Below are positions 1-64,000 of a DNA stretch of 64,000 nt, one piece after another. Numbering within the stretch: position 1 is the stretch's first letter; every line of letters starts with the position of its first letter. Under the pieces are notes generated by a model. The model made no database searches. It saw only the letters and a list, made by a program, of their open reading frames with translations, and was not told the origin of the DNA. The stretch comes from Gammaproteobacteria bacterium (GTDB taxonomy: Bacteria; Pseudomonadota; Gammaproteobacteria; Enterobacterales; Neiellaceae): positions 124,001-188,000 of the forward strand of contig JAFOOX010000063.1 in the NCBI GenBank assembly GCA_017425245.1. Direction: 5' to 3'. Position numbers and translations under genes: made by a program.

Positions 1-2
1 TG

Positions 3-149
3 AGCAAGCATCGCCGCTACCTTGGTGAGAGCGTTGGCGAGGTCGCTGCTGAATGGTGTATTGAGTGTGACAGCTCTAGCGCATGCGCTGACGACTGCGA
101 GCTGGCCGCCATCCTGCGCGATGCTGAGCAGGCGGGGGTGGGGGTATGA
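3..149 (+). CDS. Small element-borne protein, partial at window edge
   Basis: An open frame runs from the left edge to a TGA at 147-149, giving about 48 residues beginning SKHRRYLGESVGEVAAEW. The window starts with TG followed by AGC AAG in this frame, so the real start codon (ATG, GTG or TTG) probably has its first base just outside the window. The stop overlaps the next gene's ATG (ATGA), the same coupling seen between the following ORFs. The protein is acidic with several Cys residues (WCIECDS, SACADDCE). No family is recognised. Confidence 0.45.
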   Translation, partial: SKHRRYLGESVGEVAAEWCIECDSSSACADDCELAAILRDAEQAGVGV

Positions 150-529
150 GTCGTAAGATTGCTGGGTGGATTGTTGAACGCGACGAGAATGACTGCCTTA
201 TTGCCGTGCGCGAGTCCGACAAAAGGAATCTGCACGTTGTTGGCAGCGTATGGCGCGACATTCAGAGCCGGTCACTGGATATGTTTCTGACCGACCTACT
301 CACCGAGGCCGCGCCAGAGCCTGCCACGGCAGTGACAGACCGGAAGCTGGCCGACGCGGTTAACGAGCTGCGCGATATCGCTATCAAGTACCACGCCGCA
401 GGCCAGTTGCGCGAGCGGATAGCGGGGGTTGTTCATGGGTTGGTGAGGGCTGAGTCTGCGCCGGCGGTGATTGGCTTCGACCCGGCAGCACCTGACGGCT
501 CCGGGCGCCTTCTGGCAGGGGGTGAGTGA
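146..529 (+). CDS. Hypothetical protein of the integrated element
   Basis: 127 residues starting MSRKIAGWIVERDENDCLI; soluble, no signal peptide and no motif I recognise. Its ATG overlaps the stop of the preceding ORF (ATGA), and its own stop overlaps the next ATG (TGATG at 527-531), so it sits in a translationally coupled string of small genes typical of phage accessory regions. The function is unknown. Confidence 0.55.
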   Translation: MSRKIAGWIVERDENDCLIAVRESDKRNLHVVGSVWRDIQSRSLDMFLTDLLTEAAPEPATAVTDRKLADAVNELRDIAIKYHAAGQLRERIAGVVHGLVRAESAPAVIGFDPAAPDGSGRLLAGGE

Positions 530-657
530 TGTTTATCAGCGACCGCGATCTACTCAAGTTTGTGGCAGCCGCCGTGATTGTGGTGGCGGCTGTAGGCTGG
601 GCGTTGGTAGAGGCTGTTCTGTGGGTGGCCAGCAACCTGTCCATCTCTTGGGGGTGA
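529..657 (+). CDS. Tiny single-span membrane protein
   Basis: A 42-residue ORF starting MFISDRDLLKF, with its ATG overlapping the previous stop. Residues 12-35 or so are a continuous hydrophobic stretch (AAAVIVVAAVGWALVEAVLW), so it should be a one-span membrane peptide. In phage regions such peptides can be holin-like or accessory proteins, but nothing here decides that. Support comes from its position and overlaps rather than from homology. Confidence 0.45.
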   Translation: MFISDRDLLKFVAAAVIVVAAVGWALVEAVLWVASNLSISWG

Positions 658-660
658 GTG

Positions 661-903
661 ATGGCCAGTCGATTTGCTTCCGACATGCAGCGCAGGCGTT
701 TTTTCCACCGGGCATTTGTGCCGCAGGTGAGTGCGAAGTGGCTGATTTTTATTGATGCAATATCGCCGATTCGAGAGGCGGTGGCTGATTACAAGCTGTT
801 CAGCTTCAGGGCCAAGCTGGCCAGACGGTGCCGCAAGCGACCATTTAACCGGGGTCGTGATTTTGAGCAAACCATCGCAGCAATCAAAAGAGTGTGGGGT
901 TAG
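661..903 (+). CDS. Small basic hypothetical protein
   Basis: 80 residues from ATG 661; a GTG at 658 in the same frame is an alternative start. The protein is rich in Arg and Lys, with clusters such as RRRFF and RRCRKRPFNRGR, which suggests nucleic-acid binding but is not diagnostic. It lies 3 bp after the preceding stop in the same coupled series. No family recognised. Confidence 0.5.
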   Translation: MASRFASDMQRRRFFHRAFVPQVSAKWLIFIDAISPIREAVADYKLFSFRAKLARRCRKRPFNRGRDFEQTIAAIKRVWG

Positions 904-905
904 TG

Positions 906-1103
906 ATGGCTGGCGTTTCGATGCTACCGCCTGGAGTCGAGCGCAGGATATGCCCTGGCTGTGGCTACATGATTAGTCAGGTGTTGATTGATGCTGCTCG
1001 CTTTGATTTTCCGTGCCCGCGTTGCGAGAAGCACACAGGGCGCGACTTTGCGCCCCATTCCCCGCCACAACCGCCAAAGCCGGGGAGGCGTAAAGCGGCA
1101 TAA
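906..1103 (+). CDS. Small zinc-ribbon-like protein
   Basis: 65 residues from ATG 906; in-frame GTG codons at 894 and 903 are alternatives. Two CxxC pairs (CPGCGY near the start and CPRCE about 25 residues later) make a plausible four-Cys zinc ribbon, followed by a Pro-rich basic tail ending GRRKAA. It is the last gene of the plus-strand string and converges on the recombinase gene 26 bp away. Its role is unknown; phage zinc-ribbon proteins are often DNA- or RNA-binding. Confidence 0.5.
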   Translation: MAGVSMLPPGVERRICPGCGYMISQVLIDAARFDFPCPRCEKHTGRDFAPHSPPQPPKPGRRKAA

Positions 1104-1129
1104 CAAGGCGATCATCTAGCGGCCCGCCG

Positions 1130-2809
1130 CTACTCCAACCGATCCAGCATCCCCGGGATCGTAAAATCGCGCTGGGCTCGCCACCGCCCGCCCTTCTTGT
1201 CGATGCTCAGGAACCGCCTTCCGCCACCTTTGAAGGTCAGCACCAGATCAATGGTGTCGGCCTTTTTGCGGCTGCCGGCATCCACCGCGGCGAGCTTGGC
1301 CAGGGTGTTGCCGGCACCTGCCCACACCCCTTTCACATAAACGTCGATGCGGGTGAAGGTCTGCGCGATCAGGCTGCGCGCCTTGGCTCTTGCGTCCGGG
1401 TCCAGCTCGGTGACTTGCCCCGCAAACTCGGCCCAGCGGTCGGCCAGCGCCTTGTGATCGCCACTGGTGGTGGCCCGCAGTTCGGCCAGCGCCTGGTCCT
1501 GTTTGGCCGTCATAGCTGAAACATCCGCCTCAAGGTCGCGGATCTTCTTGGCAATCGCCAGCGGTGGTTCATCCAGCTCCAGCAGCGCATCGGTCAGCTT
1601 GCTGATCTTGCTGTTGGCCTCGCCAATCAGTCTGCCCAGCTTGGCCACTTCCGCCTGCAGCGGCTTGGCGGCATCTTCACGGCCCAGCACAGCACCGATC
1701 TCCATGGCGTCAGAGCAGTAGGCGAGTAGCGCCCGCTCAATAGGCGCCACGCTGCAGCTGCTGCCGACCGGACAATCTTGCCGGCCACTGTGCCCGCTGC
1801 AGATCACCCGGCGCAGGCCATCGCACAGAGAGCCATCCGGCTTAACCCGGTGCATGACGTTCTGCGCAGCCATGGCCGCACCGCAATACCCGCAGAATGC
1901 CGCGCCAAAGCCGGTGACAAGGCCGACGATCTGGCGCTGGCCAACCATCTTTACCCGCTTGCTGGCTCCGTACTGCAGCTGGTCGAATTCTGCTTGGGTG
2001 AGGATCGGCGGGTAATATCCCTGGAGGTCGAAGCGCTGCCCGTCAACCGTTACGCGCTTCTCGCCGATCAGGGTGCGCGTCTTGATCAGCTTGTAGATGC
2101 GGTCGCTATTGGGGGCGTTGTCGGTCTGCGTTGCCGGCGTCAACCCGCGCTCGCGCAGGGTGCGCTTAATGTGGGATGGTCCATGGCCATCCAGATACAG
2201 ATCGATGATGAGCCGAACCGCCTCAACGCGCTCGGGGATGAGTTGCCACTGCTGGCCATCCCAGCGCACCCATGCCGGATCTTTGCCGTTGCGGATCAGA
2301 CCGCGATAGGTTCCGGCCTGCCACTGCTCGCATGTGCGGACGATGGCGGCTTTGACCCGTTTGCTCTTGGTGTCGCTTTCTTCGTGGGCGCGGATCATCA
2401 CCAAGATGGAGTAGACCAGATCCATGGGGTTGGCGCGCAGGCTCTGGCGGCTGTAGTGCTTGCCGTCGCTGGCGGTGACCACAGTCACGCCAGCATCAAT
2501 GATCTGCGTCAGCAGCGCCTGGGCGGTCAGCGGCTCGGCACGGCTCAACCGGTCCAGCCCTTCCACGATCAGCACTGAGCCAGGCTCAACCTTGCCCTGC
2601 TCGATGGCGAGCAAAAAAGCCCCAAGGGCGCCTTGCCTGATGTGGCGCTGGTGGTAGGCTGACAGCCCTTCGTCGCGCAGCGTCAGCGAGGCGTCCAGCG
2701 TAATGCCGTTTTCAGCGGCGTAGCGCTGTGCGTAAGCCTCCTGCCTGTCGCTGGATGACCCCGCGGCTTGCTCAGCCGTACTGAACCGAATGTAGGAATA
2801 GACTTTCAT
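1130..2809 (-). CDS. Large serine recombinase (integrase) of the element
   Basis: 559 residues. The N-terminal resolvase-type catalytic domain begins [14 protein letters not shown], with the nucleophilic Ser at about residue 10 and the Ser/Asp/Arg pattern (SSDRQ) following. A recombinase domain occupies roughly residues 170-300, then a zinc beta-ribbon with CGYC and later Cys residues, then a coiled-coil-rich C-terminus, all typical of large serine integrases that need no host factor. I chose ATG 2809 because the resolvase fold starts there; the frame stays open to 2902, but that extension is antisense to rimO. The codon at 2807-2809 shares two bases with the rimO start (CATG on the plus strand). 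No convincing Shine-Dalgarno precedes it in its present setting. Confidence 0.85.
2794..2797 (+). promoter_or_regulatory. Candidate rimO ribosome binding site supplied by the element
   Basis: AGGA lies 10 bases before the rimO ATG at 2808. These bases are inside the recombinase reading frame on the other strand, so if the site is used the integrated element itself supplies the rimO translation signal. I see no strong promoter just upstream. Confidence 0.4.
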
Positions 2810-4151
2810 GGCCGCAGACAATACAGCACCAGCCCCAAAACGTATAGGATTCGTCAGCTTGGGCTGCCCCAAGAATCTGGTGGACTCCGAGCGCATCCTC
2901 ACCCAGCTGCGGGTAGAGGGCTATGACGTGGTGCCGACTTACGACGATGCCGATCTGGTGATCGTCAACACCTGCGGCTTCATCGACAGCGCCGTGGCCG
3001 AATCGTTGGAAACCATCGGTGAAGCGCTGGCCGAGAACGGCAAGGTGCTGGTCACCGGCTGCCTTGGCGCCAAAGAGGCTGTGATCCGCGAGGTTCACCC
3101 TAATGTGCTGGCGGTTACCGGCCCGCACGCCTATGAAGCGGTCCTCGGCCAGGTACATGACCACCTGCCACGCCCGGAACACAACCCGTTCGTGAATCTG
3201 GTGCCACCGCAAGGGGTCAAGCTAACCCCGCGCCACTATGCCTATCTCAAGATCTCCGAAGGCTGTAACCATCGCTGCACCTTCTGCATCATCCCGTCGA
3301 TGCGCGGCGATCTGGTCAGCCGCCCCATTGGCGAGGTGCTGGATGAAGCCCTGCGACTGGTCAAGGCCGGGGTCAAGGAACTGCTGGTGATCAGCCAGGA
3401 CACCAGCGCCTATGGCGTCGATGTCAAACAGCGCACCGGCTTCTGGAACGGCCAGCCGGTCAAGACCAGCATGCTCGAACTGTGCAAGGCACTGTCCAGC
3501 ATGGGGGTGTGGGTGCGACTGCATTATGTTTACCCCTACCCGTCAGTAGATGAAGTGATCCCGCTAATGGCCGAGGGCAAACTGCTGCCCTATCTCGACA
3601 TCCCCTTCCAGCATGCGTCGCCGCGCATTCTCAAGTTAATGAAGCGCCCCGGCTCGTCGGAGCGGGTGCTGGAGCGGATCACCAAATGGCGCGAGATCTG
3701 CCCGCAGCTGGTGCTGCGCAGCACCTTTATTGTCGGTTTTCCCGGTGAGACCGAGGAGGACTTCGAACTACTGCTCGATTTCCTGCGTCAGGCTGAACTC
3801 GACCGCGTGGGCTGCTTCACCTATTCCGATGTCGACGGTGCCGCCGCCAATGATCTGCCCGATCCAGTGCCAGAAGAGATCAAACAGCAACGCTTTGAGC
3901 GCTTCATGGAAGTACAGCAGCAGGTAAGCCAGGCCAAGCTGCAGCGTACCATCGGCCGCACCATCGAGGTGCTGGTGGATGATATCGACAACGAGCAGCA
4001 GACCGCCATTGCCCGCTCAGCCGCTGATGCACCAGAGATCGATGGTCAGGTTTACATCACCGATGGCGGTGGTCTGAAAGCTGGGGACAAGGTGATGGTG
4101 ACCATCACTGATGCCGATGAATACGACCGCTGGGCAGTGCTCGCCAACTAA
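2808..4151 (+). CDS. rimO: Ribosomal protein S12 methylthiotransferase RimO
   Basis: 447 residues, closely matching E. coli RimO in length and sequence. It is a radical-SAM enzyme that adds a methylthio group to the conserved Asp of ribosomal protein S12. Visible parts: N-terminal MTTase domain with Cys in SLGCPKN, NTCGF and VTGCLG; the radical-SAM CxxxCxxC motif in GCNHRCTFC near residue 150; and a C-terminal TRAM domain. The start at 2808 matches the family N-terminus ([20 protein letters not shown]). The gene abuts the element's integrase, so its native upstream region has probably been replaced. A terminator follows the stop. Confidence 0.97.
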
Positions 4152-4172
4152 AGCGTTATTCTCTGAAACGAC

Positions 4173-4200
4173 AAGGCCCCGCACTGCGGGGCCTTTTGTT
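4173..4200 (+). terminator. Rho-independent terminator after rimO
   Basis: The 10-bp stem AAGGCCCCGC / GCGGGGCCTT with a 3-base loop is followed by TTGTTGT. It lies 21 bases after the rimO stop and before the convergent mipA-like gene. Confidence 0.85.
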
Positions 4201-4214
4201 GTCAGCCTGCTGCC

Positions 4215-4952
4215 TCAAAACTGATAGGTCAGGGCGACAAAGCCGGATGGGACAAAAGTGCGCTGCATCATCGGGCTGTCGGCAAAGCCAGCGCCTTGCC
4301 AGCCACCACGGACGAATGCTCCCAAACGCCAATTCGGCGTGAAGTTGTAAATCCCGACCAACGCCACGTAGGGGTTGGTAGTGGCCTTGCCATCATAGGC
4401 ATCAATACCGCTGCGGGCCGATTCTTCGTTGCTGACACCGGCGTAGTAATCGACGTAAGTGTCATCAAACCAGCTCAGACCGACCTGAGGGGTGAGGATC
4501 CAGCGGCGGTTTTCGCCAAAAAATGGATAGCTGTAGGTCAACTCCACCGCCGAACCATCCGAGTGGCCGGAAATGTCATAGGCCGCTTCCAGCCCCAGCG
4601 TTCCCCATTGATAGTTACGGCTGTAACCCATGCCACCCATCACCGCGAATTTACGCTCGTCAAGCAAACGCAGATCGCCGCTGTCTTCTGGATCGAAGCG
4701 CGCTGAATAGCCAACAACGAACGCCTCAAGCGTTTGCTCCCGATCTTTGATAAAGCGGTAACCGCCCTTGATGCCACGCAGGTAGAACTTTTCCCCTTCA
4801 TAGTTGATCACCGGGATCACCATCCGCGTCGGATCGGTATCATGGTAAGGGTTTGGGGCATAGAGCGCACCCAGCCCCACCCCCCACTCTGCGGCAACGA
4901 CCGGCATGGCGCTACAGATCGCCAGCACGGCTGGCACGCTCCACTGTTTCAT
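4215..4952 (-). CDS. MipA/OmpV family outer-membrane protein
   Basis: 245 residues from ATG 4952, which has AGGAG nine bases upstream and starts a clear signal peptide (MKQWSVPAVLAICSAMPVVAA). The mature part is aromatic-rich with alternating beta-strand-like segments, a start like that of OmpV proteins (EWGVGLGALYAPNPYHDTD), and a C-terminal Phe (LTYQF) expected of an outer-membrane barrel. Family members include the MltA-interacting protein MipA and the OmpV porin-like proteins; which role applies here cannot be told. The frame extends further upstream to 5006, but the signal peptide argues against that start. Confidence 0.85.
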   Translation of the reverse strand: MKQWSVPAVLAICSAMPVVAAEWGVGLGALYAPNPYHDTDPTRMVIPVINYEGEKFYLRGIKGGYRFIKDREQTLEAFVVGYSARFDPEDSGDLRLLDERKFAVMGGMGYSRNYQWGTLGLEAAYDISGHSDGSAVELTYSYPFFGENRRWILTPQVGLSWFDDTYVDYYAGVSNEESARSGIDAYDGKATTNPYVALVGIYNFTPNWRLGAFVRGGWQGAGFADSPMMQRTFVPSGFVALTYQF

Positions 4953-5068
4953 CAAACGACTCCTGAATGAACAAGCATTCATTTTACCGGCCAGCGGCAC
5001 CTGCAACTTGTTCGCGCCTTGTCAAAAAATGTTGCAAGGCGTAAGTGACAGCCATATGACCATCCGTG

Positions 5069-6580
5069 TTAGGACGGCTCCATCAGCTTGACCTTCCATT
5101 CAGCAGGCCCAGTATCGTGGATCGACACGCCTTCGGCATCAACGGCCACAGTCACCGGCATATCGACCACATCGAACTCGTAGATCGCCTCCATCCCCAG
5201 ATCGCCGAAGGCCACCACCCGCGAACTGCGGATCGCCTTGGCCACCAGATAAGCGGCACCACCCACCGCCATCAGATAGACAGCGCGGTGCTTCTTGATC
5301 GACTCGATCGCCACCGGGCCACGCTCCGATTTGCCGATCATGCCAATAAGGCCGGTCTCGGCCAACATCATCTCGGTGAACTTGTCCATGCGCGTCGCCG
5401 TGGTCGGGCCGGCCGGGCCCACCACTTCATCACCCACAGGATCGACCGGGCCGACGTAGTAGATAAAGCGGTTAGTGAAATCGACCCCATCTGGCAACCC
5501 CTGACCGGAGCGCAGCAGATTCTGGATACGCTGATGGGCGGCATCGCGGCCGGTGAGGATCTTGCCTGACACCAGCACTGTCTCGCCCGACTTCCAGCTG
5601 CCAATCTCTTCACGGCTGATGCCGTTTAAGTTCACCCGCCGCACACTGGCCCCCACTTCCCAGGTGATCTGCGGCCAGTCCTCCAGCTTGGGCGTTTCCA
5701 GCTTAGCCGGGCCAGAACCATCCAGCTCGAAATGGACATGGCGAGTGGCAGCGCAGTTGGGGATCATCACCACCGGCAGGCTGGCGGCATGCGTCGGCGC
5801 ACTCTTGATCTTTACATCCAGCACCGTGGTCACCCCACCGACCCCTTGGGCACCAATGCCCGAGGCGTTAGCACGCTGGTAGATCTCGACGCGCAGTTTT
5901 TCATCGGTGGTTTCGGCACCGCGGGCCAACAGTTCGTGGATGTCGCAATGCTCCATCAGCGCCTCTTTGGCCATCACCGCTGCTTTCTCGGCCGTGCCGC
6001 CGATGCCAATGCCAAGCATCCCCGGCGGGCACCAGCCGGCGCCCATGGTCGGCAGAGTCTTTTCCACCCAGTCGGCAATGGAGTCATTAGGGTTGAGCAT
6101 CACCATCTTGCTCTTGTTCTCAGAGCCACCGCCCTTGGCGGCAATCATCACCTCGACCTTGTCGCCAGCCACCAGCTCGGTGTGGACCACCGCCGGGGTG
6201 TTATCGCGGGTGTTCTTACGGGCGCCCGCTGGATCCGACACGATGGAGGCGCGCAGCGGGTTGCCACTGTTGGTGTAGGCGATGCGCACACCGGCATCGA
6301 CCAGCTCCTGCAGCGACTTGTCGGTCTCAAAGCGTACCTGCATCCCCACCTTGACGAAGCAGGTGACAATGCCGGTGTCCTGACAGATGGGGCGATGCCC
6401 TTCGGCGGCCATGCGCGAGTTGATCAGGATCTGGGCGATGGCATCCTTGGCCGCCGGGTTCAGCTCCTTGTGGTAGGCGTTTTCCATCGCCTGAATGAAA
6501 TCGAGGGGATGGTAGTAGGAGATGAACTGCAGGGCGTCGGCAATGCTGGTGATGAAATCCTGTTCACGAATGACCGTCAT
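5069..6580 (-). CDS. Fumarate hydratase, class I (iron-sulfur)
   Basis: 503 residues, the fused alpha-beta form of class I fumarase, which interconverts fumarate and malate in the TCA cycle with an oxygen-sensitive [4Fe-4S] cluster. The three expected cluster cysteines are visible as C66 (ICQDTG), C184 (GWCPPG) and C276 (PNCAATRH). The C-terminal beta domain contains YYVGPVDP and GPTTATRMD. It resembles the Pseudomonas-type enzyme and E. coli FumA/B. It is a single gene, divergent from pabB. A tartrate-dehydratase-like specificity cannot be fully excluded, but full length and motifs favour fumarase. Confidence 0.93.
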   Translation of the reverse strand: MTVIREQDFITSIADALQFISYYHPLDFIQAMENAYHKELNPAAKDAIAQILINSRMAAEGHRPICQDTGIVTCFVKVGMQVRFETDKSLQELVDAGVRIAYTNSGNPLRASIVSDPAGARKNTRDNTPAVVHTELVAGDKVEVMIAAKGGGSENKSKMVMLNPNDSIADWVEKTLPTMGAGWCPPGMLGIGIGGTAEKAAVMAKEALMEHCDIHELLARGAETTDEKLRVEIYQRANASGIGAQGVGGVTTVLDVKIKSAPTHAASLPVVMIPNCAATRHVHFELDGSGPAKLETPKLEDWPQITWEVGASVRRVNLNGISREEIGSWKSGETVLVSGKILTGRDAAHQRIQNLLRSGQGLPDGVDFTNRFIYYVGPVDPVGDEVVGPAGPTTATRMDKFTEMMLAETGLIGMIGKSERGPVAIESIKKHRAVYLMAVGGAAYLVAKAIRSSRVVAFGDLGMEAIYEFDVVDMPVTVAVDAEGVSIHDTGPAEWKVKLMEPS

Positions 6581-6725
6581 GGTATGGCTTCTCCTGTTGC
6601 TGGGGTCGGCTGCGGCGACATCGGCCGGCGGCTCGCTGTTGGCTGGGATTTGCTTGGCGTATGATAGCGGCCCAAGGTTAAAGTCATCTGTGACCTGACG
6701 CCACTGCTGCTACTTCGGGAACCCT

Positions 6726-8099
6726 GTGACCGCCTACGCTGTCCGCCACATCGCCGTTGCTGCAACCACTGATCTGGCGCTGATCGCCGCTCATCACAGC
6801 GACCGCCCGTGGCTGCAACTGCTCGATTCCGCTGCCCCCGGCCATCCTGACCACCGCTGGCAACTGCTGGTGATCAATCCACTGGCTACCCTCACCAGCC
6901 ACCACGGCCAGCATCAGCTGGCCTGGCGCGATGGCCGCAGCACAGAGCCCGCTACCGATGTGGTCGCCCTGCAGCATCAGCTGCTGGCGGAACTGGGCAC
7001 GCGTACGGCCCACCCCGTGCTGCCCTTTGTCGGCGGATTGGTGGGCTACTGGGGCTATGAGCTGGCCCGCCAGTTCGAACGCCTGCCGCAGCAGGCCCAA
7101 GCCGACCTGCCGTTGCCGGATCTGGCGATGGCGCTCTATGACCAGGCACTGCTGCTCGACCTGCAGCAGCATCAGCTATATGCCGTAGCCAGCAGCGAGA
7201 CTGAGGCGCAACAACTGCTTGCGGAAGCGCAGCAGCTGCTGAACTACCCAGCTCCAGAGCGCCGTTTTCGGCTGACGGCTACTTGGCTCAGCAATCTGAG
7301 CAAAGCCGAATACCTCAAACGTTTTGCCCGGGTAAAGCAACACCTGCTGAATGGTGACTGCTATCAGGTCAATCTGGCCCAGCGCTTCTCCGCCCCATTT
7401 GCGGGCAGCCCGTGGGCCGCCTACGCGCGGCTGCGTCAGGCCAATGGCGCGCCTTTTGGTGCCTATATCCAGCTGCCACAGGGCAGCGTGCTCTGTCTAT
7501 CGCCCGAGCGCTTTCTGCAGCTTGAGGGGAATCGCCTGACCACAAGACCGATCAAGGGCACCCGGCCGCGGGTCGAGGACCCGCAGCAGGAACAGGTGGT
7601 GATGGCCGAGCTGGCCAGCTCCACCAAGGAGCGGGCCGAGAACGTGATGATTGTCGATCTGCTGCGCAACGATCTGGGCAAGGTGGCGGAACCGGGCAGC
7701 GTCCATGTGCCTGAACTCTTTACCGTCGAGCGTTACCCTTATGTCTACCATCTGGTATCAACGGTCAGCGCCCAACTCGCCGCTGGCCATAGCGGTCTAT
7801 CTGCCCTGCGCGCCTGTTTTCCCGGCGGCTCTATCACTGGCGCCCCGAAACTACGGGCGATGAGCGTGATCGATGCCCTCGAACCCCAGCGCCGCAGCGT
7901 CTATTGTGGATCCATCCTCTACCTGAGCGCCTGCGGCCACATGGACAGCAATATCGCCATCCGTACTGCTTTGTGTTGCGACGGCCAGATCCATGTCTGG
8001 GGTGGCGGTGGGCTGGTGATCGATTCCGATGGTGAGGCCGAATTTCGCGAGACCCTCGACAAGCTGGCGCGCATTCTGCCGCTGCTGGAGCAACCGTGA
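6726..8099 (+). CDS. pabB: Aminodeoxychorismate synthase component I
   Basis: 457 residues from a GTG start, similar in length to E. coli PabB (453). With a PabA glutaminase it makes 4-amino-4-deoxychorismate for p-aminobenzoate and folate. The chorismate-binding domain fills the C-terminal two thirds, with conserved PIKGTRPR (the catalytic Lys region) and the ELASSTKERAENVMIVDLLR block, and PGGSITGAPK towards the end. PIKGTRPR and the 4-bp overlap (GTGA) with a nudL-type gene, as in E. coli pabB-nudL, favour PabB over anthranilate synthase TrpE. No pabA is in the window. Confidence 0.93.
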   Translation: MTAYAVRHIAVAATTDLALIAAHHSDRPWLQLLDSAAPGHPDHRWQLLVINPLATLTSHHGQHQLAWRDGRSTEPATDVVALQHQLLAELGTRTAHPVLPFVGGLVGYWGYELARQFERLPQQAQADLPLPDLAMALYDQALLLDLQQHQLYAVASSETEAQQLLAEAQQLLNYPAPERRFRLTATWLSNLSKAEYLKRFARVKQHLLNGDCYQVNLAQRFSAPFAGSPWAAYARLRQANGAPFGAYIQLPQGSVLCLSPERFLQLEGNRLTTRPIKGTRPRVEDPQQEQVVMAELASSTKERAENVMIVDLLRNDLGKVAEPGSVHVPELFTVERYPYVYHLVSTVSAQLAAGHSGLSALRACFPGGSITGAPKLRAMSVIDALEPQRRSVYCGSILYLSACGHMDSNIAIRTALCCDGQIHVWGGGGLVIDSDGEAEFRETLDKLARILPLLEQP

Positions 8100-8659
8100 C
8101 CCTGGAGCAATTCCTCAACCGCCTGCTGCTGACCCCACTGGCGCCGAGCGAACTACCACCGCTTGGTATTCCCTCGGCGGTGACGCTGGTGGTACGGCAA
8201 CAGCAACAGCATGCGGAACTGCTGCTATCGCGACGCTCGGGTGCACTGCGCCATCATCCGCATCAGATCTGTTTTCCGGGCGGCAGGCAAGATGCAGGGG
8301 ATCGCGATCTGTGGGCCACGGCTGAGCGTGAGTGTGAAGAGGAGCTGGGGATCAGCCGCGGACGCCTTAACTGCATTGCCCGCCTGCCCGCCCATCTCAC
8401 CCGCAGCGGCTACGCGGTGCAGCCCTATGTCGCTACCCTCAACGACAGTTGCCCATTGCGCCATCAGCGCGACGAGGTAAGTGAGTCTTTTTGGTTACCG
8501 CTGGCGCCGCTGCTGGATCATCGCCGCTACGCCAAAGTAGCGCTGGATACCCTGCCCCTGCCGTTGATCTTTCTGCCCACCCACCACGGCCTGATCTGGG
8601 GGGTGACAGCTGCCATCCTCTATCGGTTGGCCCGCCGTCTCAACCCTCCCTCGGTCTGA
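8096..8659 (+). CDS. nudL: Nudix hydrolase, probable CoA pyrophosphatase
   Basis: 187 residues from a GTG overlapping the pabB stop. The Nudix box is clear (GGRQDAGDRDLWATAERE, then CEEELGI), preceded by the NudL-type signature LLLSRRSGALRHHPHQICFPGG. NudL/YeaB proteins hydrolyse coenzyme A and related diphosphates. The overlap implies co-transcription with pabB. Assignment to NudL rests on the signature and gene order; the substrate was not established here. Confidence 0.88.
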   Translation: MTLEQFLNRLLLTPLAPSELPPLGIPSAVTLVVRQQQQHAELLLSRRSGALRHHPHQICFPGGRQDAGDRDLWATAERECEEELGISRGRLNCIARLPAHLTRSGYAVQPYVATLNDSCPLRHQRDEVSESFWLPLAPLLDHRRYAKVALDTLPLPLIFLPTHHGLIWGVTAAILYRLARRLNPPSV

Positions 8660-8662
8660 GCT

Positions 8663-9670
<1,008 letters not shown>

Positions 9671-9757
9671 CTATTTTAGAACTGTTCGTGAAGACCGTCG
9701 CGCATTGGCAGTCGCCATCTGCGTGTTCGGGCACTAATCTTTAATAAAAATCCAACC

Positions 9758-11377
9758 TTGGCCACCGTGACCGCATCCAGCCGCTTTGCCAGCCAGATCC
9801 AGCGCTTCCGCCAACGCCGTTTTCTGGTGGTGGACGATTTTGCCGAATTCCGCCACTCCATGAAAAAGATGCTGGAAGAATTTGGCGCCGGCCAGATCGA
9901 TACCGCCGCGTCGGCAGACGAGGCGATCGAGCTGTTTCGCCGCAAGCCGTACGATGTCGTACTGGCGGATTTCAATCTGGGTGACGGCAAGGATGGCCAA
10001 CAGCTGCTGGAAGAGCTGCATGCCGCAGGCCTGCTGCGTCCCGACACCACCTACATGATGCTGACGGCTGAAAACGCCGCTACCTTGGTGATGGGAGCGC
10101 TGGAGAACCGTCCCGACGATTACCTGACCAAGCCCTTTGCCAAACCAACCCTGCTCACCCGCCTCGACCGCGCCATCGAGCGCAAGGAATCACTGGCCCC
10201 GCTGGTCAAGGCGCTACTTCAGTGTCCGTTGGATCGGGTCACCGAACTCTGTGAGCACTTTGCCGAGCAGCAACCACGGCTGGCCAGCGGCGTGTTCCGG
10301 CTCGCCACCGAGCATTTGATGCGCAATGGCCATGCCGAAGCAGCCGACAACCTGCTGGCGCGCATCAACCAACAGCAGCCGGTGGCTTGGGCGTTGTGCG
10401 GTCAGGCTTGGTGTGCCCTGCAACGTCAAGACGCAGCGGCAGCGCTTGTCTTGTGCGACGAGGCACTGATCGTGTCAGCCAACACCGTCGATGCGCTGGA
10501 TCTCAAGGCTGAAGCACAGCGCCAGCTGGGCGACAGTGCGGCAGCCCTTGTTACCCTGCAGGAGGCCAGCCGCCTGTCGCCACGTTCGGTAGACCGGCAG
10601 CGTCGTCTGGCCCAGTTGGCACGTCAGCAGGGCGACTGGACAACCGCCTACCGCGCCGCCAAACGCACCCTGGATCTCACCCAAAACGGTACTCTGGGCG
10701 ACCCCGAAGATCTGGCTCTGGCCGCTGACGCCGCTTTTGTTCTGGCCACCTGCGGTGATGGCCGCCAACAACGTCGCATCAACGATGAGCTAAATCAGCT
10801 GCTGCAACAAGCTAGCCGCCGCCAGAATGGCAGTCCAGCCACTGAATGGGCACTACAAGTGGTACGCCTACGCCAGCTGGTGCAGCGTCAGCGCCTCGAT
10901 GAAGCCTGCAAGTTGTGGCAAGACCTCAAACGCTGGGTGCCGCTGTTTATCGGTGCCCAGATGGTCCAGGTTGTTCATCATCTGGCCGCCGCGCTGGAAG
11001 CTCTCGACAACACCACTGCCGCCAGCCTCAAGGCTTGGCTGGAAAAGCAGCCACAAACCAACAACGGTAGCGACACCGCTCTGGTGGACAACCGTATCGG
11101 CCTGCATGCCTACCAGCAGGGCGATCACGAACTGGCCTATCAAGCTTTTACCGCCGCCCAACGCCAGCGTCCCGACAGTTCCACCATCGCCCTCAATGTG
11201 CTGCAGACCCTGCTTAAACTGTCGCAGAATCGCCCGCTCAATAACCGCGAGCAGCTGGCCTGTCGCATGGCCATTCAGACCGCCAGCCGCCTGCCCGCCA
11301 ACGATGGCCGCCGTCCCCGCTTCCTGCAACTGCAGCAGGCCGCCGCCAAGCTTTTGAATGATGAGGAACCGGCATGA
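9758..11377 (+). CDS. Response regulator with helical-repeat (TPR-like) output domain
   Basis: 539 residues. A receiver domain occupies about residues 20-140, with acidic pocket D26/D27, phosphoacceptor D71 (VLADFNLGDG), the Thr in MMLTAE and K125 (TKPFA). The rest, about 400 residues, is alpha-helical and Leu/Ala-rich with TPR-like repeats and no DNA-binding domain, which suggests protein-protein signalling output. The start is uncertain: TTG 9758 gives the longest frame and GTG 9767 removes three residues; neither has a good ribosome site. It overlaps the next gene by 4 bp (ATGA), so the two are translationally coupled. Partner and output are unknown. Confidence 0.85.
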   Translation: MATVTASSRFASQIQRFRQRRFLVVDDFAEFRHSMKKMLEEFGAGQIDTAASADEAIELFRRKPYDVVLADFNLGDGKDGQQLLEELHAAGLLRPDTTYMMLTAENAATLVMGALENRPDDYLTKPFAKPTLLTRLDRAIERKESLAPLVKALLQCPLDRVTELCEHFAEQQPRLASGVFRLATEHLMRNGHAEAADNLLARINQQQPVAWALCGQAWCALQRQDAAAALVLCDEALIVSANTVDALDLKAEAQRQLGDSAAALVTLQEASRLSPRSVDRQRRLAQLARQQGDWTTAYRAAKRTLDLTQNGTLGDPEDLALAADAAFVLATCGDGRQQRRINDELNQLLQQASRRQNGSPATEWALQVVRLRQLVQRQRLDEACKLWQDLKRWVPLFIGAQMVQVVHHLAAALEALDNTTAASLKAWLEKQPQTNNGSDTALVDNRIGLHAYQQGDHELAYQAFTAAQRQRPDSSTIALNVLQTLLKLSQNRPLNNREQLACRMAIQTASRLPANDGRRPRFLQLQQAAAKLLNDEEPA

Positions 11378-12060
11378 CCCAGACGCAGTTTGATTTCACC
11401 GCAGTGCTCGCTTCCTGCGTCCATGACATGAAAAACGGCCTTTGCATGATGTTGCAGGCAATCGACACCCTGGCCGCACGTCTACCGAACGGCGATGCCG
11501 AGAGTGCTGAGGAGTTCGCCCGCCTGCACTATGAGGCGTCACGCCTCAACGGCGACCTGATGCATCTGCTGGCGCTCTACCGCAGTGACCGCCACAGCAT
11601 GCCAATCAACGTTGAAGAGCATTACCTTGATGACCTGATCGAGGAGATGGTGCAAAAGAACGCCCTCTATCTGGCCATGCGCGACCTGCACGTAGAGCGT
11701 GAGCTTCCGGCCGACCTCGCCTGGTATTTCGACCGCGATCTGGTCATGAATCTACTCAATGATGTGCTGGTCAATGCCATGCGTTACTGCCGCCAACGAA
11801 TCCTGATCAGGGCAGGGATTGTCAACGGCCAGCTACAGCTGACCATCGCCGATGATGGACCCGGTTATCCGCCGTCGATGCTGGCCCAAAGCGAAGCGCC
11901 GCTGGACAAGCCAGAGCTGTCGAGCGGTCGCACCGGGCTGGGGCTTTATTTTGCGGCCTTGATTGCCAACGCCCACCAGAAGCGAGACCAGCGTGGACGC
12001 ATCGATTTAGCCAACAATGGTGAGCTGGGTGGCAGTGTTTTCACCCTCACCCTACCCTGA
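11374..12060 (+). CDS. Soluble histidine-kinase-like ATPase protein
   Basis: 228 residues with no membrane segment and no sensor domain. An H-box-like motif with H17 (SCVHDMKNG) is followed by a helical dimerisation region and a HATPase domain: N-box LLNDVLVNAMRYC, G1 DDGPGYP and G2 GRTGLGLYFA. It is therefore a minimal histidine kinase or phosphatase, and the natural partner of the response regulator it overlaps. Whether it phosphorylates or only dephosphorylates that protein cannot be told. The signal input must come from another protein, perhaps the membrane protein encoded next. Confidence 0.82.
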   Translation: MTQTQFDFTAVLASCVHDMKNGLCMMLQAIDTLAARLPNGDAESAEEFARLHYEASRLNGDLMHLLALYRSDRHSMPINVEEHYLDDLIEEMVQKNALYLAMRDLHVERELPADLAWYFDRDLVMNLLNDVLVNAMRYCRQRILIRAGIVNGQLQLTIADDGPGYPPSMLAQSEAPLDKPELSSGRTGLGLYFAALIANAHQKRDQRGRIDLANNGELGGSVFTLTLP

Positions 12061-12131
12061 TCCAGTGAATTCCGTTACATTCAATCACAGGGCGCCGGAA
12101 CCGGTTTTCCCATTGACCAACGAGTGATCGC

Positions 12132-12899
12132 ATGACCTTAACGATTGTCGTCATACTGGTGGTGGTCCTGCTGCTGCTAGTGATTGGCGTAAACATGATT
12201 CAGCAGCACAAAGAAAAGATCGAAGCGGATCGTCGTGCCGAAATGGTACGTCAGCGCGCCATCATCGAGGAAACCGAAGAGCTGCTCAGCTACGCCACCA
12301 AGTTGCCGATGAGCAAGGCGATGCTGACCGTATTGCACAAACGCAACAATGACGCACTGCGTGCAATGCTGGCGGTAGCCAATGACAAAGGCGATGCCCA
12401 GCGCAGGATGGACGACGGCGAGAACCAGCTGTCAACCATCGAAAAAGGCTACCAGGAGCCCGATGAAAACAGCTTCACCTTTCCTGATAGTGACAAGCTG
12501 GCCGTGGCCTACATTCAAGCATTGAAAAAACTTCGTCTGGTGTTGCGCTCTGAGCACACCCGTGGCCGGGTTGATACCACCAGCTATGTCAACGAAGAAA
12601 AACGCCTAGACCGTCTGCAGCTGAAAATCAGTGTGGAAAACTCGCTCAAACGAGCCTTGGCCGCCAAGGTATTGCGCCAGTTAGGCACCGCCCGCGACAT
12701 GCTGGAGAAGGCCGAGCAGATGCTCAACAACGTGCCCCAGCCGGACGACTACACGATACAACGACTGCACGACGTGGCCCGTCTCAATGCTGAGATCTTG
12801 GCAGAAACCCGCAGTGCGACTGAGGCTGAGGTGACCAAACGCCGAGAGAAAGAGTCCGATGATCTCGACGTGCTGTTCCAGCCCAAGAAGAAGTGGTAA
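12132..12899 (+). CDS. Membrane-anchored coiled-coil protein of unknown function
   Basis: 255 residues. One N-terminal membrane span (residues about 4-22, IVVILVVVLLLLVIGVNMI) is followed by a long charged helical region typical of coiled coils, ending in a basic LFQPKKKW. With no Arg/Lys before the span, the C-terminal part is probably cytoplasmic. It lies 71 bp after the kinase-like gene and before a terminator, so it may be the third member of one unit. I recognise no family; a scaffold or sensor link for the two-component pair is only an idea from position. Confidence 0.75.
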   Translation: MTLTIVVILVVVLLLLVIGVNMIQQHKEKIEADRRAEMVRQRAIIEETEELLSYATKLPMSKAMLTVLHKRNNDALRAMLAVANDKGDAQRRMDDGENQLSTIEKGYQEPDENSFTFPDSDKLAVAYIQALKKLRLVLRSEHTRGRVDTTSYVNEEKRLDRLQLKISVENSLKRALAAKVLRQLGTARDMLEKAEQMLNNVPQPDDYTIQRLHDVARLNAEILAETRSATEAEVTKRREKESDDLDVLFQPKKKW

Positions 12900-12917
12900 C
12901 ACCCTCTCCCGACTGAC

Positions 12918-12945
12918 AAAAAGGCCTGCATTTGCAGGCCTTTTT
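12918..12945. terminator. Bidirectional terminator between signalling cluster and topA
   Basis: Inverted repeat AAAAAGGCCTGCA / TGCAGGCCTTTTT with a very short loop has T-runs on both strands. It can end transcripts from the plus-strand cluster and from topA on the minus strand, although topA ends 45 bases away. Confidence 0.8.
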
Positions 12946-12989
12946 AGTTGGCAAGGGTAGCGGCGACCAGCGTCACCGCCCGCAGCGCC

Positions 12990-15584
12990 TCACTTGTCGT
13001 CAGCGCGCCAGCGACCACCGGTGTAGAAGGCGCTCCAGCCTGTGGCCTTGCCCTCTTTCTCGCTGGCCACATACTGCTGCTTGGTCTTTCGTGAGAACTT
13101 CACCAGGGTCGGGTTACCCTCAGGGTCCTTTTCCGGTGCATCGGCCAGATAAGCCAGCTTGGGCGGCAGCCGATCGCGGAAGCGCTTAAGTTCAGCCACC
13201 AGCGGCGCCCGGGTCTCGCGCGATTTGGGGAAGTTATGGGCCGCCAGAAACACCCCGGCCGCCCCTTCGCGCAGGATGAAGTACGCATCCGACTTGCTGC
13301 ACTTAAGCTCCGGCAACGGCACCGGGTCTTCGCGCGGCGGCGCCACCTGACCGCTTTTCAGCAGCTTGCGGGTGTTTTTACAGGCGTCGTTGGTGCAGCC
13401 ATAAAACTTGCCGAAGCGGCCGGTACGCAGCGCCATCTTGGCGCCGCAACGGTCGCAATCGATCTCCGGCCCCTGCTGACCGGCCGGCACAAACTCCCCT
13501 TCCTCGATCTGGGTGCCGTCACAGGTCGGCGCCCGGCCACAGACATGCAGCCGGCGATGGCTGTCGATCAGGTAGGCATCCATGGCAGTGCCACACTTGG
13601 GGCAGCGACGACGGGCGACCAGCTGATGAGCTTCCACCTCTTCCTCGTCGGCGCGCACCGTTTTCAGTGCTTCCGGAGTCAGGTTGACGGTGGTGCTGCA
13701 GCGCTCGGCCGGTGGCAGATTAAAGCCGGTACAGCCGAGGAATACGCCAGTGGTGGCGGTGCGCAACGCCAGCGGCCGACCACAGGAGCCACAAGGAACA
13801 GCGGTGATCACCGCTTCGTTGCGGCGCATGCCGCCCTCTTCCTGGGGCTTCTCGGCCTTGTCGAGCTGGGCCACGAAGTTACCGTAGAACTGGTCGAGCA
13901 CCCCTTTCCAGTCCTGGGCGCCGGAGGCGATCTCATCGAGCTGCTCCTCCATCTGCGCCGTGAAGTCGTAGCTGAGTAGATCGCTGAAATTCTCCACCAG
14001 CCGATCATTGACCACTTCACCCATCTTCTCGGCGTAGAAACGGCGGCTCTCGGCGCGCACGTAGCCGCGCTCCTGAATGGTCGAGATGATACTGGCATAG
14101 GTCGACGGCCGGCCAATGCCGCGCTTTTCCAGCTCACGCACCAATGTGGCTTCGGAATAGCGGGCCGGCGGCTTGGTGAAATGCTGGGCAGATTCGAGCT
14201 GCTTGACGTTGAGCAGTTCACCCTCTGTGACCATCGGCAAGTCGGACTCGTCCTTCTTGACCAGCGGTTTGAGTACTGCGGTCCAGCCAGCAAAACGGAG
14301 GGTACGGCCGGTGGCTACCAGTTCGTAGTCGCCGCTGGCGGCGACTATGCGAGTCGCATCGTACTGGGCAGGAGTCATCTGGCAAGCCACGAACTGGCGC
14401 CAGATCAGGTCATAGAGCTTGCGCGCATCGGCCTCCATGTCACCGAGCTTTTCGGCCAGCTGCCACACATCGGTGGGGCGAATCGCCTCGTGCGCTTCCT
14501 GCGCCCCCTCTTTGCTGCTGTAGACGTTGGGGTTCTCTGGCAGTGAGCCCTTGGCAAACTGCTTGGCAATGTAGCCACGCACGGCGTCGATGGCATCACG
14601 CGACAGATTGGTCGAGTCAGTACGCATATAGGTGATGTGACCCGCCTCATACAGCCGCTGGGCCAGAGTCATGGTCTTTTTCACCGAGAAGCCAAGGCGG
14701 TTGGAAGCCGCCTGCTGCAGGGTCGAGGTGATCAGGGGCGCCGGTGGCCGGCTGGTGGATGGCTTGGCCTCACGGCTGACCACCTTGAGGGCGGCTCCGT
14801 TGAGAGCCGCCAGCGCGGCATCGGCATCGGCGCGGTTGTTAAGCTGCAGCGCCTTGTCACGATAACGGGCCACATCCAGCACCAGCGGCGCCTTGGCGGC
14901 CGTTTCGGTGTGGGCGGCAATGGTCCAGTACTCTTCGGGCACAAAGGCCTTGATTTCGCGCTCACGCTCGACAATCAGGCGTACGGCTACCGACTGCACA
15001 CGCCCGGCACTGAGGCCGCGGGTGATCTTTTTCCACAGCAACGGCGACACCATGTAACCGACCACCCGATCAAGGAAGCGGCGTGCCTGCTGGGCGTTGA
15101 CCCGGTCCACATTGAGCTGACCCGGGGCGGCAAAGGCATCGCGGATGGCGTTCTTGGTGATCTCGTTGAAGGTGACGCGATGATAGCGGCTCTCGGCGCC
15201 GCCGATGATCTGCTGCAGATGCCAGGCGATCGCCTCTCCCTCGCGGTCCAAGTCGGTCGCGAGATAGATGGTGTCGCAATCTGCGGCCAGCTTCTTCAGC
15301 TCGGCCACCACCTTCTCCTTGCCCGGCAGAATCTCGTACTGGGCCTGCCAGCCATGTTCCGGGTCAACCCCCATCCGCCGAAACAGCGCCGAGCGCTCGC
15401 CCGCCGCCTTGGCGCCACGGGCGGCCTTGGTGGTTTCGGTCTTGGCTTTGGTCTTGTCACCACCCGAGGTCGGCAGATCGCGGATGTGGCCGACGGAGGA
15501 ACGGACCACAAAGTCCGGACCCAGATATTTGTTGATGGTCTTGGCCTTGGCCGGAGACTCCACAATCACCAGAGATTTCGCCAT
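12990..15584 (-). CDS. topA: DNA topoisomerase I
   Basis: 864 residues (E. coli 865). It relaxes negative supercoils by a type IA single-strand passage mechanism. The Toprim domain is at the N-terminus ([19 protein letters not shown]), the catalytic Tyr is in [12 protein letters not shown] near residue 320, and three C-terminal four-Cys zinc ribbons follow (CGSCG, CPKCG and CDRCG start them), then a basic tail. Start and length match the family. Upstream on the same strand lies only an intergenic region before the FabH-like gene's end. Confidence 0.97.
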
Positions 15585-15725
15585 TACGCCCCGCTTGACT
15601 CGCTGCGTTAGATGTCAGTCGCTGTAGCAAACAGCAGGCTATATAGAGACTTTGGCCCGCAACATCAAGCACTACGCCGTTATCGTGCTGCCGTCAGCTG
15701 CCAGTAACCGCCTCTATCCTGCCAG

Positions 15726-16844
15726 TTAACGGCGGCGCAACACCACCGCTCCGGCCGAGTATCCGGCGCCAAAAGCACAGAGAATGGCAATGCTGCCCGG
15801 CACCAGATCCTGATGGTGGAGGTGAAAGGCGATCACCGAACCGGCTGAACTGGTATTGCCGTAACGATCAAGAATGGTTGGCGCATTGCCCTCATCCGGC
15901 TCGCGCCCCAACACCTTGCGGGCAATGAACTGATTCATGTTGCTATTGGCTTGATGTAGCCACAACCGGGCCAGTTGCCCGCTACTGAGCCCTTCGCGCG
16001 CCATCAGCCCCTCAATCAGCTCCACCACCAGCGGCAACACCTCCTTGAACACCTTACGCCCATTCTGGCGAAAGAGTTCAGCATGCGGCGCGACCGGCGG
16101 CCGGCACCGCCCGAGAAAGCCGGCATTGTTGCGGATGTTGTTGGAAAAGCTGGTCACCAATTGCCGTCCGCCAACCACAAATGGGTGAGCGATACGGCAC
16201 AGATCCTCGCGCTCAACCACCAGTGCGGCGCAGCCATCGCCAAAGATGAAGTGGCTGTCGCGATCCGCGAAATTCGCGTGGGCCGAGCAGATCTCGGGGT
16301 TAACCAGCAGCGCCCGAGTGGCCGCCCCGCAGCTGATCGCATCCGCTGCGGTGCTCAGGGCAAAGGTGGCCGAGGCGCAAGCCACGTTCATGTCGAAGGC
16401 ATAACCACCGGCCCCCAACGCCTGCTGCAGCTCAACCGCGATGGCCGGATAGGCCCGCTCCAAGTTGGATGCCGCCACGATCACCAGATCGATCTCTGCG
16501 CCCTCTACCCGAGCCGCAACCAGGGCGTCACGAGCCGCCACCAGCGCCATCTCCACCATCAGCGAGGGCTCATCGTCACTACGCGCTGGCAAGCGCGGGC
16601 AAAGCCGCTCCGGATCCAGCACCCCTTCAGCATCCATCAAAAAACGGCTCTTGATACCCGACGCCTTGTCGATGAACTCACTGCTGGAATATGGCAATGG
16701 CTGCTGCTCGCCACGCTCAATGGCCGCCGCGTTGGCGCTATTGATGCGGTCAACACGGGCATTGAAGGCGCTGACCAGCGCGTCATTACTGACCGCAAAA
16801 GGCGGCGTGAAGATCCCTGAACCGGAGATCACTACTGCTGACAT
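15726..16844 (-). CDS. 3-oxoacyl-ACP synthase III-like enzyme (FabH family)
   Basis: 372 residues with the KASIII triad: C156 (NVACASATF), H297 (WLHQANSN) and N330 (YGNTSSAG). It is longer than housekeeping FabH (about 317) and closer in size and style to the Pseudomonas PA3286-type enzyme, which feeds medium-chain acyl-CoA from beta-oxidation into fatty-acid synthesis. That precise role is inference. The gene stands alone, divergent from cysK and far from any fab cluster, so it is probably an accessory rather than the main initiating synthase. Confidence 0.85.
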
Positions 16845-16901
16845 GGGCCAACTCCAACTGGTGATACAGGCATAACAAATCGTGTTTTAATAATAATTAG
16901 A

Positions 16902-16907
16902 TATAAC
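16902..16907 (+). promoter_or_regulatory. Candidate cysK promoter (-10 TATAAC)
   Basis: An AT-rich block at 16876-16910 in the 144-bp gap upstream of cysK holds TATAAC with no good -35 at the right distance. A weak -35 would fit a CysB-activated promoter. Assigned from position and composition only. Confidence 0.3.
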
Positions 16908-16988
16908 AATCGGGACTTTATCTGCCCACATCGAGCTGACTATCCTTGCACCGTTCGTCAGCCTAACCATAGCGTCAGGGATCCCAGC

Positions 16989-17954
16989 ATGAAAGTGTTC
17001 ACAGACAACTCCCTTGCCATCGGCGGTACCCCGCTGGTCAAACTCAACCGCGTTACCGGTGGCAATGTGTTCGCCAAAATCGAGAGCCGCAACCCGAGCT
17101 TCTCGGTCAAGTGCCGTATCGGCGCCAACATGATCTGGGATGCCGAAAAGAAAGGGCTGCTCGGCCCAGGCAAAGAGATCATTGAACCCACCTCCGGCAA
17201 CACCGGCATCGCTCTGGCATTTGTGGCCGCCGCCCGCGGCTACAAGCTGACCCTGACCATGCCCAGCACCATGTCGCTGGAGCGCCGCAAGCTGCTCAAG
17301 GCACTCGGCGCCAATCTGGTGCTGACAGAAGGGCCGAAGGGGATGAAAGGCGCAGTAGCCAAGGCCGAAGAGATCCTGGCCACGGATCCGGATCGCTTCG
17401 TGCTGCTGCAGCAGTTCAACAACCCGGCCAACCCGGAGATCCACGAACAGACCACCGGTCCGGAGATCTGGAACGACACCGATGGCCAGATCGATGTGTT
17501 TGTTGCTGGCGTCGGCACCGGCGGCACCATCACCGGGGTCAGCCGTTACCTCAAGCAGACCAAGGGCAAGCAGATCGTGTCGGTGGCTGTTGAGCCGGCT
17601 GAATCGCCGGTGATCACCCAGGCGCTGGCTGGCCAGGACTTGGTGCCGGGGCCGCACAAGATTCAGGGGATCGGCGCCGGCTTCATCCCCGGCAACCTCG
17701 ACCTCAGCCTGCTGGATCGCGTTGAGCGCGTCACCTCTGACGAAGCTATCGATATGGCGCGTCGGCTGATGCAGGAAGAGGGCATTCTCGCCGGTATCTC
17801 CTCCGGCGCCGCCGTGGTCGCCGCCAAGCGTCTGGCCGAAAGCCCGGAGTTTGCTGGCAAGAACATCGTGGTGATCTTGCCCTCCGCCGCCGAGCGCTAT
17901 CTTTCCAGCGCCCTGTTCCAGGGGCTATTCAGCGATCAGGAGCTGGTGCAGTAG
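16989..17954 (+). CDS. cysK: Cysteine synthase A
   Basis: 321 residues, close to E. coli CysK over the full length. O-acetylserine (thiol)-lyase makes cysteine from O-acetylserine and sulfide. The PLP lysine is K41 ([11 protein letters not shown]), the phosphate loop GTGGT is present, and [10 protein letters not shown] is the substrate loop. CysK rather than CysM is favoured by [15 protein letters not shown] and by the Tyr-Leu-Ser C-terminal region. Probably a CysB target (cysB is 7 kb away). A terminator follows. Confidence 0.96.
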
Positions 17955-17997
17955 CACCTATGCTCTTTGGATCTGAGCCTTAGCATCCGGATCAGCC

Positions 17998-18024
17998 AAG
18001 CCGACCTGCGGGTCGGCTTTTTTC
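17998..18024 (+). terminator. Terminator after cysK
   Basis: Stem AAGCCGACC / GGTCGGCTT with loop TGCG, followed by a T-run, 43 bases after the cysK stop. Confidence 0.85.
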
Positions 18025-18175
18025 TGTCTGCCATGCGCCAAAAGTGACTATTTATTCACTTCCGCCATGGTCGAGCCTTGCTTTTTTCTGCCACGCTGGC
18101 ACAGTGACCGGACCCTCACGCTCATCATCGTGGCGCCGCTCGCGTTCGGGCGGCAAGCTGGAGACAAGGCCCGTT

Positions 18176-19846
18176 ATGTGTTCGATTTTTGGCATTCTCG
18201 ATCTCAAGAGCGACCCCGCGCTGCTGCGCAAGGACGCCCTGCGCCTGTCGGCGCTGATGCGTCACCGTGGCCCGGACTGGTCCGGCATCTACGCCACCGA
18301 CAAGGCGATCCTGGCGCATGAGCGTCTGGCCATCGTCGATGTGAATAATGGTGCCCAGCCGCTCCTGAATGAAGCCAAAACCCACGTGCTGGCCGTCAAC
18401 GGCGAAATCTACAACCACAAGGAACTGGCCGCCCGCCTCAGCCAGCCTTATGCCTTCCAGACCCAGTCGGACTGCGAAGTGATCCTGGCGCTCTACGCCG
18501 AGAAAGGCCCGGCCTTCCTCGACGAACTGCTCGGCATGTTCGCCTTCATCCTCTATGACGCCGATCAGGACCGTTACCTGATCGCCCGCGATCACATGGG
18601 CATCATCCCGCTCTACTGGGGCCGCGACGCCCAGGGCAACTTCTATGTCGCCTCTGAGTTGAAGGCGCTGGCGCCGGTGTGTAACCACGTCGAAACCTTC
18701 CCGCCCGGTCACTACCTCGACAGCCGTGATGGTGAGATCAAGAGCTACTACAAGCGCGACTGGATGGACTACGCCAATGTCGCCAGCAACGAAACCAGCC
18801 GCGAGCAGCTGCGCGCCGCGCTGGAAGCCTCGGTCAAGAGCCACCTGATGTCCGACGTGCCTTATGGCGTGTTGCTCTCCGGCGGCCTCGACAGCTCGGT
18901 GATCTCCGCGGTGGCCCAGAAGTTTGCCGCCCGCCGGGTGGAAGACGATGAACAGAGCCAGGCCTGGTGGCCGCGCCTCCACAGCTTTGCGGTCGGCCTT
19001 AAAGGCTCGCCGGATTTGATCGCCGCTCAGGAAGTGGCCAACCACCTGGGCACCGTCCACCATGAAGTGCACTTCACCGTGCAGGAAGGGCTGGATGCGA
19101 TCCGCGACGTCATCTACCACATCGAAACCTACGATGTGACCTCCATCCGCGCCTCGACGCCGATGTACCTGATGGCTCGCAAAATCAAGGCGATGGGCAT
19201 CAAGATGGTGCTCTCCGGCGAAGGTTCGGATGAGATCTTCGGTGGCTACCTCTACTTCCACAAGGCGCCCAACGCCAAGGAGTTCCACGAGGAGCTGCTG
19301 CGCAAACTCAACGCCCTCTACCTTTACGACTGTCTGCGCGCCAACAAGGCGATGGCCGCCTGGGGGGTGGAAGCTCGCGTGCCCTTCCTCGACAAGGCGT
19401 TTATGGATGTGGCCATGCGCATCAATCCGCAGGACAAGATGTGCGGCAAGGGCAAGATCGAAAAGCATGTGCTGCGTGAATGCTTTGCCCACTACCTGCC
19501 GGAGAAGGTGGCCTGGCGTCAGAAGGAGCAGTTCTCCGATGGCGTGGGCTACAGCTGGATCGACAGCCTGAAAGAGCTGACCGAGCGCGAAGTGACTGAC
19601 CAGATGATGGAGAGCGCCAAGTTCCGCTTCCCGGTCAACACCCCGCTGTCGAAAGAGGCCTACTATTATCGCGCCATCTTCGAAGAGCATTTCGGCAGCA
19701 ACGAGTCGGTGATCCGCACGGTGCCTTATGGCAAGTCGGTGGCCTGCTCGACCGAAAAGGCGCTGGAGTGGGACGAGGCGTTCAAGGCCCTCAACGATCC
19801 GTCGGGCCGTGCCGCCCTCGGCGTTCACAACGAAGCCTACAGCTAA
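18176..19846 (+). CDS. asnB: Asparagine synthase B (glutamine-hydrolysing)
   Basis: 556 residues from ATG 18176, which places the nucleophilic Cys at residue 2 (MCSIFGILD) as the class II glutaminase requires; the longer frame from 18044 would bury it and is rejected. The glutaminase domain (about 1-200, RHRGPDWSG) is followed by the synthetase domain with the ATP-pyrophosphatase loop LLSGGLDSSVIS. Length matches E. coli AsnB (554). AAGG six bases and GGAG twelve bases upstream may serve as the ribosome site. Single gene with its own terminator. Confidence 0.96.
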   Translation: MCSIFGILDLKSDPALLRKDALRLSALMRHRGPDWSGIYATDKAILAHERLAIVDVNNGAQPLLNEAKTHVLAVNGEIYNHKELAARLSQPYAFQTQSDCEVILALYAEKGPAFLDELLGMFAFILYDADQDRYLIARDHMGIIPLYWGRDAQGNFYVASELKALAPVCNHVETFPPGHYLDSRDGEIKSYYKRDWMDYANVASNETSREQLRAALEASVKSHLMSDVPYGVLLSGGLDSSVISAVAQKFAARRVEDDEQSQAWWPRLHSFAVGLKGSPDLIAAQEVANHLGTVHHEVHFTVQEGLDAIRDVIYHIETYDVTSIRASTPMYLMARKIKAMGIKMVLSGEGSDEIFGGYLYFHKAPNAKEFHEELLRKLNALYLYDCLRANKAMAAWGVEARVPFLDKAFMDVAMRINPQDKMCGKGKIEKHVLRECFAHYLPEKVAWRQKEQFSDGVGYSWIDSLKELTEREVTDQMMESAKFRFPVNTPLSKEAYYYRAIFEEHFGSNESVIRTVPYGKSVACSTEKALEWDEAFKALNDPSGRAALGVHNEAYS

Positions 19847-19870
19847 ACGCTCGCCCAGCCTTGATTGCAC

Positions 19871-19895
19871 AAGCCGCCCTCCCGGGCGGCTTTTT
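19871..19895 (+). terminator. Terminator after asnB
   Basis: Stem AAGCCGCCC / GGGCGGCTT with loop TCCC and then TTTAT, 25 bases after the stop. Confidence 0.85.
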
Positions 19896-19968
19896 ATTGG
19901 CTGGCTGAAAGATCCGGCCGCCGCCAGCGGTCATATCAGTTACACCCCGTATCGCTGCCGAGTCCACC

Positions 19969-20961
19969 ATGCCCCGCCGCTATCAGCCATCGTTACGCCT
20001 GCGAGAATCAGAGGTAACGCCGGAATCGGTTTATCTGTCACGCCGCCAATGGCTGGCCCAGGTGGCCGCCGGCCTCACCTTTGCGGCGTTACCGGGTAGT
20101 GCCAGCGCCTTTTGGGGCAAGGAGAGCGCGCAGGCGCCGCGCCGACCCCTTAAGTTCAGCCCGTATCAGGGGCCCTGGCCGGGTGGCGAACTGACGCCTG
20201 AAGACAAGGTAACCAGCTACAACAACTTCTATGAGTTCGGTACCGCCAAAGACGATCCGGCCGCCAATGCTCAGGGGCTGCGCACCCGCCCTTGGACCCT
20301 GACCATTGATGGTCTGGTCGAAAAGCCGGTCACCCTCGATATCGACAGCCTGCTCGGCTGGCCGCTGGAGGAGCGCATCTACCGCCTGCGCTGCGTCGAA
20401 GCCTGGTCGATGGTGATCCCCTGGCTGGGTTTTCCCCTTGCCCGTCTGCTCGATCAGGTCAAGATCCTCGGCAGCGCCCGCTATCTGGCCTTCGAAACCC
20501 TGCATGATCCCGAGCAGATGCCGGGCCAGCGCAGTGCGCTGGTCGGTGGCAGCCTGCCCTGGCCCTATGTGGAAGGATTGCGCTTGGACGAAGCCCGCCA
20601 CCCGCTCGCCCTGATCGCTGTCGGCCTCTACGGCCGCACCCTGCCGCCGCAGAACGGCGCGCCACTCCGTTTGGTGGTGCCGTGGAAGTATGGCTTTAAA
20701 AGCATCAAATCAATTGTCCGCCTGACCCTGACCGATCGGCAGCCACCGACCACCTGGAACCTGCTGGCCCCCCACGAGTATGGTTTCTACGCCAATGTGA
20801 ACCCGGCGGTTGACCATCCGCGCTGGAGTCAAGCCAGCGAACGCTTTATCGGCAACGATGGCCTGTTTGGCATGAAGCGCGAGGCCACGGCGCTGTTCAA
20901 TGGCTACGCCACCGAGGTGGCCCAGCTCTATCAGGGCCAGGACCTGCGGGTCGATTACTGA
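19969..20961 (+). CDS. msrP: Periplasmic methionine sulfoxide reductase, catalytic subunit MsrP
   Basis: 330 residues matching E. coli MsrP (YedY). It reduces oxidised methionines in envelope proteins, using a molybdopterin cofactor. A twin-arginine-type signal is visible ([24 protein letters not shown]), and the molybdenum-ligand Cys lies in [12 protein letters not shown]. Conserved NNFYEFG, PPQNGAP and VDHPRW blocks are present. The stop overlaps the start of msrQ by one base, so the two subunits are co-translated. Confidence 0.96.
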
Positions 20962-21581
20962 TGTGTCAGCTGATGCCTTGGCTGCGCCGCCGTAAGCCCT
21001 GGCAGTGGCAACTGCTGGCCCATCTGGCCGGGCTGCTGCCGCTGGTGACCACCGTGCTTGCCTTGCCCGGCTTTGCCGACCCAGTCGCCGATCTGACCCG
21101 GGCCAGTGGCATCGCCGCGCTGCAGCTGCTGCTGGCCAGCCTGCTAGTGCGCCCGGTAGCCCAGCAGTGGCGGATTGGGACACTGCTCGCTGCGCGCCGG
21201 CCGCTGGGGCTCTGGGCCTTTGCCTGGGCACTGTGCCACGGGCTGGTGTGGCTGCTGCTGGATCAACAGCTGCAGCCGGGGTGGCTGATGGAGCTGCTCA
21301 GCCGCCGCCACCTGCAGTTGGGCGCCATTAGCCTGCTGCTGTTACTGCCGCTGGCCCTGACTTCGACGCGTGCCCTGCAGCGTCGACTCGGCCGCTACTG
21401 GGGCTGGCTGCATCGCAGCGTCTATCTCATCGCCGTACTGGCCATCGCTCACCTGTGGCTGGCCAACAAGACGCTGGATCTGGAGCAGGCCCTCTACGCC
21501 GCACTCACCGCCATGCTGCTACTGTGGCGGCTGCCCCTTAGTCGCTGGTGGCAACGGCGTTGCCAGAACCGCAGTGGTTGA
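20961..21581 (+). CDS. msrQ: Haem-binding membrane subunit MsrQ
   Basis: 206 residues with about six hydrophobic spans and His residues in membrane segments (ALCHGLVW, WLHRSVYL, AIAHLWL) that fit b-haem ligands. MsrQ passes electrons from the respiratory chain or a flavin reductase to MsrP. The start codon overlaps the msrP stop (TGATG). The 3' end overlaps the convergent regulator gene by 44 bp. Confidence 0.93.
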   Translation: MCQLMPWLRRRKPWQWQLLAHLAGLLPLVTTVLALPGFADPVADLTRASGIAALQLLLASLLVRPVAQQWRIGTLLAARRPLGLWAFAWALCHGLVWLLLDQQLQPGWLMELLSRRHLQLGAISLLLLLPLALTSTRALQRRLGRYWGWLHRSVYLIAVLAIAHLWLANKTLDLEQALYAALTAMLLLWRLPLSRWWQRRCQNRSG

Positions 21582-21984
21582 TAAAGGCCTTGAGGAACAG
21601 GCTGGCACCGCGCACATCCAGATAGCCATCCGCCTTTTTGGCGGAACGCAGAAACTGGTAGGCAGCGACAAAGTGCTTGAGGGTCAGTTCGTCGGGTACC
21701 CGCCAGTCAGGGTGAAAGGGCTTGGTGGCCGCCACCGCACCGCTAACCGCCGCCATGTCCACCACCTCGGCATGGCGATAGGGAAATCCCGCGCCGGTGG
21801 CCAACCACTCCAGCGAGCAGTTAGCCCGCTCCGCGATCTGGTTGGCCCGCGCCAGCCCGGGATCGGCACCCTTGAGATACTTGCGCAGCAGGCTCTCATT
21901 GAGCCCGACCAGATGGGCAAAGGCATTGACGCTGCGCTCACCAATCAGCTGACGTAGCCGATCGGCAAAAGTGTGCGTATCCAT
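21538..21984 (-). CDS. Helix-turn-helix regulator (phage-repressor-like N-terminus)
   Basis: 148 residues from ATG 21984 (MDTHTFADRLRQLIGERSV). Residues about 18-55 form an HTH of the Cro/CI/Mu-repressor style (NAFAHLVGLNESLLRKYLKG, then ARANQIAERANCSLEWLATG). The rest has no recognised effector domain. It is convergent with msrQ and shares its last 44 bp. The target is unknown; the divergent dehydrogenase gene at 22157 is the nearest candidate. The open frame to 22023 lacks support. Confidence 0.75.
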   Translation of the reverse strand: MDTHTFADRLRQLIGERSVNAFAHLVGLNESLLRKYLKGADPGLARANQIAERANCSLEWLATGAGFPYRHAEVVDMAAVSGAVAATKPFHPDWRVPDELTLKHFVAAYQFLRSAKKADGYLDVRGASLFLKAFINHCGSGNAVATSD

Positions 21985-22156
21985 TAATTCTGGCTCCGTC
22001 AGTCCGCTGAGCAACGCCTGCAAGCTTAGCCGCGATTCGCCGTCTGAGGCGAGTTAATGTCGCCCTCTGGTACGAAGATGATAGGCCGCGCCATTGCTGC
22101 ATCTGCATCCTGCTGGCCACAATCGGATGCCATCCATTGATCAGCGAAACTCCGAC

Positions 22157-22873
22157 ATGAATCAGCCACTCAACGGCCAGACCGCCATCATCACCGGCGG
22201 CGGCAGCGGCATTGGCTATGCCATCAGTAGCGCCCTGCTGGCCGCTGGCGCCAACCTGGTGATCACCAGCCGCAATGGCGCCCGCCTCGAACAGGCGGCC
22301 GGTCAACTCCGCCAGAACGGTAACGCTGAGGTGGTGGCCATCACCGCCGACGTGCGCAGCCGCGACGACGCCCAGCGCGTCGCCGGGCTGACCCTCGCCC
22401 GCTTTGGCCGTATCGATATGCTGATCAACAACAGCGGACTCGGCGTGGGCGATCTGGCCATCGACTTGAGTGAAGAGAATTGGGACCGGGTGATGGACAC
22501 CTGCGCCAAAGGCACCTTCCTGTTCAGTCAGGCAGTGCTGCCCGCGATGCAGGCGCAACGCCGGGGAGTGATCCTCAACATCGCCTCGCAGGCGGCACTC
22601 AACGGTTACGCCAACGCCAGCGTCTATTGCGCCGCCAAGTTTGCCGTAGTCGGCTTCGCCAAGGCGCTACAGGAGGAGGTGCGCCCCTATGGCATTCGCG
22701 TTCACAGCCTCTGCCCCGGTCTGGTCCAGGTGCCGCCACCAGCCACGGGCGAGGCGCCACGTCCCGGCTGGCTGCAAGTTGAGGATCTGGCAGAGCAGGC
22801 GCTATTCGTGCTCAGCCGGCCGCCCCACGTTCATCTCGATAGCATTGGCAGCTGGGGGCTGAGCTTCGGCTGA
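22157..22873 (+). CDS. Short-chain dehydrogenase/reductase (classical SDR)
   Basis: 238 residues. NAD(P)-binding TGGGSGIG is at residues 13-20, NNSG at 91-94 and the catalytic set S144, Y157, K161 (YCAAK), so it should be an active oxidoreductase. I start at ATG 22157 because the Rossmann fold begins there; ATG 22130 is an alternative. FabG-like by motif, but it stands alone and the substrate is unknown. Divergent from the HTH regulator gene. Confidence 0.85.
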   Translation: MNQPLNGQTAIITGGGSGIGYAISSALLAAGANLVITSRNGARLEQAAGQLRQNGNAEVVAITADVRSRDDAQRVAGLTLARFGRIDMLINNSGLGVGDLAIDLSEENWDRVMDTCAKGTFLFSQAVLPAMQAQRRGVILNIASQAALNGYANASVYCAAKFAVVGFAKALQEEVRPYGIRVHSLCPGLVQVPPPATGEAPRPGWLQVEDLAEQALFVLSRPPHVHLDSIGSWGLSFG

Positions 22874-22974
22874 ACCACGGCCTACTGTTGACCCAACGCA
22901 CAACAGCGTTGTGCGACAGTGGCGGCGGCTGGCGGGCAGGTTAGACTTGGCGACAAAAGCCTAAGGAAGCGCGC

Positions 22975-23763
22975 ATGAAAGCGGTGGTGACTGGTGCCAA
23001 TGGCACCCTCGGACAAACCCTGTGTGAGACCCTGCGCCGCGAGGGGTGGACAGTCATTGGCTGGAACCGGCAGATGGTGCCGGCTAACAACTATGACGAG
23101 GCGGCGCTGTTTCTGGCGCGGGTCAAACCCGATGTGGTCTTCCATCTGGCCATCGCCTCCACCAGCACTGGCGCCGCCAATGAGAGCTGGCATATCAATC
23201 ACGACTGGCCGGCCCAGTTGGCCGATCTGTGCCGCGAACGGCAGTGCCATCTGGTGTTCACCAGCACCGCCATGGTCTTTTCCGACCACGCCATCGGCCC
23301 CTTCACCCCCACCAGTCGCCCCGATGCTGGCCATGGCTACGGCTATGAGAAACGGATGGCGGAAGAGGCGATCCGCCGCCGTCTGCCCGGCGCGCATATC
23401 GTCCGCCTCGGCTGGCAGATCGGCACCGGCCCCGGCGGTAACAACATGGTTGAATACCTGCGCAAACAGCAGGTTGAGGACGGCAAGGTCAGTGCCAGTC
23501 GCAAGTGGTTGCCCGCCTGCTCCACCCTTGCCGACACCAGCCAACTGCTGACCAAAGTGCTGGCCCTGCCTGGCGGGACCTACATGGTCGATTCCAACCG
23601 GCGCTGGACCTTCTACGACATCGCGCGGGCGATCAACGACCGCTACAACTTCGGTTGGCGGGTGGAGGCCAGCGATGCCTTCACCTTCGATCAGCGGCTG
23701 CAGGATGAGAGGCTGCCGGCACCGCCACTGTCAGCCCATTTCCCGCTGCTGGCTAAACTCTGA
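22975..23763 (+). CDS. NAD(P)-binding sugar-nucleotide-reductase-like protein (RmlD type)
   Basis: 262 residues. N-terminal GANGTLGQ (residues 7-14) and a YxxxK pair (Y122, K126) show an extended-SDR/RmlD-like fold. RmlD makes dTDP-rhamnose, but no other rhamnose or polysaccharide gene is nearby, so this is probably a solitary reductase of unknown substrate. A long-loop inverted repeat follows the stop. Confidence 0.78.
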   Translation: MKAVVTGANGTLGQTLCETLRREGWTVIGWNRQMVPANNYDEAALFLARVKPDVVFHLAIASTSTGAANESWHINHDWPAQLADLCRERQCHLVFTSTAMVFSDHAIGPFTPTSRPDAGHGYGYEKRMAEEAIRRRLPGAHIVRLGWQIGTGPGGNNMVEYLRKQQVEDGKVSASRKWLPACSTLADTSQLLTKVLALPGGTYMVDSNRRWTFYDIARAINDRYNFGWRVEASDAFTFDQRLQDERLPAPPLSAHFPLLAKL

Positions 23764-23781
23764 ACTCACGCCAGATGTGAG

Positions 23782-23827
23782 AACGGCGAGCCTCATTACC
23801 CAACATAAAGACCGCTCGCCGTTGTTC
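23782..23827. terminator. Long-loop inverted repeat between convergent genes
   Basis: Ten-base arms AACGGCGAGC (23782-23791) and GCTCGCCGTT (23814-23823) enclose a 22-base loop in the 79-bp gap between the reductase and the convergent TetR gene. Probably a shared terminator, although no strong T-run follows. Confidence 0.5.
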
Positions 23828-23842
23828 TGTCTGCATCAAGGC

Positions 23843-24430
23843 TCAGGCGCAGTTGGCAATCGCCTCGTCTGCCCGCGCCTTGTCGAGCAGCAGAAGACGC
23901 AAGCGGTTAATGTGGTCGAGATCCCGCTCGGTCGGGCCAATACCCAGCACTATGGCAAAGAACAGACCATCGGCGGCCAGCATCAGTAGTTCGGCACAGT
24001 CACCATCGCTGGCATCACTGCGAATGCGGGCCAGGCGTTGCTGGCGATGCAGGCGCACCGGATCGAGCAGTGATGGCGATTCGGCCGAGGCCGCCAATAT
24101 CGCTTGGCCAACACCGGGCTCAAAGCGCTTGAGATCGAGGGCTGCCATCAGCTCGGCCAGCAGCGCGCGGTTGGGGCCTTCATGCAGGTTGTCCCAAGCC
24201 ATCTGGCGCATGGCGTCAAACTCCGCCAGCTTGCGCACCAGCAGCCCCTGGATCAGCGCCTGCTTACTGGTGTAGTGATAAAGCAGACCACCCTTAGACA
24301 AAGTCGCTTCAGCAGCCACTGACTCTAGGGTCAGATGGGCCGCACCTTCACGACTGATAATACGCAGAGCCGCATCAAGAATACGGCCGCGCGTATCCCG
24401 CTTGCGCCCCACAGAAACCGTACGGACCAT
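23843..24430 (-). CDS. TetR family transcriptional regulator
   Basis: 195 residues from ATG 24430, which has GGAGGG a few bases upstream; the open frame to 24478 is less likely. The N-terminal TetR HTH is clear (RGRILDAALRIISREG, then LTLESVAAEATLSKGGLLYHY). The ligand-binding half is divergent, as usual, so the inducer cannot be predicted. It lies downstream of hemH and the MAPEG gene on the same strand with a 113-bp gap. Confidence 0.88.
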   Translation of the reverse strand: MVRTVSVGRKRDTRGRILDAALRIISREGAAHLTLESVAAEATLSKGGLLYHYTSKQALIQGLLVRKLAEFDAMRQMAWDNLHEGPNRALLAELMAALDLKRFEPGVGQAILAASAESPSLLDPVRLHRQQRLARIRSDASDGDCAELLMLAADGLFFAIVLGIGPTERDLDHINRLRLLLLDKARADEAIANCA

Positions 24431-24543
24431 GAGCCCTCCGTAACTACGTCGGTCAATGGGCGATGTTTGCACTGCCATTCACCGACCACAAGTACAGTGA
24501 GGTCAGGATCCGTTATCGATCTGTTAAGAAAGGTTGCCTGCTG

Positions 24544-24951
24544 TTAACCAAGCTCGCCGGATAAGACGAGCCACAGCAGCAACAGTGCCTGAGTCGTCAA
24601 CACGGTGAGAGTCAGGATGGTGCCGATCATGCGCCCAGCAGAGGTTCCGGCGCTACGGCCGATGCCGATGGCATGCAGGATCCGGCCGACCACAAAGGCG
24701 CCGCCCAGTGCATGCAGCAGCTGCGGCGACAGCTGGGCCAGTTCCAGCAGCAACAGCAACACCACAACCAGCGGTGCGTACTCCGCAAAATTGCCATGGG
24801 CGCGCACCAGTTTCTGCATCTGCTTCTCGCCACCATCACCAAGACCAATACGCATCCGCCAGCGGCCACGAATAACGTTGATGGTCAGCACCACATAGAG
24901 CAACGCCAGCAGGCCAGCATACAAAGGGGTTACTTGCGGCAGGATCATCAT
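24544..24951 (-). CDS. MAPEG family membrane protein
   Basis: About 135 residues with four hydrophobic spans and the MAPEG core (RGRWRMRIGLGDGG, then MQKLVRAHGNFAEYAPL). The family holds membrane glutathione transferases/peroxidases and eicosanoid enzymes; bacterial members are largely uncharacterised. Starts at 24960 (overlapping the hemH stop), 24951 and 24948 are all possible; GGAG just before the ATGATG pair favours 24951 or 24948. It appears co-transcribed with hemH. Confidence 0.85.
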   Translation of the reverse strand: MMILPQVTPLYAGLLALLYVVLTINVIRGRWRMRIGLGDGGEKQMQKLVRAHGNFAEYAPLVVVLLLLLELAQLSPQLLHALGGAFVVGRILHAIGIGRSAGTSAGRMIGTILTLTVLTTQALLLLWLVLSGELG

Positions 24952-24959
24952 TCTCTCCA

Positions 24960-25940
24960 TCAGGGTTTGGGGCCGTGGCTGTGGCGAACCAGATCCGCCA
25001 GCGCAGCGGCATGGCCACTGTCATCATTCAGGCAGGGAATATAGTCGTATTGCTCGCCGCCGGCATGGAGGAACAGCTCGCGGTTTTCCTCCGCCACCTC
25101 TTCCAGCGTTTCGAGACAGTCGACGGCAAAAGCCGGGCAGATCAGCTGAACACGGGTCACCCCCTGAGCCGGCAGGGCTTTGAGGGTCTCATCGGTGTAG
25201 GGCTGCAACCAGGGTTCACGGCCAAAGCGCGACTGGTAGCAGAGCAGATACTCGTCATCACTCAGCCCCAGCAGGTTAACCACTGCCGCCACCGTCTGCT
25301 CGCAATGCTGCGGATAGGGGTCACCGGCCCTGGCATAACGCTGGGGGATGCCATGAAAACTGAAGATCAGCTTCTGGACGCGACCGTGCTGCTGCCAATA
25401 GCGGCTGATGGACGCCGCCAACGCCGCCACATAAGGGGGAAACTGATGGTAGTTGCGCACCAGATGCAGCGCCGGCAGATCCCGCACCTGCATCAACTGG
25501 CGGGCCAGGGCATCAAACACCGGGGCGGTGGTGGTGCAGGAGTACTGCGGATAGAGCGGCACCACCACCAATTCATCACAGCCTTGCTGGCGCAGGCGGG
25601 TCACCGCATCGGCCAGCGCTGGCTGGCCATAGGTCATGGCCAGTTCCAGCCGGTAATCACTGCCGAGTAGTTCGGCCACCCGGCGGCCGAGCAGCAGCGA
25701 GTAGTGACGCAGCGGCGAGCCCTCGCTCATCCAGATGCTGGCGTAGTTTTTCGCCACCCGCCGGCTGCGTAGGGGCAGGATCACCCCCTCCAACAACAGC
25801 TTCCACAACAGCCAAGGCAAGTCCACCACCCGCCGGTCGCCCAAAAAGGCGCGCAGATAGCGGCGCACCGCCGCTGGCGTCGGCGCATCGGGGGTGCCCA
25901 GATTGACCAGCAGCACTCCAACCGGTCGTGATCCTGCCAT
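24960..25940 (-). CDS. hemH: Ferrochelatase
   Basis: 326 residues. Inserts ferrous iron into protoporphyrin IX, the last step of haem synthesis. The catalytic His is in FSFHGIPQRYA; the N-terminal GVLLVNLGTPDAPT block and the late CLETLEEVAEE motif are typical. AGGAG lies six bases before ATG 25940. The adk-hemH order is as in E. coli, with a terminator-like hairpin between them. Confidence 0.96.
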   Translation of the reverse strand: MAGSRPVGVLLVNLGTPDAPTPAAVRRYLRAFLGDRRVVDLPWLLWKLLLEGVILPLRSRRVAKNYASIWMSEGSPLRHYSLLLGRRVAELLGSDYRLELAMTYGQPALADAVTRLRQQGCDELVVVPLYPQYSCTTTAPVFDALARQLMQVRDLPALHLVRNYHQFPPYVAALAASISRYWQQHGRVQKLIFSFHGIPQRYARAGDPYPQHCEQTVAAVVNLLGLSDDEYLLCYQSRFGREPWLQPYTDETLKALPAQGVTRVQLICPAFAVDCLETLEEVAEENRELFLHAGGEQYDYIPCLNDDSGHAAALADLVRHSHGPKP

Positions 25941-25962
25941 GCGTTATCTCCTGCAGATAAAC

Positions 25963-25987
25963 AAACGGCCCGCGCAGGCGAGCCGTT
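25963..25987 (-). terminator. Hairpin after adk
   Basis: On the minus strand, arms AACGGC and GCCGTT enclose a partly paired middle and are followed by TGTTTAT, between the adk stop and the hemH start. Confidence 0.65.
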
Positions 25988-26010
25988 GATGAATGAGCAA
26001 CGGGAACGGC

Positions 26011-26667
<657 letters not shown>

Positions 26668-26795
26668 TTATCTTAATGTAACAAGCCGGAGTCGGGCGGA
26701 TTCGGCCCGAAAGGCGGCATTCTAGCAGCGCCAAGGCCACCCTTCACCCTCGAACGATGACAAAAGCCCCACATCCTCTGTTCACAATCTGTTCA

Positions 26796-26825
26796 GCAAA
26801 AACAACGGGGGCCGATGGCCCCCGT
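26796..26825 (-). terminator. Terminator after htpG
   Basis: On the minus strand, stem ACGGGGGCC / GGCCCCCGT with a 3-base loop is followed by TGTTTTTG, 21 bases after the htpG stop. Confidence 0.85.
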
Positions 26826-26845
26826 GCTGTTCAGCGGTTAAAGGT

Positions 26846-28762
26846 TCAACTCAACCCCTGCAGCAGCAACCGGTTGACGCGGCTAACAAATGCACTGGGA
26901 TCCTCCAGTCCGCCCTGCTCGGCCAGGCAGGCCTGATCGAGCAGCAGCTCGGCCCAATCGCCCAGCTGGCTGTCGTCGCCCAACTGCTCCAGCCGGGTCA
27001 CCAGCGGATGGCCGGCATTGATCTCGAGGATGTACTTCACCTCGGGCGCCTTCTGACCCACCGCCTTCATCAGCTTGACCATCTGGCTACTCGGATCGTG
27101 CTCGTCGGTGACGATACAGGCCGGCGAATCGGTCAGACGGCTGGTGGCGCGCACATCTTTGACCTTGTCGCCGAGGGCCTTCTTCAGCCGCTCAACCACC
27201 GGGCCTGCGGCTTTCTCCTGCTCCTCCTGGGCCTTCTTCTCCTCCTCGTCGGCCAGCTTGCCGAGATCGAGGGCGCCACGGGTGACGCTGCGCAGCGGTT
27301 TGTCCTTGTAGGTCGACAGGTGGCTCATCAGCCACTCATCGATGCGCTCGGACAGCAGCAGCACCTCGACCCCTTTCTTCTTGAAGATCTCCAGATGCGG
27401 CGAGTTGGCGGCGGCGGCATGGCTGTCGGCGGTGATGAAATAGATCGCCTCCTGCCCCTCTTTCATCCGCTCGATGTAGCTGTCGAGGCCGACAGTCTGC
27501 AGGTTGCCCTCACCGGCGGTGGAGGCAAAGCGCAGCAGGCTGGCGACCTTCTCGCGGTTGGCAAAATCCTCGGCCGGACCTTCCTTGAGCACGGTACCAA
27601 ACTCGCCCCAGAACTTCTGATACTTGTCGGCGTCGTCTTCGGCCAGCTTGGCCAGCTGATCCAGCACCCGCTTGGTGCAGGCCTTGCGCATGGCGTCGGT
27701 GATCTGGTTGTCCTGCAGGATCTCACGCGACACGTTAAGCGGCAGATCGTTGGAATCCAGCACCCCTTTGACGAAGCGCAGGTAGGTGGGCATGAACTGC
27801 TCGGCGTCATCCATGATGAACACCCGCTGCACATAGAGCTTCAGCCCATGCTTGGCATCACGGTTGTACATGTCCCACGGGGCATGGCCGGGAATGTAGA
27901 GCAGCGCGGTGTAGTCGTGTTTACCCTCAACCCGCTGATGGCTCCAGGCCAGCGGATCTTCAAAGTCATGGCTGATGTGCTTGTAGAACTCGCGGTACTC
28001 GTCGTCGCTGATGTCGCTCTTGCTGCGGGTCCACAAGGCGGTGGCACGGTTGACCTGCTCGAAGCTGCCCTCTTTTTGCTCGGCGTCATCCTCACCGGCG
28101 CTAAACGGCTCCTGCCACAGCTCCACCGGAATGGAGATATGGTCGGAGTATTTGGTGATGATGCTGCGCAGCTTCCAACTATCGAGCAGCTCATCTTCGC
28201 CCTCGCGCAGATGAAGTACGATCTCGGTACCGCGATCTGCGCGCTCGAGATCAGCCACGGTAAAGTTGCCCTCGCCGGCCGATTCCCACTCGACGCCGCG
28301 ATCGGCGCTTTCACCAGCGGCGCGGGTGCGCACGGTCACCCGGTCGGCAACGATGAAGGCGCTGTAGAAACCGACACCGAACTGGCCGATGAGGTTGGAA
28401 TCACGCGACTGGTCACTGCCCAGCGCCTTGACGAACTCGGCAGTGCCAGAGCGGGCGATGGTGCCGAGATTCTCGATCACCTCGTCGCGGGTCATGCCGA
28501 TGCCGTTGTCGCGGATGGTCAGGGTCCGCTGTTCCTTGTCGGCCTTGACCCACACCTTGAGGCTGCCATCGCCTTCATACAGGTCGCCGTTCTCCAGCGC
28601 CTTGAAGCGCAGCTTGTCAGCCGCATCCGAGGCATTGGAGATCAGCTCACGCAGGAAGATCTCTTTGTTGGAGTAAAGGCTGTGGATCATCAGATGAAGC
28701 AGCTGCTTCACTTCGGTCTGAAAACCGTGAGTCTCTTTATGCGCAGTTACCGTCATGGCCAT
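26846..28762 (-). CDS. htpG: Molecular chaperone HtpG (Hsp90)
   Basis: 638 residues (E. coli 624). An ATP-dependent chaperone with an N-terminal GHKL ATPase ([28 protein letters not shown]), a middle domain and a C-terminal dimerisation domain. Start [20 protein letters not shown] fits. The recR-htpG order of E. coli is kept, but a small plus-strand gene has been placed between them. Confidence 0.97.
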
Positions 28763-28886
28763 CCCTCTTGGGCGTGTTCACTGGAGTTGCTGCCCTATGT
28801 GGGGATGAACTGCGCCGCTTTCAAGAGGGGCTAACCGCATCAAACTGGCCTAAGCTGTCAACATCAGCCGAGCAGCGGAGACCACC

Positions 28887-29081
28887 ATGGCCATTGACTC
28901 TGTCGCCAGCAGCGGTGCCATGCCAGCCAACCTCATCAGCGGGCCGGTGCAGATGGAGGGCAAACTGGCGCTGCAACTGCTGGAGGCCGCCGCAGCCACG
29001 GCACCGCAGACGTTGGCCAGCCCGCCGCCGGCCCCCAGCGCTGATGAGCAGCTGGGTACCACCATCGATGTGCGGGTATGA
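28887..29081 (+). CDS. Small hypothetical protein between htpG and recR
   Basis: 64 residues (MAIDSVASSGAMPANLISGP and so on), with GGAG six bases before the ATG, which supports translation. It is Ala- and Met-containing with an amphipathic middle (GKLALQLLEAAAATAPQ) and a Pro-rich tail. The overall pattern faintly recalls the YjfB-type putative motility peptides, but the match is weak. It is the only plus-strand gene inside the conserved apt-to-hemH block. Confidence 0.5.
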   Translation: MAIDSVASSGAMPANLISGPVQMEGKLALQLLEAAAATAPQTLASPPPAPSADEQLGTTIDVRV

Positions 29082-29114
29082 CCGAGACAATAGCGGCTGA
29101 GCCGCACAGACCAA

Positions 29115-29136
29115 CAAGGGGCCAAATGGCCCCTTG
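29115..29136. terminator. Hairpin downstream of the 64-residue gene and recR
   Basis: Perfect 9-bp stem CAAGGGGCC / GGCCCCTTG with loop AAAT lies between convergent genes. Neither strand has a strong T-run after it, so termination is likely but unproven. Confidence 0.5.
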
Positions 29137-29155
29137 CTGCAGCTAACGCAGTTGG

Positions 29156-29761
29156 TTAGTCGGTGATCCGTCGCCGCCCGGCCAGCGATGAGGCCAGGGT
29201 GCGGCTGTCGAGATGTTCCAGCTCGCCGCCCGAGGGGATCCCCTGGGCCAGCCGGCTAACGGCAACGCCCTGCTCGCGAGCCAGCTCGGCGATGTAGTGG
29301 GCGGTGGCATCCCCCTCCACCGTCGGGTTGGTGGCGATGATCACCTCCTGCGGTTGCTCGGCCGCCAGCCGCTGCTCCAGCAGATCCAGGCCAATGGCCT
29401 CGGGGCCAATGCCATCGAGCGGCGACAACCGCCCCATCAGCACGAAGTAGCGCCCTTCATACTGGCCGGACTGTTCGATGGCCATCACATCCGCCGGACT
29501 TTCGACCACACACAGCAGGCCGGAAGCCTGGCGCCGTGGCTGCTGACACAGGCTGCACAGCTCATCTTCACTGAAGTTACGGCACAGCTGGCACTGGCCG
29601 ACCCGGTCAAGGGCGCCAGTGATGGCGCCCGCCAACCGCCCCGCCTGCTCACGCTGGCGGGTCAACAGCTGAAAGGCCATGCGCTGGGCGCTCTTGGGCC
29701 CCACCCCGGGCAGTACCCGCAGGGCCTCAATCAAGGCGCGCAGATGGGGCGTCAGCACCAT
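29156..29761 (-). CDS. recR: Recombination mediator RecR
   Basis: 201 residues (same as E. coli). Works with RecF/RecO to load RecA on gapped DNA. Helix-hairpin-helix at the N-terminus ([20 protein letters not shown]), a four-Cys zinc finger (CQLCRNF and CSLCQQ), and a Toprim domain ([12 protein letters not shown]). It directly follows ybaB, with one base between the ybaB stop and the recR start. Confidence 0.97.
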
Positions 29762-29762
29762 C

Positions 29763-30089
29763 TCAGAACGGCATCTTAAAGCCGGGGGGCAGCGGCAGAC
29801 CGCCGGTGACGCCGGACATCCGTTCCTTGGTCATCTCCTCGACGCGGCGGGCGGCATCGTTGCAGGCAGCGGCGATCAGATCTTCGAGCATCTCCTTGTC
29901 GTCACCCATCAGGCTCTGATCGATGCTGACCCGACGCACGCTGTGGCCGCCAGTCATCACCACCTTGACCATGCCACCACCAGCTTCGCCAGTCACTTCA
30001 GCAGCGGCGATCTCGGTCTGCATCTTCTGCATCCGCTCTTGCATCTGCTGGGCTTGCTTCATCAGGTTACCCATATTGCCTTTGAACAT
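29763..30089 (-). CDS. ybaB: Nucleoid-associated protein YbaB/EbfC
   Basis: 108 residues beginning [20 protein letters not shown], the family signature. A dimeric DNA-binding protein of the nucleoid, always found between dnaX and recR, as here. The short hinge and basic surface region are conserved. Confidence 0.95.
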
Positions 30090-30139
30090 CGCGACTCTCT
30101 TTCTCTGGTTAGCCAGCGCCGGGCGCCGGCCGGATGGGT

Positions 30140-32290
30140 TTAACGCAAAGTCAGGCTGTCGAGCTGCAACTCGGCCTCACCCTGGCTACGGAAAAATTGT
30201 ACGGTGGCATCGCCCTCCATCGCCACCAGTGCCTGCTGACGGCGTTCGGCCAGCTCACGCTGACGGCGCTGGGCCGGCGTTTCCGTCAGCGGCAGGCCGA
30301 CGCTGGCGGCCAGCAGCGGCTGCTCGCCCAGCAAGGGCGCCAGTGCCGCGGCCAGCTCATCCAGCCGACGGCTGTCGAGCAGGTGCTGCTGCTCGGCCAT
30401 CACCTGCAGCTTCCAGCCTTTGGCGGTGCGCAGCAGTTCACTGTTGAGCGCCAGCTGCAAGGTCAGGCCATCGACACCGAGCTGGCCCACCCAGTCAAAC
30501 CAGCGCGGCTCAACCTGACCATCCGCGGCGGCCAGTGGCCGGGGAGCCGGCGGCGTAGGGCTGGCGGCCACAGCCGGCTCAGCCACTACGGGGGCGATGG
30601 TTACGGCCAGCGCTTCGGTAGCGGCTGGCTCGGCGCCAAACCACAATCCGGGGTCCGGTTCGCTGACCTCATCCATGGGCGGCAGATCGTCGTCATCCCA
30701 CGGCGGCTCATCGCTGAACGCCGGGTCCTGACGCACAGCCGGCCGCGCCGCCGTAACCGGTTGAGACGGCGACACCACGGCCGGAGCGGGTGCGCTAACC
30801 GCAGCCGGTGCTGGCTGCGGCCGGCTGAGGTTGATGGCCAGCGCCGCAGGCGCTGGCCGCTCAGGCTTTTTTAGCCCGTCCTCGTCACCACCTTGGTGGC
30901 CGCGCAAGGCGGCCAGCCCGCGCAATACCGAGGCCGTATCACTGTTGGTGACCAGAGGCGACTGTGGCGAGGTGGCCACAGGTGTTGCCGACACTGGTAT
31001 TGCTGGCGAAGCAGGGATAGGCGCTACCGGCTGGGCTGGCTCAGGGCGCAGCTCTGGCCGTGGCACGGGCGGCGGTGATGGCATCGCGGCCTGCGTCGGC
31101 TGTGGCCGCCCGGCCAGCACTTCGGCTTCCGCCTCAATGGCCGCCAACTGATCGCTCAGGGCGCTGGGGGCATCTAGCTCCGGCTGCGCTACCGCCGGTC
31201 GGCCAATCCCCCCTTGTGGGCGAAACGCCAGCACCCGCAGTAATGTCATCTCCACGGCAATGCGCGGGTCTGGGGCCAAGGGCAGTTCGCGCCGCCCTTC
31301 CAGAAACAGCCGGTAATAGAGCTGCACCACCTCGGGGGCTACTTGGCTGGCCAGTGCCGGCCATGGCGCCTCGGCCAACAGACCGGGCGCTTTGCCCATA
31401 AACTGGATCATGGCCATGCGATGCATCGCTTCTGCCAGCTGGGTCAGCAGCCGTTCAAATCCGACCGCCTGGGCAGCCAGCTGCTCGACCTGGGCCATCA
31501 CCCCTTCGGCGTCGCCAGCCAGCAACAGACGGACCAGCTGAGCCACCCCCTCGCGGCGGGCAGTACCGAGCATGGCCGTCACCTGGGCCGAGCGCACCTC
31601 GCCCTGACCAAAGGCCACCGCCTGATCGGTCAGGCTCAGGGCATCGCGCAGGCTGCCGCGCGCGGCAGCGGCCAGTTCATCCAGCGCCGGGGCGTCACAG
31701 GCAATGCCCTCGCCCGCCAGCACCCGCGCCAGGTGGCCGCTGATCTCCAGCGGCGTCAGGCTGCGCAGATGAAACTGCAAACAGCGCGACAGCACCGTCA
31801 CCGGCAGTTTTTGAGGATCGGTGGTGGCCAGCAGGAATTTGACGTGGGGCGGCGGCTCCTCCAGCGTTTTCAGCAACGCATTGAAGGAGTGGCGCGACAG
31901 CATGTGTACTTCGTCGATCAGATAGATCTTGTAGCGGCCGCGAGTCGGTCGGTACTGGACATTCTCCAGCAGTTCGCGGGTATCTTCTACTTTGGTGCGC
32001 GAGGCAGCATCAATCTCGATCAGATCAACATGGCGCCCTTCGGCGATCTCGACACAACTGCTGCACTGGCCACAAGGGCTGGGGGTTGGCCCCTGTTCAC
32101 AGTTGAGGCTCTTGGCCAGGGCACGGGCGATGGTGGTCTTGCCCACCCCACGGGTGCCGGAAAAGAGCAGCGCATGGTGAACCCGATCATCACGCAGGGC
32201 GCCGGAGAGGGCTTGGACCACATGGTCCTGACCCACAACCTCAGCGAAGGTGCGTGGACGCCAGCGCCGCGCCAGAGCCAGATAAGCCAT
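30140..32290 (-). CDS. dnaX: DNA polymerase III subunits tau and gamma
   Basis: 716-residue tau. The clamp-loader ATPase has Walker [12 protein letters not shown], a zinc-binding Cys cluster (CGQCSSC), DEVHMLS (Walker B) and a sensor-1 region. A Pro/Ala-rich linker of about 150 residues leads to the C-terminal tau domain that binds alpha and DnaB. At codons 473-475 (CTA AAA AAG) a slippery site with a downstream hairpin predicts a -1 frameshift: the shortened gamma would be 475 shared residues plus Ala, then TGA. The start overlaps the apt stop (TGATG). Confidence 0.96.
30836..30883 (-). promoter_or_regulatory. Programmed -1 ribosomal frameshift signal in dnaX
   Basis: On the coding (minus) strand the heptamer A AAA AAG occupies 30872-30866 in the correct frame. 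An SD-like GAGGA at 30883-30879 precedes it by six bases. Seven bases after it starts a perfect 10-bp hairpin, GGCCAGCGCC (30858-30849) and GGCGCTGGCC (30845-30836), with loop TGC. Slipping back one base gives GCC TGA, so gamma ends one residue after the slip, as in E. coli, where one Glu precedes the stop. Confidence 0.88.
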
Positions 32291-32838
32291 CAGTGCCCCG
32301 CGTAGCGGACGAGCACATGGGGCTCAATGCCGATCTCACGCAGCCGCCCCTCACCCGGCAGATCGGGCAGGCCGACCACAAAAGCCGCGCCGACCACAGT
32401 GCCACCGAGCCGTTGAACCAGCTGGGCGGTGGCCAAGATGGTGCCACCGGTAGCGAGCAGGTCATCCACCAGCAGCACCCGCTCGCCGGGCCGGATGGCG
32501 TCGGTGTGAATCTCCAGGGTGTCGGTGCCGTACTCCAGCGCGTAGCTTTCACGCAGGGTTTCACGCGGCAGCTTGCGCGGCTTGCGCACCGGCACAAAAC
32601 CCGCGCCAAGACGCAGCGCCAGCGGCGCACCGAAGATGAAACCCCGGGCCTCGGCGCCGACCACTTTGGTGACGCCAGCGTTGACGAAAGGAGCAACCAG
32701 CGCGCCGATGGCGCAGGCGAAGGCTTCGCCGTTTTCCATCAGCGAGGTGACATCACGAAAGATGATGCCGGGCTTGGGGTAATCAGGAATGCTCTTGATA
32801 CTGGCCTTGAGCAAGGCGTCGCAGGATAGCGCTGTCAT
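32290..32838 (-). CDS. apt: Adenine phosphoribosyltransferase
   Basis: 182 residues from ATG 32838. Salvages adenine to AMP using PRPP; the PRPP loop is [31 protein letters not shown] and [12 protein letters not shown] are conserved. The frame extends to a GTG at 32868, but the shorter start matches E. coli Apt. Its stop overlaps the dnaX start by one base. Confidence 0.95.
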
Positions 32839-32902
32839 GCCGGTGCTGAGTAGGTAAAACCGGGCCACAGCCTACCACAAAGGTCTGCTTAGCTTAACCG
32901 GC

Positions 32903-33280
32903 TCAGGCAGCGGCGTGACCTGACGCAGGTTGCAAGGCAGCGGCCAGTTCGGCGGCGGCCACCGGCTTGGCCAAGACCGCCGACAGGCCAGCAGCACTGG
33001 CTTCACTGCGCACGGTGGACAGCTGCTCGGTGGTTAGCAGCACCAGCGGGATTAAGCCATAACCAGCGAGCTGACGCAGGTTGCGGCTCAGGGTCAGGCC
33101 ATCCATCAATGGCATACGCTGGTCGAGCACCACGCCGTCAAAGGCGGTATCGCGGGCCAGCACCAGCGCTTTTAGGCCATCTGCGGCTTCCACCACATCA
33201 AAGCCCAGCATCTGCAATTGCACTGCCAGCTCATGGCGAACGCGGCTGTTGTCGTCCACCAGCAGAATGGTTGCGGCCAT
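32903..33280 (-). CDS. Stand-alone CheY-like receiver protein
   Basis: 125 residues made only of a receiver domain: D9/D10, phosphoacceptor D53 (GVVLDQRMP), Thr in LLTTEQ and K105 (LAKPV). No output domain follows. It lies between apt and the hvf-type operon on the same strand. Its kinase is unknown; no histidine kinase adjoins it, and the kinase-like gene at 11374 is far away. Confidence 0.88.
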   Translation of the reverse strand: MAATILLVDDNSRVRHELAVQLQMLGFDVVEAADGLKALVLARDTAFDGVVLDQRMPLMDGLTLSRNLRQLAGYGLIPLVLLTTEQLSTVRSEASAAGLSAVLAKPVAAAELAAALQPASGHAAA

Positions 33281-33385
33281 GCTTAGCCTCCCTGTTTTGG
33301 TCGGCGCGCATTATAACCAAGGGGGGCAAGTCGACCAGCAGGCGCCAGTGACCGTCATCAAAATTTCACCGGCTGATTCGTCGCC

Positions 33386-33502
33386 TTAGCGCAGAACTTT
33401 GAGCCAGCCGATGGTTGCTGGCGCAGTCGGGATCAGAAAAACGGTGATGAAACAAAGCAGATACCGGATGTTGAAGGGCTCCTTAAACTCACCTTGGGCC
33501 AT
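33386..33502 (-). CDS. 38-residue single-span membrane peptide after hvfC
   Basis: A short ORF starting MAQGEFKEPFNIRYLLCF and ending GWLKVLR. GAGG lies five bases before its ATG, a good ribosome site. Residues about 13-33 are hydrophobic with one Cys (C17) and a Pro-containing middle (LIPTAPATIGWL), flanked by charged ends, so it should span the inner membrane once. It starts 44 bases after the hvfC stop on the same strand. Many hvf/buf operons carry a DoxX-type membrane gene here; this one has this peptide instead. I recognise no family. Confidence 0.5.
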   Translation of the reverse strand: MAQGEFKEPFNIRYLLCFITVFLIPTAPATIGWLKVLR

Positions 33503-33546
33503 GGCCACCTCGACAAATTGATCTGAATCAAAACTAGACGGGCGTG

Positions 33547-34311
33547 CTAGCCATTGCCAGGGACAGCTGCAACCCCTCCCCCGACCAATCCACGCCGGGC
33601 TAGATCGATAGCGGCGGTCGTTAATCCACTGCCAAGGCTATCCTTCGGCCACTGTGGGTAAACGGCCGCGACCTGCGCCACCCAGTGCGCGAGTGTTTGC
33701 CCCGGCCGTTCTGCGAGCAACTGCAGAGCCAACACCAGCAACGGCGCCAGCGCCATAAAACGCACCTCATCATCGCCATCGCGATAGACCAGCAAACCGG
33801 TGGGCTGTTCCGGCGGTTTCGACGGCTGATGGTCAACACTGATTTGATGGACCGGGTAGCGGTAAAGCAATGGCGCTGCCGCAACGTGAAGATGGAGTGG
33901 CAGCTCAGGAGCACCATCCCAAAGACTGACGGGGCTGGCCGGCCGGGTGGCCACCACCAGCTCCATCCATTCGTAATGCAGCAGTTCGGCGCCAAAGGGC
34001 TTGCCGCCGACAGCATCCCCCCAGCGGCGGGTGGCAAAGGCCAGAAACTCGGCCGGAATATCGAGAAACAGCGGGCTGCGACAGCTGTGTTCGGCCACGA
34101 AGCTGTCAATCAACGGCTGCCAGCCTGCCCCATGGATGCGCCGGCTGACCGGAAAACAGCTATGGATAAAGCTGCAGATGTTGTTGCCGATCAGCTCGCG
34201 GTAGACCCGTAGGCGGCGTTCATCCAGCCCGGCTGGAGCCGGGTTGTCCGGGTGGCGCAAATGGTTGGCCAACGCCAACTGCAGCTGGCTGAGCGAATCT
34301 GGGGGGCTCAT
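33547..34311 (-). CDS. hvfC: DUF2063 peptide-modification partner protein (HvfC/BufC-like)
   Basis: 254 residues from ATG 34311, which has AGGAG five bases upstream and overlaps the hvfB stop (ATGA). The N-terminal part matches DUF2063 (LRVYRELIGNNICSFIHSCF, preceded by a Leu-rich helix). In characterised systems this protein binds the precursor peptide and delivers it to the DUF692/MNIO enzyme. The C-terminal half is the variable domain of the family. The open frame to 34461 is antisense-like sequence within hvfB and is rejected. Confidence 0.85.
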   Translation of the reverse strand: MSPPDSLSQLQLALANHLRHPDNPAPAGLDERRLRVYRELIGNNICSFIHSCFPVSRRIHGAGWQPLIDSFVAEHSCRSPLFLDIPAEFLAFATRRWGDAVGGKPFGAELLHYEWMELVVATRPASPVSLWDGAPELPLHLHVAAAPLLYRYPVHQISVDHQPSKPPEQPTGLLVYRDGDDEVRFMALAPLLVLALQLLAERPGQTLAHWVAQVAAVYPQWPKDSLGSGLTTAAIDLARRGLVGGGVAAVPGNG

Positions 34312-35138
34312 GCCGGCTCCTGCTGCCGTGCGGCCTGCTGACAGTGGCGCACCTGCGCCAGCTCGGCCTGCAGTTCGAGCATGGCCGGAATGTTGAAGTC
34401 TCGCTCCAACAGGGTGGGCCGCAAGCCATGCTCGCTGTAGGTATAGGCCAACAACTGCCACACCGGATCAATCACCGGCGCACCATGGGTATCAATGATA
34501 AAGCCATCGGCCTCGCGGTAATGCCCAGCGACGTGGAGATAAGAGATCGCCTCACTTGGTAAGCCCTGAATAAAAGCCTTGGGATCGTAACCATGGTTGC
34601 TGGCATTGACGTAGACATTGTTAACATCCAGCAGTAACTGGCAGCCAGAGCGGGCGATCACCTGACGGATAAACTCAAGCTCGCTCATCTGCTGGCCCGG
34701 GGCCAGATAGTAGGAGGAGTTCTCCAGCACCAGCGGCGCATCCAGCAGCTCCTGCACCTGCTGGATGCGGCTGACCACGCGGTCAATGGCTGCAGGGGTG
34801 AATGGTATCGGCAACAGATCGTAAAGATGACCGCCGGCCGCGCAGTAACTCAAGTGTTCGGAATAAAGCTGAATGCCATGGCTGCGCATAAAGCTGAGAA
34901 TGGCATGAAGATGGTCCAGGTCCAAAGGATCGGGACCGCCAATAGAGAGCGACAGACCGTGACAGATGAGCCTGTCGCGCTCGGCCACCGCCGCCAGCTG
35001 GCGGCCATTGCGGCCCCCAAGCCCTAACCAGTTCTCCGGCGCGATCTCCCAGAAATCAACGCCAGAGACGGATGCGGCACTTACGCTGGCCATCATGTCG
35101 CGGCGTAAACCCAGACCACAATGGTGGGATGCCAGCAT
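34308..35138 (-). CDS. hvfB: DUF692 multinuclear non-haem iron oxidative enzyme (HvfB/BufB-like)
   Basis: 276 residues. The TIM-barrel DUF692/MNIO family is shown by GLGLRRD, FWEIAPENW, HGLSLSIG (H60), SEHLSY (E94, H95), VLENSSYY (E139), LLLDVNNVYVN with NHGYD (D171, N173, H182), HVAGH (H202, H206), DTHG (D216, H218) and LLERDFNIP (E245); His, Asp, Glu and Asn of such motifs bind the iron cluster. These enzymes oxidise Cys in peptide precursors to copper-binding groups. AAGGAG precedes the ATG by nine bases. A hairpin separates it from hvfA. Confidence 0.92.
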   Translation of the reverse strand: MLASHHCGLGLRRDMMASVSAASVSGVDFWEIAPENWLGLGGRNGRQLAAVAERDRLICHGLSLSIGGPDPLDLDHLHAILSFMRSHGIQLYSEHLSYCAAGGHLYDLLPIPFTPAAIDRVVSRIQQVQELLDAPLVLENSSYYLAPGQQMSELEFIRQVIARSGCQLLLDVNNVYVNASNHGYDPKAFIQGLPSEAISYLHVAGHYREADGFIIDTHGAPVIDPVWQLLAYTYSEHGLRPTLLERDFNIPAMLELQAELAQVRHCQQAARQQEPA

Positions 35139-35159
35139 CGTTCACAACTCCTTAAAGAT

Positions 35160-35184
35160 GTTGGGCGGCGATTGGCCGCCCAAC
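35160..35184 (-). terminator. Intercistronic hairpin between hvfA and hvfB
   Basis: Perfect 10-bp stem with arms at 35160-35169 and 35175-35184 and a 5-base loop, followed on the minus strand by ATCTTTAAGG. The short T stretch suggests partial termination or mRNA protection, which would let hvfA be made in excess of its modifying enzymes. Confidence 0.6.
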
Positions 35185-35207
35185 CATAATGCCCCGGACG
35201 AACGCCG

Positions 35208-35513
35208 TCAGGCCATGCCACCACCACACTTGCCTTCACCGCATTTCCCTTCACCATCCTTCTTCTCGGCACCACATTTGCCTTCACCGCCCTTCTTCTC
35301 AGCGCCACACTTGCCTTCACCGCATTTCCCTTCGCCTTCCTTCTTCTCGCCGCCACATTTACCTTCACCACACTTGCCCTCAGGCGCATCAAGTTGGTAA
35401 CCAGCTGCCAGGTCGGTCATGGCAAAAGGGTTGGCAGAAGCAACCGGCACCATGGTTACGGCGGCGAAAGTGCCAAGAGCAACAGCGAAAGCGGAGGTTT
35501 TGAACTGATTCAT
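35208..35513 (-). CDS. hvfA: Exported precursor peptide with seven EGKCG motifs (HvfA/bufferin-like RiPP)
   Basis: 101 residues. A signal peptide (residues 1-27, ending PVASA) precedes a mature region of about 74 residues. Residues 45-97 hold seven EGKCG motifs, some as direct doublets, spaced by GEKKEG, AEKKGG and AEKKDG; Cys are at 48, 53, 64, 69, 80, 91 and 96, and there are no others. In known HvfA and bufferin peptides such Cys become thio-oxazole or oxazolone-thioamide groups that bind copper. AAGGAT seven bases upstream of the ATG is the ribosome site. The gene lies first in the operon. Confidence 0.92.
   Translation of the reverse strand: MNQFKTSAFAVALGTFAAVTMVPVASANPFAMTDLAAGYQLDAPEGKCGEGKCGGEKKEGEGKCGEGKCGAEKKGGEGKCGAEKKDGEGKCGEGKCGGGMA
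35223..35381 (-). repeat. Tandem coding repeats for EGKCG and EKK linkers
   Basis: Imperfect 15- to 33-base direct repeats encode the seven EGKCG motifs of the precursor peptide. Synonymous differences between copies (for example CGC/GGT-type third-base changes) show that the peptide pattern, not the DNA, is kept. Such repeats may change copy number by slippage. Confidence 0.85.
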
Positions 35514-35604
35514 GGTGTGATCCTTGTCGTCAATTTGGTTTGAGCGCCGGCGCCAATGCCGAGCTCATAACAATAGACCCGCTTCACGGGATTTTCTTTC
35601 AACA

Positions 35605-35618
35605 TTGCTCCAGATCAA
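35605..35618. promoter_or_regulatory. FNR-like palindrome upstream of hvfA
   Basis: TTGCT-CCAG-ATCAA differs at one base from the FNR consensus TTGAT-N4-ATCAA. It lies about 92-105 bases before the hvfA start and just upstream of a weak TTGAAA...TCTATT promoter-like pair on the minus strand (35602-35597 and 35577-35572). Functional assignment is speculative. The rest of the 266-bp gap to the divergent dksA-like gene shows nothing else I can name. Confidence 0.3.
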
Positions 35619-35779
35619 TGACAAGCGCCATCTGCCACATCCAGACACTCCATCGACCCCCGTTCTGATCAAAGGGCAACCTCGAGGACGCCAGCCTTTC
35701 GCACCAACTTGACGTACATCATTGGCCATCATCTGTGGCTGGCTAAGATGCGCCGAAAAGAGACGGACAGGAACTTGGC

Positions 35780-36169
35780 ATGGCCAACCTCGCCTCGACA
35801 GAACTTGAACAGCTACGCCAGACGCTGGAAATGCAAGCCCAGCAGCTGCGACAACTCCTGCTGAACGAACTCTCGCGGGAACCAACCCTAGCGCCTACGG
35901 CACTGTCGCAATTGGCACAAGCGAGCGATGATAATCTGGTTGAGTTTGCGTTGGACTATTATGCCCAGCGCAGCAATACCACCCTGCGCGAACTGGAGCG
36001 TGTGGATGCCGCCCTGGCCGATATGGAACTTGGGCTCTATGGCGTCTGCAGTGAATGCGAAGAGCCGCTAACCGCCGAGCAATTGCGCCGCGATCCCGCT
36101 TCGCGCCGCTGCCCTAAATGCGAAGCGCGACATAACAAGCCGCGCTCCCGTCACCAACAGATCCATTGA
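35780..36169 (+). CDS. DksA/TraR-type C4 zinc-finger protein
   Basis: 129 residues. An N-terminal coiled-coil region is followed by the zinc finger with C90, C93, C111 and C114 (CSECEEPL, RRCPKCEA). Such proteins bind the RNA polymerase secondary channel and tune transcription with or without ppGpp. It is shorter than E. coli DksA (151), and the acidic tip residues are arranged differently (ASDDNLVEFA), so it is a paralogue rather than housekeeping DksA. Divergent from hvfA. Confidence 0.82.
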   Translation: MANLASTELEQLRQTLEMQAQQLRQLLLNELSREPTLAPTALSQLAQASDDNLVEFALDYYAQRSNTTLRELERVDAALADMELGLYGVCSECEEPLTAEQLRRDPASRRCPKCEARHNKPRSRHQQIH

Positions 36170-36198
36170 GGGCCGCTGTTAGCGGCCTCCAGTGTCGA

Positions 36199-37995
36199 TC
36201 ATGGCTTAGCCAGCAATTTCTGCTCCAAAACTCCCAGCGGCAGCGCCCCGTCTTCCAGTACCGCACGATGGAATGCCTTGATGTCAAAGCCGTCGCCCTG
36301 CTTCTGCTGCAACTGCTGGCGTAGCTCGATAATCTTGAGCTGACCAACCTTATAGGAGAGGGCCTGGCCGGGGATGGCCATGTAACGCTCAACCTCAGCA
36401 AAGACATCGCTTTCGGCCATGGCACTGTTATCGAGCATATAGGCAATCGCCTGTTCACGGCTCCAGCCTTTGGCATGCAAACCAGTATCAACGACCAACC
36501 GCATCGCCCGCAGCAACTCATCACTGAGCTTGCCAAAGTACTGGTAGGGGTCGCTGAACACCCCCATCTCTATGCCGAGATACTCGGCATAGAGCGCCCA
36601 GCCCTCAACATAAGCGGTGGCATCGTAATAGCGCTGGAAGCGCGGCAGCGAATTCATCTCCTGCTGCAGCGCCACCTGAAAGTGATGGCCGGGCGCCGCC
36701 TCGTGCAGCGACAGGGTGGTCACTCCCCAGGTGGGCTGAGCGCGCAGGTTAAAGGTGTTGATGTAAAACACCCCCGGGCGGCTACCATCCAGTGCTGGAG
36801 CAGAATAGGACGCTCCCGCAGCGGATTGCTGGCGATAGGCCTCGACCGGCCACACCTCATAGTCGGCCTTTGGGCGCAGATCGAAGTAGTCACCCAGCCG
36901 CGCCTCAATGCGAGTCTTGACCTCCCCATAGGCGGCAATCAACTGCTCAGGCGTAGTAAAAAAGAAGCGGTCGTCGGTCGCCAGATGGTTGAAGAAGGTC
37001 TTCAGATCACCTGTGAAGCCCACCTGCTGACGCACCTGGTCCATCTCTTGATGAATACGGGCGACCTCGCTCAGACCGAGTTGGTGGATCTGCCCAACCG
37101 GCATCAACGTGGTGGTATGGAGATTGGCCAGTGCTTGATACCAGTCCTGCCCATTGGGCATCGCGCCGTAACCGCTGCTGGCGCGGGCTTTGGCAAGATA
37201 ATGGTTCTTGAGATAGTCACGCATCCTCACCATGGCCGGCATCAATTCATTGGTCAGGGCTGCGCGATAGGCAGAGTCAATCACCGAGGCTTCGGTCTCA
37301 CCAACACGTTTTACCAGATCCTTAAGCGGCCCCACAAACAGGCTTTGGTCCAGCGGCCCGGACAGTTGACTGTCAAGCTGAGCGATCACCCGTTCCACCA
37401 GTACCTTGGGCAACACCACCCCCTGCTCGACCCCCTGCTGCAGGCGCAGCACCGCTGTATCACTCCAGACCGGATACTGCTGAATACGGTTGATAAAGGC
37501 CTGGTAATCCTTGGCGGTCAGAAAGGGGAACAGCCCCTCACCACTGGCCATCTCCCAAAAGCCAAGCACCCGGCTGTCAAACTGATTGATCGGCAACAAC
37601 CACGCAGGAAAAGCACTCAGCTGCTGCTCAGTACTCAAGCTATGGCGAAACACCGCCAAAGTGATCTGACGTGACGAGCTCAGATCAGAGGTAACAAAGG
37701 CCTCGCTGCGCGCCAGGTAGTCCGCAACTAATGCCTGACGCGCTTTCAGAAAATCATCACTAAGGTTGTTGCCCAACTGGCCATACAGATGGCGCTCACC
37801 AAAAAAGGGGGCATAAAATGGGTCCAGGCTAAGGCTGGCATCAAAGTACTCTTCAACCATGCGCACCAATTGGCTGTCATCACGGCTGCCACTGATTGCT
37901 GTTGGCTCCGTTACCGCCACGGGGGACGTGGCATCCCTACAGGCCGCCAGCTGCGCTGCTACTATCACAAGGACAACTGCAAGAACCCGCGTCAT
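36199..37995 (-). CDS. DUF885 family putative metallopeptidase lipoprotein
   Basis: 598 residues from ATG 37995, with GGAG five bases before it (a GTG at 38001 is the alternative). The N-terminus is a lipoprotein signal (VIVAAQLAAC, Cys about residue 19). DUF885 proteins carry a zinc-peptidase-like HExxH variant, here HEAAPGHHFQ, and an upstream GxxYSAPALDGSRPG-type region, and are thought to be peptidases with substrates mostly unknown. It follows the TonB operon on the same strand but is cut off from it by a terminator. Confidence 0.85.
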   Translation of the reverse strand: MTRVLAVVLVIVAAQLAACRDATSPVAVTEPTAISGSRDDSQLVRMVEEYFDASLSLDPFYAPFFGERHLYGQLGNNLSDDFLKARQALVADYLARSEAFVTSDLSSSRQITLAVFRHSLSTEQQLSAFPAWLLPINQFDSRVLGFWEMASGEGLFPFLTAKDYQAFINRIQQYPVWSDTAVLRLQQGVEQGVVLPKVLVERVIAQLDSQLSGPLDQSLFVGPLKDLVKRVGETEASVIDSAYRAALTNELMPAMVRMRDYLKNHYLAKARASSGYGAMPNGQDWYQALANLHTTTLMPVGQIHQLGLSEVARIHQEMDQVRQQVGFTGDLKTFFNHLATDDRFFFTTPEQLIAAYGEVKTRIEARLGDYFDLRPKADYEVWPVEAYRQQSAAGASYSAPALDGSRPGVFYINTFNLRAQPTWGVTTLSLHEAAPGHHFQVALQQEMNSLPRFQRYYDATAYVEGWALYAEYLGIEMGVFSDPYQYFGKLSDELLRAMRLVVDTGLHAKGWSREQAIAYMLDNSAMAESDVFAEVERYMAIPGQALSYKVGQLKIIELRQQLQQKQGDGFDIKAFHRAVLEDGALPLGVLEQKLLAKP

Positions 37996-38025
37996 ACGCA
38001 CTCCATTAACTTCACTGAAGGTTCA

Positions 38026-38054
38026 GAAAAGAAAGCGGCCTCCGCAGAGGCCGC
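38026..38054 (-). terminator. Terminator after the TonB2-type operon
   Basis: On the minus strand, stem GCGGCCTC / GAGGCCGC with a 4-base loop is followed by TTTCTTTTCTG, ten bases after the TPR gene stop. Confidence 0.8.
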
Positions 38055-38063
38055 CGTCAAAGG

Positions 38064-39338
38064 TCAGAGCGACTGTCCGTGACGCTTGGCCTGATCCTGG
38101 ATATAAACCGCCCAGCTTCGCGCGGTCTTTTCCGTCTTGGGATACTGCTCGGCCTTCTTCACGTAGCGAAAGGCGTCGCTGTATTTTTTACGGTTCAGGT
38201 AACTTTCCGCCAGAGCCAGATAGACCCGCTCAGGTGAACTCACCCCTTTCTCCAGTGCCTTGCCGAATGATTTGGCTGCATCGGCATACTGCTCGGCCTG
38301 CATCTGAATATTGCCAGCCTTGCGGTAGAGATCCGCATCGCCACTCATACCGGCCGCTTCCAGATAGAGGCCGGCAGCCTTGTCCAGTTCTTTGGCGGCG
38401 TGCCAGGTGTTAGCCAGCGCCGCAATCGACTTGGCATCACGCTTGAGCAGGCCTGACTTCATGTACTTGTCCTGCAGCGCCGCCGATTTATAGGGGATGC
38501 CGTTGGTCGCATACAGTTGAGCCAGTGCCTTGATCTCATTTTCCTTGGTTAGCAGGCCCGCCAGATAAGCGCCGTCAAGGGTAGACAACGCCTTCTTGTA
38601 GTCCTCAATCATCATGTAGAACATGCCGAGCTGAGACCACCAGCGCTTGTCATCTGGGAACAGGCTGACCAGCCTCTCCAGCACTTTAACCGAATTACGG
38701 TAATCCTTGCGCTCGTAGTAACTCGAGAGCTTGAGGATGTAGGCGTTCTTGTCCGGCTTGGGCGACAGGGCGATGGCTCTGTCCAGCGGCGCGATCATGT
38801 CGCCATAGCGCTTCAGCTCGTAATAAGCCTGGGCTTTGCGCACATAAAGAGCCGCTTCTTCCTTTCCGGTAAACGCCTGCCACTGGTCATACGCCTTGAT
38901 CGCCTTGGCGTATTGCTTCTCTTGCAACTGCATGTCACCGAGCAGGCGCAGGGTCTGCGCGTGCTCAACGGCACTCAGCTGATCGATGCCGACCGCTTCT
39001 TCCAGCGCCTTGATCGCCTTACCATTCTGCTCATTGAGTGCATACATGTTGCCAAGGAAACGGGCCACATAGGCCTTGTCATAATCCTTGTCTGGTTTCA
39101 CCTCATTGAGAATGGTAATGGCGCCCTTGATGTCGTTGGCGGAATAGGCATCAAAGGCTTTCTGCACTTTCTTGCCTACCCGCTCCGACAGCGCCTGCGC
39201 CTTGCGATCCTTATGCTTGTCAGCAACCGCCTGCTCTTCTGCGCTCAACGTCTGCTTTTCCGCATGAGCCTGCAGCGGCACCAACAGCGCAAAGGTGACG
39301 CCAAGAACGAGGGCCAGCCATGAATGTTTGTTCATCAT
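38064..39338 (-). CDS. Periplasmic TPR protein of the TonB2-type system
   Basis: 424 residues with a signal peptide (cleaved about AHA-EKQ, residue 26). The rest is a chain of TPR repeats (for example NMYALNEQNGKAIKALEEAV and LRLLGDMQLQEKQYAKAIK). Vibrio TonB2 clusters end in such a gene, but its job is poorly defined; scaffolding of the TonB complex in the periplasm is plausible. Its ATG overlaps the tonB stop (ATGA). Confidence 0.85.
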   Translation of the reverse strand: MMNKHSWLALVLGVTFALLVPLQAHAEKQTLSAEEQAVADKHKDRKAQALSERVGKKVQKAFDAYSANDIKGAITILNEVKPDKDYDKAYVARFLGNMYALNEQNGKAIKALEEAVGIDQLSAVEHAQTLRLLGDMQLQEKQYAKAIKAYDQWQAFTGKEEAALYVRKAQAYYELKRYGDMIAPLDRAIALSPKPDKNAYILKLSSYYERKDYRNSVKVLERLVSLFPDDKRWWSQLGMFYMMIEDYKKALSTLDGAYLAGLLTKENEIKALAQLYATNGIPYKSAALQDKYMKSGLLKRDAKSIAALANTWHAAKELDKAAGLYLEAAGMSGDADLYRKAGNIQMQAEQYADAAKSFGKALEKGVSSPERVYLALAESYLNRKKYSDAFRYVKKAEQYPKTEKTARSWAVYIQDQAKRHGQSL

Positions 39339-39949
39339 TCAGCCCCCATCTTGAAATCGAGTTGGACAACAATCCCAGGCTGCTCGAGTGGTTTGCCACC
39401 TTCCATTTTGGGCGTGTACTTCCACTTCGACAGCGCGCGCTTGGCTTCAGTGTCAAACAGCCGGGGCGGCTGGGCGTCGACCACCTCGATATCCTTGGTG
39501 CTGCCATCTTTGGCAATGGTAAAGCGCAGCCTCACCCAGCCTTCCTTGCCCTCCCGAGCAGCTTTGACCGGATATTTAGGTTCAATGCGCACAATCGGCG
39601 TGGCGTCCCCATCACGGGCGATCATGGCCGGCTCGGACATACCGGCAGAGTTGCCACTCAGGTCAACGGCAGGCAGATCCAGATTGACCGACGGGGCATC
39701 CGGAGAGGCCTGATCCGGCTGAATCTGGGTGACCTTCTGCGGCTGCGGTGGCGGCGGCGGTGGCGGTGGCGGAACGCGCTTGCGCTCCTGGACCGCCGAC
39801 TTGGGCTTGTCCATCACAATGTCAATCACCGGCGTGGCTGTCCGATCCTCGTAGCGCTTGGCGCCCCCAGAGATCAGCTCAGCCATACCGACAAACAGTA
39901 CAAAGGTGATGAGCAACCCCAGTCCAATGGACAGGATGACTCTGATCAT
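39335..39949 (-). CDS. tonB: TonB energy-transducing protein (TonB2 type)
   Basis: 204 residues, short as TonB2 proteins are. One N-terminal membrane span (about 3-26) is followed by a Pro-rich region with nine consecutive prolines (RVPPPPPPPPPQPQ), then a C-terminal TonB domain with YPVKAAREGKEGWVRLRFTI and FDTEAKRALSKWKY. It carries proton-motive energy from ExbB-ExbD to outer-membrane receptors. The run of prolines would need elongation factor P for efficient translation. It lies two bases after exbD. Confidence 0.93.
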   Translation of the reverse strand: MIRVILSIGLGLLITFVLFVGMAELISGGAKRYEDRTATPVIDIVMDKPKSAVQERKRVPPPPPPPPPQPQKVTQIQPDQASPDAPSVNLDLPAVDLSGNSAGMSEPAMIARDGDATPIVRIEPKYPVKAAREGKEGWVRLRFTIAKDGSTKDIEVVDAQPPRLFDTEAKRALSKWKYTPKMEGGKPLEQPGIVVQLDFKMGAE

Positions 39950-39951
39950 AA

Positions 39952-40353
39952 TCAGTTGCTCTCCGCTGCAATCGAGATCTTGTCGATCCCGGCGGCTTTG
40001 ATCTGATCCATCACTTTGACCACAGTCCCGTGCTTGGCTTCCTTATCCGCCTGAATCACCACCGTGTCGGTCGGCTGCTCAGCCAGCATCTTTTCGATGT
40101 TGGCGCCAACGCGTTCTACGTCAATGACGCGCTTGTCCATCCAAACTTCGCCATTGGCGCGCACGGCAACGAAGATATTGGCAGACTTGGCGGTGGTTGC
40201 ATTGGCAGCCTTGGGACGGTTGACTTCAATACCGGCCTCCTTGACAAAGGAGGTGGTCACGATGAAGAAGATCAACATGATGAACACGATGTCGAGCATC
40301 GGTGTCATGTCTACGCTGGCTTCTTCCGTTTCACGATTACGTTTACGTGCCAT
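39952..40353 (-). CDS. exbD: ExbD biopolymer transport protein
   Basis: 133 residues. A single N-terminal span (about 20-38) follows a charged start (MARKRNRETEEASVDMTPML), which holds the conserved Asp of the proton channel (D16 in VDMTPMLDIVF, with D22 following). The periplasmic domain completes it. Works with ExbB and TonB. The gene sits within a tight operon. Confidence 0.94.
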   Translation of the reverse strand: MARKRNRETEEASVDMTPMLDIVFIMLIFFIVTTSFVKEAGIEVNRPKAANATTAKSANIFVAVRANGEVWMDKRVIDVERVGANIEKMLAEQPTDTVVIQADKEAKHGTVVKVMDQIKAAGIDKISIAAESN

Positions 40354-40367
40354 GAGTGTTTATCTCG

Positions 40368-40895
40368 TTAATGGTGCGGCAAGCTGTCGATCAGCTTTTC
40401 CCGGGCAATCTTGATCTTCGCTTCCAGGCGTGAACTGAAGAACACGCCAGACAAGGCAGCCACCATCCCGGCCATGGTCGGAATGGTCGCCATCGAAATA
40501 CCAGAAGCCATCAGGCGGGGGTTGCCCGTGCCCTGCACAGCCATGATTTCAAACACCGCGATCATGCCCGTTACCGTGCCCAATAACCCAATCAAGGGAC
40601 AAAGGGCAACCAGCGTACGGATCAACGGCATTCGCTGTTCAAGCAGATCTGAGGTCTCGGAGATCCAGGCTTCACGGATGCGGTGCGCATACCAGCTGGT
40701 GGTATCGGCACGCTGGTCCCAACGAGCCATCACCGCCTTGCGCAGGCGGGGATATTCGCGAACCAGGAACCAATACCGCTCAAACATCAGCGCCCACATC
40801 AGAAATAGCGCGGCAGCAACAATCCACAGGACATCGCCACCGGTGGCCATGAACCCCCTGACAGTTCCCAACAGGTCCATCAGGTAGAGCATCAT
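40368..40895 (-). CDS. exbB: ExbB (MotA/TolQ/ExbB proton channel)
   Basis: 175 residues with three membrane spans and the core LVALCPLIGLLGTVTGMIAVFE. Proton channel of the Ton complex. The start codon overlaps the ttpC stop (TGATG). GGAG eight bases upstream selects ATG 40895. A second ATG lies immediately after. Confidence 0.93.
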   Translation of the reverse strand: MMLYLMDLLGTVRGFMATGGDVLWIVAAALFLMWALMFERYWFLVREYPRLRKAVMARWDQRADTTSWYAHRIREAWISETSDLLEQRMPLIRTLVALCPLIGLLGTVTGMIAVFEIMAVQGTGNPRLMASGISMATIPTMAGMVAALSGVFFSSRLEAKIKIAREKLIDSLPHH

Positions 40896-42241
40896 CAGGC
40901 GCGCTCCTTCTCCGCATGGGCAGCGACAATGCCGGTGCTCTGCTCATCGAGAATATGCACAATGGATTTGGCCCGACCGGCAACCACGCTGTGCAGCAAC
41001 ACCAGCGGAATGGCCGCGATCAAACCTTGAGCGGTGGTCACCAGCGCCATGGAGATGGAGCCAGCCATGATCTTGGGATCGCCGGTACCGAACAGGGTGA
41101 TCTGCTGGAAGGTTTCAATCATACCGACCACGGTACCAAGCAGACCGAGCAGCGGAGCGACAGCGGCGAAGATCTTGATGATTGGCACGCCGGCTTCAAT
41201 GCTCGGAGTTTCACGCAGCACCGCTTCATCCAGCTTGAGTTCCAGGTTTTCAACATCCGAGGTGCGGTTATCGTGATAAACCTTCAGCACACGACCCAGC
41301 GGGTTGTTGGTACTCGGCGTTGCCGGGTTCTTGAGCTGACCACGGATTTTGATACCGACCAGAGAGAGGGTAATCAGTTTGAACAACGCAATTAGCAGGC
41401 CGACGATCAGCACCACAACAATCACATAACCGACGATACCACCCTGATGGAAACGCTCTCCCAACGTTGCCTTGGCAGTCAGCAATCCGAGGATTTGGCC
41501 GCGAGATGGATCGACGTAGAGCGGAGCAAGCCCTGAAGTTGTGCTAGAGAACTTGGCAGCAGTTGATGTGATGTAACCCGCCGGCTGACGCCCCAGCGGC
41601 TGCACCTGTTTGGTGTCGCTGTTGTACAGCAGATAGTCGCCACCACTGATCAGGTTGAAAGCACCGATACGAATGACTTCAAGCTTCTCAACGCCACCTT
41701 CCAGCTGCACGACATCGGCATCAAAGGCAACAACCTTGCCGCTTTCGGTCATCTCGGTCTGCAGGGCAATCCACAGCTCTTCCAGCTCGGTCAGGGTCGG
41801 CAGCTCTTTGGCGGTTGCCAACTTGTCGAGCAACTCGGCGCGGCCGGGGTACTGGGCACTCACGACCGAGGTGGAGATACGTCCAACAGTCTCTGCGGCG
41901 GCCTGACGCACCACACCGAACATCTCGCCAAGGGTGCCTTTAGAGTTTTCCAGTTCTACTTCTTTAGCAGCCAACAATAATTCATTGTCAGCAAAAGCCT
42001 TTTGCAACTGAGTACCCCGAGCCTTCTGGGCTTCCAGCTCGGCGCGGGCTTTACGGACCAGAGCAGCTTTGTCTGCTTTGTCACTCAGGAACTCGGCTTC
42101 ACGTTCCTTGTTGATTTTCTGATCGCTCAAACGATTGGCTTTAACCGCCTGCAACAGCTGGTCAAGGCTCTTGATTTCAGCAGAAACCGGGGCGGCCAGC
42201 AGTGCGGCCGCAACACAGAATGCAGTTACAAAACGCTTCAT
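40895..42241 (-). CDS. ttpC: TtpC, MotA/TolQ/ExbB protein with periplasmic coiled coil
   Basis: 448 residues. Signal peptide, then a long helical region (about 25-130), a periplasmic domain, and a C-terminal MotA/TolQ/ExbB domain with GAVIRE-like spans (residues about 270-440, FAAVAPLLGLLGTVVGMIETF). TtpC is required by Vibrio TonB2 systems as an extra ExbB-like component. Its start overlaps the DUF3450 stop by 4 bp. Confidence 0.92.
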   Translation of the reverse strand: MKRFVTAFCVAAALLAAPVSAEIKSLDQLLQAVKANRLSDQKINKEREAEFLSDKADKAALVRKARAELEAQKARGTQLQKAFADNELLLAAKEVELENSKGTLGEMFGVVRQAAAETVGRISTSVVSAQYPGRAELLDKLATAKELPTLTELEELWIALQTEMTESGKVVAFDADVVQLEGGVEKLEVIRIGAFNLISGGDYLLYNSDTKQVQPLGRQPAGYITSTAAKFSSTTSGLAPLYVDPSRGQILGLLTAKATLGERFHQGGIVGYVIVVVLIVGLLIALFKLITLSLVGIKIRGQLKNPATPSTNNPLGRVLKVYHDNRTSDVENLELKLDEAVLRETPSIEAGVPIIKIFAAVAPLLGLLGTVVGMIETFQQITLFGTGDPKIMAGSISMALVTTAQGLIAAIPLVLLHSVVAGRAKSIVHILDEQSTGIVAAHAEKERA

Positions 42242-43011
42242 TTCACACGCTCCGCCGCCAGTACCGGCAGTCCGACCAGATCAAACGCCGCCTGCTTACG
42301 CGCCATACGAATGGCCGTCGTAATCGGGCTCAAATACTTGGCTTCCAAAGGCAGCCAGCCGCCTTGCCCGGTCCAAGCCCAGGCATGTTTCTGGTCAAGT
42401 GACTGGGCGACAAACACGGCGCGCCCCAAGTGGAAGTAGTCAACGGTCAGCTTCTGACCCTCAAACTCCAACTCACCTTGGTAGGCAGCGATCTTGGTGC
42501 CGTACTCATTCTCGACGAGGTAAGCTTCAAGCACCTGACGGTACTTCTCGGAGGTGGTGACGTCGGAGCGGTCCATCAACTTACGCAGATCAGCGACCCG
42601 CTTTTTACGCTCGTCAAGATTGACGGGAACGTCAAGGACGATGAACTGATCGAGGGTGTCGATCATATGGTACATCAGCGGTACCACACCCTGCTTGGTC
42701 TTCTCGATGCTATCGATCTGACGCTGGAACGAGTTCAGAGACTGAGTCTGGTCGTCAACCAAACGCTGAACGTGATCGTTGTAAACCTTGAGGTTGTCAA
42801 CCTCGTCAACCAAGGCGCGGTATTCAGCCAGCAGTTCCTGCGACTGTTCAAACGCGCCATCGATCTTCTGCTGCGATGCGGCGGATTCGGCGTTACCCTT
42901 TCCGGCTTCCTGCTGCACAGCCGCCAGGGGATCGGCACCTGCCATCCCACTGAAGGCCATCGCAGCTGCCACGGCGGTGGCGAGCAAGCTCACTTTGATG
43001 GACTTGGACAT
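42238..43011 (-). CDS. DUF3450 periplasmic coiled-coil protein
   Basis: 257 residues from ATG 43011. A signal peptide (cleaved near ADP, about residue 27) precedes a coiled-coil region and a C-terminal domain characteristic of DUF3450. The gene begins the TonB2-type operon as in vibrios, where it is co-conserved, but its function is unknown. The frame runs on to 43092 without a start in keeping with the signal peptide. Confidence 0.86.
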   Translation of the reverse strand: MSKSIKVSLLATAVAAAMAFSGMAGADPLAAVQQEAGKGNAESAASQQKIDGAFEQSQELLAEYRALVDEVDNLKVYNDHVQRLVDDQTQSLNSFQRQIDSIEKTKQGVVPLMYHMIDTLDQFIVLDVPVNLDERKKRVADLRKLMDRSDVTTSEKYRQVLEAYLVENEYGTKIAAYQGELEFEGQKLTVDYFHLGRAVFVAQSLDQKHAWAWTGQGGWLPLEAKYLSPITTAIRMARKQAAFDLVGLPVLAAERVK

Positions 43012-43171
43012 AGTTCCCAACCAGTTGATTATTTTGATAGAAATTAACCTTCGCGCCCGAGCACCCCGAGTACAAAGATCCGAAGGTCGCAAAAACGACC
43101 TATACGACCGCAGGATGATACACCGATCACGTTTGCGATTGAAAGGCAGTCACTGCTATTCGAGTCCGCCA

Positions 43172-43200
43172 TTAAAAAGCCCCGCTTAATGCGGGGCTTC
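43172..43200 (-). terminator. Terminator after the TonB-dependent receptor gene
   Basis: On the minus strand, stem GAAGCCCCGC / GCGGGGCTTT with loop ATTAA is followed by TTAAT. It separates the receptor from the DUF3450-ttpC operon, which must have its own promoter in 43012-43171. Confidence 0.85.
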
Positions 43201-43216
43201 AATGGCTAAGACACTA

Positions 43217-45997
43217 TCAGAAGCTGTAGTCAACACCCAAGTAGTAGGTGCGGCCATAGGCATCGCTGTAGCGCGGATCGTAACCCAACTGGTGGCCTGC
43301 GCCGCCAGTCTGCAATGACAGCCCCGGCTCGCGGTCAAACAGGTTGTTAATACCCGCATACACACCCAAGCCTTCCATTGCATGCCACTTGGTCTGGAAG
43401 TCCCAAGTAATGTACGACGGAACCTGCAACTGCACATCTACACAGTCACCAGTTTCTACCGTGGTTACGTAGCAGTCATCTAAAGAACGGAACACATCAT
43501 CGTAGCCGCTACGGTAGCTAGCACCGAGGGTGCTGTCAAAATCGCCAACGGTCAGCACGGTGGCGAGCTGCATCACGTTACGGAACGACACGTCCTGGTC
43601 TTCACCATAACGGCCCATTGAACTCAACCACTCGTCTGTGGTACCTGGCGAGGTGTACTCACTCTCCATCAGGTAAGTGCCACCAAAGCGGGTGCGCAGT
43701 TCACCAAAGCTGAGTTCGTTATAAAACTCAAAGCTATAATCGACACCGCTGGTAACCTGCTTACCGACGTTAACAGCACTCCGGATAATGGCTAGCTCTT
43801 GCTCACCGGTACCGGTGTTGAGCTTGGTGGTATAGAAATCACGGTATTTGTTCGCTTGCCGAAAGATCTGATCTTCTGTGAGAGAGGTGACCATGTTTTC
43901 AATTTCGACGTCCCAGTAGTCCACCGTCGCATTGAACGCCTTGGAAGGCGCATACACAACCCCCAAGGTGTACTGCGTTGATTCTTCAAACTCTAGGTCA
44001 GCGTTACCCTCACGATAGACATTGTACTGCGAGTTATCTCCCAGACAGTAAGCATTAAACGGATCTGCCGGGTCTGGGAACGGGCAACTATAGGTTGAGC
44101 TGGTAACCCCAAACTCGGTTCGGGGCTCAGCAACCGCCAGCATCGACGGCGCCTTAAAGCCGGTGCCGTAGGAGCCTCGCAGTTTTAGCTCATCGGTAAC
44201 AGCATAAGCTACGCTCAGCTTGTAGGTGATATCGCTATCGCTTTGACCAACCGACCCACCGTTGATCTTGTCATCCACAGAATCGATGTAGTCATAACGC
44301 AGCGATGCGGTGACTTCCAGATCCTCGATAACCGGGATCAGTGCTTCAGTGAACAGACCATAAGATGCACGCTCAAAATCGTACGGTGTGTCTTTGGTTA
44401 CAAACAGGATCAACTCATCGCTGTTTGCTTTAGAGATTGAACGCTCATATTGGTAGTTACGAGCGTCGAAACCGGCAGCGAACTGCACATCGCCTTCCGG
44501 CAGTTCAAAAGCAGACCAATTAGCTCGGCCATCTATGCCTGTCAGGGTAACGTCTGTTTTATCCCAGTTGCCTTTGTAAACCGCACCACCCAGCAGGTCA
44601 CTCTGGGCAGAGGAGACCTCACCAGCAGGGACAAATACGTCGACAGCACCACTGCGCGCTAGGGTAAAGAACTCATCCTGCAGCAGCCAGCCGTTAGTGT
44701 AGTTTTGCTCGCGGGAGGTCTTTGAGTAGGTAGCAGCAGTACTGTAATCAATCTTGTCATCAAAAGCTGTGCCTTCAACACCCAATACCAAATGAGTGGT
44801 CAGGGTGCTCCATTCTGTTTCGCGACCACCAGCCGGATTGGCGCGCCAGCGCGCATCGACGCGCTGCAAACCAGCAAGCTCTTGCTCACTCAGATGTGGC
44901 AGAACGTGGCTCACCACCGGCGCCGAATCTGAGGGCATGGTGAACCAGCCGGTCGGATAAGAAGCGATACGGGTAGTCATATCGTATTGCGAAATCAGCG
45001 CGGTACCGACCAGCGCCAGGTTGTCAGTGATATCCCAAGCACCATCAAGGAACAGGCTATCTCGGGTAGACTCAGGAGTAATCTCAACTTCGCGGGTATA
45101 ATCGTAGAAACATTCAGTGCCAAGGGAGGCGCTGCCATCAGCACAGTCGCCCGTTTCAGAAGCATAGGGATTAAACGTGCGAGTGCGGGTTACGCCGTCA
45201 GCATCGGTATAGCGCACCCGAGCATTACCCGGGATGGCGTTGCCAGACCCGTTAAAGAACTGGAGTTCACGACCATTGTTCCAGAAATTGATAATGCCGG
45301 TCTTGGCGAAATCGCGTTCAGTAGCCTTGAGCTGCTTCTTGTCATCGTGAGTGAAAGTAGCAGAGATATTGAAGCCTTGGGTGTCACGATTACCAAAGCC
45401 GGTAACAATACTACCCGTCCAGCTGTCGCCACCACCAGCGGCAGTCTGGTCAGCACGAACACTGACGGTAGTAGTGTCAACATTCTTCTTGAGAATAAAG
45501 TTCACAACCCCGGCAATAGCGTCGGAACCGTAAAGGGCAGAAGCGCCATCGGTGAGCACTTCAACGCGCTCAATCGCTGAAATCGGAATAGCATTCAAGT
45601 CAACAGTACTGCCCGAGTCAGACGGCGCCACGCGGCGGCCGTTCAACAGCACCAGCGTGTAGTCTTCGCCGATGTCATGAATGGATGCCGTTGACAAACC
45701 GCCACCGCCACCGCCTACAGATTCACCCGGCGAAGTGAAACCCTGCATGGCTGGCAACTTTTGAATCAGATCACCAACACTGGTAATCCCTGACTTGGCG
45801 ATATCTTCTGCTGTCACCACCTGCACGGGCAACGAGCCTTCGATGTCGGTACGCTTAATGGCCGAACCTGTCACTTCAATGCGTTCTACCTCTTCACCTT
45901 CGGCGGCGAGGACAGGCAGCGAGGTCATGGCTGTGGCTACGGCGCCGCCCAACAGGGCAAAACGCACGGCATTCGCCAGCTCTTTTGTCTTAAACAT
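43217..45997 (-). CDS. TonB-dependent outer-membrane receptor
   Basis: 926 residues from ATG 45997, with GGAG eight bases upstream. Signal peptide to about residue 32 (LPVLAAEG), TonB-box-like EVERIEVTGSAI, plug domain (about 45-165, ending in DAIAGVVNFIL), then a 22-strand barrel ending in YYLGVDYSF. Extracellular loops carry Cys pairs (DCADG...ECFY, CPFPDPADPFNAYC, DDCYV...DCVD) that probably form disulfides. Typical of the large Shewanella/Alteromonas receptor groups; the substrate is unknown. It is transcribed upstream of its probable energy module. Confidence 0.93.
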   Translation of the reverse strand: MFKTKELANAVRFALLGGAVATAMTSLPVLAAEGEEVERIEVTGSAIKRTDIEGSLPVQVVTAEDIAKSGITSVGDLIQKLPAMQGFTSPGESVGGGGGGLSTASIHDIGEDYTLVLLNGRRVAPSDSGSTVDLNAIPISAIERVEVLTDGASALYGSDAIAGVVNFILKKNVDTTTVSVRADQTAAGGGDSWTGSIVTGFGNRDTQGFNISATFTHDDKKQLKATERDFAKTGIINFWNNGRELQFFNGSGNAIPGNARVRYTDADGVTRTRTFNPYASETGDCADGSASLGTECFYDYTREVEITPESTRDSLFLDGAWDITDNLALVGTALISQYDMTTRIASYPTGWFTMPSDSAPVVSHVLPHLSEQELAGLQRVDARWRANPAGGRETEWSTLTTHLVLGVEGTAFDDKIDYSTAATYSKTSREQNYTNGWLLQDEFFTLARSGAVDVFVPAGEVSSAQSDLLGGAVYKGNWDKTDVTLTGIDGRANWSAFELPEGDVQFAAGFDARNYQYERSISKANSDELILFVTKDTPYDFERASYGLFTEALIPVIEDLEVTASLRYDYIDSVDDKINGGSVGQSDSDITYKLSVAYAVTDELKLRGSYGTGFKAPSMLAVAEPRTEFGVTSSTYSCPFPDPADPFNAYCLGDNSQYNVYREGNADLEFEESTQYTLGVVYAPSKAFNATVDYWDVEIENMVTSLTEDQIFRQANKYRDFYTTKLNTGTGEQELAIIRSAVNVGKQVTSGVDYSFEFYNELSFGELRTRFGGTYLMESEYTSPGTTDEWLSSMGRYGEDQDVSFRNVMQLATVLTVGDFDSTLGASYRSGYDDVFRSLDDCYVTTVETGDCVDVQLQVPSYITWDFQTKWHAMEGLGVYAGINNLFDREPGLSLQTGGAGHQLGYDPRYSDAYGRTYYLGVDYSF

Positions 45998-46281
45998 GTC
46001 GTAATCTCCCTGGACCACTTTGATTTGGCTGTATTTTTTTTCGTCGGCTTCATCGAGGTGTCTGGTTGCGGTAGCAACCGGGGCACAAGGGTGAAGCCGC
46101 TGCGGGGGCTCAAGTCCTGTGCGAACCTGACTGTCGCATCGCGATATAAGCACAGCCTTGAGCAGATGGTCAACCTCCTGCTTTACACCTGTTTCCGGGT
46201 GTTACGCAGACTTTCCGCTTCGCTGCCGTGGCGGATGGGCTGCGTGCTAAACTGCACAGCCCCGAACTCAGGAGAAACCAC

Positions 46282-47046
46282 TTGGCGTTGACGCTGGATA
46301 CCCTGATTTTGCTGTGCGCCACAGGGCTTGTGGCCGGCTTTGTTGACTCCATCGCTGGCGGCGGCGGCCTGCTGACCGTACCCGCGTTGTTGGCGGCCGG
46401 TTTACCACCTCAGCTGGCGCTAGGTACCAACAAGCTGGCGGCTACCTTTGGCAGTTTTACCGCATCATTGACCTTCTATCGTAAGAAATTGTTTAACCCG
46501 ATCCTGTGGCGTCATGCCCTGCTGGCCACGGCGATTGGCGCCCTGCTCGGTGTAGTTGTAGTTGATCGCATTCCCGCCGGAGTGCTGGAAAAGGTGCTGC
46601 CGCTTGCCATCGCCCTGACCGCGCTTTACACCCTGGCGCTCAGGCGCAAGGTCCTGACCAGCGATACGCTGCCACCACCATCGCCCGAGCTCACCCGCCG
46701 TCAATGGTTACAGGGGCTGGGGCTGGGGTTTTACGACGGCGCCTTTGGACCCGGCACTGGCGCCTTCTGGACCGTATCCAATGTCGCCTTGCACAAGCTG
46801 TCTCTGCTCAACGCCACCGGCATGACCAAGGCAATGAACTTCGTCAGCAATATCTGCGCGCTGAGCGCTTTCGCGGTGCTTGGTCATGTTGATGTCTGGA
46901 TCGGTGTGGTGATGGGGCTAGCGATCATGATCGGCGCTTTTGTTGGCGCGCACACCGCCATTCGCTTTGGTGCCCGCTTTATCCGCCCTTTCTTCATTCT
47001 GGCGGTCCTGTCGATGTCGCTCTATCTTGGGTGGCGCGCATGGTAA
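46282..47046 (+). CDS. TSUP family transporter (YfcA-like)
   Basis: 254 residues from TTG 46282, seven bases after AGGAG; the frame also opens at ATG 46228 but without that ribosome site. About eight hydrophobic spans, with the YfcA features AGFVDSIAGGGGLLTVPAL and GFYDGAFGPGTGAF. Sulfite/organosulfonate export is typical of the family, but the substrate of YfcA proteins is not established. Overlaps the next gene by 7 bp. Confidence 0.86.
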   Translation: MALTLDTLILLCATGLVAGFVDSIAGGGGLLTVPALLAAGLPPQLALGTNKLAATFGSFTASLTFYRKKLFNPILWRHALLATAIGALLGVVVVDRIPAGVLEKVLPLAIALTALYTLALRRKVLTSDTLPPPSPELTRRQWLQGLGLGFYDGAFGPGTGAFWTVSNVALHKLSLLNATGMTKAMNFVSNICALSAFAVLGHVDVWIGVVMGLAIMIGAFVGAHTAIRFGARFIRPFFILAVLSMSLYLGWRAW

Positions 47047-47297
47047 CAACGGTGACCCAGCAACTGGAGCCGCTGGTCGAGGCGCTGGCGACCACTCTTG
47101 GCAATAGCCCATGCCGCCTGCCCTCGCCCCCGTTTAGTAGTGGCTGTCGCCGTTGCGATCAGGCGGTCAGCGAATTACGTGCCGCACTCGCCTACCTTGA
47201 GCAGGGGCTGGGCCGCAACAAAAATGTCACGGATCTGCAATATGCTGCGGAACGGGTTGAACAAATGTATGCCATTCTCGCGGCACAACGTCGCTGA
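47040..47297 (+). CDS. Small helical hypothetical protein
   Basis: 85 residues from ATG 47040 (a GTG at 47031 is possible), overlapping the transporter stop by 7 bp. The second half is helical (CDQAVSELRAALAYLEQGLG and LQYAAERVEQMYAILAAQRR). It faintly resembles the N-terminal part of the primosomal protein PriC, but it is half PriC's usual length, so I do not name it. Confidence 0.55.
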   Translation: MVTTVTQQLEPLVEALATTLGNSPCRLPSPPFSSGCRRCDQAVSELRAALAYLEQGLGRNKNVTDLQYAAERVEQMYAILAAQRR

Positions 47298-47332
47298 CCC
47301 CTCTGTCCTGCCATTTTGATCTGGAGCCCGCT

Positions 47333-48049
47333 ATGCGTCGTCCATTGCCCAGCCTGCTGCTCGCCCATCTTCTAGCCTTTGTTGCCATCGAGGCCCACGC
47401 CGCACGCCTGGAGCTACCTGAAGAAGTTATTGTGCAAGCCGTCAATGGTCAGGATCTGGGCCTGCAGCTGTTTGGTACCAAGGACTATCTCGAGCTTGCC
47501 CCCGGTTCTCACCGCATCGCCGTCAAGTACAAAGATCTCTTTGAAATGATGGGTGACAACCACGAAGTGGTTGCTTCAGACCCGGTCCTGCTGGCCTTTG
47601 AATTGCCGACCGAAGGTACCTACCGACTCAGCTTCACCAAGCCAACAGAACTGACGCAAGCTCGCGCCTTTGCCAAGGCGCCGAAATTTCTGATAGTGGA
47701 TGCCAAGGGTACCCCGTTGGCCCAACAATCCCTGACTCAGGAAGAGCGTGATTCGTTGTGGCAGGCCACCCTGGGCGGTGGCTCCATCACCAGCGGCGCG
47801 GCCAAGATGACCGCAGCCCCTCAGGCCAGCGCAGTAGCAGCAACGCCAACTGCAGCCGCCGTCGCGCCTGCGGCTGCGGTAACGCCAGCGGCGGCAGTAG
47901 CGGCCCCGTCTATAGCCGCGCCTTCAGTGAGTGGCGCGACTACGGATGGCGCCCAGCGTATGACCGCTGAGCAACTGAACTACTGGTGGTCGCAGGCCGA
48001 CAGTGAGACCCGCGCCGCATTCCTGAATGCCATTAGCGCCGGGCGTTAA
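47333..48049 (+). CDS. DUF2057 (YccT/CsgI-like) periplasmic protein
   Basis: 238 residues. A signal peptide (ending AIEAHA) precedes a domain of about 110 residues with LELPEEVIVQAVNGQ and YKDLFE, then an Ala/Pro/Thr/Val-rich linker and a helical tail. The family includes E. coli YccT, which affects curli assembly. GGAG lies seven bases before the ATG. Function here unproven. Confidence 0.82.
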   Translation: MRRPLPSLLLAHLLAFVAIEAHAARLELPEEVIVQAVNGQDLGLQLFGTKDYLELAPGSHRIAVKYKDLFEMMGDNHEVVASDPVLLAFELPTEGTYRLSFTKPTELTQARAFAKAPKFLIVDAKGTPLAQQSLTQEERDSLWQATLGGGSITSGAAKMTAAPQASAVAATPTAAAVAPAAAVTPAAAVAAPSIAAPSVSGATTDGAQRMTAEQLNYWWSQADSETRAAFLNAISAGR

Positions 48050-48120
48050 CCGCGACGTGGCGCTAGGTCGCAGTGCTCGCTAGGCTTGTAGCAGTGGTGT
48101 AGCAACACGGCAGGGTCCCC

Positions 48121-48393
48121 ATGGCTCTTGATCTGGATATCCGCAATTACTACGAACACTTGGTCGCTGACGAAATTCATCGCATGGAATTGACTGACGT
48201 CAGCGCCGAGCTCTTTGCCGATGTGATGTGTCTGGCACTTAACCAGCTGCCCGCCAAGTACATCCGTCATGAAGTGGACATGGCGTTTTACATGCCGCCG
48301 AATGAGCGCTTGGAGATGCAGATGCGGGCCCGCGAAGCGGTAGAGAGGGCGGTGCGTTTTCTGAAGGAACAGGCACAACACTTGAATCCATGA
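48121..48393 (+). CDS. ComFB family protein
   Basis: 90 residues matching the late-competence ComFB domain (RNYYEHLVADEI, ALNQLPAKYIRHEVDM). In other bacteria ComFB-type proteins bind cyclic dinucleotides; whether this one does is not shown. AGGG precedes the start. It is a single gene before the convergent 4.5S RNA. Confidence 0.78.
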   Translation: MALDLDIRNYYEHLVADEIHRMELTDVSAELFADVMCLALNQLPAKYIRHEVDMAFYMPPNERLEMQMRAREAVERAVRFLKEQAQHLNP

Positions 48394-48450
48394 GCATTCA
48401 CATGAGCAGTCATAAGTGCTGCTCGTAGAACCAAGCTTAAAAAATTGGGG

Positions 48451-48461
48451 ATAAAAAATGG
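48451..48461 (-). terminator. T-run ending ffs transcription
   Basis: On the minus strand CCCCCCATTTTTTAT follows the closing helix of the 4.5S RNA, which itself would act as the terminator stem. Confidence 0.6.
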
Positions 48462-48577
48462 GGGGTGGTGACCTCACAAGCCACACCCCGGCACGTCACG
48501 CACCTGCTGTGGCTGCTCCCTTCCGGGCCTGACCAGATTCACAGGCTGTCACTGCGAGGGGACCTGCAAGGCCACCA
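48462..48577 (-). ncRNA. ffs: 4.5S RNA of the signal recognition particle
   Basis: The minus strand carries GGTCAGGCCCGGAAGGGAGC followed by AGCC, which closely matches the conserved apical loop of bacterial 4.5S RNA (GGUCAGGUCCGGAAGGAAGCAGCC in E. coli), with the GGAA tetraloop. The flanks pair at the ends (GGTGGCCTTG near 48576 and TGAGGTCACC near 48470). About 115 bases, as in E. coli. The ends are approximate; the primary transcript likely begins about ten bases earlier and is trimmed. Its partner protein Ffh is encoded at 62477-63859. Confidence 0.92.
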
Positions 48578-48591
48578 TAACAACGGCGGCG

Positions 48592-48620
48592 ACTATAGGT
48601 GAATCGCCCGCCAACTGCAA
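48592..48620 (-). promoter_or_regulatory. Promoter of ffs
   Basis: On the minus strand, -35 TTGCAG (48620-48615), a 17-base spacer and -10 TATAGT (48597-48592) form a good sigma-70 promoter, 15 bases before the mature 5' end of the 4.5S RNA. Confidence 0.75.
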
Positions 48621-48639
48621 CCTCGGCGGGCCTTCTCAC

Positions 48640-50502
48640 TCAGGGTTGGCGTTGACCATCAAGCATCCCCTTCAGTTTCTCTTCGGCTCGCTTCAGTTTC
48701 GGCTGCAACAGGCTTTCGGCTTTGTCTTGGGCCTCCTGCGCCACCCGTCCCTGCAGGGCCGCCATCACATCAAGCTCAATCGTCGGCTGCAGCCAGCTAC
48801 CACGAATCAGTAGCGGGATAGTAACCCCGGCCAGTTCATCACGGCTCTTGCCATCCTGGCCCTTCAGACTGTTGACCAGCGACACCCCCAGCCGATAGTC
48901 CAGGGTTTCGCCCACTAGCTGAACATGGCCATTGCCATTGATGCGCAGCAGGGGCGACATCAACTGCAGATCGGGATTAATCAGTTCCCCGCTGGCGATG
49001 GCGAAGGAGCCGGTCAAAGCAGCAAAGTCGGTCTGCTTTAGGGCTTCAGTAACGGGCTCGCCACGTAGACGGGCTCGCGCATCGCGGATCTGCTGAGCAA
49101 CATTGAAACCTTGGATCGCGCCATCACGCACATCCAGATGGCCACGGCCTTTGACACTGCTGCGCCAGGCACTATTAACCAACCCCAAGCCATTGCCGCG
49201 AAATTCAAAGGTCCCTTTGCCCGTCAGGGTATTGTTGTCCGTCAGATCCACCAGCAATTCGCCCAAATCAATACCGCGCAAGGCTGCGTAGAGTTCGTAA
49301 GCTGCCGGCTGGCCAACACCACGATCCTTAAGCTGCATTGAGCCAGAAAGGTTTCCGCCGTAGAGCTTGGCGGCTACTGGCGCCAGATTAGCAACCCCCT
49401 TGCTCACCGCCAGCGAGGTCAACAAAGAGTCGATACGTGATTTACCGAAAACGATCTGGTCGATGCGCAGTTCGAACTGTGCATCCAGGTCATTTAACAG
49501 CGATAAATCGGGTTCCACCACCGCCGGTTCAGCATCCGTTTCTACCTCAAGCGCCGCGAGTGTCTCGGCTGCACCGGCCACAGGCAACCATGCATTGACG
49601 TCAACCAGCGGTGAATGCAACTTGCCCCGCAGTTTGGGTAGCGCCTGCCAGTCAAGGCTCAGCTCGCCACTGACACTCGTCTCGTTGGCCCGTACAGCCA
49701 ACGCGCTCAGCTCCAGCTGTGACAAGTCGAGATCGACCGCGACATTTGTGGACAGCACAAGATCAACAGGAATGGCCTGCGGACGCTGCAACTGAGCTGA
49801 CAGATTGAGATCCGCGATGCTGGCCTGCATGAAGCCGGGCTGTAACAGCAGTTGCCCATCCCCCCTCAACTCCAGGTTAGTCTCACCATCTAACCACCGC
49901 GCCTGCAGTAGCACGGGTGATGACTTGCCCGCCTGGATCGTGCCTACCGTAAAGGCTGGAATTGTGAGCTGCTTGTTTGCACCCGTATCCAGATCTTGCA
50001 GGTCGATCGTCAGATTGGTCAGGCTAATACCATCAACGCTAAAGCTGACCGACGGCAGCAAGGCTTTGGGTGGTTTGACCGGCTTACTCGTTGCTGCGGG
50101 CTCTGGCTGGGCAGCACTGCCAAGGCTGGTAAAGTTGCTCTCGCCAGATCGGGTCTGATGGCGTATCAGCACACCATCAACACGCACATCACCGAGCTCA
50201 GCACGCCTGTCAAACAGTGGCATCACCGCCACATCGACGCTGGCCAACGCCACCGTCACCATGGGTTCATCCGGGTAACCCGGGGCATTGGCCATGGTCA
50301 CCTGCGGCAGGGTAATGCCGAATCTTGGCCATAATTTCCAGCCGACTTTGCCGCCAATCTTGACCTGGCGTCCGGTGAGATCCTGAGCCAGTTTCTCGAT
50401 CTGCGGTTTGTAGTAGTTAGGATCAAAGGCCAGCGCAACGGCCACGACGGTGATGACGATGAAAGCAATGAGAAGGCCAATGGCCTGAAGGACCCGTTTC
50501 AC
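48640..50502 (-). CDS. AsmA family inner-membrane protein
   Basis: 620 residues with one N-terminal span (about 5-27) and the AsmA start (FDPNYYKPQIEKLAQDLTGRQ, with VGWKLWPRFGITLP). The periplasmic part is a long beta-rich groove; AsmA-like proteins are implicated in lipid transport and outer-membrane homeostasis. A C-terminal AsmA_2-type region (about 440-560) is followed by a charged tail. Single gene. Confidence 0.85.
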   Translation of the reverse strand: MKRVLQAIGLLIAFIVITVVAVALAFDPNYYKPQIEKLAQDLTGRQVKIGGKVGWKLWPRFGITLPQVTMANAPGYPDEPMVTVALASVDVAVMPLFDRRAELGDVRVDGVLIRHQTRSGESNFTSLGSAAQPEPAATSKPVKPPKALLPSVSFSVDGISLTNLTIDLQDLDTGANKQLTIPAFTVGTIQAGKSSPVLLQARWLDGETNLELRGDGQLLLQPGFMQASIADLNLSAQLQRPQAIPVDLVLSTNVAVDLDLSQLELSALAVRANETSVSGELSLDWQALPKLRGKLHSPLVDVNAWLPVAGAAETLAALEVETDAEPAVVEPDLSLLNDLDAQFELRIDQIVFGKSRIDSLLTSLAVSKGVANLAPVAAKLYGGNLSGSMQLKDRGVGQPAAYELYAALRGIDLGELLVDLTDNNTLTGKGTFEFRGNGLGLVNSAWRSSVKGRGHLDVRDGAIQGFNVAQQIRDARARLRGEPVTEALKQTDFAALTGSFAIASGELINPDLQLMSPLLRINGNGHVQLVGETLDYRLGVSLVNSLKGQDGKSRDELAGVTIPLLIRGSWLQPTIELDVMAALQGRVAQEAQDKAESLLQPKLKRAEEKLKGMLDGQRQP

Positions 50503-50645
50503 AATCCGCTCCTTAAAGCGTGCGCCAATTCAAGCTGCTGACGACTGGCCCCAGTATAATCGCAGCCGCTGATTGAAATATGAAAACAATGCCTTGAAAC
50601 TCAAAGAAGAAGCCCGTCCGGGCAATTCAGCACAGGAGGCTCGCG

Positions 50646-50957
50646 ATGACATTTTTTAGCCCCCGCCAGTTAGCCATCAGCGTATTGCTGCTGGCGGCGG
50701 TCGGTCACGCCAACGCCGATGAGGCAGCGTGCAGTGCCCAGCTCGAGCACTATCTGGCACTCAACAACGCCCCGACTCAGACCAGCATCAGTGGGGTTGC
50801 CCAAGTTGGGCCGAGCGCCGACGAACTGGCCACCATCAGCCAGGAGAAAGGCTCCTGCGAGGCATGGAACACCGTGGTGCGCAGCATGATGCACCAGCAT
50901 GGCCAAGTGCTCGATGGTGTTGAACAGATGACTGGCAAGCCGGCGCCCAAGCGCTGA
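50646..50957 (+). CDS. Small periplasmic hypothetical protein
   Basis: 103 residues with a signal peptide (ending GHANADEA) and two mature Cys (ACSAQ and GSCEAW). GGAGG seven bases before the ATG supports translation. No family recognised. It is convergent with cobO. Confidence 0.68.
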   Translation: MTFFSPRQLAISVLLLAAVGHANADEAACSAQLEHYLALNNAPTQTSISGVAQVGPSADELATISQEKGSCEAWNTVVRSMMHQHGQVLDGVEQMTGKPAPKR

Positions 50958-50996
50958 CGGAGCGTCGGGAAGACGCGCCAGCTCTTCCCGTGCCGC

Positions 50997-51617
50997 TTAC
51001 CAGTCGATACCGCGCCGGGCCTTGAGCCCGGCATCAAACGCGTGTTTGACGTTGCGCACTTCTGACACCGTATCCGCCAGATCGATCAGACTGCGGTGGG
51101 CACCACGACCGGTGATCACCACCGACTGTTCGACCGGTCGCTGCTTCAGGACCGCCAATACCTCATCGAGGTCGATGTAATCGTACTGAACCATGTAGGT
51201 CAGCTCGTCGAGCAGCACCAGATCGATGGCGGGGTCAGCTAACCAGATCCTGGCCTGCTGCCAGACCAGCTGCGCGGCTGCCTGATCAGCGGCGCGATTT
51301 TGGGTCTCCCAAGTGAAGCCGGTGGCCATCACCGCAAAAGGCACACCGGACTGTTGCAGCAGGTTCCGTTCGCCGCAGGCCCACTCGCCCTTGATGAACT
51401 GCACCACTGCCGCCTGCTGACCATGGCCAACCGCACGCGCCACCATGCCAAAACCCGAGCTGCTCTTGCCCTTGCCGTTGCCAGTGATCACCAGCAGCAG
51501 ACCTCGCTCGTCGCTGGCGGCAGCAATGCGGGCGTCCACCTGTTCTTTCAGTCGCTGCTGGCGCTCGCGGTGGCGGCCATCAACGTCTTGGGACTCATCG
51601 TGTTGCTGTTCATTCAT
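50997..51617 (-). CDS. cobO: Cob(I)alamin adenosyltransferase
   Basis: 206 residues of the CobO/BtuR family: the P-loop is GNGKGKSSSGFGM, with ITGRGAHRSLIDLADTVSEV late. It attaches the 5'-deoxyadenosyl group to cobinamide or cobalamin. It is the last gene of the riboswitch-controlled late B12 operon and overlaps cobC by 4 bp. Confidence 0.94.
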   Translation of the reverse strand: MNEQQHDESQDVDGRHRERQQRLKEQVDARIAAASDERGLLLVITGNGKGKSSSGFGMVARAVGHGQQAAVVQFIKGEWACGERNLLQQSGVPFAVMATGFTWETQNRAADQAAAQLVWQQARIWLADPAIDLVLLDELTYMVQYDYIDLDEVLAVLKQRPVEQSVVITGRGAHRSLIDLADTVSEVRNVKHAFDAGLKARRGIDW

Positions 51618-52213
51618 AGGTGATTGATCTGCTCCAGTTGCAGGACAGGCTGCTGCTGCCAGTGGCCGATGCTCAGGGTGGTGCGTGAACCATAGGCAAT
51701 GGACAGGCGCAGTAGTTGATGAAAACGGCGATCCGGTTGTTGCAGTACTTCACCAATCAGCGCCCGGATCACCCCAGCGTGACAAACAACGGCCCAATGC
51801 TGTTGCGTGCCAACCTCCAGCGTAGCCAGCCAGTTGCGAATGCGCTGGCGAAACTGGACCAGTGACTCGCCGCCGGGCGGCGCCAGCAGGTGTGGCGTTT
51901 GCCATAACGCCGCCAGCGGTTCGGCCATGGCCGGATCGTCGAGACGCACCCCCTCCCACTGGCCGAAATGCCACTCGCTGAGAGCAGGGCTGATCTGCAG
52001 CGGCACCTTAAGGCTCATGGCGGCTTGCTGAGCCGGCAGCAGCGCGCGCGCCAGTGGCGAGCAGAGAATGCCTGACGGCCTGCGGGCAACAATGGCTTCT
52101 GCCAACGCCGCGACCCCCAGCTCGCAGGGGGCGACATCAGTGGCACCGTAAAGGCGACCCGGCACGCTCACCGGACCATGGCGCCACAAATCGAGGGTCA
52201 AGCTTTGATGCAT
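51614..52213 (-). CDS. cobC: Histidine phosphatase, probable alpha-ribazole phosphatase
   Basis: 199 residues. The RHG phosphatase motif (LWRHGPVS) starts the protein, and the second His is in VCHAGVIRAL. Context decides the name: it lies in the cob operon, where CobC removes the phosphate from alpha-ribazole phosphate to provide the lower ligand. Its 5' end overlaps cobU by 16 bp. Confidence 0.86.
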   Translation of the reverse strand: MHQSLTLDLWRHGPVSVPGRLYGATDVAPCELGVAALAEAIVARRPSGILCSPLARALLPAQQAAMSLKVPLQISPALSEWHFGQWEGVRLDDPAMAEPLAALWQTPHLLAPPGGESLVQFRQRIRNWLATLEVGTQQHWAVVCHAGVIRALIGEVLQQPDRRFHQLLRLSIAYGSRTTLSIGHWQQQPVLQLEQINHL

Positions 52214-52716
52214 AGCGGGATCCCGGCAACCACCAGCGTCACCTTGTCCGCCAGGGCCGCCAGGCGTTGATGCAGACGCCCGGCCTCATCACGAAAACGG
52301 CGAGCCAGCGGCGACTCCGGCACTATGCCCAACCCCACCTCATTGCTGACCAGCAACAACGGCGGGCCGGGCCAGCCAGCGACCCGCTGCAGCAGCGCAT
52401 CCACCTCCAGCGTCAGACGGCTCTCGTCGTCATCCAGCAGCAGTTGCCCCAGCCACAGGGTCAGACAGTCAACGATCAGGGCATCAGCGTTGGCCTTGGC
52501 CACAGTCGCCAAGGCCGCAACCAGCTGGTCGCCACATTCAACTGTCTGCCAGTGTTCGGGCCGGTCGGCGCGGTGGCGGGCGATGCGCTCAGCCATCTCA
52601 CCATCGCTGGCGGTAGCCGTGACCACCACCACCACCTGTGGCCCCAGCGCCGCCGCCTGACGTTCGGCATAACCGCTCTTGCCGGAACGGGCACCACCCA
52701 GAATTAGTTCCACCAT
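52198..52716 (-). CDS. cobU: Adenosylcobinamide kinase/guanylyltransferase
   Basis: 172 residues. P-loop GGARSGKSGYAER and LIVDCLTLWLGQLL are CobU signatures; the C-terminal half carries VSNEVGLGIVPESPLARRF. Makes adenosyl-GDP-cobinamide. Overlaps cobS by 13 bp and cobC by 16 bp. Confidence 0.95.
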   Translation of the reverse strand: MVELILGGARSGKSGYAERQAAALGPQVVVVVTATASDGEMAERIARHRADRPEHWQTVECGDQLVAALATVAKANADALIVDCLTLWLGQLLLDDDESRLTLEVDALLQRVAGWPGPPLLLVSNEVGLGIVPESPLARRFRDEAGRLHQRLAALADKVTLVVAGIPLCIKA

Positions 52717-53477
52717 GGCTGCCCCCAGTGCGCCAGTACCACCAGATAGAACAGCAGTTCAGACAGTTGCTGCATCGCCCCCAGCGCATCGCCGGTATAG
52801 CCGCCAATCAGCTGCTTTAGGCGGCTGCGCCACCACCACAGCAGCAGGGCAAGACCCACGATAGCGGCGGCTGCCGTAACTGGCGGCAGTAACAGCAGTA
52901 GTCCGAGGCCGAAACCCAGCGCCACCACCAGAGTGACGCCATTCGCTCTCTGCGCCACCGGCTTGAGCTTGGCATCAGCCTCGTCACGGGCATAGGGCAA
53001 ACAGGCCATCAGCACCACGGCCATCGCGCGGCTGAGGCCGTGGGCCACCATCAGCAGCCACAACGCCGGCAAGGCAGCAATGGCCACCACCCGCAGCAGC
53101 TGTGACAGCATCAGGGCCAGAGCGCCGTATGCGCCAATGCGTGAGTCCTTCATGATGCGCAGCCGGGCAGCCGGGTCCAGCCCGCCACCAAGGCCGTCGG
53201 CGCAATCGGCCAGGCCATCTTCGTGCAGGGCCCCAGTGATCATCACTGCCATCACCACTACCAGCGTCGCCACCAGCAGCGACGGGTAACCGAGCCCTTG
53301 CAGGAGCGTTCCGCAGCCCCACAGCAAGGAGCCCAACAGGGCTCCCACCAGCGGGTAGTAACGGGCGCTGGCGCTGAACTCGCCATCGCTATATGCCGGA
53401 TGAGGCGGCAGCGGCAGCCGGGTTAACAGCCCCAGCGCCAGCACCAGCCGCCACAGTTCGCGCTTTATCGGAGACAT
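52704..53477 (-). CDS. cobS: Adenosylcobinamide-GDP ribazoletransferase
   Basis: 257 residues from ATG 53477. Inner-membrane protein with about six spans and the CobS motif region TGALHEDGLADCADGLGGG with DSRIGAYGAL. Joins adenosyl-GDP-cobinamide to alpha-ribazole. The start overlaps the cobT end by 13 bp, and the longer frame to 53549 lies inside cobT. Confidence 0.94.
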   Translation of the reverse strand: MSPIKRELWRLVLALGLLTRLPLPPHPAYSDGEFSASARYYPLVGALLGSLLWGCGTLLQGLGYPSLLVATLVVVMAVMITGALHEDGLADCADGLGGGLDPAARLRIMKDSRIGAYGALALMLSQLLRVVAIAALPALWLLMVAHGLSRAMAVVLMACLPYARDEADAKLKPVAQRANGVTLVVALGFGLGLLLLLPPVTAAAAIVGLALLLWWWRSRLKQLIGGYTGDALGAMQQLSELLFYLVVLAHWGQPWWN

Positions 53478-54541
53478 TCGACAGCTTCGCCCTGAGCCAC
53501 GCCGGCATCGGCAAAGCTGGCCATATTGGTCATAAAGGCGGCCGCACACTGCAGCAATGGCAGCGCCAAAGCGGCGCCTGTACCCTCCCCCAGGCGCAGC
53601 TCCAGCTGTAGCAGCGGCCGGCCGCCGAGATGGTCGAGCAGGCGACGGTGCGCCCCTTCCGCCGAGCAGTGGCCAAACAGCATGTAGCTTCGACTGGCAG
53701 GCGCCAGGCGCACTGCGACCAGAGCGGCAACTGTGGCAATGAAACCATCGACCAGAATCGCCATGCGCTGGCGTGCCGCGCCCAGCATGGCGCCGGCCAT
53801 CATGGCGATCTCGGCACCACCGACCTCAGCCAGCACCCGAATTGGATCGGCGCCAGCGGGTAGCCGTGCCAGTCCACGATTGACCGCATGGCGCTTGCGC
53901 GCCAAAGCCAGATCGTCGATGCCGGTGCCACGACCGACGCAATCATCAGCCGACCAGCCCGTCAACGCCGCCAGCAGCGCCGCAGCGGTGGTGGTGTTAG
54001 CGATGCCCATTTCGCCGCAAGAGAGCAGGTTGCTGCCGGCGCTGGCCCAGCCTTCTGCCAGCGCGGCCCCGGCCAGCAGCGCGCTGTCACACTGGGTGGG
54101 CGTGAGCGCCGCTTCAACCGCCAGATTGGCAGTGCCACAGACCACCGCCCGCTCGATCAGGGCATGGTGATTGGGTAGAGGCGCAGCCACCCCGGCATTG
54201 ACCACCGCCAGCTGCCAGCCGAGGGTCGAACAGAAGCAGTTGATGGCGGCGCCACCGGCCAGAAAGTTGTGAACCATCTGGGCAGTCACCGCCTGTGGAA
54301 AGGCGCTCACCCCCTCCGCCGCCACCCCATGGTCGGCGGCGAATACCGCCATCTGTGGCCGGCGGATCTGTGGCTGCAAGCTCTGCTGGATCAGGCACAG
54401 CTGTTCGGCAACGCGCTCCAGCTGACCGAGGGCACCGAGTGGCTTGGTCTTGTGATCGATGGCATGGCGAATAGCGGGCAGCAGCGCGCTGTCCGGCGCA
54501 CTTATGGCCGCGCACAAGGTGGTAATGGTGTTGGTCGTCAT
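53465..54541 (-). CDS. cobT: Nicotinate-nucleotide-DMB phosphoribosyltransferase
   Basis: 358 residues from ATG 54541, with AGGAG six bases before it. Typical KPLGALGQLE start, MAVFAADHGVAAEGVS, and a late GGRPLLQLELRLGEGTGAAL. Makes alpha-ribazole phosphate, activating the lower ligand. It is the first gene after the cobalamin riboswitch. The frame to 54592 runs into the riboswitch region and is rejected. Confidence 0.95.
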   Translation of the reverse strand: MTTNTITTLCAAISAPDSALLPAIRHAIDHKTKPLGALGQLERVAEQLCLIQQSLQPQIRRPQMAVFAADHGVAAEGVSAFPQAVTAQMVHNFLAGGAAINCFCSTLGWQLAVVNAGVAAPLPNHHALIERAVVCGTANLAVEAALTPTQCDSALLAGAALAEGWASAGSNLLSCGEMGIANTTTAAALLAALTGWSADDCVGRGTGIDDLALARKRHAVNRGLARLPAGADPIRVLAEVGGAEIAMMAGAMLGAARQRMAILVDGFIATVAALVAVRLAPASRSYMLFGHCSAEGAHRRLLDHLGGRPLLQLELRLGEGTGAALALPLLQCAAAFMTNMASFADAGVAQGEAVECLR

Positions 54542-54639
54542 GTCAGGCTCCTGATGGTTGGCAGGAGCGGCCTGACCCGAGTGGGCGTGCACAAAAATGC
54601 CCGCGCACCGAGTGTTCCCGCTCGGTTGCTGGAGTCGGT

Positions 54640-54802
54640 AGGGGCGGGTGTCCTGGCTTGCAGTGTGACGGTGGATCGCCTTCCCGGCTGATGCCAGTGG
54701 CTAACCTGATCCACCAAGCTGCTTACAGTTGCGGGAACAGCTGTGGCATCGCACCACATTCCCCTTCAAGCGCCGCCACCAGCGGGCAGCAGGCGCACCA
54801 CA
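54640..54802 (-). promoter_or_regulatory. Cobalamin riboswitch controlling the cob operon
   Basis: On the minus strand, 5' GGTGCGCCTGC is followed by GGGGAAT, the core TTCCCGCAACTGTAAGC, GCCACTGGCATCAGCCGGGA then AGGCGATCC, and the B12 box AAGCCAGGACACCCGCC near 54659-54643. The order matches the cobalamin element. Downstream, inverted repeats between 54580 and 54637 may form the regulatory hairpin. The whole 369-bp gap 54542-54910 is this leader plus a htpX terminator; a -10 TATACT at 54827-54822 fits its promoter. Confidence 0.92.
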
Positions 54803-54861
54803 GACCGAAAAAAGCGCGGCCAGTATAACGGCGGCAAGGGCCGAGCGCTCGCGGGCCCGGT

Positions 54862-54893
54862 AAAAATGACAACGGCGCCCGCAGGCGCCGTTG
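54862..54893 (-). terminator. Terminator after htpX
   Basis: On the minus strand, stem CAACGGCGCC / GGCGCCGTTG with a 4-base loop is followed by TCATTTTTAC, 17 bases after the htpX stop. Confidence 0.85.
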
Positions 54894-54910
54894 GTCGTTG
54901 ATGAGCGGTC

Positions 54911-55801
54911 TTACTGCTGCGGTGAACGCAGGGCAGCAATGCGCTTTTCAATCGGCGGATGGCTCATGAACAGTTCCATCATGCTGCTCTTGCCGTTGAT
55001 GCCGAAGGCGGCCAGCTGGCCTTCCAGCTGCGGCTCGCTGCGACCCTGACGCAGACGCTCAAGGGCAGCGACCATCTTGTCCTTGCCGGACAGGCGAGCC
55101 GCACCAGCATCGGCACGGTACTCGCGCTGACGACTAAACCAGGCAACGATGATCGAGGCCAGCACACCAAAGATAATCTCCATGACGAACACCACCGCGA
55201 AATAGGCCAGACCGCCAAGGCCGCTACCTTCTTCGCCGTCACGACGGAAGAAGTTGTCGACCACCATGGCGACGACCCGGGCAAAGAAGATCACGAAGGT
55301 GTTGAGCACCCCCTGCAGCAGGGTCATGGTCACCATGTCGCCGTTGGCGATGTGGCTCACCTCATGGGCCAGCACCGCTTCCACTTCGTCACGGCTCATG
55401 TTGTTGAGCAGGCCGGCACTCACCGCGACCAGCGAGTTGTCACGGCTGGCGCCGGTGGCAAAGGCATTCACTTCAGCGCCGGGGTAGATCGCCACTTCCG
55501 GCATACCAATGCCGGCCTGAGCCGCCTGACGCTGCACCGTCGCCACCAGCCAGCGCTCGGTCTCAGAGCGCGGATTGGTGATCACTTCGGCGCCAGTGGA
55601 GCGCTTGGCGACCCACTTGGACATGAGCAGCGAGATAAAGGCGCCGCCAAAGCCGAACACGGCGGCCATGATCAGCAGCCCCAGCATCGAACCGTTGCGG
55701 CCAAACTGGATACCGAACACGCTGCTGATGATGCTCAGCACTACGCCAAGAACCAGCACGACCGCCAAGTTGGTCGCGACAAATAACAACACCCGTTTCA
55801 T
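54911..55801 (-). CDS. htpX: Membrane zinc protease HtpX
   Basis: 296 residues (E. coli 293). Four hydrophobic spans and the zinc site HEVSH ([14 protein letters not shown]), with the third ligand Glu in the later [15 protein letters not shown]. Degrades misfolded inner-membrane proteins with FtsH. Start [19 protein letters not shown] is typical. Its promoter should lie in the 224-bp gap shared with pepE. Confidence 0.95.
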
Positions 55802-55888
55802 GGGACACCTCCTTTGGTGGTTGCCAACATGATATGGGTCAAAGTCTGCTTTTCAAGCTAATGAATTTGGGCAAAATGCAACAGATTG

Positions 55889-55917
55889 AAAACAGCCACC
55901 CGGGGAACGGGTGGCTG
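55889..55917 (-). terminator. Hairpin in the htpX-pepE gap
   Basis: Nine-bp stem CAGCCACCC / GGGTGGCTG (55893-55901, 55909-55917) with a 7-base loop. Read on the minus strand it is followed by TTTTCAATC, like a terminator that would protect htpX from antisense transcripts arriving from beyond pepE. On the plus strand it would lie in the pepE leader. Confidence 0.5.
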
Positions 55918-56025
55918 CGCTTGGGGACATCTCTTAAGCTCTTCATCACGCCTGCGGCAGTGCGCCGCAGACCGGACAAATTTAGTCAACAGCCCCCTGC
56001 TGCGCCAAAAAGGAGCGCCGTCGTC

Positions 56026-56742
56026 ATGACAGAACGTGAACTCAATCTCCTCTTGCTGAGCAGCTCGCGCGTGGGTGGCGGTGGCTACCTGGATTCGGCA
56101 CGGCAATTGATCGGTAATCTCTTCGCCAACTGCCAGCGCATCCTGTTTATCCCCTTCGCGGGGGTCACCATCAGCCACGCCGATTACGCGCAGCGGGTGC
56201 GTGCCGGACTGCCAGCACTGGCTGAACGCATTCATCTGCTCAACCTCGACGATGACGGCCCGGAAACACTGGCCAGCTGCGATGGGGTGATGGTGGGCGG
56301 CGGCAACACCTTCGCCCTGCTCGACCGCCTCTACCGCCATGCGCTGGTGCGCGAGCTGCGCGATGCGGTTAACGGCGGCATGTCTTATGTCGGCTGGAGC
56401 GCCGGTTCCAATATCGCCGGGCCCACGATCCGCACCACCAACGACATGCCAATCATCGAACCGCCGTCGCTGGCCGCGTTGAATCTGGTGCCGTTTCAGC
56501 TCAACCCCCACTACACCAGTTTTGTCCCGGCCAACTTCCATGGTGAAACCCGGCGCGAACGACTGGCGGAGTTCATGGTCGCCAACCCCGACAGCCGGGT
56601 GCTGGCCCTGCCCGAGGGCTGTGGCCTGCGGGTGCGGGGGACTGAGGTTGAGGTAGTCGGTGAGTTTGCTGCGCTGGAACTAGCCGCAGACGGGCGGGAT
56701 CTCGAACTGGCCGTTGGCCAACGCTTTAACCTCAATGGCTGA
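56026..56742 (+). CDS. pepE: Dipeptidase E (alpha-aspartyl dipeptidase)
   Basis: 238 residues from ATG 56026, with AAGGAG 11 bases before it; the frame opens at 55834 but the family begins MTERELNLLLLSSS. Ser hydrolase of the S51 family with S125 (GWSAGSN) and His in LNPHYTSF. Cleaves N-terminal Asp dipeptides. The 3' end overlaps the convergent transporter gene by 11 bp. The upstream sequence has two hairpins (one at 55893-55917, one CTGCGG...CCGCAG near 55952-55970). Confidence 0.93.
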   Translation: MTERELNLLLLSSSRVGGGGYLDSARQLIGNLFANCQRILFIPFAGVTISHADYAQRVRAGLPALAERIHLLNLDDDGPETLASCDGVMVGGGNTFALLDRLYRHALVRELRDAVNGGMSYVGWSAGSNIAGPTIRTTNDMPIIEPPSLAALNLVPFQLNPHYTSFVPANFHGETRRERLAEFMVANPDSRVLALPEGCGLRVRGTEVEVVGEFAALELAADGRDLELAVGQRFNLNG

Positions 56743-57544
56743 AGCTGCCAGCAAACAGCATCAGCGCCAGCACTAACAAGAGCAGGGCAAAGGCGTTTTT
56801 CAGTCGCCTGGCGGGCCAGCGATGAGCCAGCCGGGCGCCGACGCCAGCCAGCAGCCAGCTGCTGGCGCAGATCCCGGCAATAGCCGGCAGATAGAGATAG
56901 CCGAGACTCCACGGGGGCATGCCACTAACCCCCCAGCCAGCAATCAGATAGCTGATGCCTGCGCTCAGGGCTAGCACCACCCCACAGGCGGCAGAACCGG
57001 CCACGGCACGAGTGATGGAGAGACCTAAGCGCTGCAGCAGTGGGACCAGCAAGGTGCCCCCACCGATGCCCACCAGCCCGGCCAATACCCCGACGCCAGC
57101 CCCCGCCGGCATTAACCACCAAGGTAGCGATAACGGTCGGTCTTCGGGCTGGCCACGCCATTGGCGCCAAGCCATAAACAACAAGAACAGCGAGAACAGT
57201 CGCTCCAACCACAGGCCATTGACATGATGAGCGATAGGGCCTGCCAACGTCGCCCCCAGTGCCACAGCGGGCGCCAATCGCCACACCGCGCGCCAAGGAA
57301 CTCCGCCACGGCGATGGTGATTCCAGGCGCTGGACAGCGAGGTGACCAGCACCGTCACCAGCGAACTACCCATCGCCACCTTGGCCACCAGCGTCGGTTC
57401 AACCCCAGCCAGTGGCAAGGTAAACAGCAGCACCGGCACCACAATCAAGCCGCCGCCAATGCCAAACAAACCACCGGCCAAACCAGCGATGGCGCCAACC
57501 AGCAGATAAAGGGCAAGAGAGAGCACGGCAACGAGCCCAGACAA
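56732..57544 (-). CDS. TSUP family transporter (TauE/SafE)
   Basis: 270 residues with about eight spans. The N-terminal GAIAGLAGGLFGIGGGLIVVPVL and the matching internal repeat GVLAGLVGIGGGTLLVPLL are the family hallmark. Sulfite, sulfoacetate or similar anions are likely substrates but undetermined. A different subgroup from the YfcA-like gene at 46282. Confidence 0.88.
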   Translation of the reverse strand: MSGLVAVLSLALYLLVGAIAGLAGGLFGIGGGLIVVPVLLFTLPLAGVEPTLVAKVAMGSSLVTVLVTSLSSAWNHHRRGGVPWRAVWRLAPAVALGATLAGPIAHHVNGLWLERLFSLFLLFMAWRQWRGQPEDRPLSLPWWLMPAGAGVGVLAGLVGIGGGTLLVPLLQRLGLSITRAVAGSAACGVVLALSAGISYLIAGWGVSGMPPWSLGYLYLPAIAGICASSWLLAGVGARLAHRWPARRLKNAFALLLLVLALMLFAGSFSH

Positions 57545-57613
57545 GGATAAGGAGCCGCAGTTTAGCGGATCGCCCCCCGACTGCCAGTAAGCCGTTAACG
57601 GGGGGTGAGGGTA

Positions 57614-57910
57614 TCAGCTGTCGCTGGCAGAGCGATCGGAGTGCCCCAGATCGAGGCCGGGCGCGATGCGATCCCGGATCCGTTGTTTGAGCGCCTTGAG
57701 TTCGGGAAAGCCCCCATCCCGGCGGCGGCACCACAGCGGTTGCTCGTCGCCGACCACCGCGACGTTGAACTCGCCACTGGCCGCCGGGCCAATCAAGACA
57801 CCATCGACATAGGGCTCAAAGGTGGTCAGCAGCTCCTGCGCCAGCCAGCCGGCGCGCAGCAGCCAACGACATTTGGGGCAATAGCGGATCACCAGCTGTG
57901 GCTTGGCCAT
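57614..57910 (-). CDS. SelW-type redox protein (Rdx family)
   Basis: 98 residues from ATG 57910. C11-P-K-C14 (RYCPKCRWLL) is the CxxC of the SelT/SelW/SelH family, where some members have selenocysteine at the second position; here it is Cys. Thioredoxin-like fold with FNVAVVGDEQPLWCRRRDGGFPE near the end. It starts ten bases after the tyrA stop, so it is probably the last gene of aroF-tyrA-selW. Function of bacterial members is not settled. Confidence 0.85.
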   Translation of the reverse strand: MAKPQLVIRYCPKCRWLLRAGWLAQELLTTFEPYVDGVLIGPAASGEFNVAVVGDEQPLWCRRRDGGFPELKALKQRIRDRIAPGLDLGHSDRSASDS

Positions 57911-57920
57911 GGACGTGGCC

Positions 57921-59063
57921 TCAGCCGAGGTGGCGGCGGTCGTTGGCCACCAGCAGCATGTCGCGGCTCTCCTTGAGGAACTGCTGGGCGAAGGGGCCGA
58001 ACCAGTCGGCCACCGCGCCAAAGGCCTGGATGAAGCCCTCGCGATCCCCTTTTTCAAGCAGCTGCAGGGCGCTTTCAAAGCGCTGCAGGTAGCGGCGGAA
58101 CATCGGCAGTGCGGTCTGCGACGACAGGATGATATCGGCATAGAGCGCGCCATCCTGGGCAAACAGGCGACCGACCATCGCCAGTTCAAGACGATAGATG
58201 GGCGACGAGAACGCCAGCAGCTCACGCACATCGGCGTTTTCTGCCATCAGATGGTTGCCGTAGACAAAACTGGTGAAGTGACGCATCGCCTGCACCAGCG
58301 CCATCGCTTCATCGTGGAACTGCGGGGTGCTGGGCTTGAGATGAGCCCCCCACAACGCAAACTGGTCCAACAACCAGCCATAGGCCTCAGGCTGGCGCCC
58401 GTCACAGACCACAATCAGCTGCTTGGCGAAGCTGCTGACGTCAGGGCCAAACATCGGATGCAGGCCCACTACCGGACCGCTGTGGGCATCCAGCATGGCG
58501 GCCAGCGGCTCACGCTTGATACTGGTCAGGTCGCAGAGGATGGTGCCGTGATCCAGCCGTCCCTTAAGGTCGGCGATAATAGCGCTGGTCGTGGCGATCG
58601 GTACCGACACCACCACCACGCTGGCCCCTTTGAGCAAGGCATCGGCATCCGCCCACTGCTGACGGCCAAGCACTTTGACCTCATAGCCAGAGAGGCGGAA
58701 CATCTGTACGAACAGCTTGCCCAGCTGGCCGTTACCGCCCACCACCACCACCGGCCCGGCGGACGGGTTAACGCATTTGAAACCCGTATCTTTTTCGGAG
58801 CGGTAGGACTCGCGCATGGCGCGGCGCAGCACATCCTCAATCAGATCCGGCGGTACCCCCAAGACTTCGGCTTCGGCGCGACGCTGAGCCAGCATCGCCG
58901 CTTCCCGCTCGGGCACATAGATCGGCAGACCGAGCACATGCTTGGCCTCCCCCACTTCGGCCACCAGCGCCATGCGCTGGGCCAGCAGCTGCAACAGCTG
59001 CTGATCCACCGCATCGATGCGTTCACGCAGCCCTTGCAGGCTCTGTTCCGCCGCCTTGTTCAC
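57921..59063 (-). CDS. tyrA: Bifunctional chorismate mutase/prephenate dehydrogenase
   Basis: 380 residues (E. coli 373). N-terminal chorismate mutase (about 1-90, [22 protein letters not shown]) and a prephenate dehydrogenase with Rossmann loop [12 protein letters not shown]. Makes 4-hydroxyphenylpyruvate for tyrosine. It follows aroF by 17 bases, the standard tyrosine operon. Confidence 0.96.
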
Positions 59064-59080
59064 TGCTATCTCCTGACAAC

Positions 59081-60151
<1,071 letters not shown>

Positions 60152-60255
60152 CGGGCTCTCCAGCGACTTCTGCCAACCACAGTAGCAGGGCCGCTACGGT
60201 GGCGAGTATGGGACAGGATTATGGGGGGCAGCGCCGGCGAAGTATAGGGCGGTTA

Positions 60256-60289
60256 TGCATATTTATGGGATTTAATGCATGAATATGCA
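60256..60289 (-). promoter_or_regulatory. Tandem imperfect palindromes upstream of aroF
   Basis: TGCAT-ATTT-ATGGG (60256-60269) and TGCAT-GAAT-ATGCA (60276-60289) lie 20 bases apart centre to centre, 105-138 bases before the aroF start. Arms TGCATATT and AATATGCA also form an outer inverted repeat. The pattern resembles paired ArgR-type boxes more than TyrR boxes (TGTAAA-N6-TTTACA), but no regulator is proven. Confidence 0.35.
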
Positions 60290-60302
60290 CCAAGCCAGAG
60301 AA

Positions 60303-60329
60303 ACGCAAACGCCCGCGACAAGCGCGGGC
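60303..60329 (-). terminator. Terminator after rplS
   Basis: On the minus strand, stem GCCCGCG / CGCGGGC with a 5-base loop is followed by GTTTGCGTTT. It lies 33 bases after the rplS stop. Confidence 0.75.
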
Positions 60330-60362
60330 GGTGCGGGGAAACCGGGATGGTCGGGTCGTGGA

Positions 60363-60710
60363 TTAAGCGATTTTTTCGCGGATACGGGCGGACTTGCCGC
60401 TGCGCTCGCGCAGATAGTACAGCTTGGCGCGACGAACGTCGCCGCGACGCACGACCTTGATGCTCTCGACGGCCGGGCTGTGGGTCTGGAACACGCGCTC
60501 CACACCTTCGCCGTTGGAAATCTTGCGTACGGTGAACGCGCTGTTCAGGCCGCGGTTGCGCTTGGCAATAACCACGCCTTCGAACGCCTGCAGACGCTCA
60601 CGGTTGCCTTCCTTGACGCGGACCTGCACCACGACGGTGTCACCCGGGCCAAAGGCCGGGACGTCCTGCTTCATCTGTTCCTGTTCAAGCTGCTTGATGA
60701 TGTTGCTCAT
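60363..60710 (-). CDS. rplS: 50S ribosomal protein L19
   Basis: 115 residues (same as E. coli). [40 protein letters not shown] and [17 protein letters not shown] are typical. Last gene of the rpsP-rimM-trmD-rplS operon. Confidence 0.97.
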
Positions 60711-60741
60711 AGTTTCCTCACCCTAGAATAAACTGAAGCCT

Positions 60742-61485
60742 CTACTGTTTGTCCCGCCAGTGGCGGACAAACTCGGCAAGAAGTTCTTCTTGCTCGCCAG
60801 TCAGAGCTAGGCCTTCGATAAGATCCGGCCGTCTCTCCCAGGTTCGACCCAGTGCCTGCAGCATCCGCCAGCGACGAATCGCTGCGTGGTTGCCGGACAG
60901 CAGCACCTCCGGCACCGTCAGCCCGTCCAGAACTTCCGGACGGGTGTAGTGCGGGCAATCCAGCAGACCATCGGTAAAGGAGTCTTGCTCCGCCGATTCC
61001 TGCTTGCCCAGCACCCCCGGTACCAGTCGTGATACTGCGTCGATGAGTGTCATCGCCGGCAGCTCACCGCCACTGAGCACATAGTCGCCCACCGACACTT
61101 CCAGATCGATTTCGGTCTGGATCACCCGTTCGTCGATCCCCTCGTAACGGCCGGCCACCAGAATCAGGCGCGGTTCACGCGCCAGCTGCTGCACCAGTTT
61201 CTGATCCAGCCGTCGACCTTGCGGCGACAGATAGATCACCTTGCCACCCTCACCCGCTGCTTTGGCCGCGTGAATCGCATCACGCAGCGGCTGCACCATC
61301 ATCAGCATGCCGGGGCCGCCACCGTAGCAGCGATCGTCGACAGTGCGATGACGGTCGTGGGCAAAGTCGCGCGGGTTGACGCAGTTGACCTCAATGAGGC
61401 CATTGCGTACTGCCCGCCCAGTGACACCGTACTCGGTTAGCGCCCGGAACATCTCCGGGAACAGGGTCACCACCCCGATCCGCAT
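60742..61485 (-). CDS. trmD: tRNA (guanine-N1)-methyltransferase
   Basis: 247 residues. SPOUT-fold enzyme that makes m1G37 and prevents frameshifting. Trefoil-knot motifs include [10 protein letters not shown] and [11 protein letters not shown]. Start [13 protein letters not shown] is the family's. Twelve bases separate it from rimM. Confidence 0.97.
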
Positions 61486-61497
61486 TTCGCCGTTTCC

Positions 61498-62031
61498 TTA
61501 GAAATCCGGATCCCAATCGACCGTAATGGTCTTGTGGGCCAGGTCCACCTGTTTGATGACCTGATCCAGTAAAAACGGAATAAGTCGTTCCCGTTTACCG
61601 AACGGATCATTCGCCGGAGCCGTAAGGGCCAGAACGTCGTTTGATCCTGTCTCCATCAGCCCGTTGACCACCCCCAGCGCAAAGCCGGATTCGGTGACCA
61701 CCTGCATGCCGATGAGATCGCGCCAGTAATACTCGCCTTCCGGCAGCGGCGGCAGCAATTCAGCCGCCACCGCCACGTCCAGACCTACATAGGTCTCGGC
61801 ACTGGTACGATCCTCCACGCCGGCGAAACGCACGATCAACCCTTCGTTGTGGCGACGCCACTGGGCAACCGCGATATCGCGCCAGTTACCATCCTTGCCA
61901 ATCTGCCAAGGCTGGTAGGAAAAGACCTGTTCGGGGTCTCCGGTAAAGGAGTGAATCTTCAGCCAGCCGCGGATCCCGTACGCCGCGCCTAACTTGCCTA
62001 CAACCACCAGTTCACTCATGGCTTTCGGCAC
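61498..62031 (-). CDS. rimM: Ribosome maturation factor RimM
   Basis: 177 residues. N-terminal RimM domain (VVVGKLGAAYGIRGWLKIHSF) and C-terminal PRC-barrel (YYWRDLIGMQVV). Assists 30S head assembly around S19. Between rpsP and trmD as usual. Confidence 0.96.
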   Translation of the reverse strand: MPKAMSELVVVGKLGAAYGIRGWLKIHSFTGDPEQVFSYQPWQIGKDGNWRDIAVAQWRRHNEGLIVRFAGVEDRTSAETYVGLDVAVAAELLPPLPEGEYYWRDLIGMQVVTESGFALGVVNGLMETGSNDVLALTAPANDPFGKRERLIPFLLDQVIKQVDLAHKTITVDWDPDF

Positions 62032-62052
62032 TCCTTAAATACACACACTGCC

Positions 62053-62301
62053 TCAGGCAGCGTTGCCAGCTTCTTTCAGCAGCGACGCAACGCGCTCAGA
62101 AGTAGTGGCGCCGTTTTCGACCCAATACTTGACGCGTTCCAGGTCGAGGCGCAGGCGTTCAGCCTGACCACGCGCGACCGGGTTAAAGAAGCCAACACGC
62201 TCAATGAAGCGACCGCTACGGGAGGAGCGACTGTCAGTCACTACTACCTGATAAAACGGACGCTTTTTTGCGCCCTGGCGTTGCAAACGAATGGTTACCA
62301 T
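62053..62301 (-). CDS. rpsP: 30S ribosomal protein S16
   Basis: 82 residues from ATG 62301, which starts [20 protein letters not shown], as in E. coli, and has GAGG five bases upstream; the open frame to 62325 is longer than the family. First gene of its operon. Confidence 0.97.
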
Positions 62302-62366
62302 ACCGTCCTCATTCAATGCGACCAACGGTTTCCCGCTCCGCTAGGCCCCCCCAGCGAAGTCGCAAG

Positions 62367-62394
62367 ATTTTACTCGCTAATGATGTCGATGCAA
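62367..62394 (-). promoter_or_regulatory. Promoter of the rpsP operon
   Basis: On the minus strand, -35 TTGCAT (62394-62389), a 16-base spacer and -10 TAAAAT (62372-62367), 66 bases before the rpsP start. It follows the ffh terminator region, so the ribosomal operon has its own promoter. Confidence 0.65.
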
Positions 62395-62396
62395 GG

Positions 62397-62465
62397 AAAA
62401 GCGGGGCTTTTTTGGCCGGGCGCGGGCGTTAGCCACCACGACCGGCAGGATGCCGGTCGTGGTGG
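62397..62465 (-). terminator. Two hairpins between ffh and rpsP
   Basis: A perfect 15-bp stem (arms 62433-62447 and 62451-62465, 3-base loop) starts 11 bases after the ffh stop but has no T-run. It is followed by a small AAAAGC / GCTTTT hairpin (62397-62411) with T-runs. Together they probably end ffh transcripts. Confidence 0.6.
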
Positions 62466-62476
62466 GCTGGCGGTCT

Positions 62477-63859
62477 CTAGCGCGGAGGAAACTTCATACC
62501 GCCCATACCACCGGGCGGCATCATCCCCTTCATGCCGCGCATCAGCTTGGTCATGCCGCCCTTGCCGGAGACCTTCTTCATCATTTTCTGCATCTCGAAG
62601 AACTGCTTGAGCAGGCGGTTGACGTCCTGCACCTGCAGGCCGCAGCCGGCGGCAATGCGCCGTTTGCGCGAGCCGCCGATGATGTCGGGCTTGCGCCGTT
62701 CAGCCGGAGTCATGGAGTTGATGATCGCCTCCAGCCGGCGCGGCATCTTGTCATCCATTTTGCTCTTGATCTGGTCAGACAGACCGGCCACACCGGGCAG
62801 TTTGTCGAGCATCGCCATCATGCCGCCCATGTTGTGCAGCTGGCGTAACTGATCACGGAAGTCTTCCAGATCAAAACCCTCGCCCTTGACCATCTTCTTG
62901 GCCATAGCTTCGGCTTTTTCTTTGTCGACCTTGCGCTCCATCTCCTCGATCAGCGACAGCACGTCGCCCATGCCGAGGATACGGCCGGCCAGACGGTCCG
63001 GGTGGAAAGGCTCAAGGGCATCGACCTTCTCGCCCATGCCGAGGAATTTGATCGGCTTGCCGGTGATATGGCGAATGGAGAGCGCGGCACCGCCACGTGC
63101 ATCACCATCGACCTTGGTCAGAATGACGCCGGACAGCGGCAGCGCCTCATTAAAGGCACGGGCCGTGTTGGCGGCGTCCTGACCGGTCATGGCATCGACC
63201 ACAAATAGCGTCTCGATCGGCTTGAGCTGGGCATGCAGCTGCTTGATCTCGTCCATCATCGCCGTATCGATGTGCAAACGGCCGGCGGTATCGACGATCA
63301 GCACGTCATAAAACTTGAGTTTGGCTTCCTTGAGCGCGGCCTCAGCGATATCGGCCGGCTTCTGCTCCGCGCTCGACGGAAAGAAATCGACCCCCACTTC
63401 GGCAGCCAGGGTTTCCAGCTGACGGATAGCGGCCGGACGGTAAACGTCGCAGCTGACCATCATCACCTTTTTCTTTTCCCGCTCACGCAGGAAGCGGCCG
63501 AGCTTGGCGGCGCTGGTGGTTTTACCGGCCCCCTGCAGACCGGCCATAAAGATGATGGCGGGTGGCTGACTATTGAGGGCGAGGGCTTCATTCTTCTGGC
63601 CCATCGCCTCTTCAAGGGCATCGCGCACGATCTTGAGGAAGGCCTGACCGGGGCTGAGGCTTTTCTGCACCTCTTGGCCGAGAGCGCGCTCCTTGACGGT
63701 GGTGACAAATTGTTTGACCACCGGCAACGCTACGTCGGCCTCAAGCAACGCCATGCGCACTTCGCGTAGCGTCTCCTGAATATTCTCCTCAGTCAGGCGT
63801 CCACGGCCGGTGACATTGCGCAGCGTGCGCGACAGGCGATCCGACAGATTCTCGAACAT
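62477..63859 (-). CDS. ffh: Signal recognition particle protein Ffh
   Basis: 460 residues. N domain, G domain with P-loop GLQGAGKTTSAAKLG and DTAGRL, and a Met-rich M domain that binds 4.5S RNA and signal sequences, ending GGMGGMKFPPR. GTPase that targets membrane proteins to FtsY and SecYEG. Its RNA partner, ffs, is 14 kb away at 48462-48577. Start MFENLSDRLSRTLRNVTG matches the family. Confidence 0.97.
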   Translation of the reverse strand: MFENLSDRLSRTLRNVTGRGRLTEENIQETLREVRMALLEADVALPVVKQFVTTVKERALGQEVQKSLSPGQAFLKIVRDALEEAMGQKNEALALNSQPPAIIFMAGLQGAGKTTSAAKLGRFLREREKKKVMMVSCDVYRPAAIRQLETLAAEVGVDFFPSSAEQKPADIAEAALKEAKLKFYDVLIVDTAGRLHIDTAMMDEIKQLHAQLKPIETLFVVDAMTGQDAANTARAFNEALPLSGVILTKVDGDARGGAALSIRHITGKPIKFLGMGEKVDALEPFHPDRLAGRILGMGDVLSLIEEMERKVDKEKAEAMAKKMVKGEGFDLEDFRDQLRQLHNMGGMMAMLDKLPGVAGLSDQIKSKMDDKMPRRLEAIINSMTPAERRKPDIIGGSRKRRIAAGCGLQVQDVNRLLKQFFEMQKMMKKVSGKGGMTKLMRGMKGMMPPGGMGGMKFPPR

Positions 63860-63938
63860 GGCGATTGCGCTCCCTGCCCCCTCGGGGCATCAACTTGGCC
63901 GCGGATTATACCGCCAAGGTGACGCTGACGGGAGACAA

Positions 63939-63968
63939 TTGGCCGCCGACAGCCCACAGCGTTATAGT
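63939..63968 (+). promoter_or_regulatory. Candidate promoter at right edge, divergent from ffh
   Basis: TTGGCC (63939-63944) and TATAGT (63963-63968) with an 18-base spacer (TTATAG at 17) form a fair sigma-70 promoter reading out of the window. An ATG at 63987 (ATG ACG TCG CCC) could begin a gene; in E. coli the membrane gene ypjD lies here, but too little sequence remains to identify it. Confidence 0.45.
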
Positions 63969-64000
63969 GCAGCCAAAGATGCCCGGATGACGTCGCCCAT

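Follow-up and report, generated by a model that had tools for sequence, protein, structure and literature searches.

A predicted copper-binding RiPP operon and an adjoining gene for a conserved membrane microprotein that is probably linked to cbb3 oxidase

Introduction

Several operons that modify the cysteines of EGKCG motifs have been described. Fontiphorin, encoded by fonABC of Fontimonas thermophila, contains seven 5-thiooxazoles (PMC13097082), and oxazolin, which is made by HvfABC(X) of nontypeable Haemophilus influenzae, contains six modified Cys (PMC13419390). Together with gonophorin, they have the 5-thiooxazole chemistry on the same architecture; the chemistry was formerly described as oxazolone-thioamide and has been reassigned (PMC13097082, PMC13419390). 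The mmrABC cluster of Microbulbifer (bulbicupramide) consists of three genes, with five to eight EGKCG core cysteines, and the term DoxX does not occur in the text of that report (PMC12538549). About 2,000 Buf_EGKCG proteins have been surveyed (PMC12452194). On the side of the cbb3 oxidases, CcoM is a small single-helix subunit of the Pseudomonas stutzeri enzyme, present as chain N in PDB 5DJQ (PMC8267372, PMC10433244).

Here we analyzed one hvfABC locus within a 64-kb stretch of gammaproteobacterial DNA, hereafter the window, together with the small open reading frame, ORF4, that follows hvfC.

Results

The hvfABC trio

On the minus strand, from high to low coordinates, the gene order is hvfA, hvfB, hvfC, ORF4, a response-regulator receiver gene, apt, dnaX and ybaB (Table 1). 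The gaps between hvfA and hvfB and between hvfC and ORF4 are 69 and 44 nt in length, respectively; hvfB and hvfC overlap by 4 bp (34308-34311).

Table 1. Features of the hvfABC-ORF4 locus, in window coordinates
Feature	Coordinates	Strand	Description	Support or context
Flank	32290..33280	-	Response-regulator receiver (32903-33280), apt (32290-32868), then dnaX, ybaB	Conserved ORF4-side neighbourhood
ORF4	33386..33502	-	38-aa microprotein, one predicted transmembrane helix, MAQGEFKEPFNIRYLLCFITVFLIPTAPATIGWLKVLR	
FNR/ANR-type palindrome	33518..33531	-	TTGATTCAGATCAA, perfect	Sole perfect match within the 64 kb
hvfC	33547..34311	-	DUF2063 plus RRE-like C-terminal domain, 254 aa, MNIO partner (PME type 1)	Pfam, NCBIfam, 3DEE
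hvfB	34308..35138	-	MNIO (DUF692), 276 aa	Pfam, NCBIfam, 3BWW alignment
Stem-loop	35160..35184	-	10-bp perfect stem in the hvfA-hvfB gap	z -1.8 vs shuffles
hvfA	35208..35513	-	101-aa precursor, Sec-type signal, NPFAMTDLAAGYQ leader, seven EGKCG	NF050137 above cut-off

The precursor contains exactly seven EGKCG motifs; its Sec-type signal peptide, with a VASA/NPF site, was read from the sequence. It scored 51.2 bits with the NCBIfam model KCGExKCG_twice (NF050137), above the cut-off of 19.5. With the equivalog model for Haemophilus HvfA (NF050188), it reached 39 bits, below the cut-off of 95, and the window hvfA is therefore not the Haemophilus ortholog. The hvfB product matches PF05114 (4.9e-100) and passes the HvfB family model NF003818 (398.2 bits, cut-off 360). 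It aligns with 3BWW (2e-65), and the metal-ligand motifs EIAPENW, HGLSLS, HLS, EN.SYY, LDVNN, H.AGH, DTHG and ERDFN, with their His, Asp, Glu and Asn residues, are all retained. The hvfC product matches PF09836 (2.6e-20) and NGO1945_C (5.3e-23), passes the HvfC family model NF050145 (232 bits, cut-off 142) and aligns with 3DEE (1.2e-11). The hvfB product is the single MNIO in the genome.

A sequence-only reading of this DNA had described a signal-peptide precursor with seven EGKCG motifs, a DUF692/MNIO enzyme with intact motifs and a DUF2063 protein overlapping it by 4 bp. All of these descriptions held: the first agrees with the ORF and the NF050137 match, the second with PF05114, NF003818 and the 3BWW alignment, and the third with the coordinates, PF09836 and NF050145. 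The HMM search that it had proposed as a check matched the DUF692, DUF2063 and precursor-repeat models alike.

Of the named relatives, a Corallincola sp. MAG (L032) is the closest; its MNIO is 87% identical. Homologous hvf loci were found in 80 further genome records, and these nearest relatives were combined with the window into a set of 81 loci. Precursors were detected in 73 of the 81, with 1 to 25 GKCG motifs, so that seven motifs are unremarkable. BLAST against plasmid records returned one match, of 65 bp within hvfB. Judged by its family assignments, the trio is a complete and ordinary predicted RiPP operon of the EGKCG/oxazolin type (HvfABC, 'captophorin', fontiphorin).

The hvfA-hvfB gap and the region upstream of hvfA

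The stem-loop of Table 1 has a counterpart in L032 (2545-2606), where the hairpin is also strong and its sequence is unlike that of the window. Among 71 relatives, the gap folds below -10 kcal/mol in 42, and several of these hairpins are terminator-like. This is only suggestive of a possible attenuator that would yield an excess of precursor over enzyme.

About 100 nt upstream of hvfA lies an FNR-like site with one mismatch (35605-35618); it has two mismatches in L032. We do not claim FNR control of hvfA, since a box with at most one mismatch was found in only 2 of 73 relatives. Further upstream, and divergent from hvfA, a gene at 35780-36169 encodes a DksA/TraR-like C4 zinc-finger protein, assigned through weak Pfam and NCBIfam scores; the gene is kept in L032.

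ORF4 encodes a conserved membrane microprotein

ORF4 was compared with its counterpart in the sister MAG, L032. The dN and dS values are 0.12 and 0.74, respectively, and the low dN/dS (~0.16) indicated that ORF4 is coding; its ribosome-binding site, GAGGTGG, is also kept. Profile searches returned homologs that are mostly 35-45 aa in size, with one predicted transmembrane helix and the pattern FKEPFN..YFLGF..VL.IPTLPA.L.W. The order-wide sample consisted of 395 genomes, of which the window's own is 89% complete and the others reach 90% or more; ORF4 is present in 145 of them, from 33 of the 119 genera. In a class-wide sample it is present in 4 of 370 genomes, three of which belong to the window's own order.

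ORF4 has no match in Pfam, NCBIfam or PDB. In the papers searched, the microprotein is not described, a weak sign that it is new.

A divergent 36-aa homolog (MATYNDFNWKY...) lies between an FKBP-type gene and dapB-carAB in loci L174-L179; a perfect FNR box precedes its start by ~17 nt.

An FNR/CRP-type operator precedes many ORF4 genes

The 150 nt before the ORF4 start were searched for operators with at most one mismatch. FNR boxes were found at 41 of 120 ORF4 loci, 34 of them perfect, compared to 93 of 5,311 control windows. CRP boxes were found at 16 further loci, all of one Shewanella-type family (f6), compared to 18 of the 5,311 controls. For either box, the numbers are 57/120 loci and 111/5311 control windows, where related loci are not independent of each other.

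Class-II activation by FNR needs a transcription start ~41 nt downstream of the box centre. In the window the palindrome is centred ~21 nt before the ORF4 ATG, too close for class-II activation of ORF4, and the box may serve for repression in this lineage. At the apt-type loci, the box is located 41-108 nt before the ORF4 start; activation from the box is possible in lineages with this spacing.

ORF4 occurs in genomes that encode cbb3 oxidase

The gene ccoN is present in all 145 ORF4 genomes and in 85 of the 250 genomes without ORF4 (395-genome sample). The genomes are phylogenetically non-independent, and shared ancestry inflates this table; therefore, contrasts within genera weigh more. In one genus (g19), three genomes (G045, G446 and G461) possess both ORF4 and ccoN, whereas G021 and G430 lack both. 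In the latter two, DUF454-apt-dnaX comes straight after hvfC; the block is otherwise intact, and nothing but ORF4 with its operator is missing. In a second genus (g9), three genomes (L254, L255 and L256, corresponding to G613, G659 and G722) have neither ccoN nor ORF4. There, hvfABC is present without apt-dnaX downstream, and the gene after hvfC is of the DoxX type.

G731 and G748, which are congeners of an ORF4 carrier, keep ccoN and have no ORF4. These two and the other ccoN genomes without ORF4 (85 altogether) indicated that ORF4 is not essential to cbb3. When 80 of these 85 genomes were searched for a diverged ORF4 with a wider profile, four weak matches inside long frames were obtained, none of them convincing. 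No genetic linkage was found between ORF4 and the cco genes.

Two other respiratory partners were considered in the 14 contrast genomes. All 14 carry the gene for the Rieske subunit of bc1, and the distribution of NapA does not follow that of ORF4, so a tie to cytochrome bc1 or to periplasmic nitrate reductase is unsupported in these genomes.

Taken together, these correlations indicated that ORF4 is probably a cbb3-linked membrane microprotein. A role in cbb3 oxidase, as a subunit or as a stability or assembly factor, is the leading candidate for its function, and we give it a chance not far short of even. A doubtful but serious contender is that ORF4 is a membrane microprotein of general low-oxygen function, for example a stress or energy regulator similar in size to CydX/YohP, whose co-occurrence with cbb3 would reflect shared retention in facultatively aerobic marine gammaproteobacteria. 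The FNR/CRP-type operators, the distance of ORF4 from the cco genes and the 85 ccoN-positive genomes without it would all suit such a protein; the complete nesting of ORF4 within ccoN-positive genomes, and its precise absence in ccoN-less congeners that retain the Rieske/bc1 gene, argue for the cbb3 role instead.

ORF4 is a neighbour of the hvf pathway

The sequence-only reading had presented ORF4 as an unusual fourth gene of the operon. At first sight the arrangement favors a true Hvf accessory, a small membrane protein that would stand in for DoxX/HvfX in, e.g. peptide export, anchoring or copper transfer: wherever the sampled genomes contain ORF4 together with an HvfB-level MNIO (55 of 55), ORF4 comes directly after hvfC in the same orientation, at a distance of 13-202 nt where this was measured, and the window locus is without DoxX. 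However, 90 of the 145 ORF4 genomes have no HvfB-level MNIO, and 48 genomes encode HvfB without ORF4, including G021 and G430, where ORF4 alone is missing. Among the 120 ORF4 loci, 34 of the hvf-free ones are located before apt-dnaX and 15 before carAB. Of the 68 hvf-linked ORF4 loci, 62 run on into apt, and most of the others into dnaX or a truncated flank. Because apt or dnaX lies downstream of nearly all hvf-linked loci, inherited synteny explains the linkage between hvf and ORF4. Most simply, hvfABC-ORF4-(DUF454 or response regulator)-apt-dnaX-ybaB was inherited as a single block that contains hvfABC and ORF4 as two distinct units. ORF4 is thus a neighbour of the pathway and not a component of it, the receiver-apt-dnaX-ybaB flank is outside the RiPP system, and we regard an accessory function in Hvf as unlikely.

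The receiver encoded at 32903-33280 is a stand-alone protein, and relatives of it are encoded beside ORF4 at some two dozen loci, upstream in some and downstream in others.

The sequence-only reading had also pointed out that the usual DoxX gene is missing from the next position. No DoxX gene is present at the positions following hvfC in the window locus, so the absence is real. As an oddity it did not stand: DoxX is encoded within 3.2 kb downstream of hvfB in 6 of the 81 loci, one of them ~2.9 kb away (six of the 81 loci have short downstream sequence, and DoxX identity was confirmed by Pfam on two examples). Loci of this subclade thus normally lack DoxX, which is accessory to hvf operons, not defining. 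Two DoxX genes are present elsewhere in the window's genome. ORF4 as a DoxX replacement was rejected, as ORF4 loci exist without hvf and DoxX is rare in the relatives anyway.

Discussion

The best explanation of the locus, which we hold with good confidence, is two adjoining units: an hvfABC operon for a predicted copper-binding RiPP and an independent ORF4 gene. By analogy with close relatives, HvfC (RRE/DUF2063) would bind the HvfA leader and deliver HvfA to HvfB, an iron MNIO that would take four hydrogens off each EGKCG cysteine to give 5-thiooxazoles. The modified HvfA would be exported through its Sec signal and would bind copper in the envelope, thereby lowering copper stress. We infer both the 5-thiooxazole chemistry and the copper role of the window operon from these relatives; family models and the literature likewise lend support to the earlier proposal of a Hvf-type RiPP with oxidation of the EGKCG cysteines and export. 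ORF4 is a gene apart, behind an FNR/CRP-type operator of its own, and it is found here since this lineage has hvfABC on the upstream side of the ORF4-apt-dnaX neighbourhood.

The trio was earlier labelled as Hvf/bufferin type. The Hvf/oxazolin part of this label stands, and the strict bufferin part does not. A bufferin operon (Buf1/Buf2) would have the enzyme superfamily and the partner type in common with the window operon; against it, the precursor matches no Pfam family, DUF2282 included, and carries EGKCG repeats, and the BufB equivalog scores 267.8 bits, below its cut-off of 310, whereas the HvfB model passes. We consider a bufferin identity very improbable. That ORF4 is a chance ORF without a product is hardly conceivable, since its mere 38 codons and its lack of any family model are set against homologs with a conserved sequence pattern in 33 genera, the dN/dS of ~0.16 and the kept GAGGTGG site.

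As to novelty, the trio is an added seven-site member of a copper-peptide family that is already characterised. ORF4 is the more important half, as it represents a family of conserved membrane microproteins that matched no entry in the Pfam, NCBIfam and PDB collections searched. The analysis also sets right a tempting misreading, in which a new Hvf gene stood in place of DoxX. Our fuller proposal is tentative, with odds rather below even: ORF4 may be an undescribed cbb3 subunit or stability or assembly factor, distributed across much of the Alteromonadales/Vibrio/Shewanella-type gammaproteobacteria, encoded away from cco, under the control of an FNR/CRP-type operator and located in several lineages beside a copper-buffering RiPP operon. 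Its nesting within cbb3-oxidase genomes and its absence from congeners without the oxidase make ORF4 a concrete and easily tested candidate for a cbb3 component so far overlooked in well-studied genera.

Like CcoM, ORF4 falls in the range of 36-38 aa, has one transmembrane helix (predicted for ORF4) and occurs in a cbb3 context. Different from CcoM, it belongs to other clades, and the ORF4 profile gave no match to 5DJQ chain N, which was in the searched library; ORF4 as CcoM itself was rejected for want of detectable sequence similarity.

The trio has close counterparts among the described EGKCG systems. Like oxazolin HvfABC(X), it has a signal peptide, EGKCG repeats, and HvfB and HvfC above the curated cut-offs; different from oxazolin, it has seven Cys instead of six, no gene for the DoxX-like HvfX, and an HvfA that scores below the equivalog cut-off. 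It shares with bulbicupramide mmrABC the form of a three-gene EGKCG cluster of marine gammaproteobacteria with a core of 5-8 Cys, and differs from it in genus and flanks. With fontiphorin it shares the EGKCG-repeat precursor, the seven core Cys and an MNIO with a DUF2063/PME1 partner; the spacer sequences of the two precursors differ.
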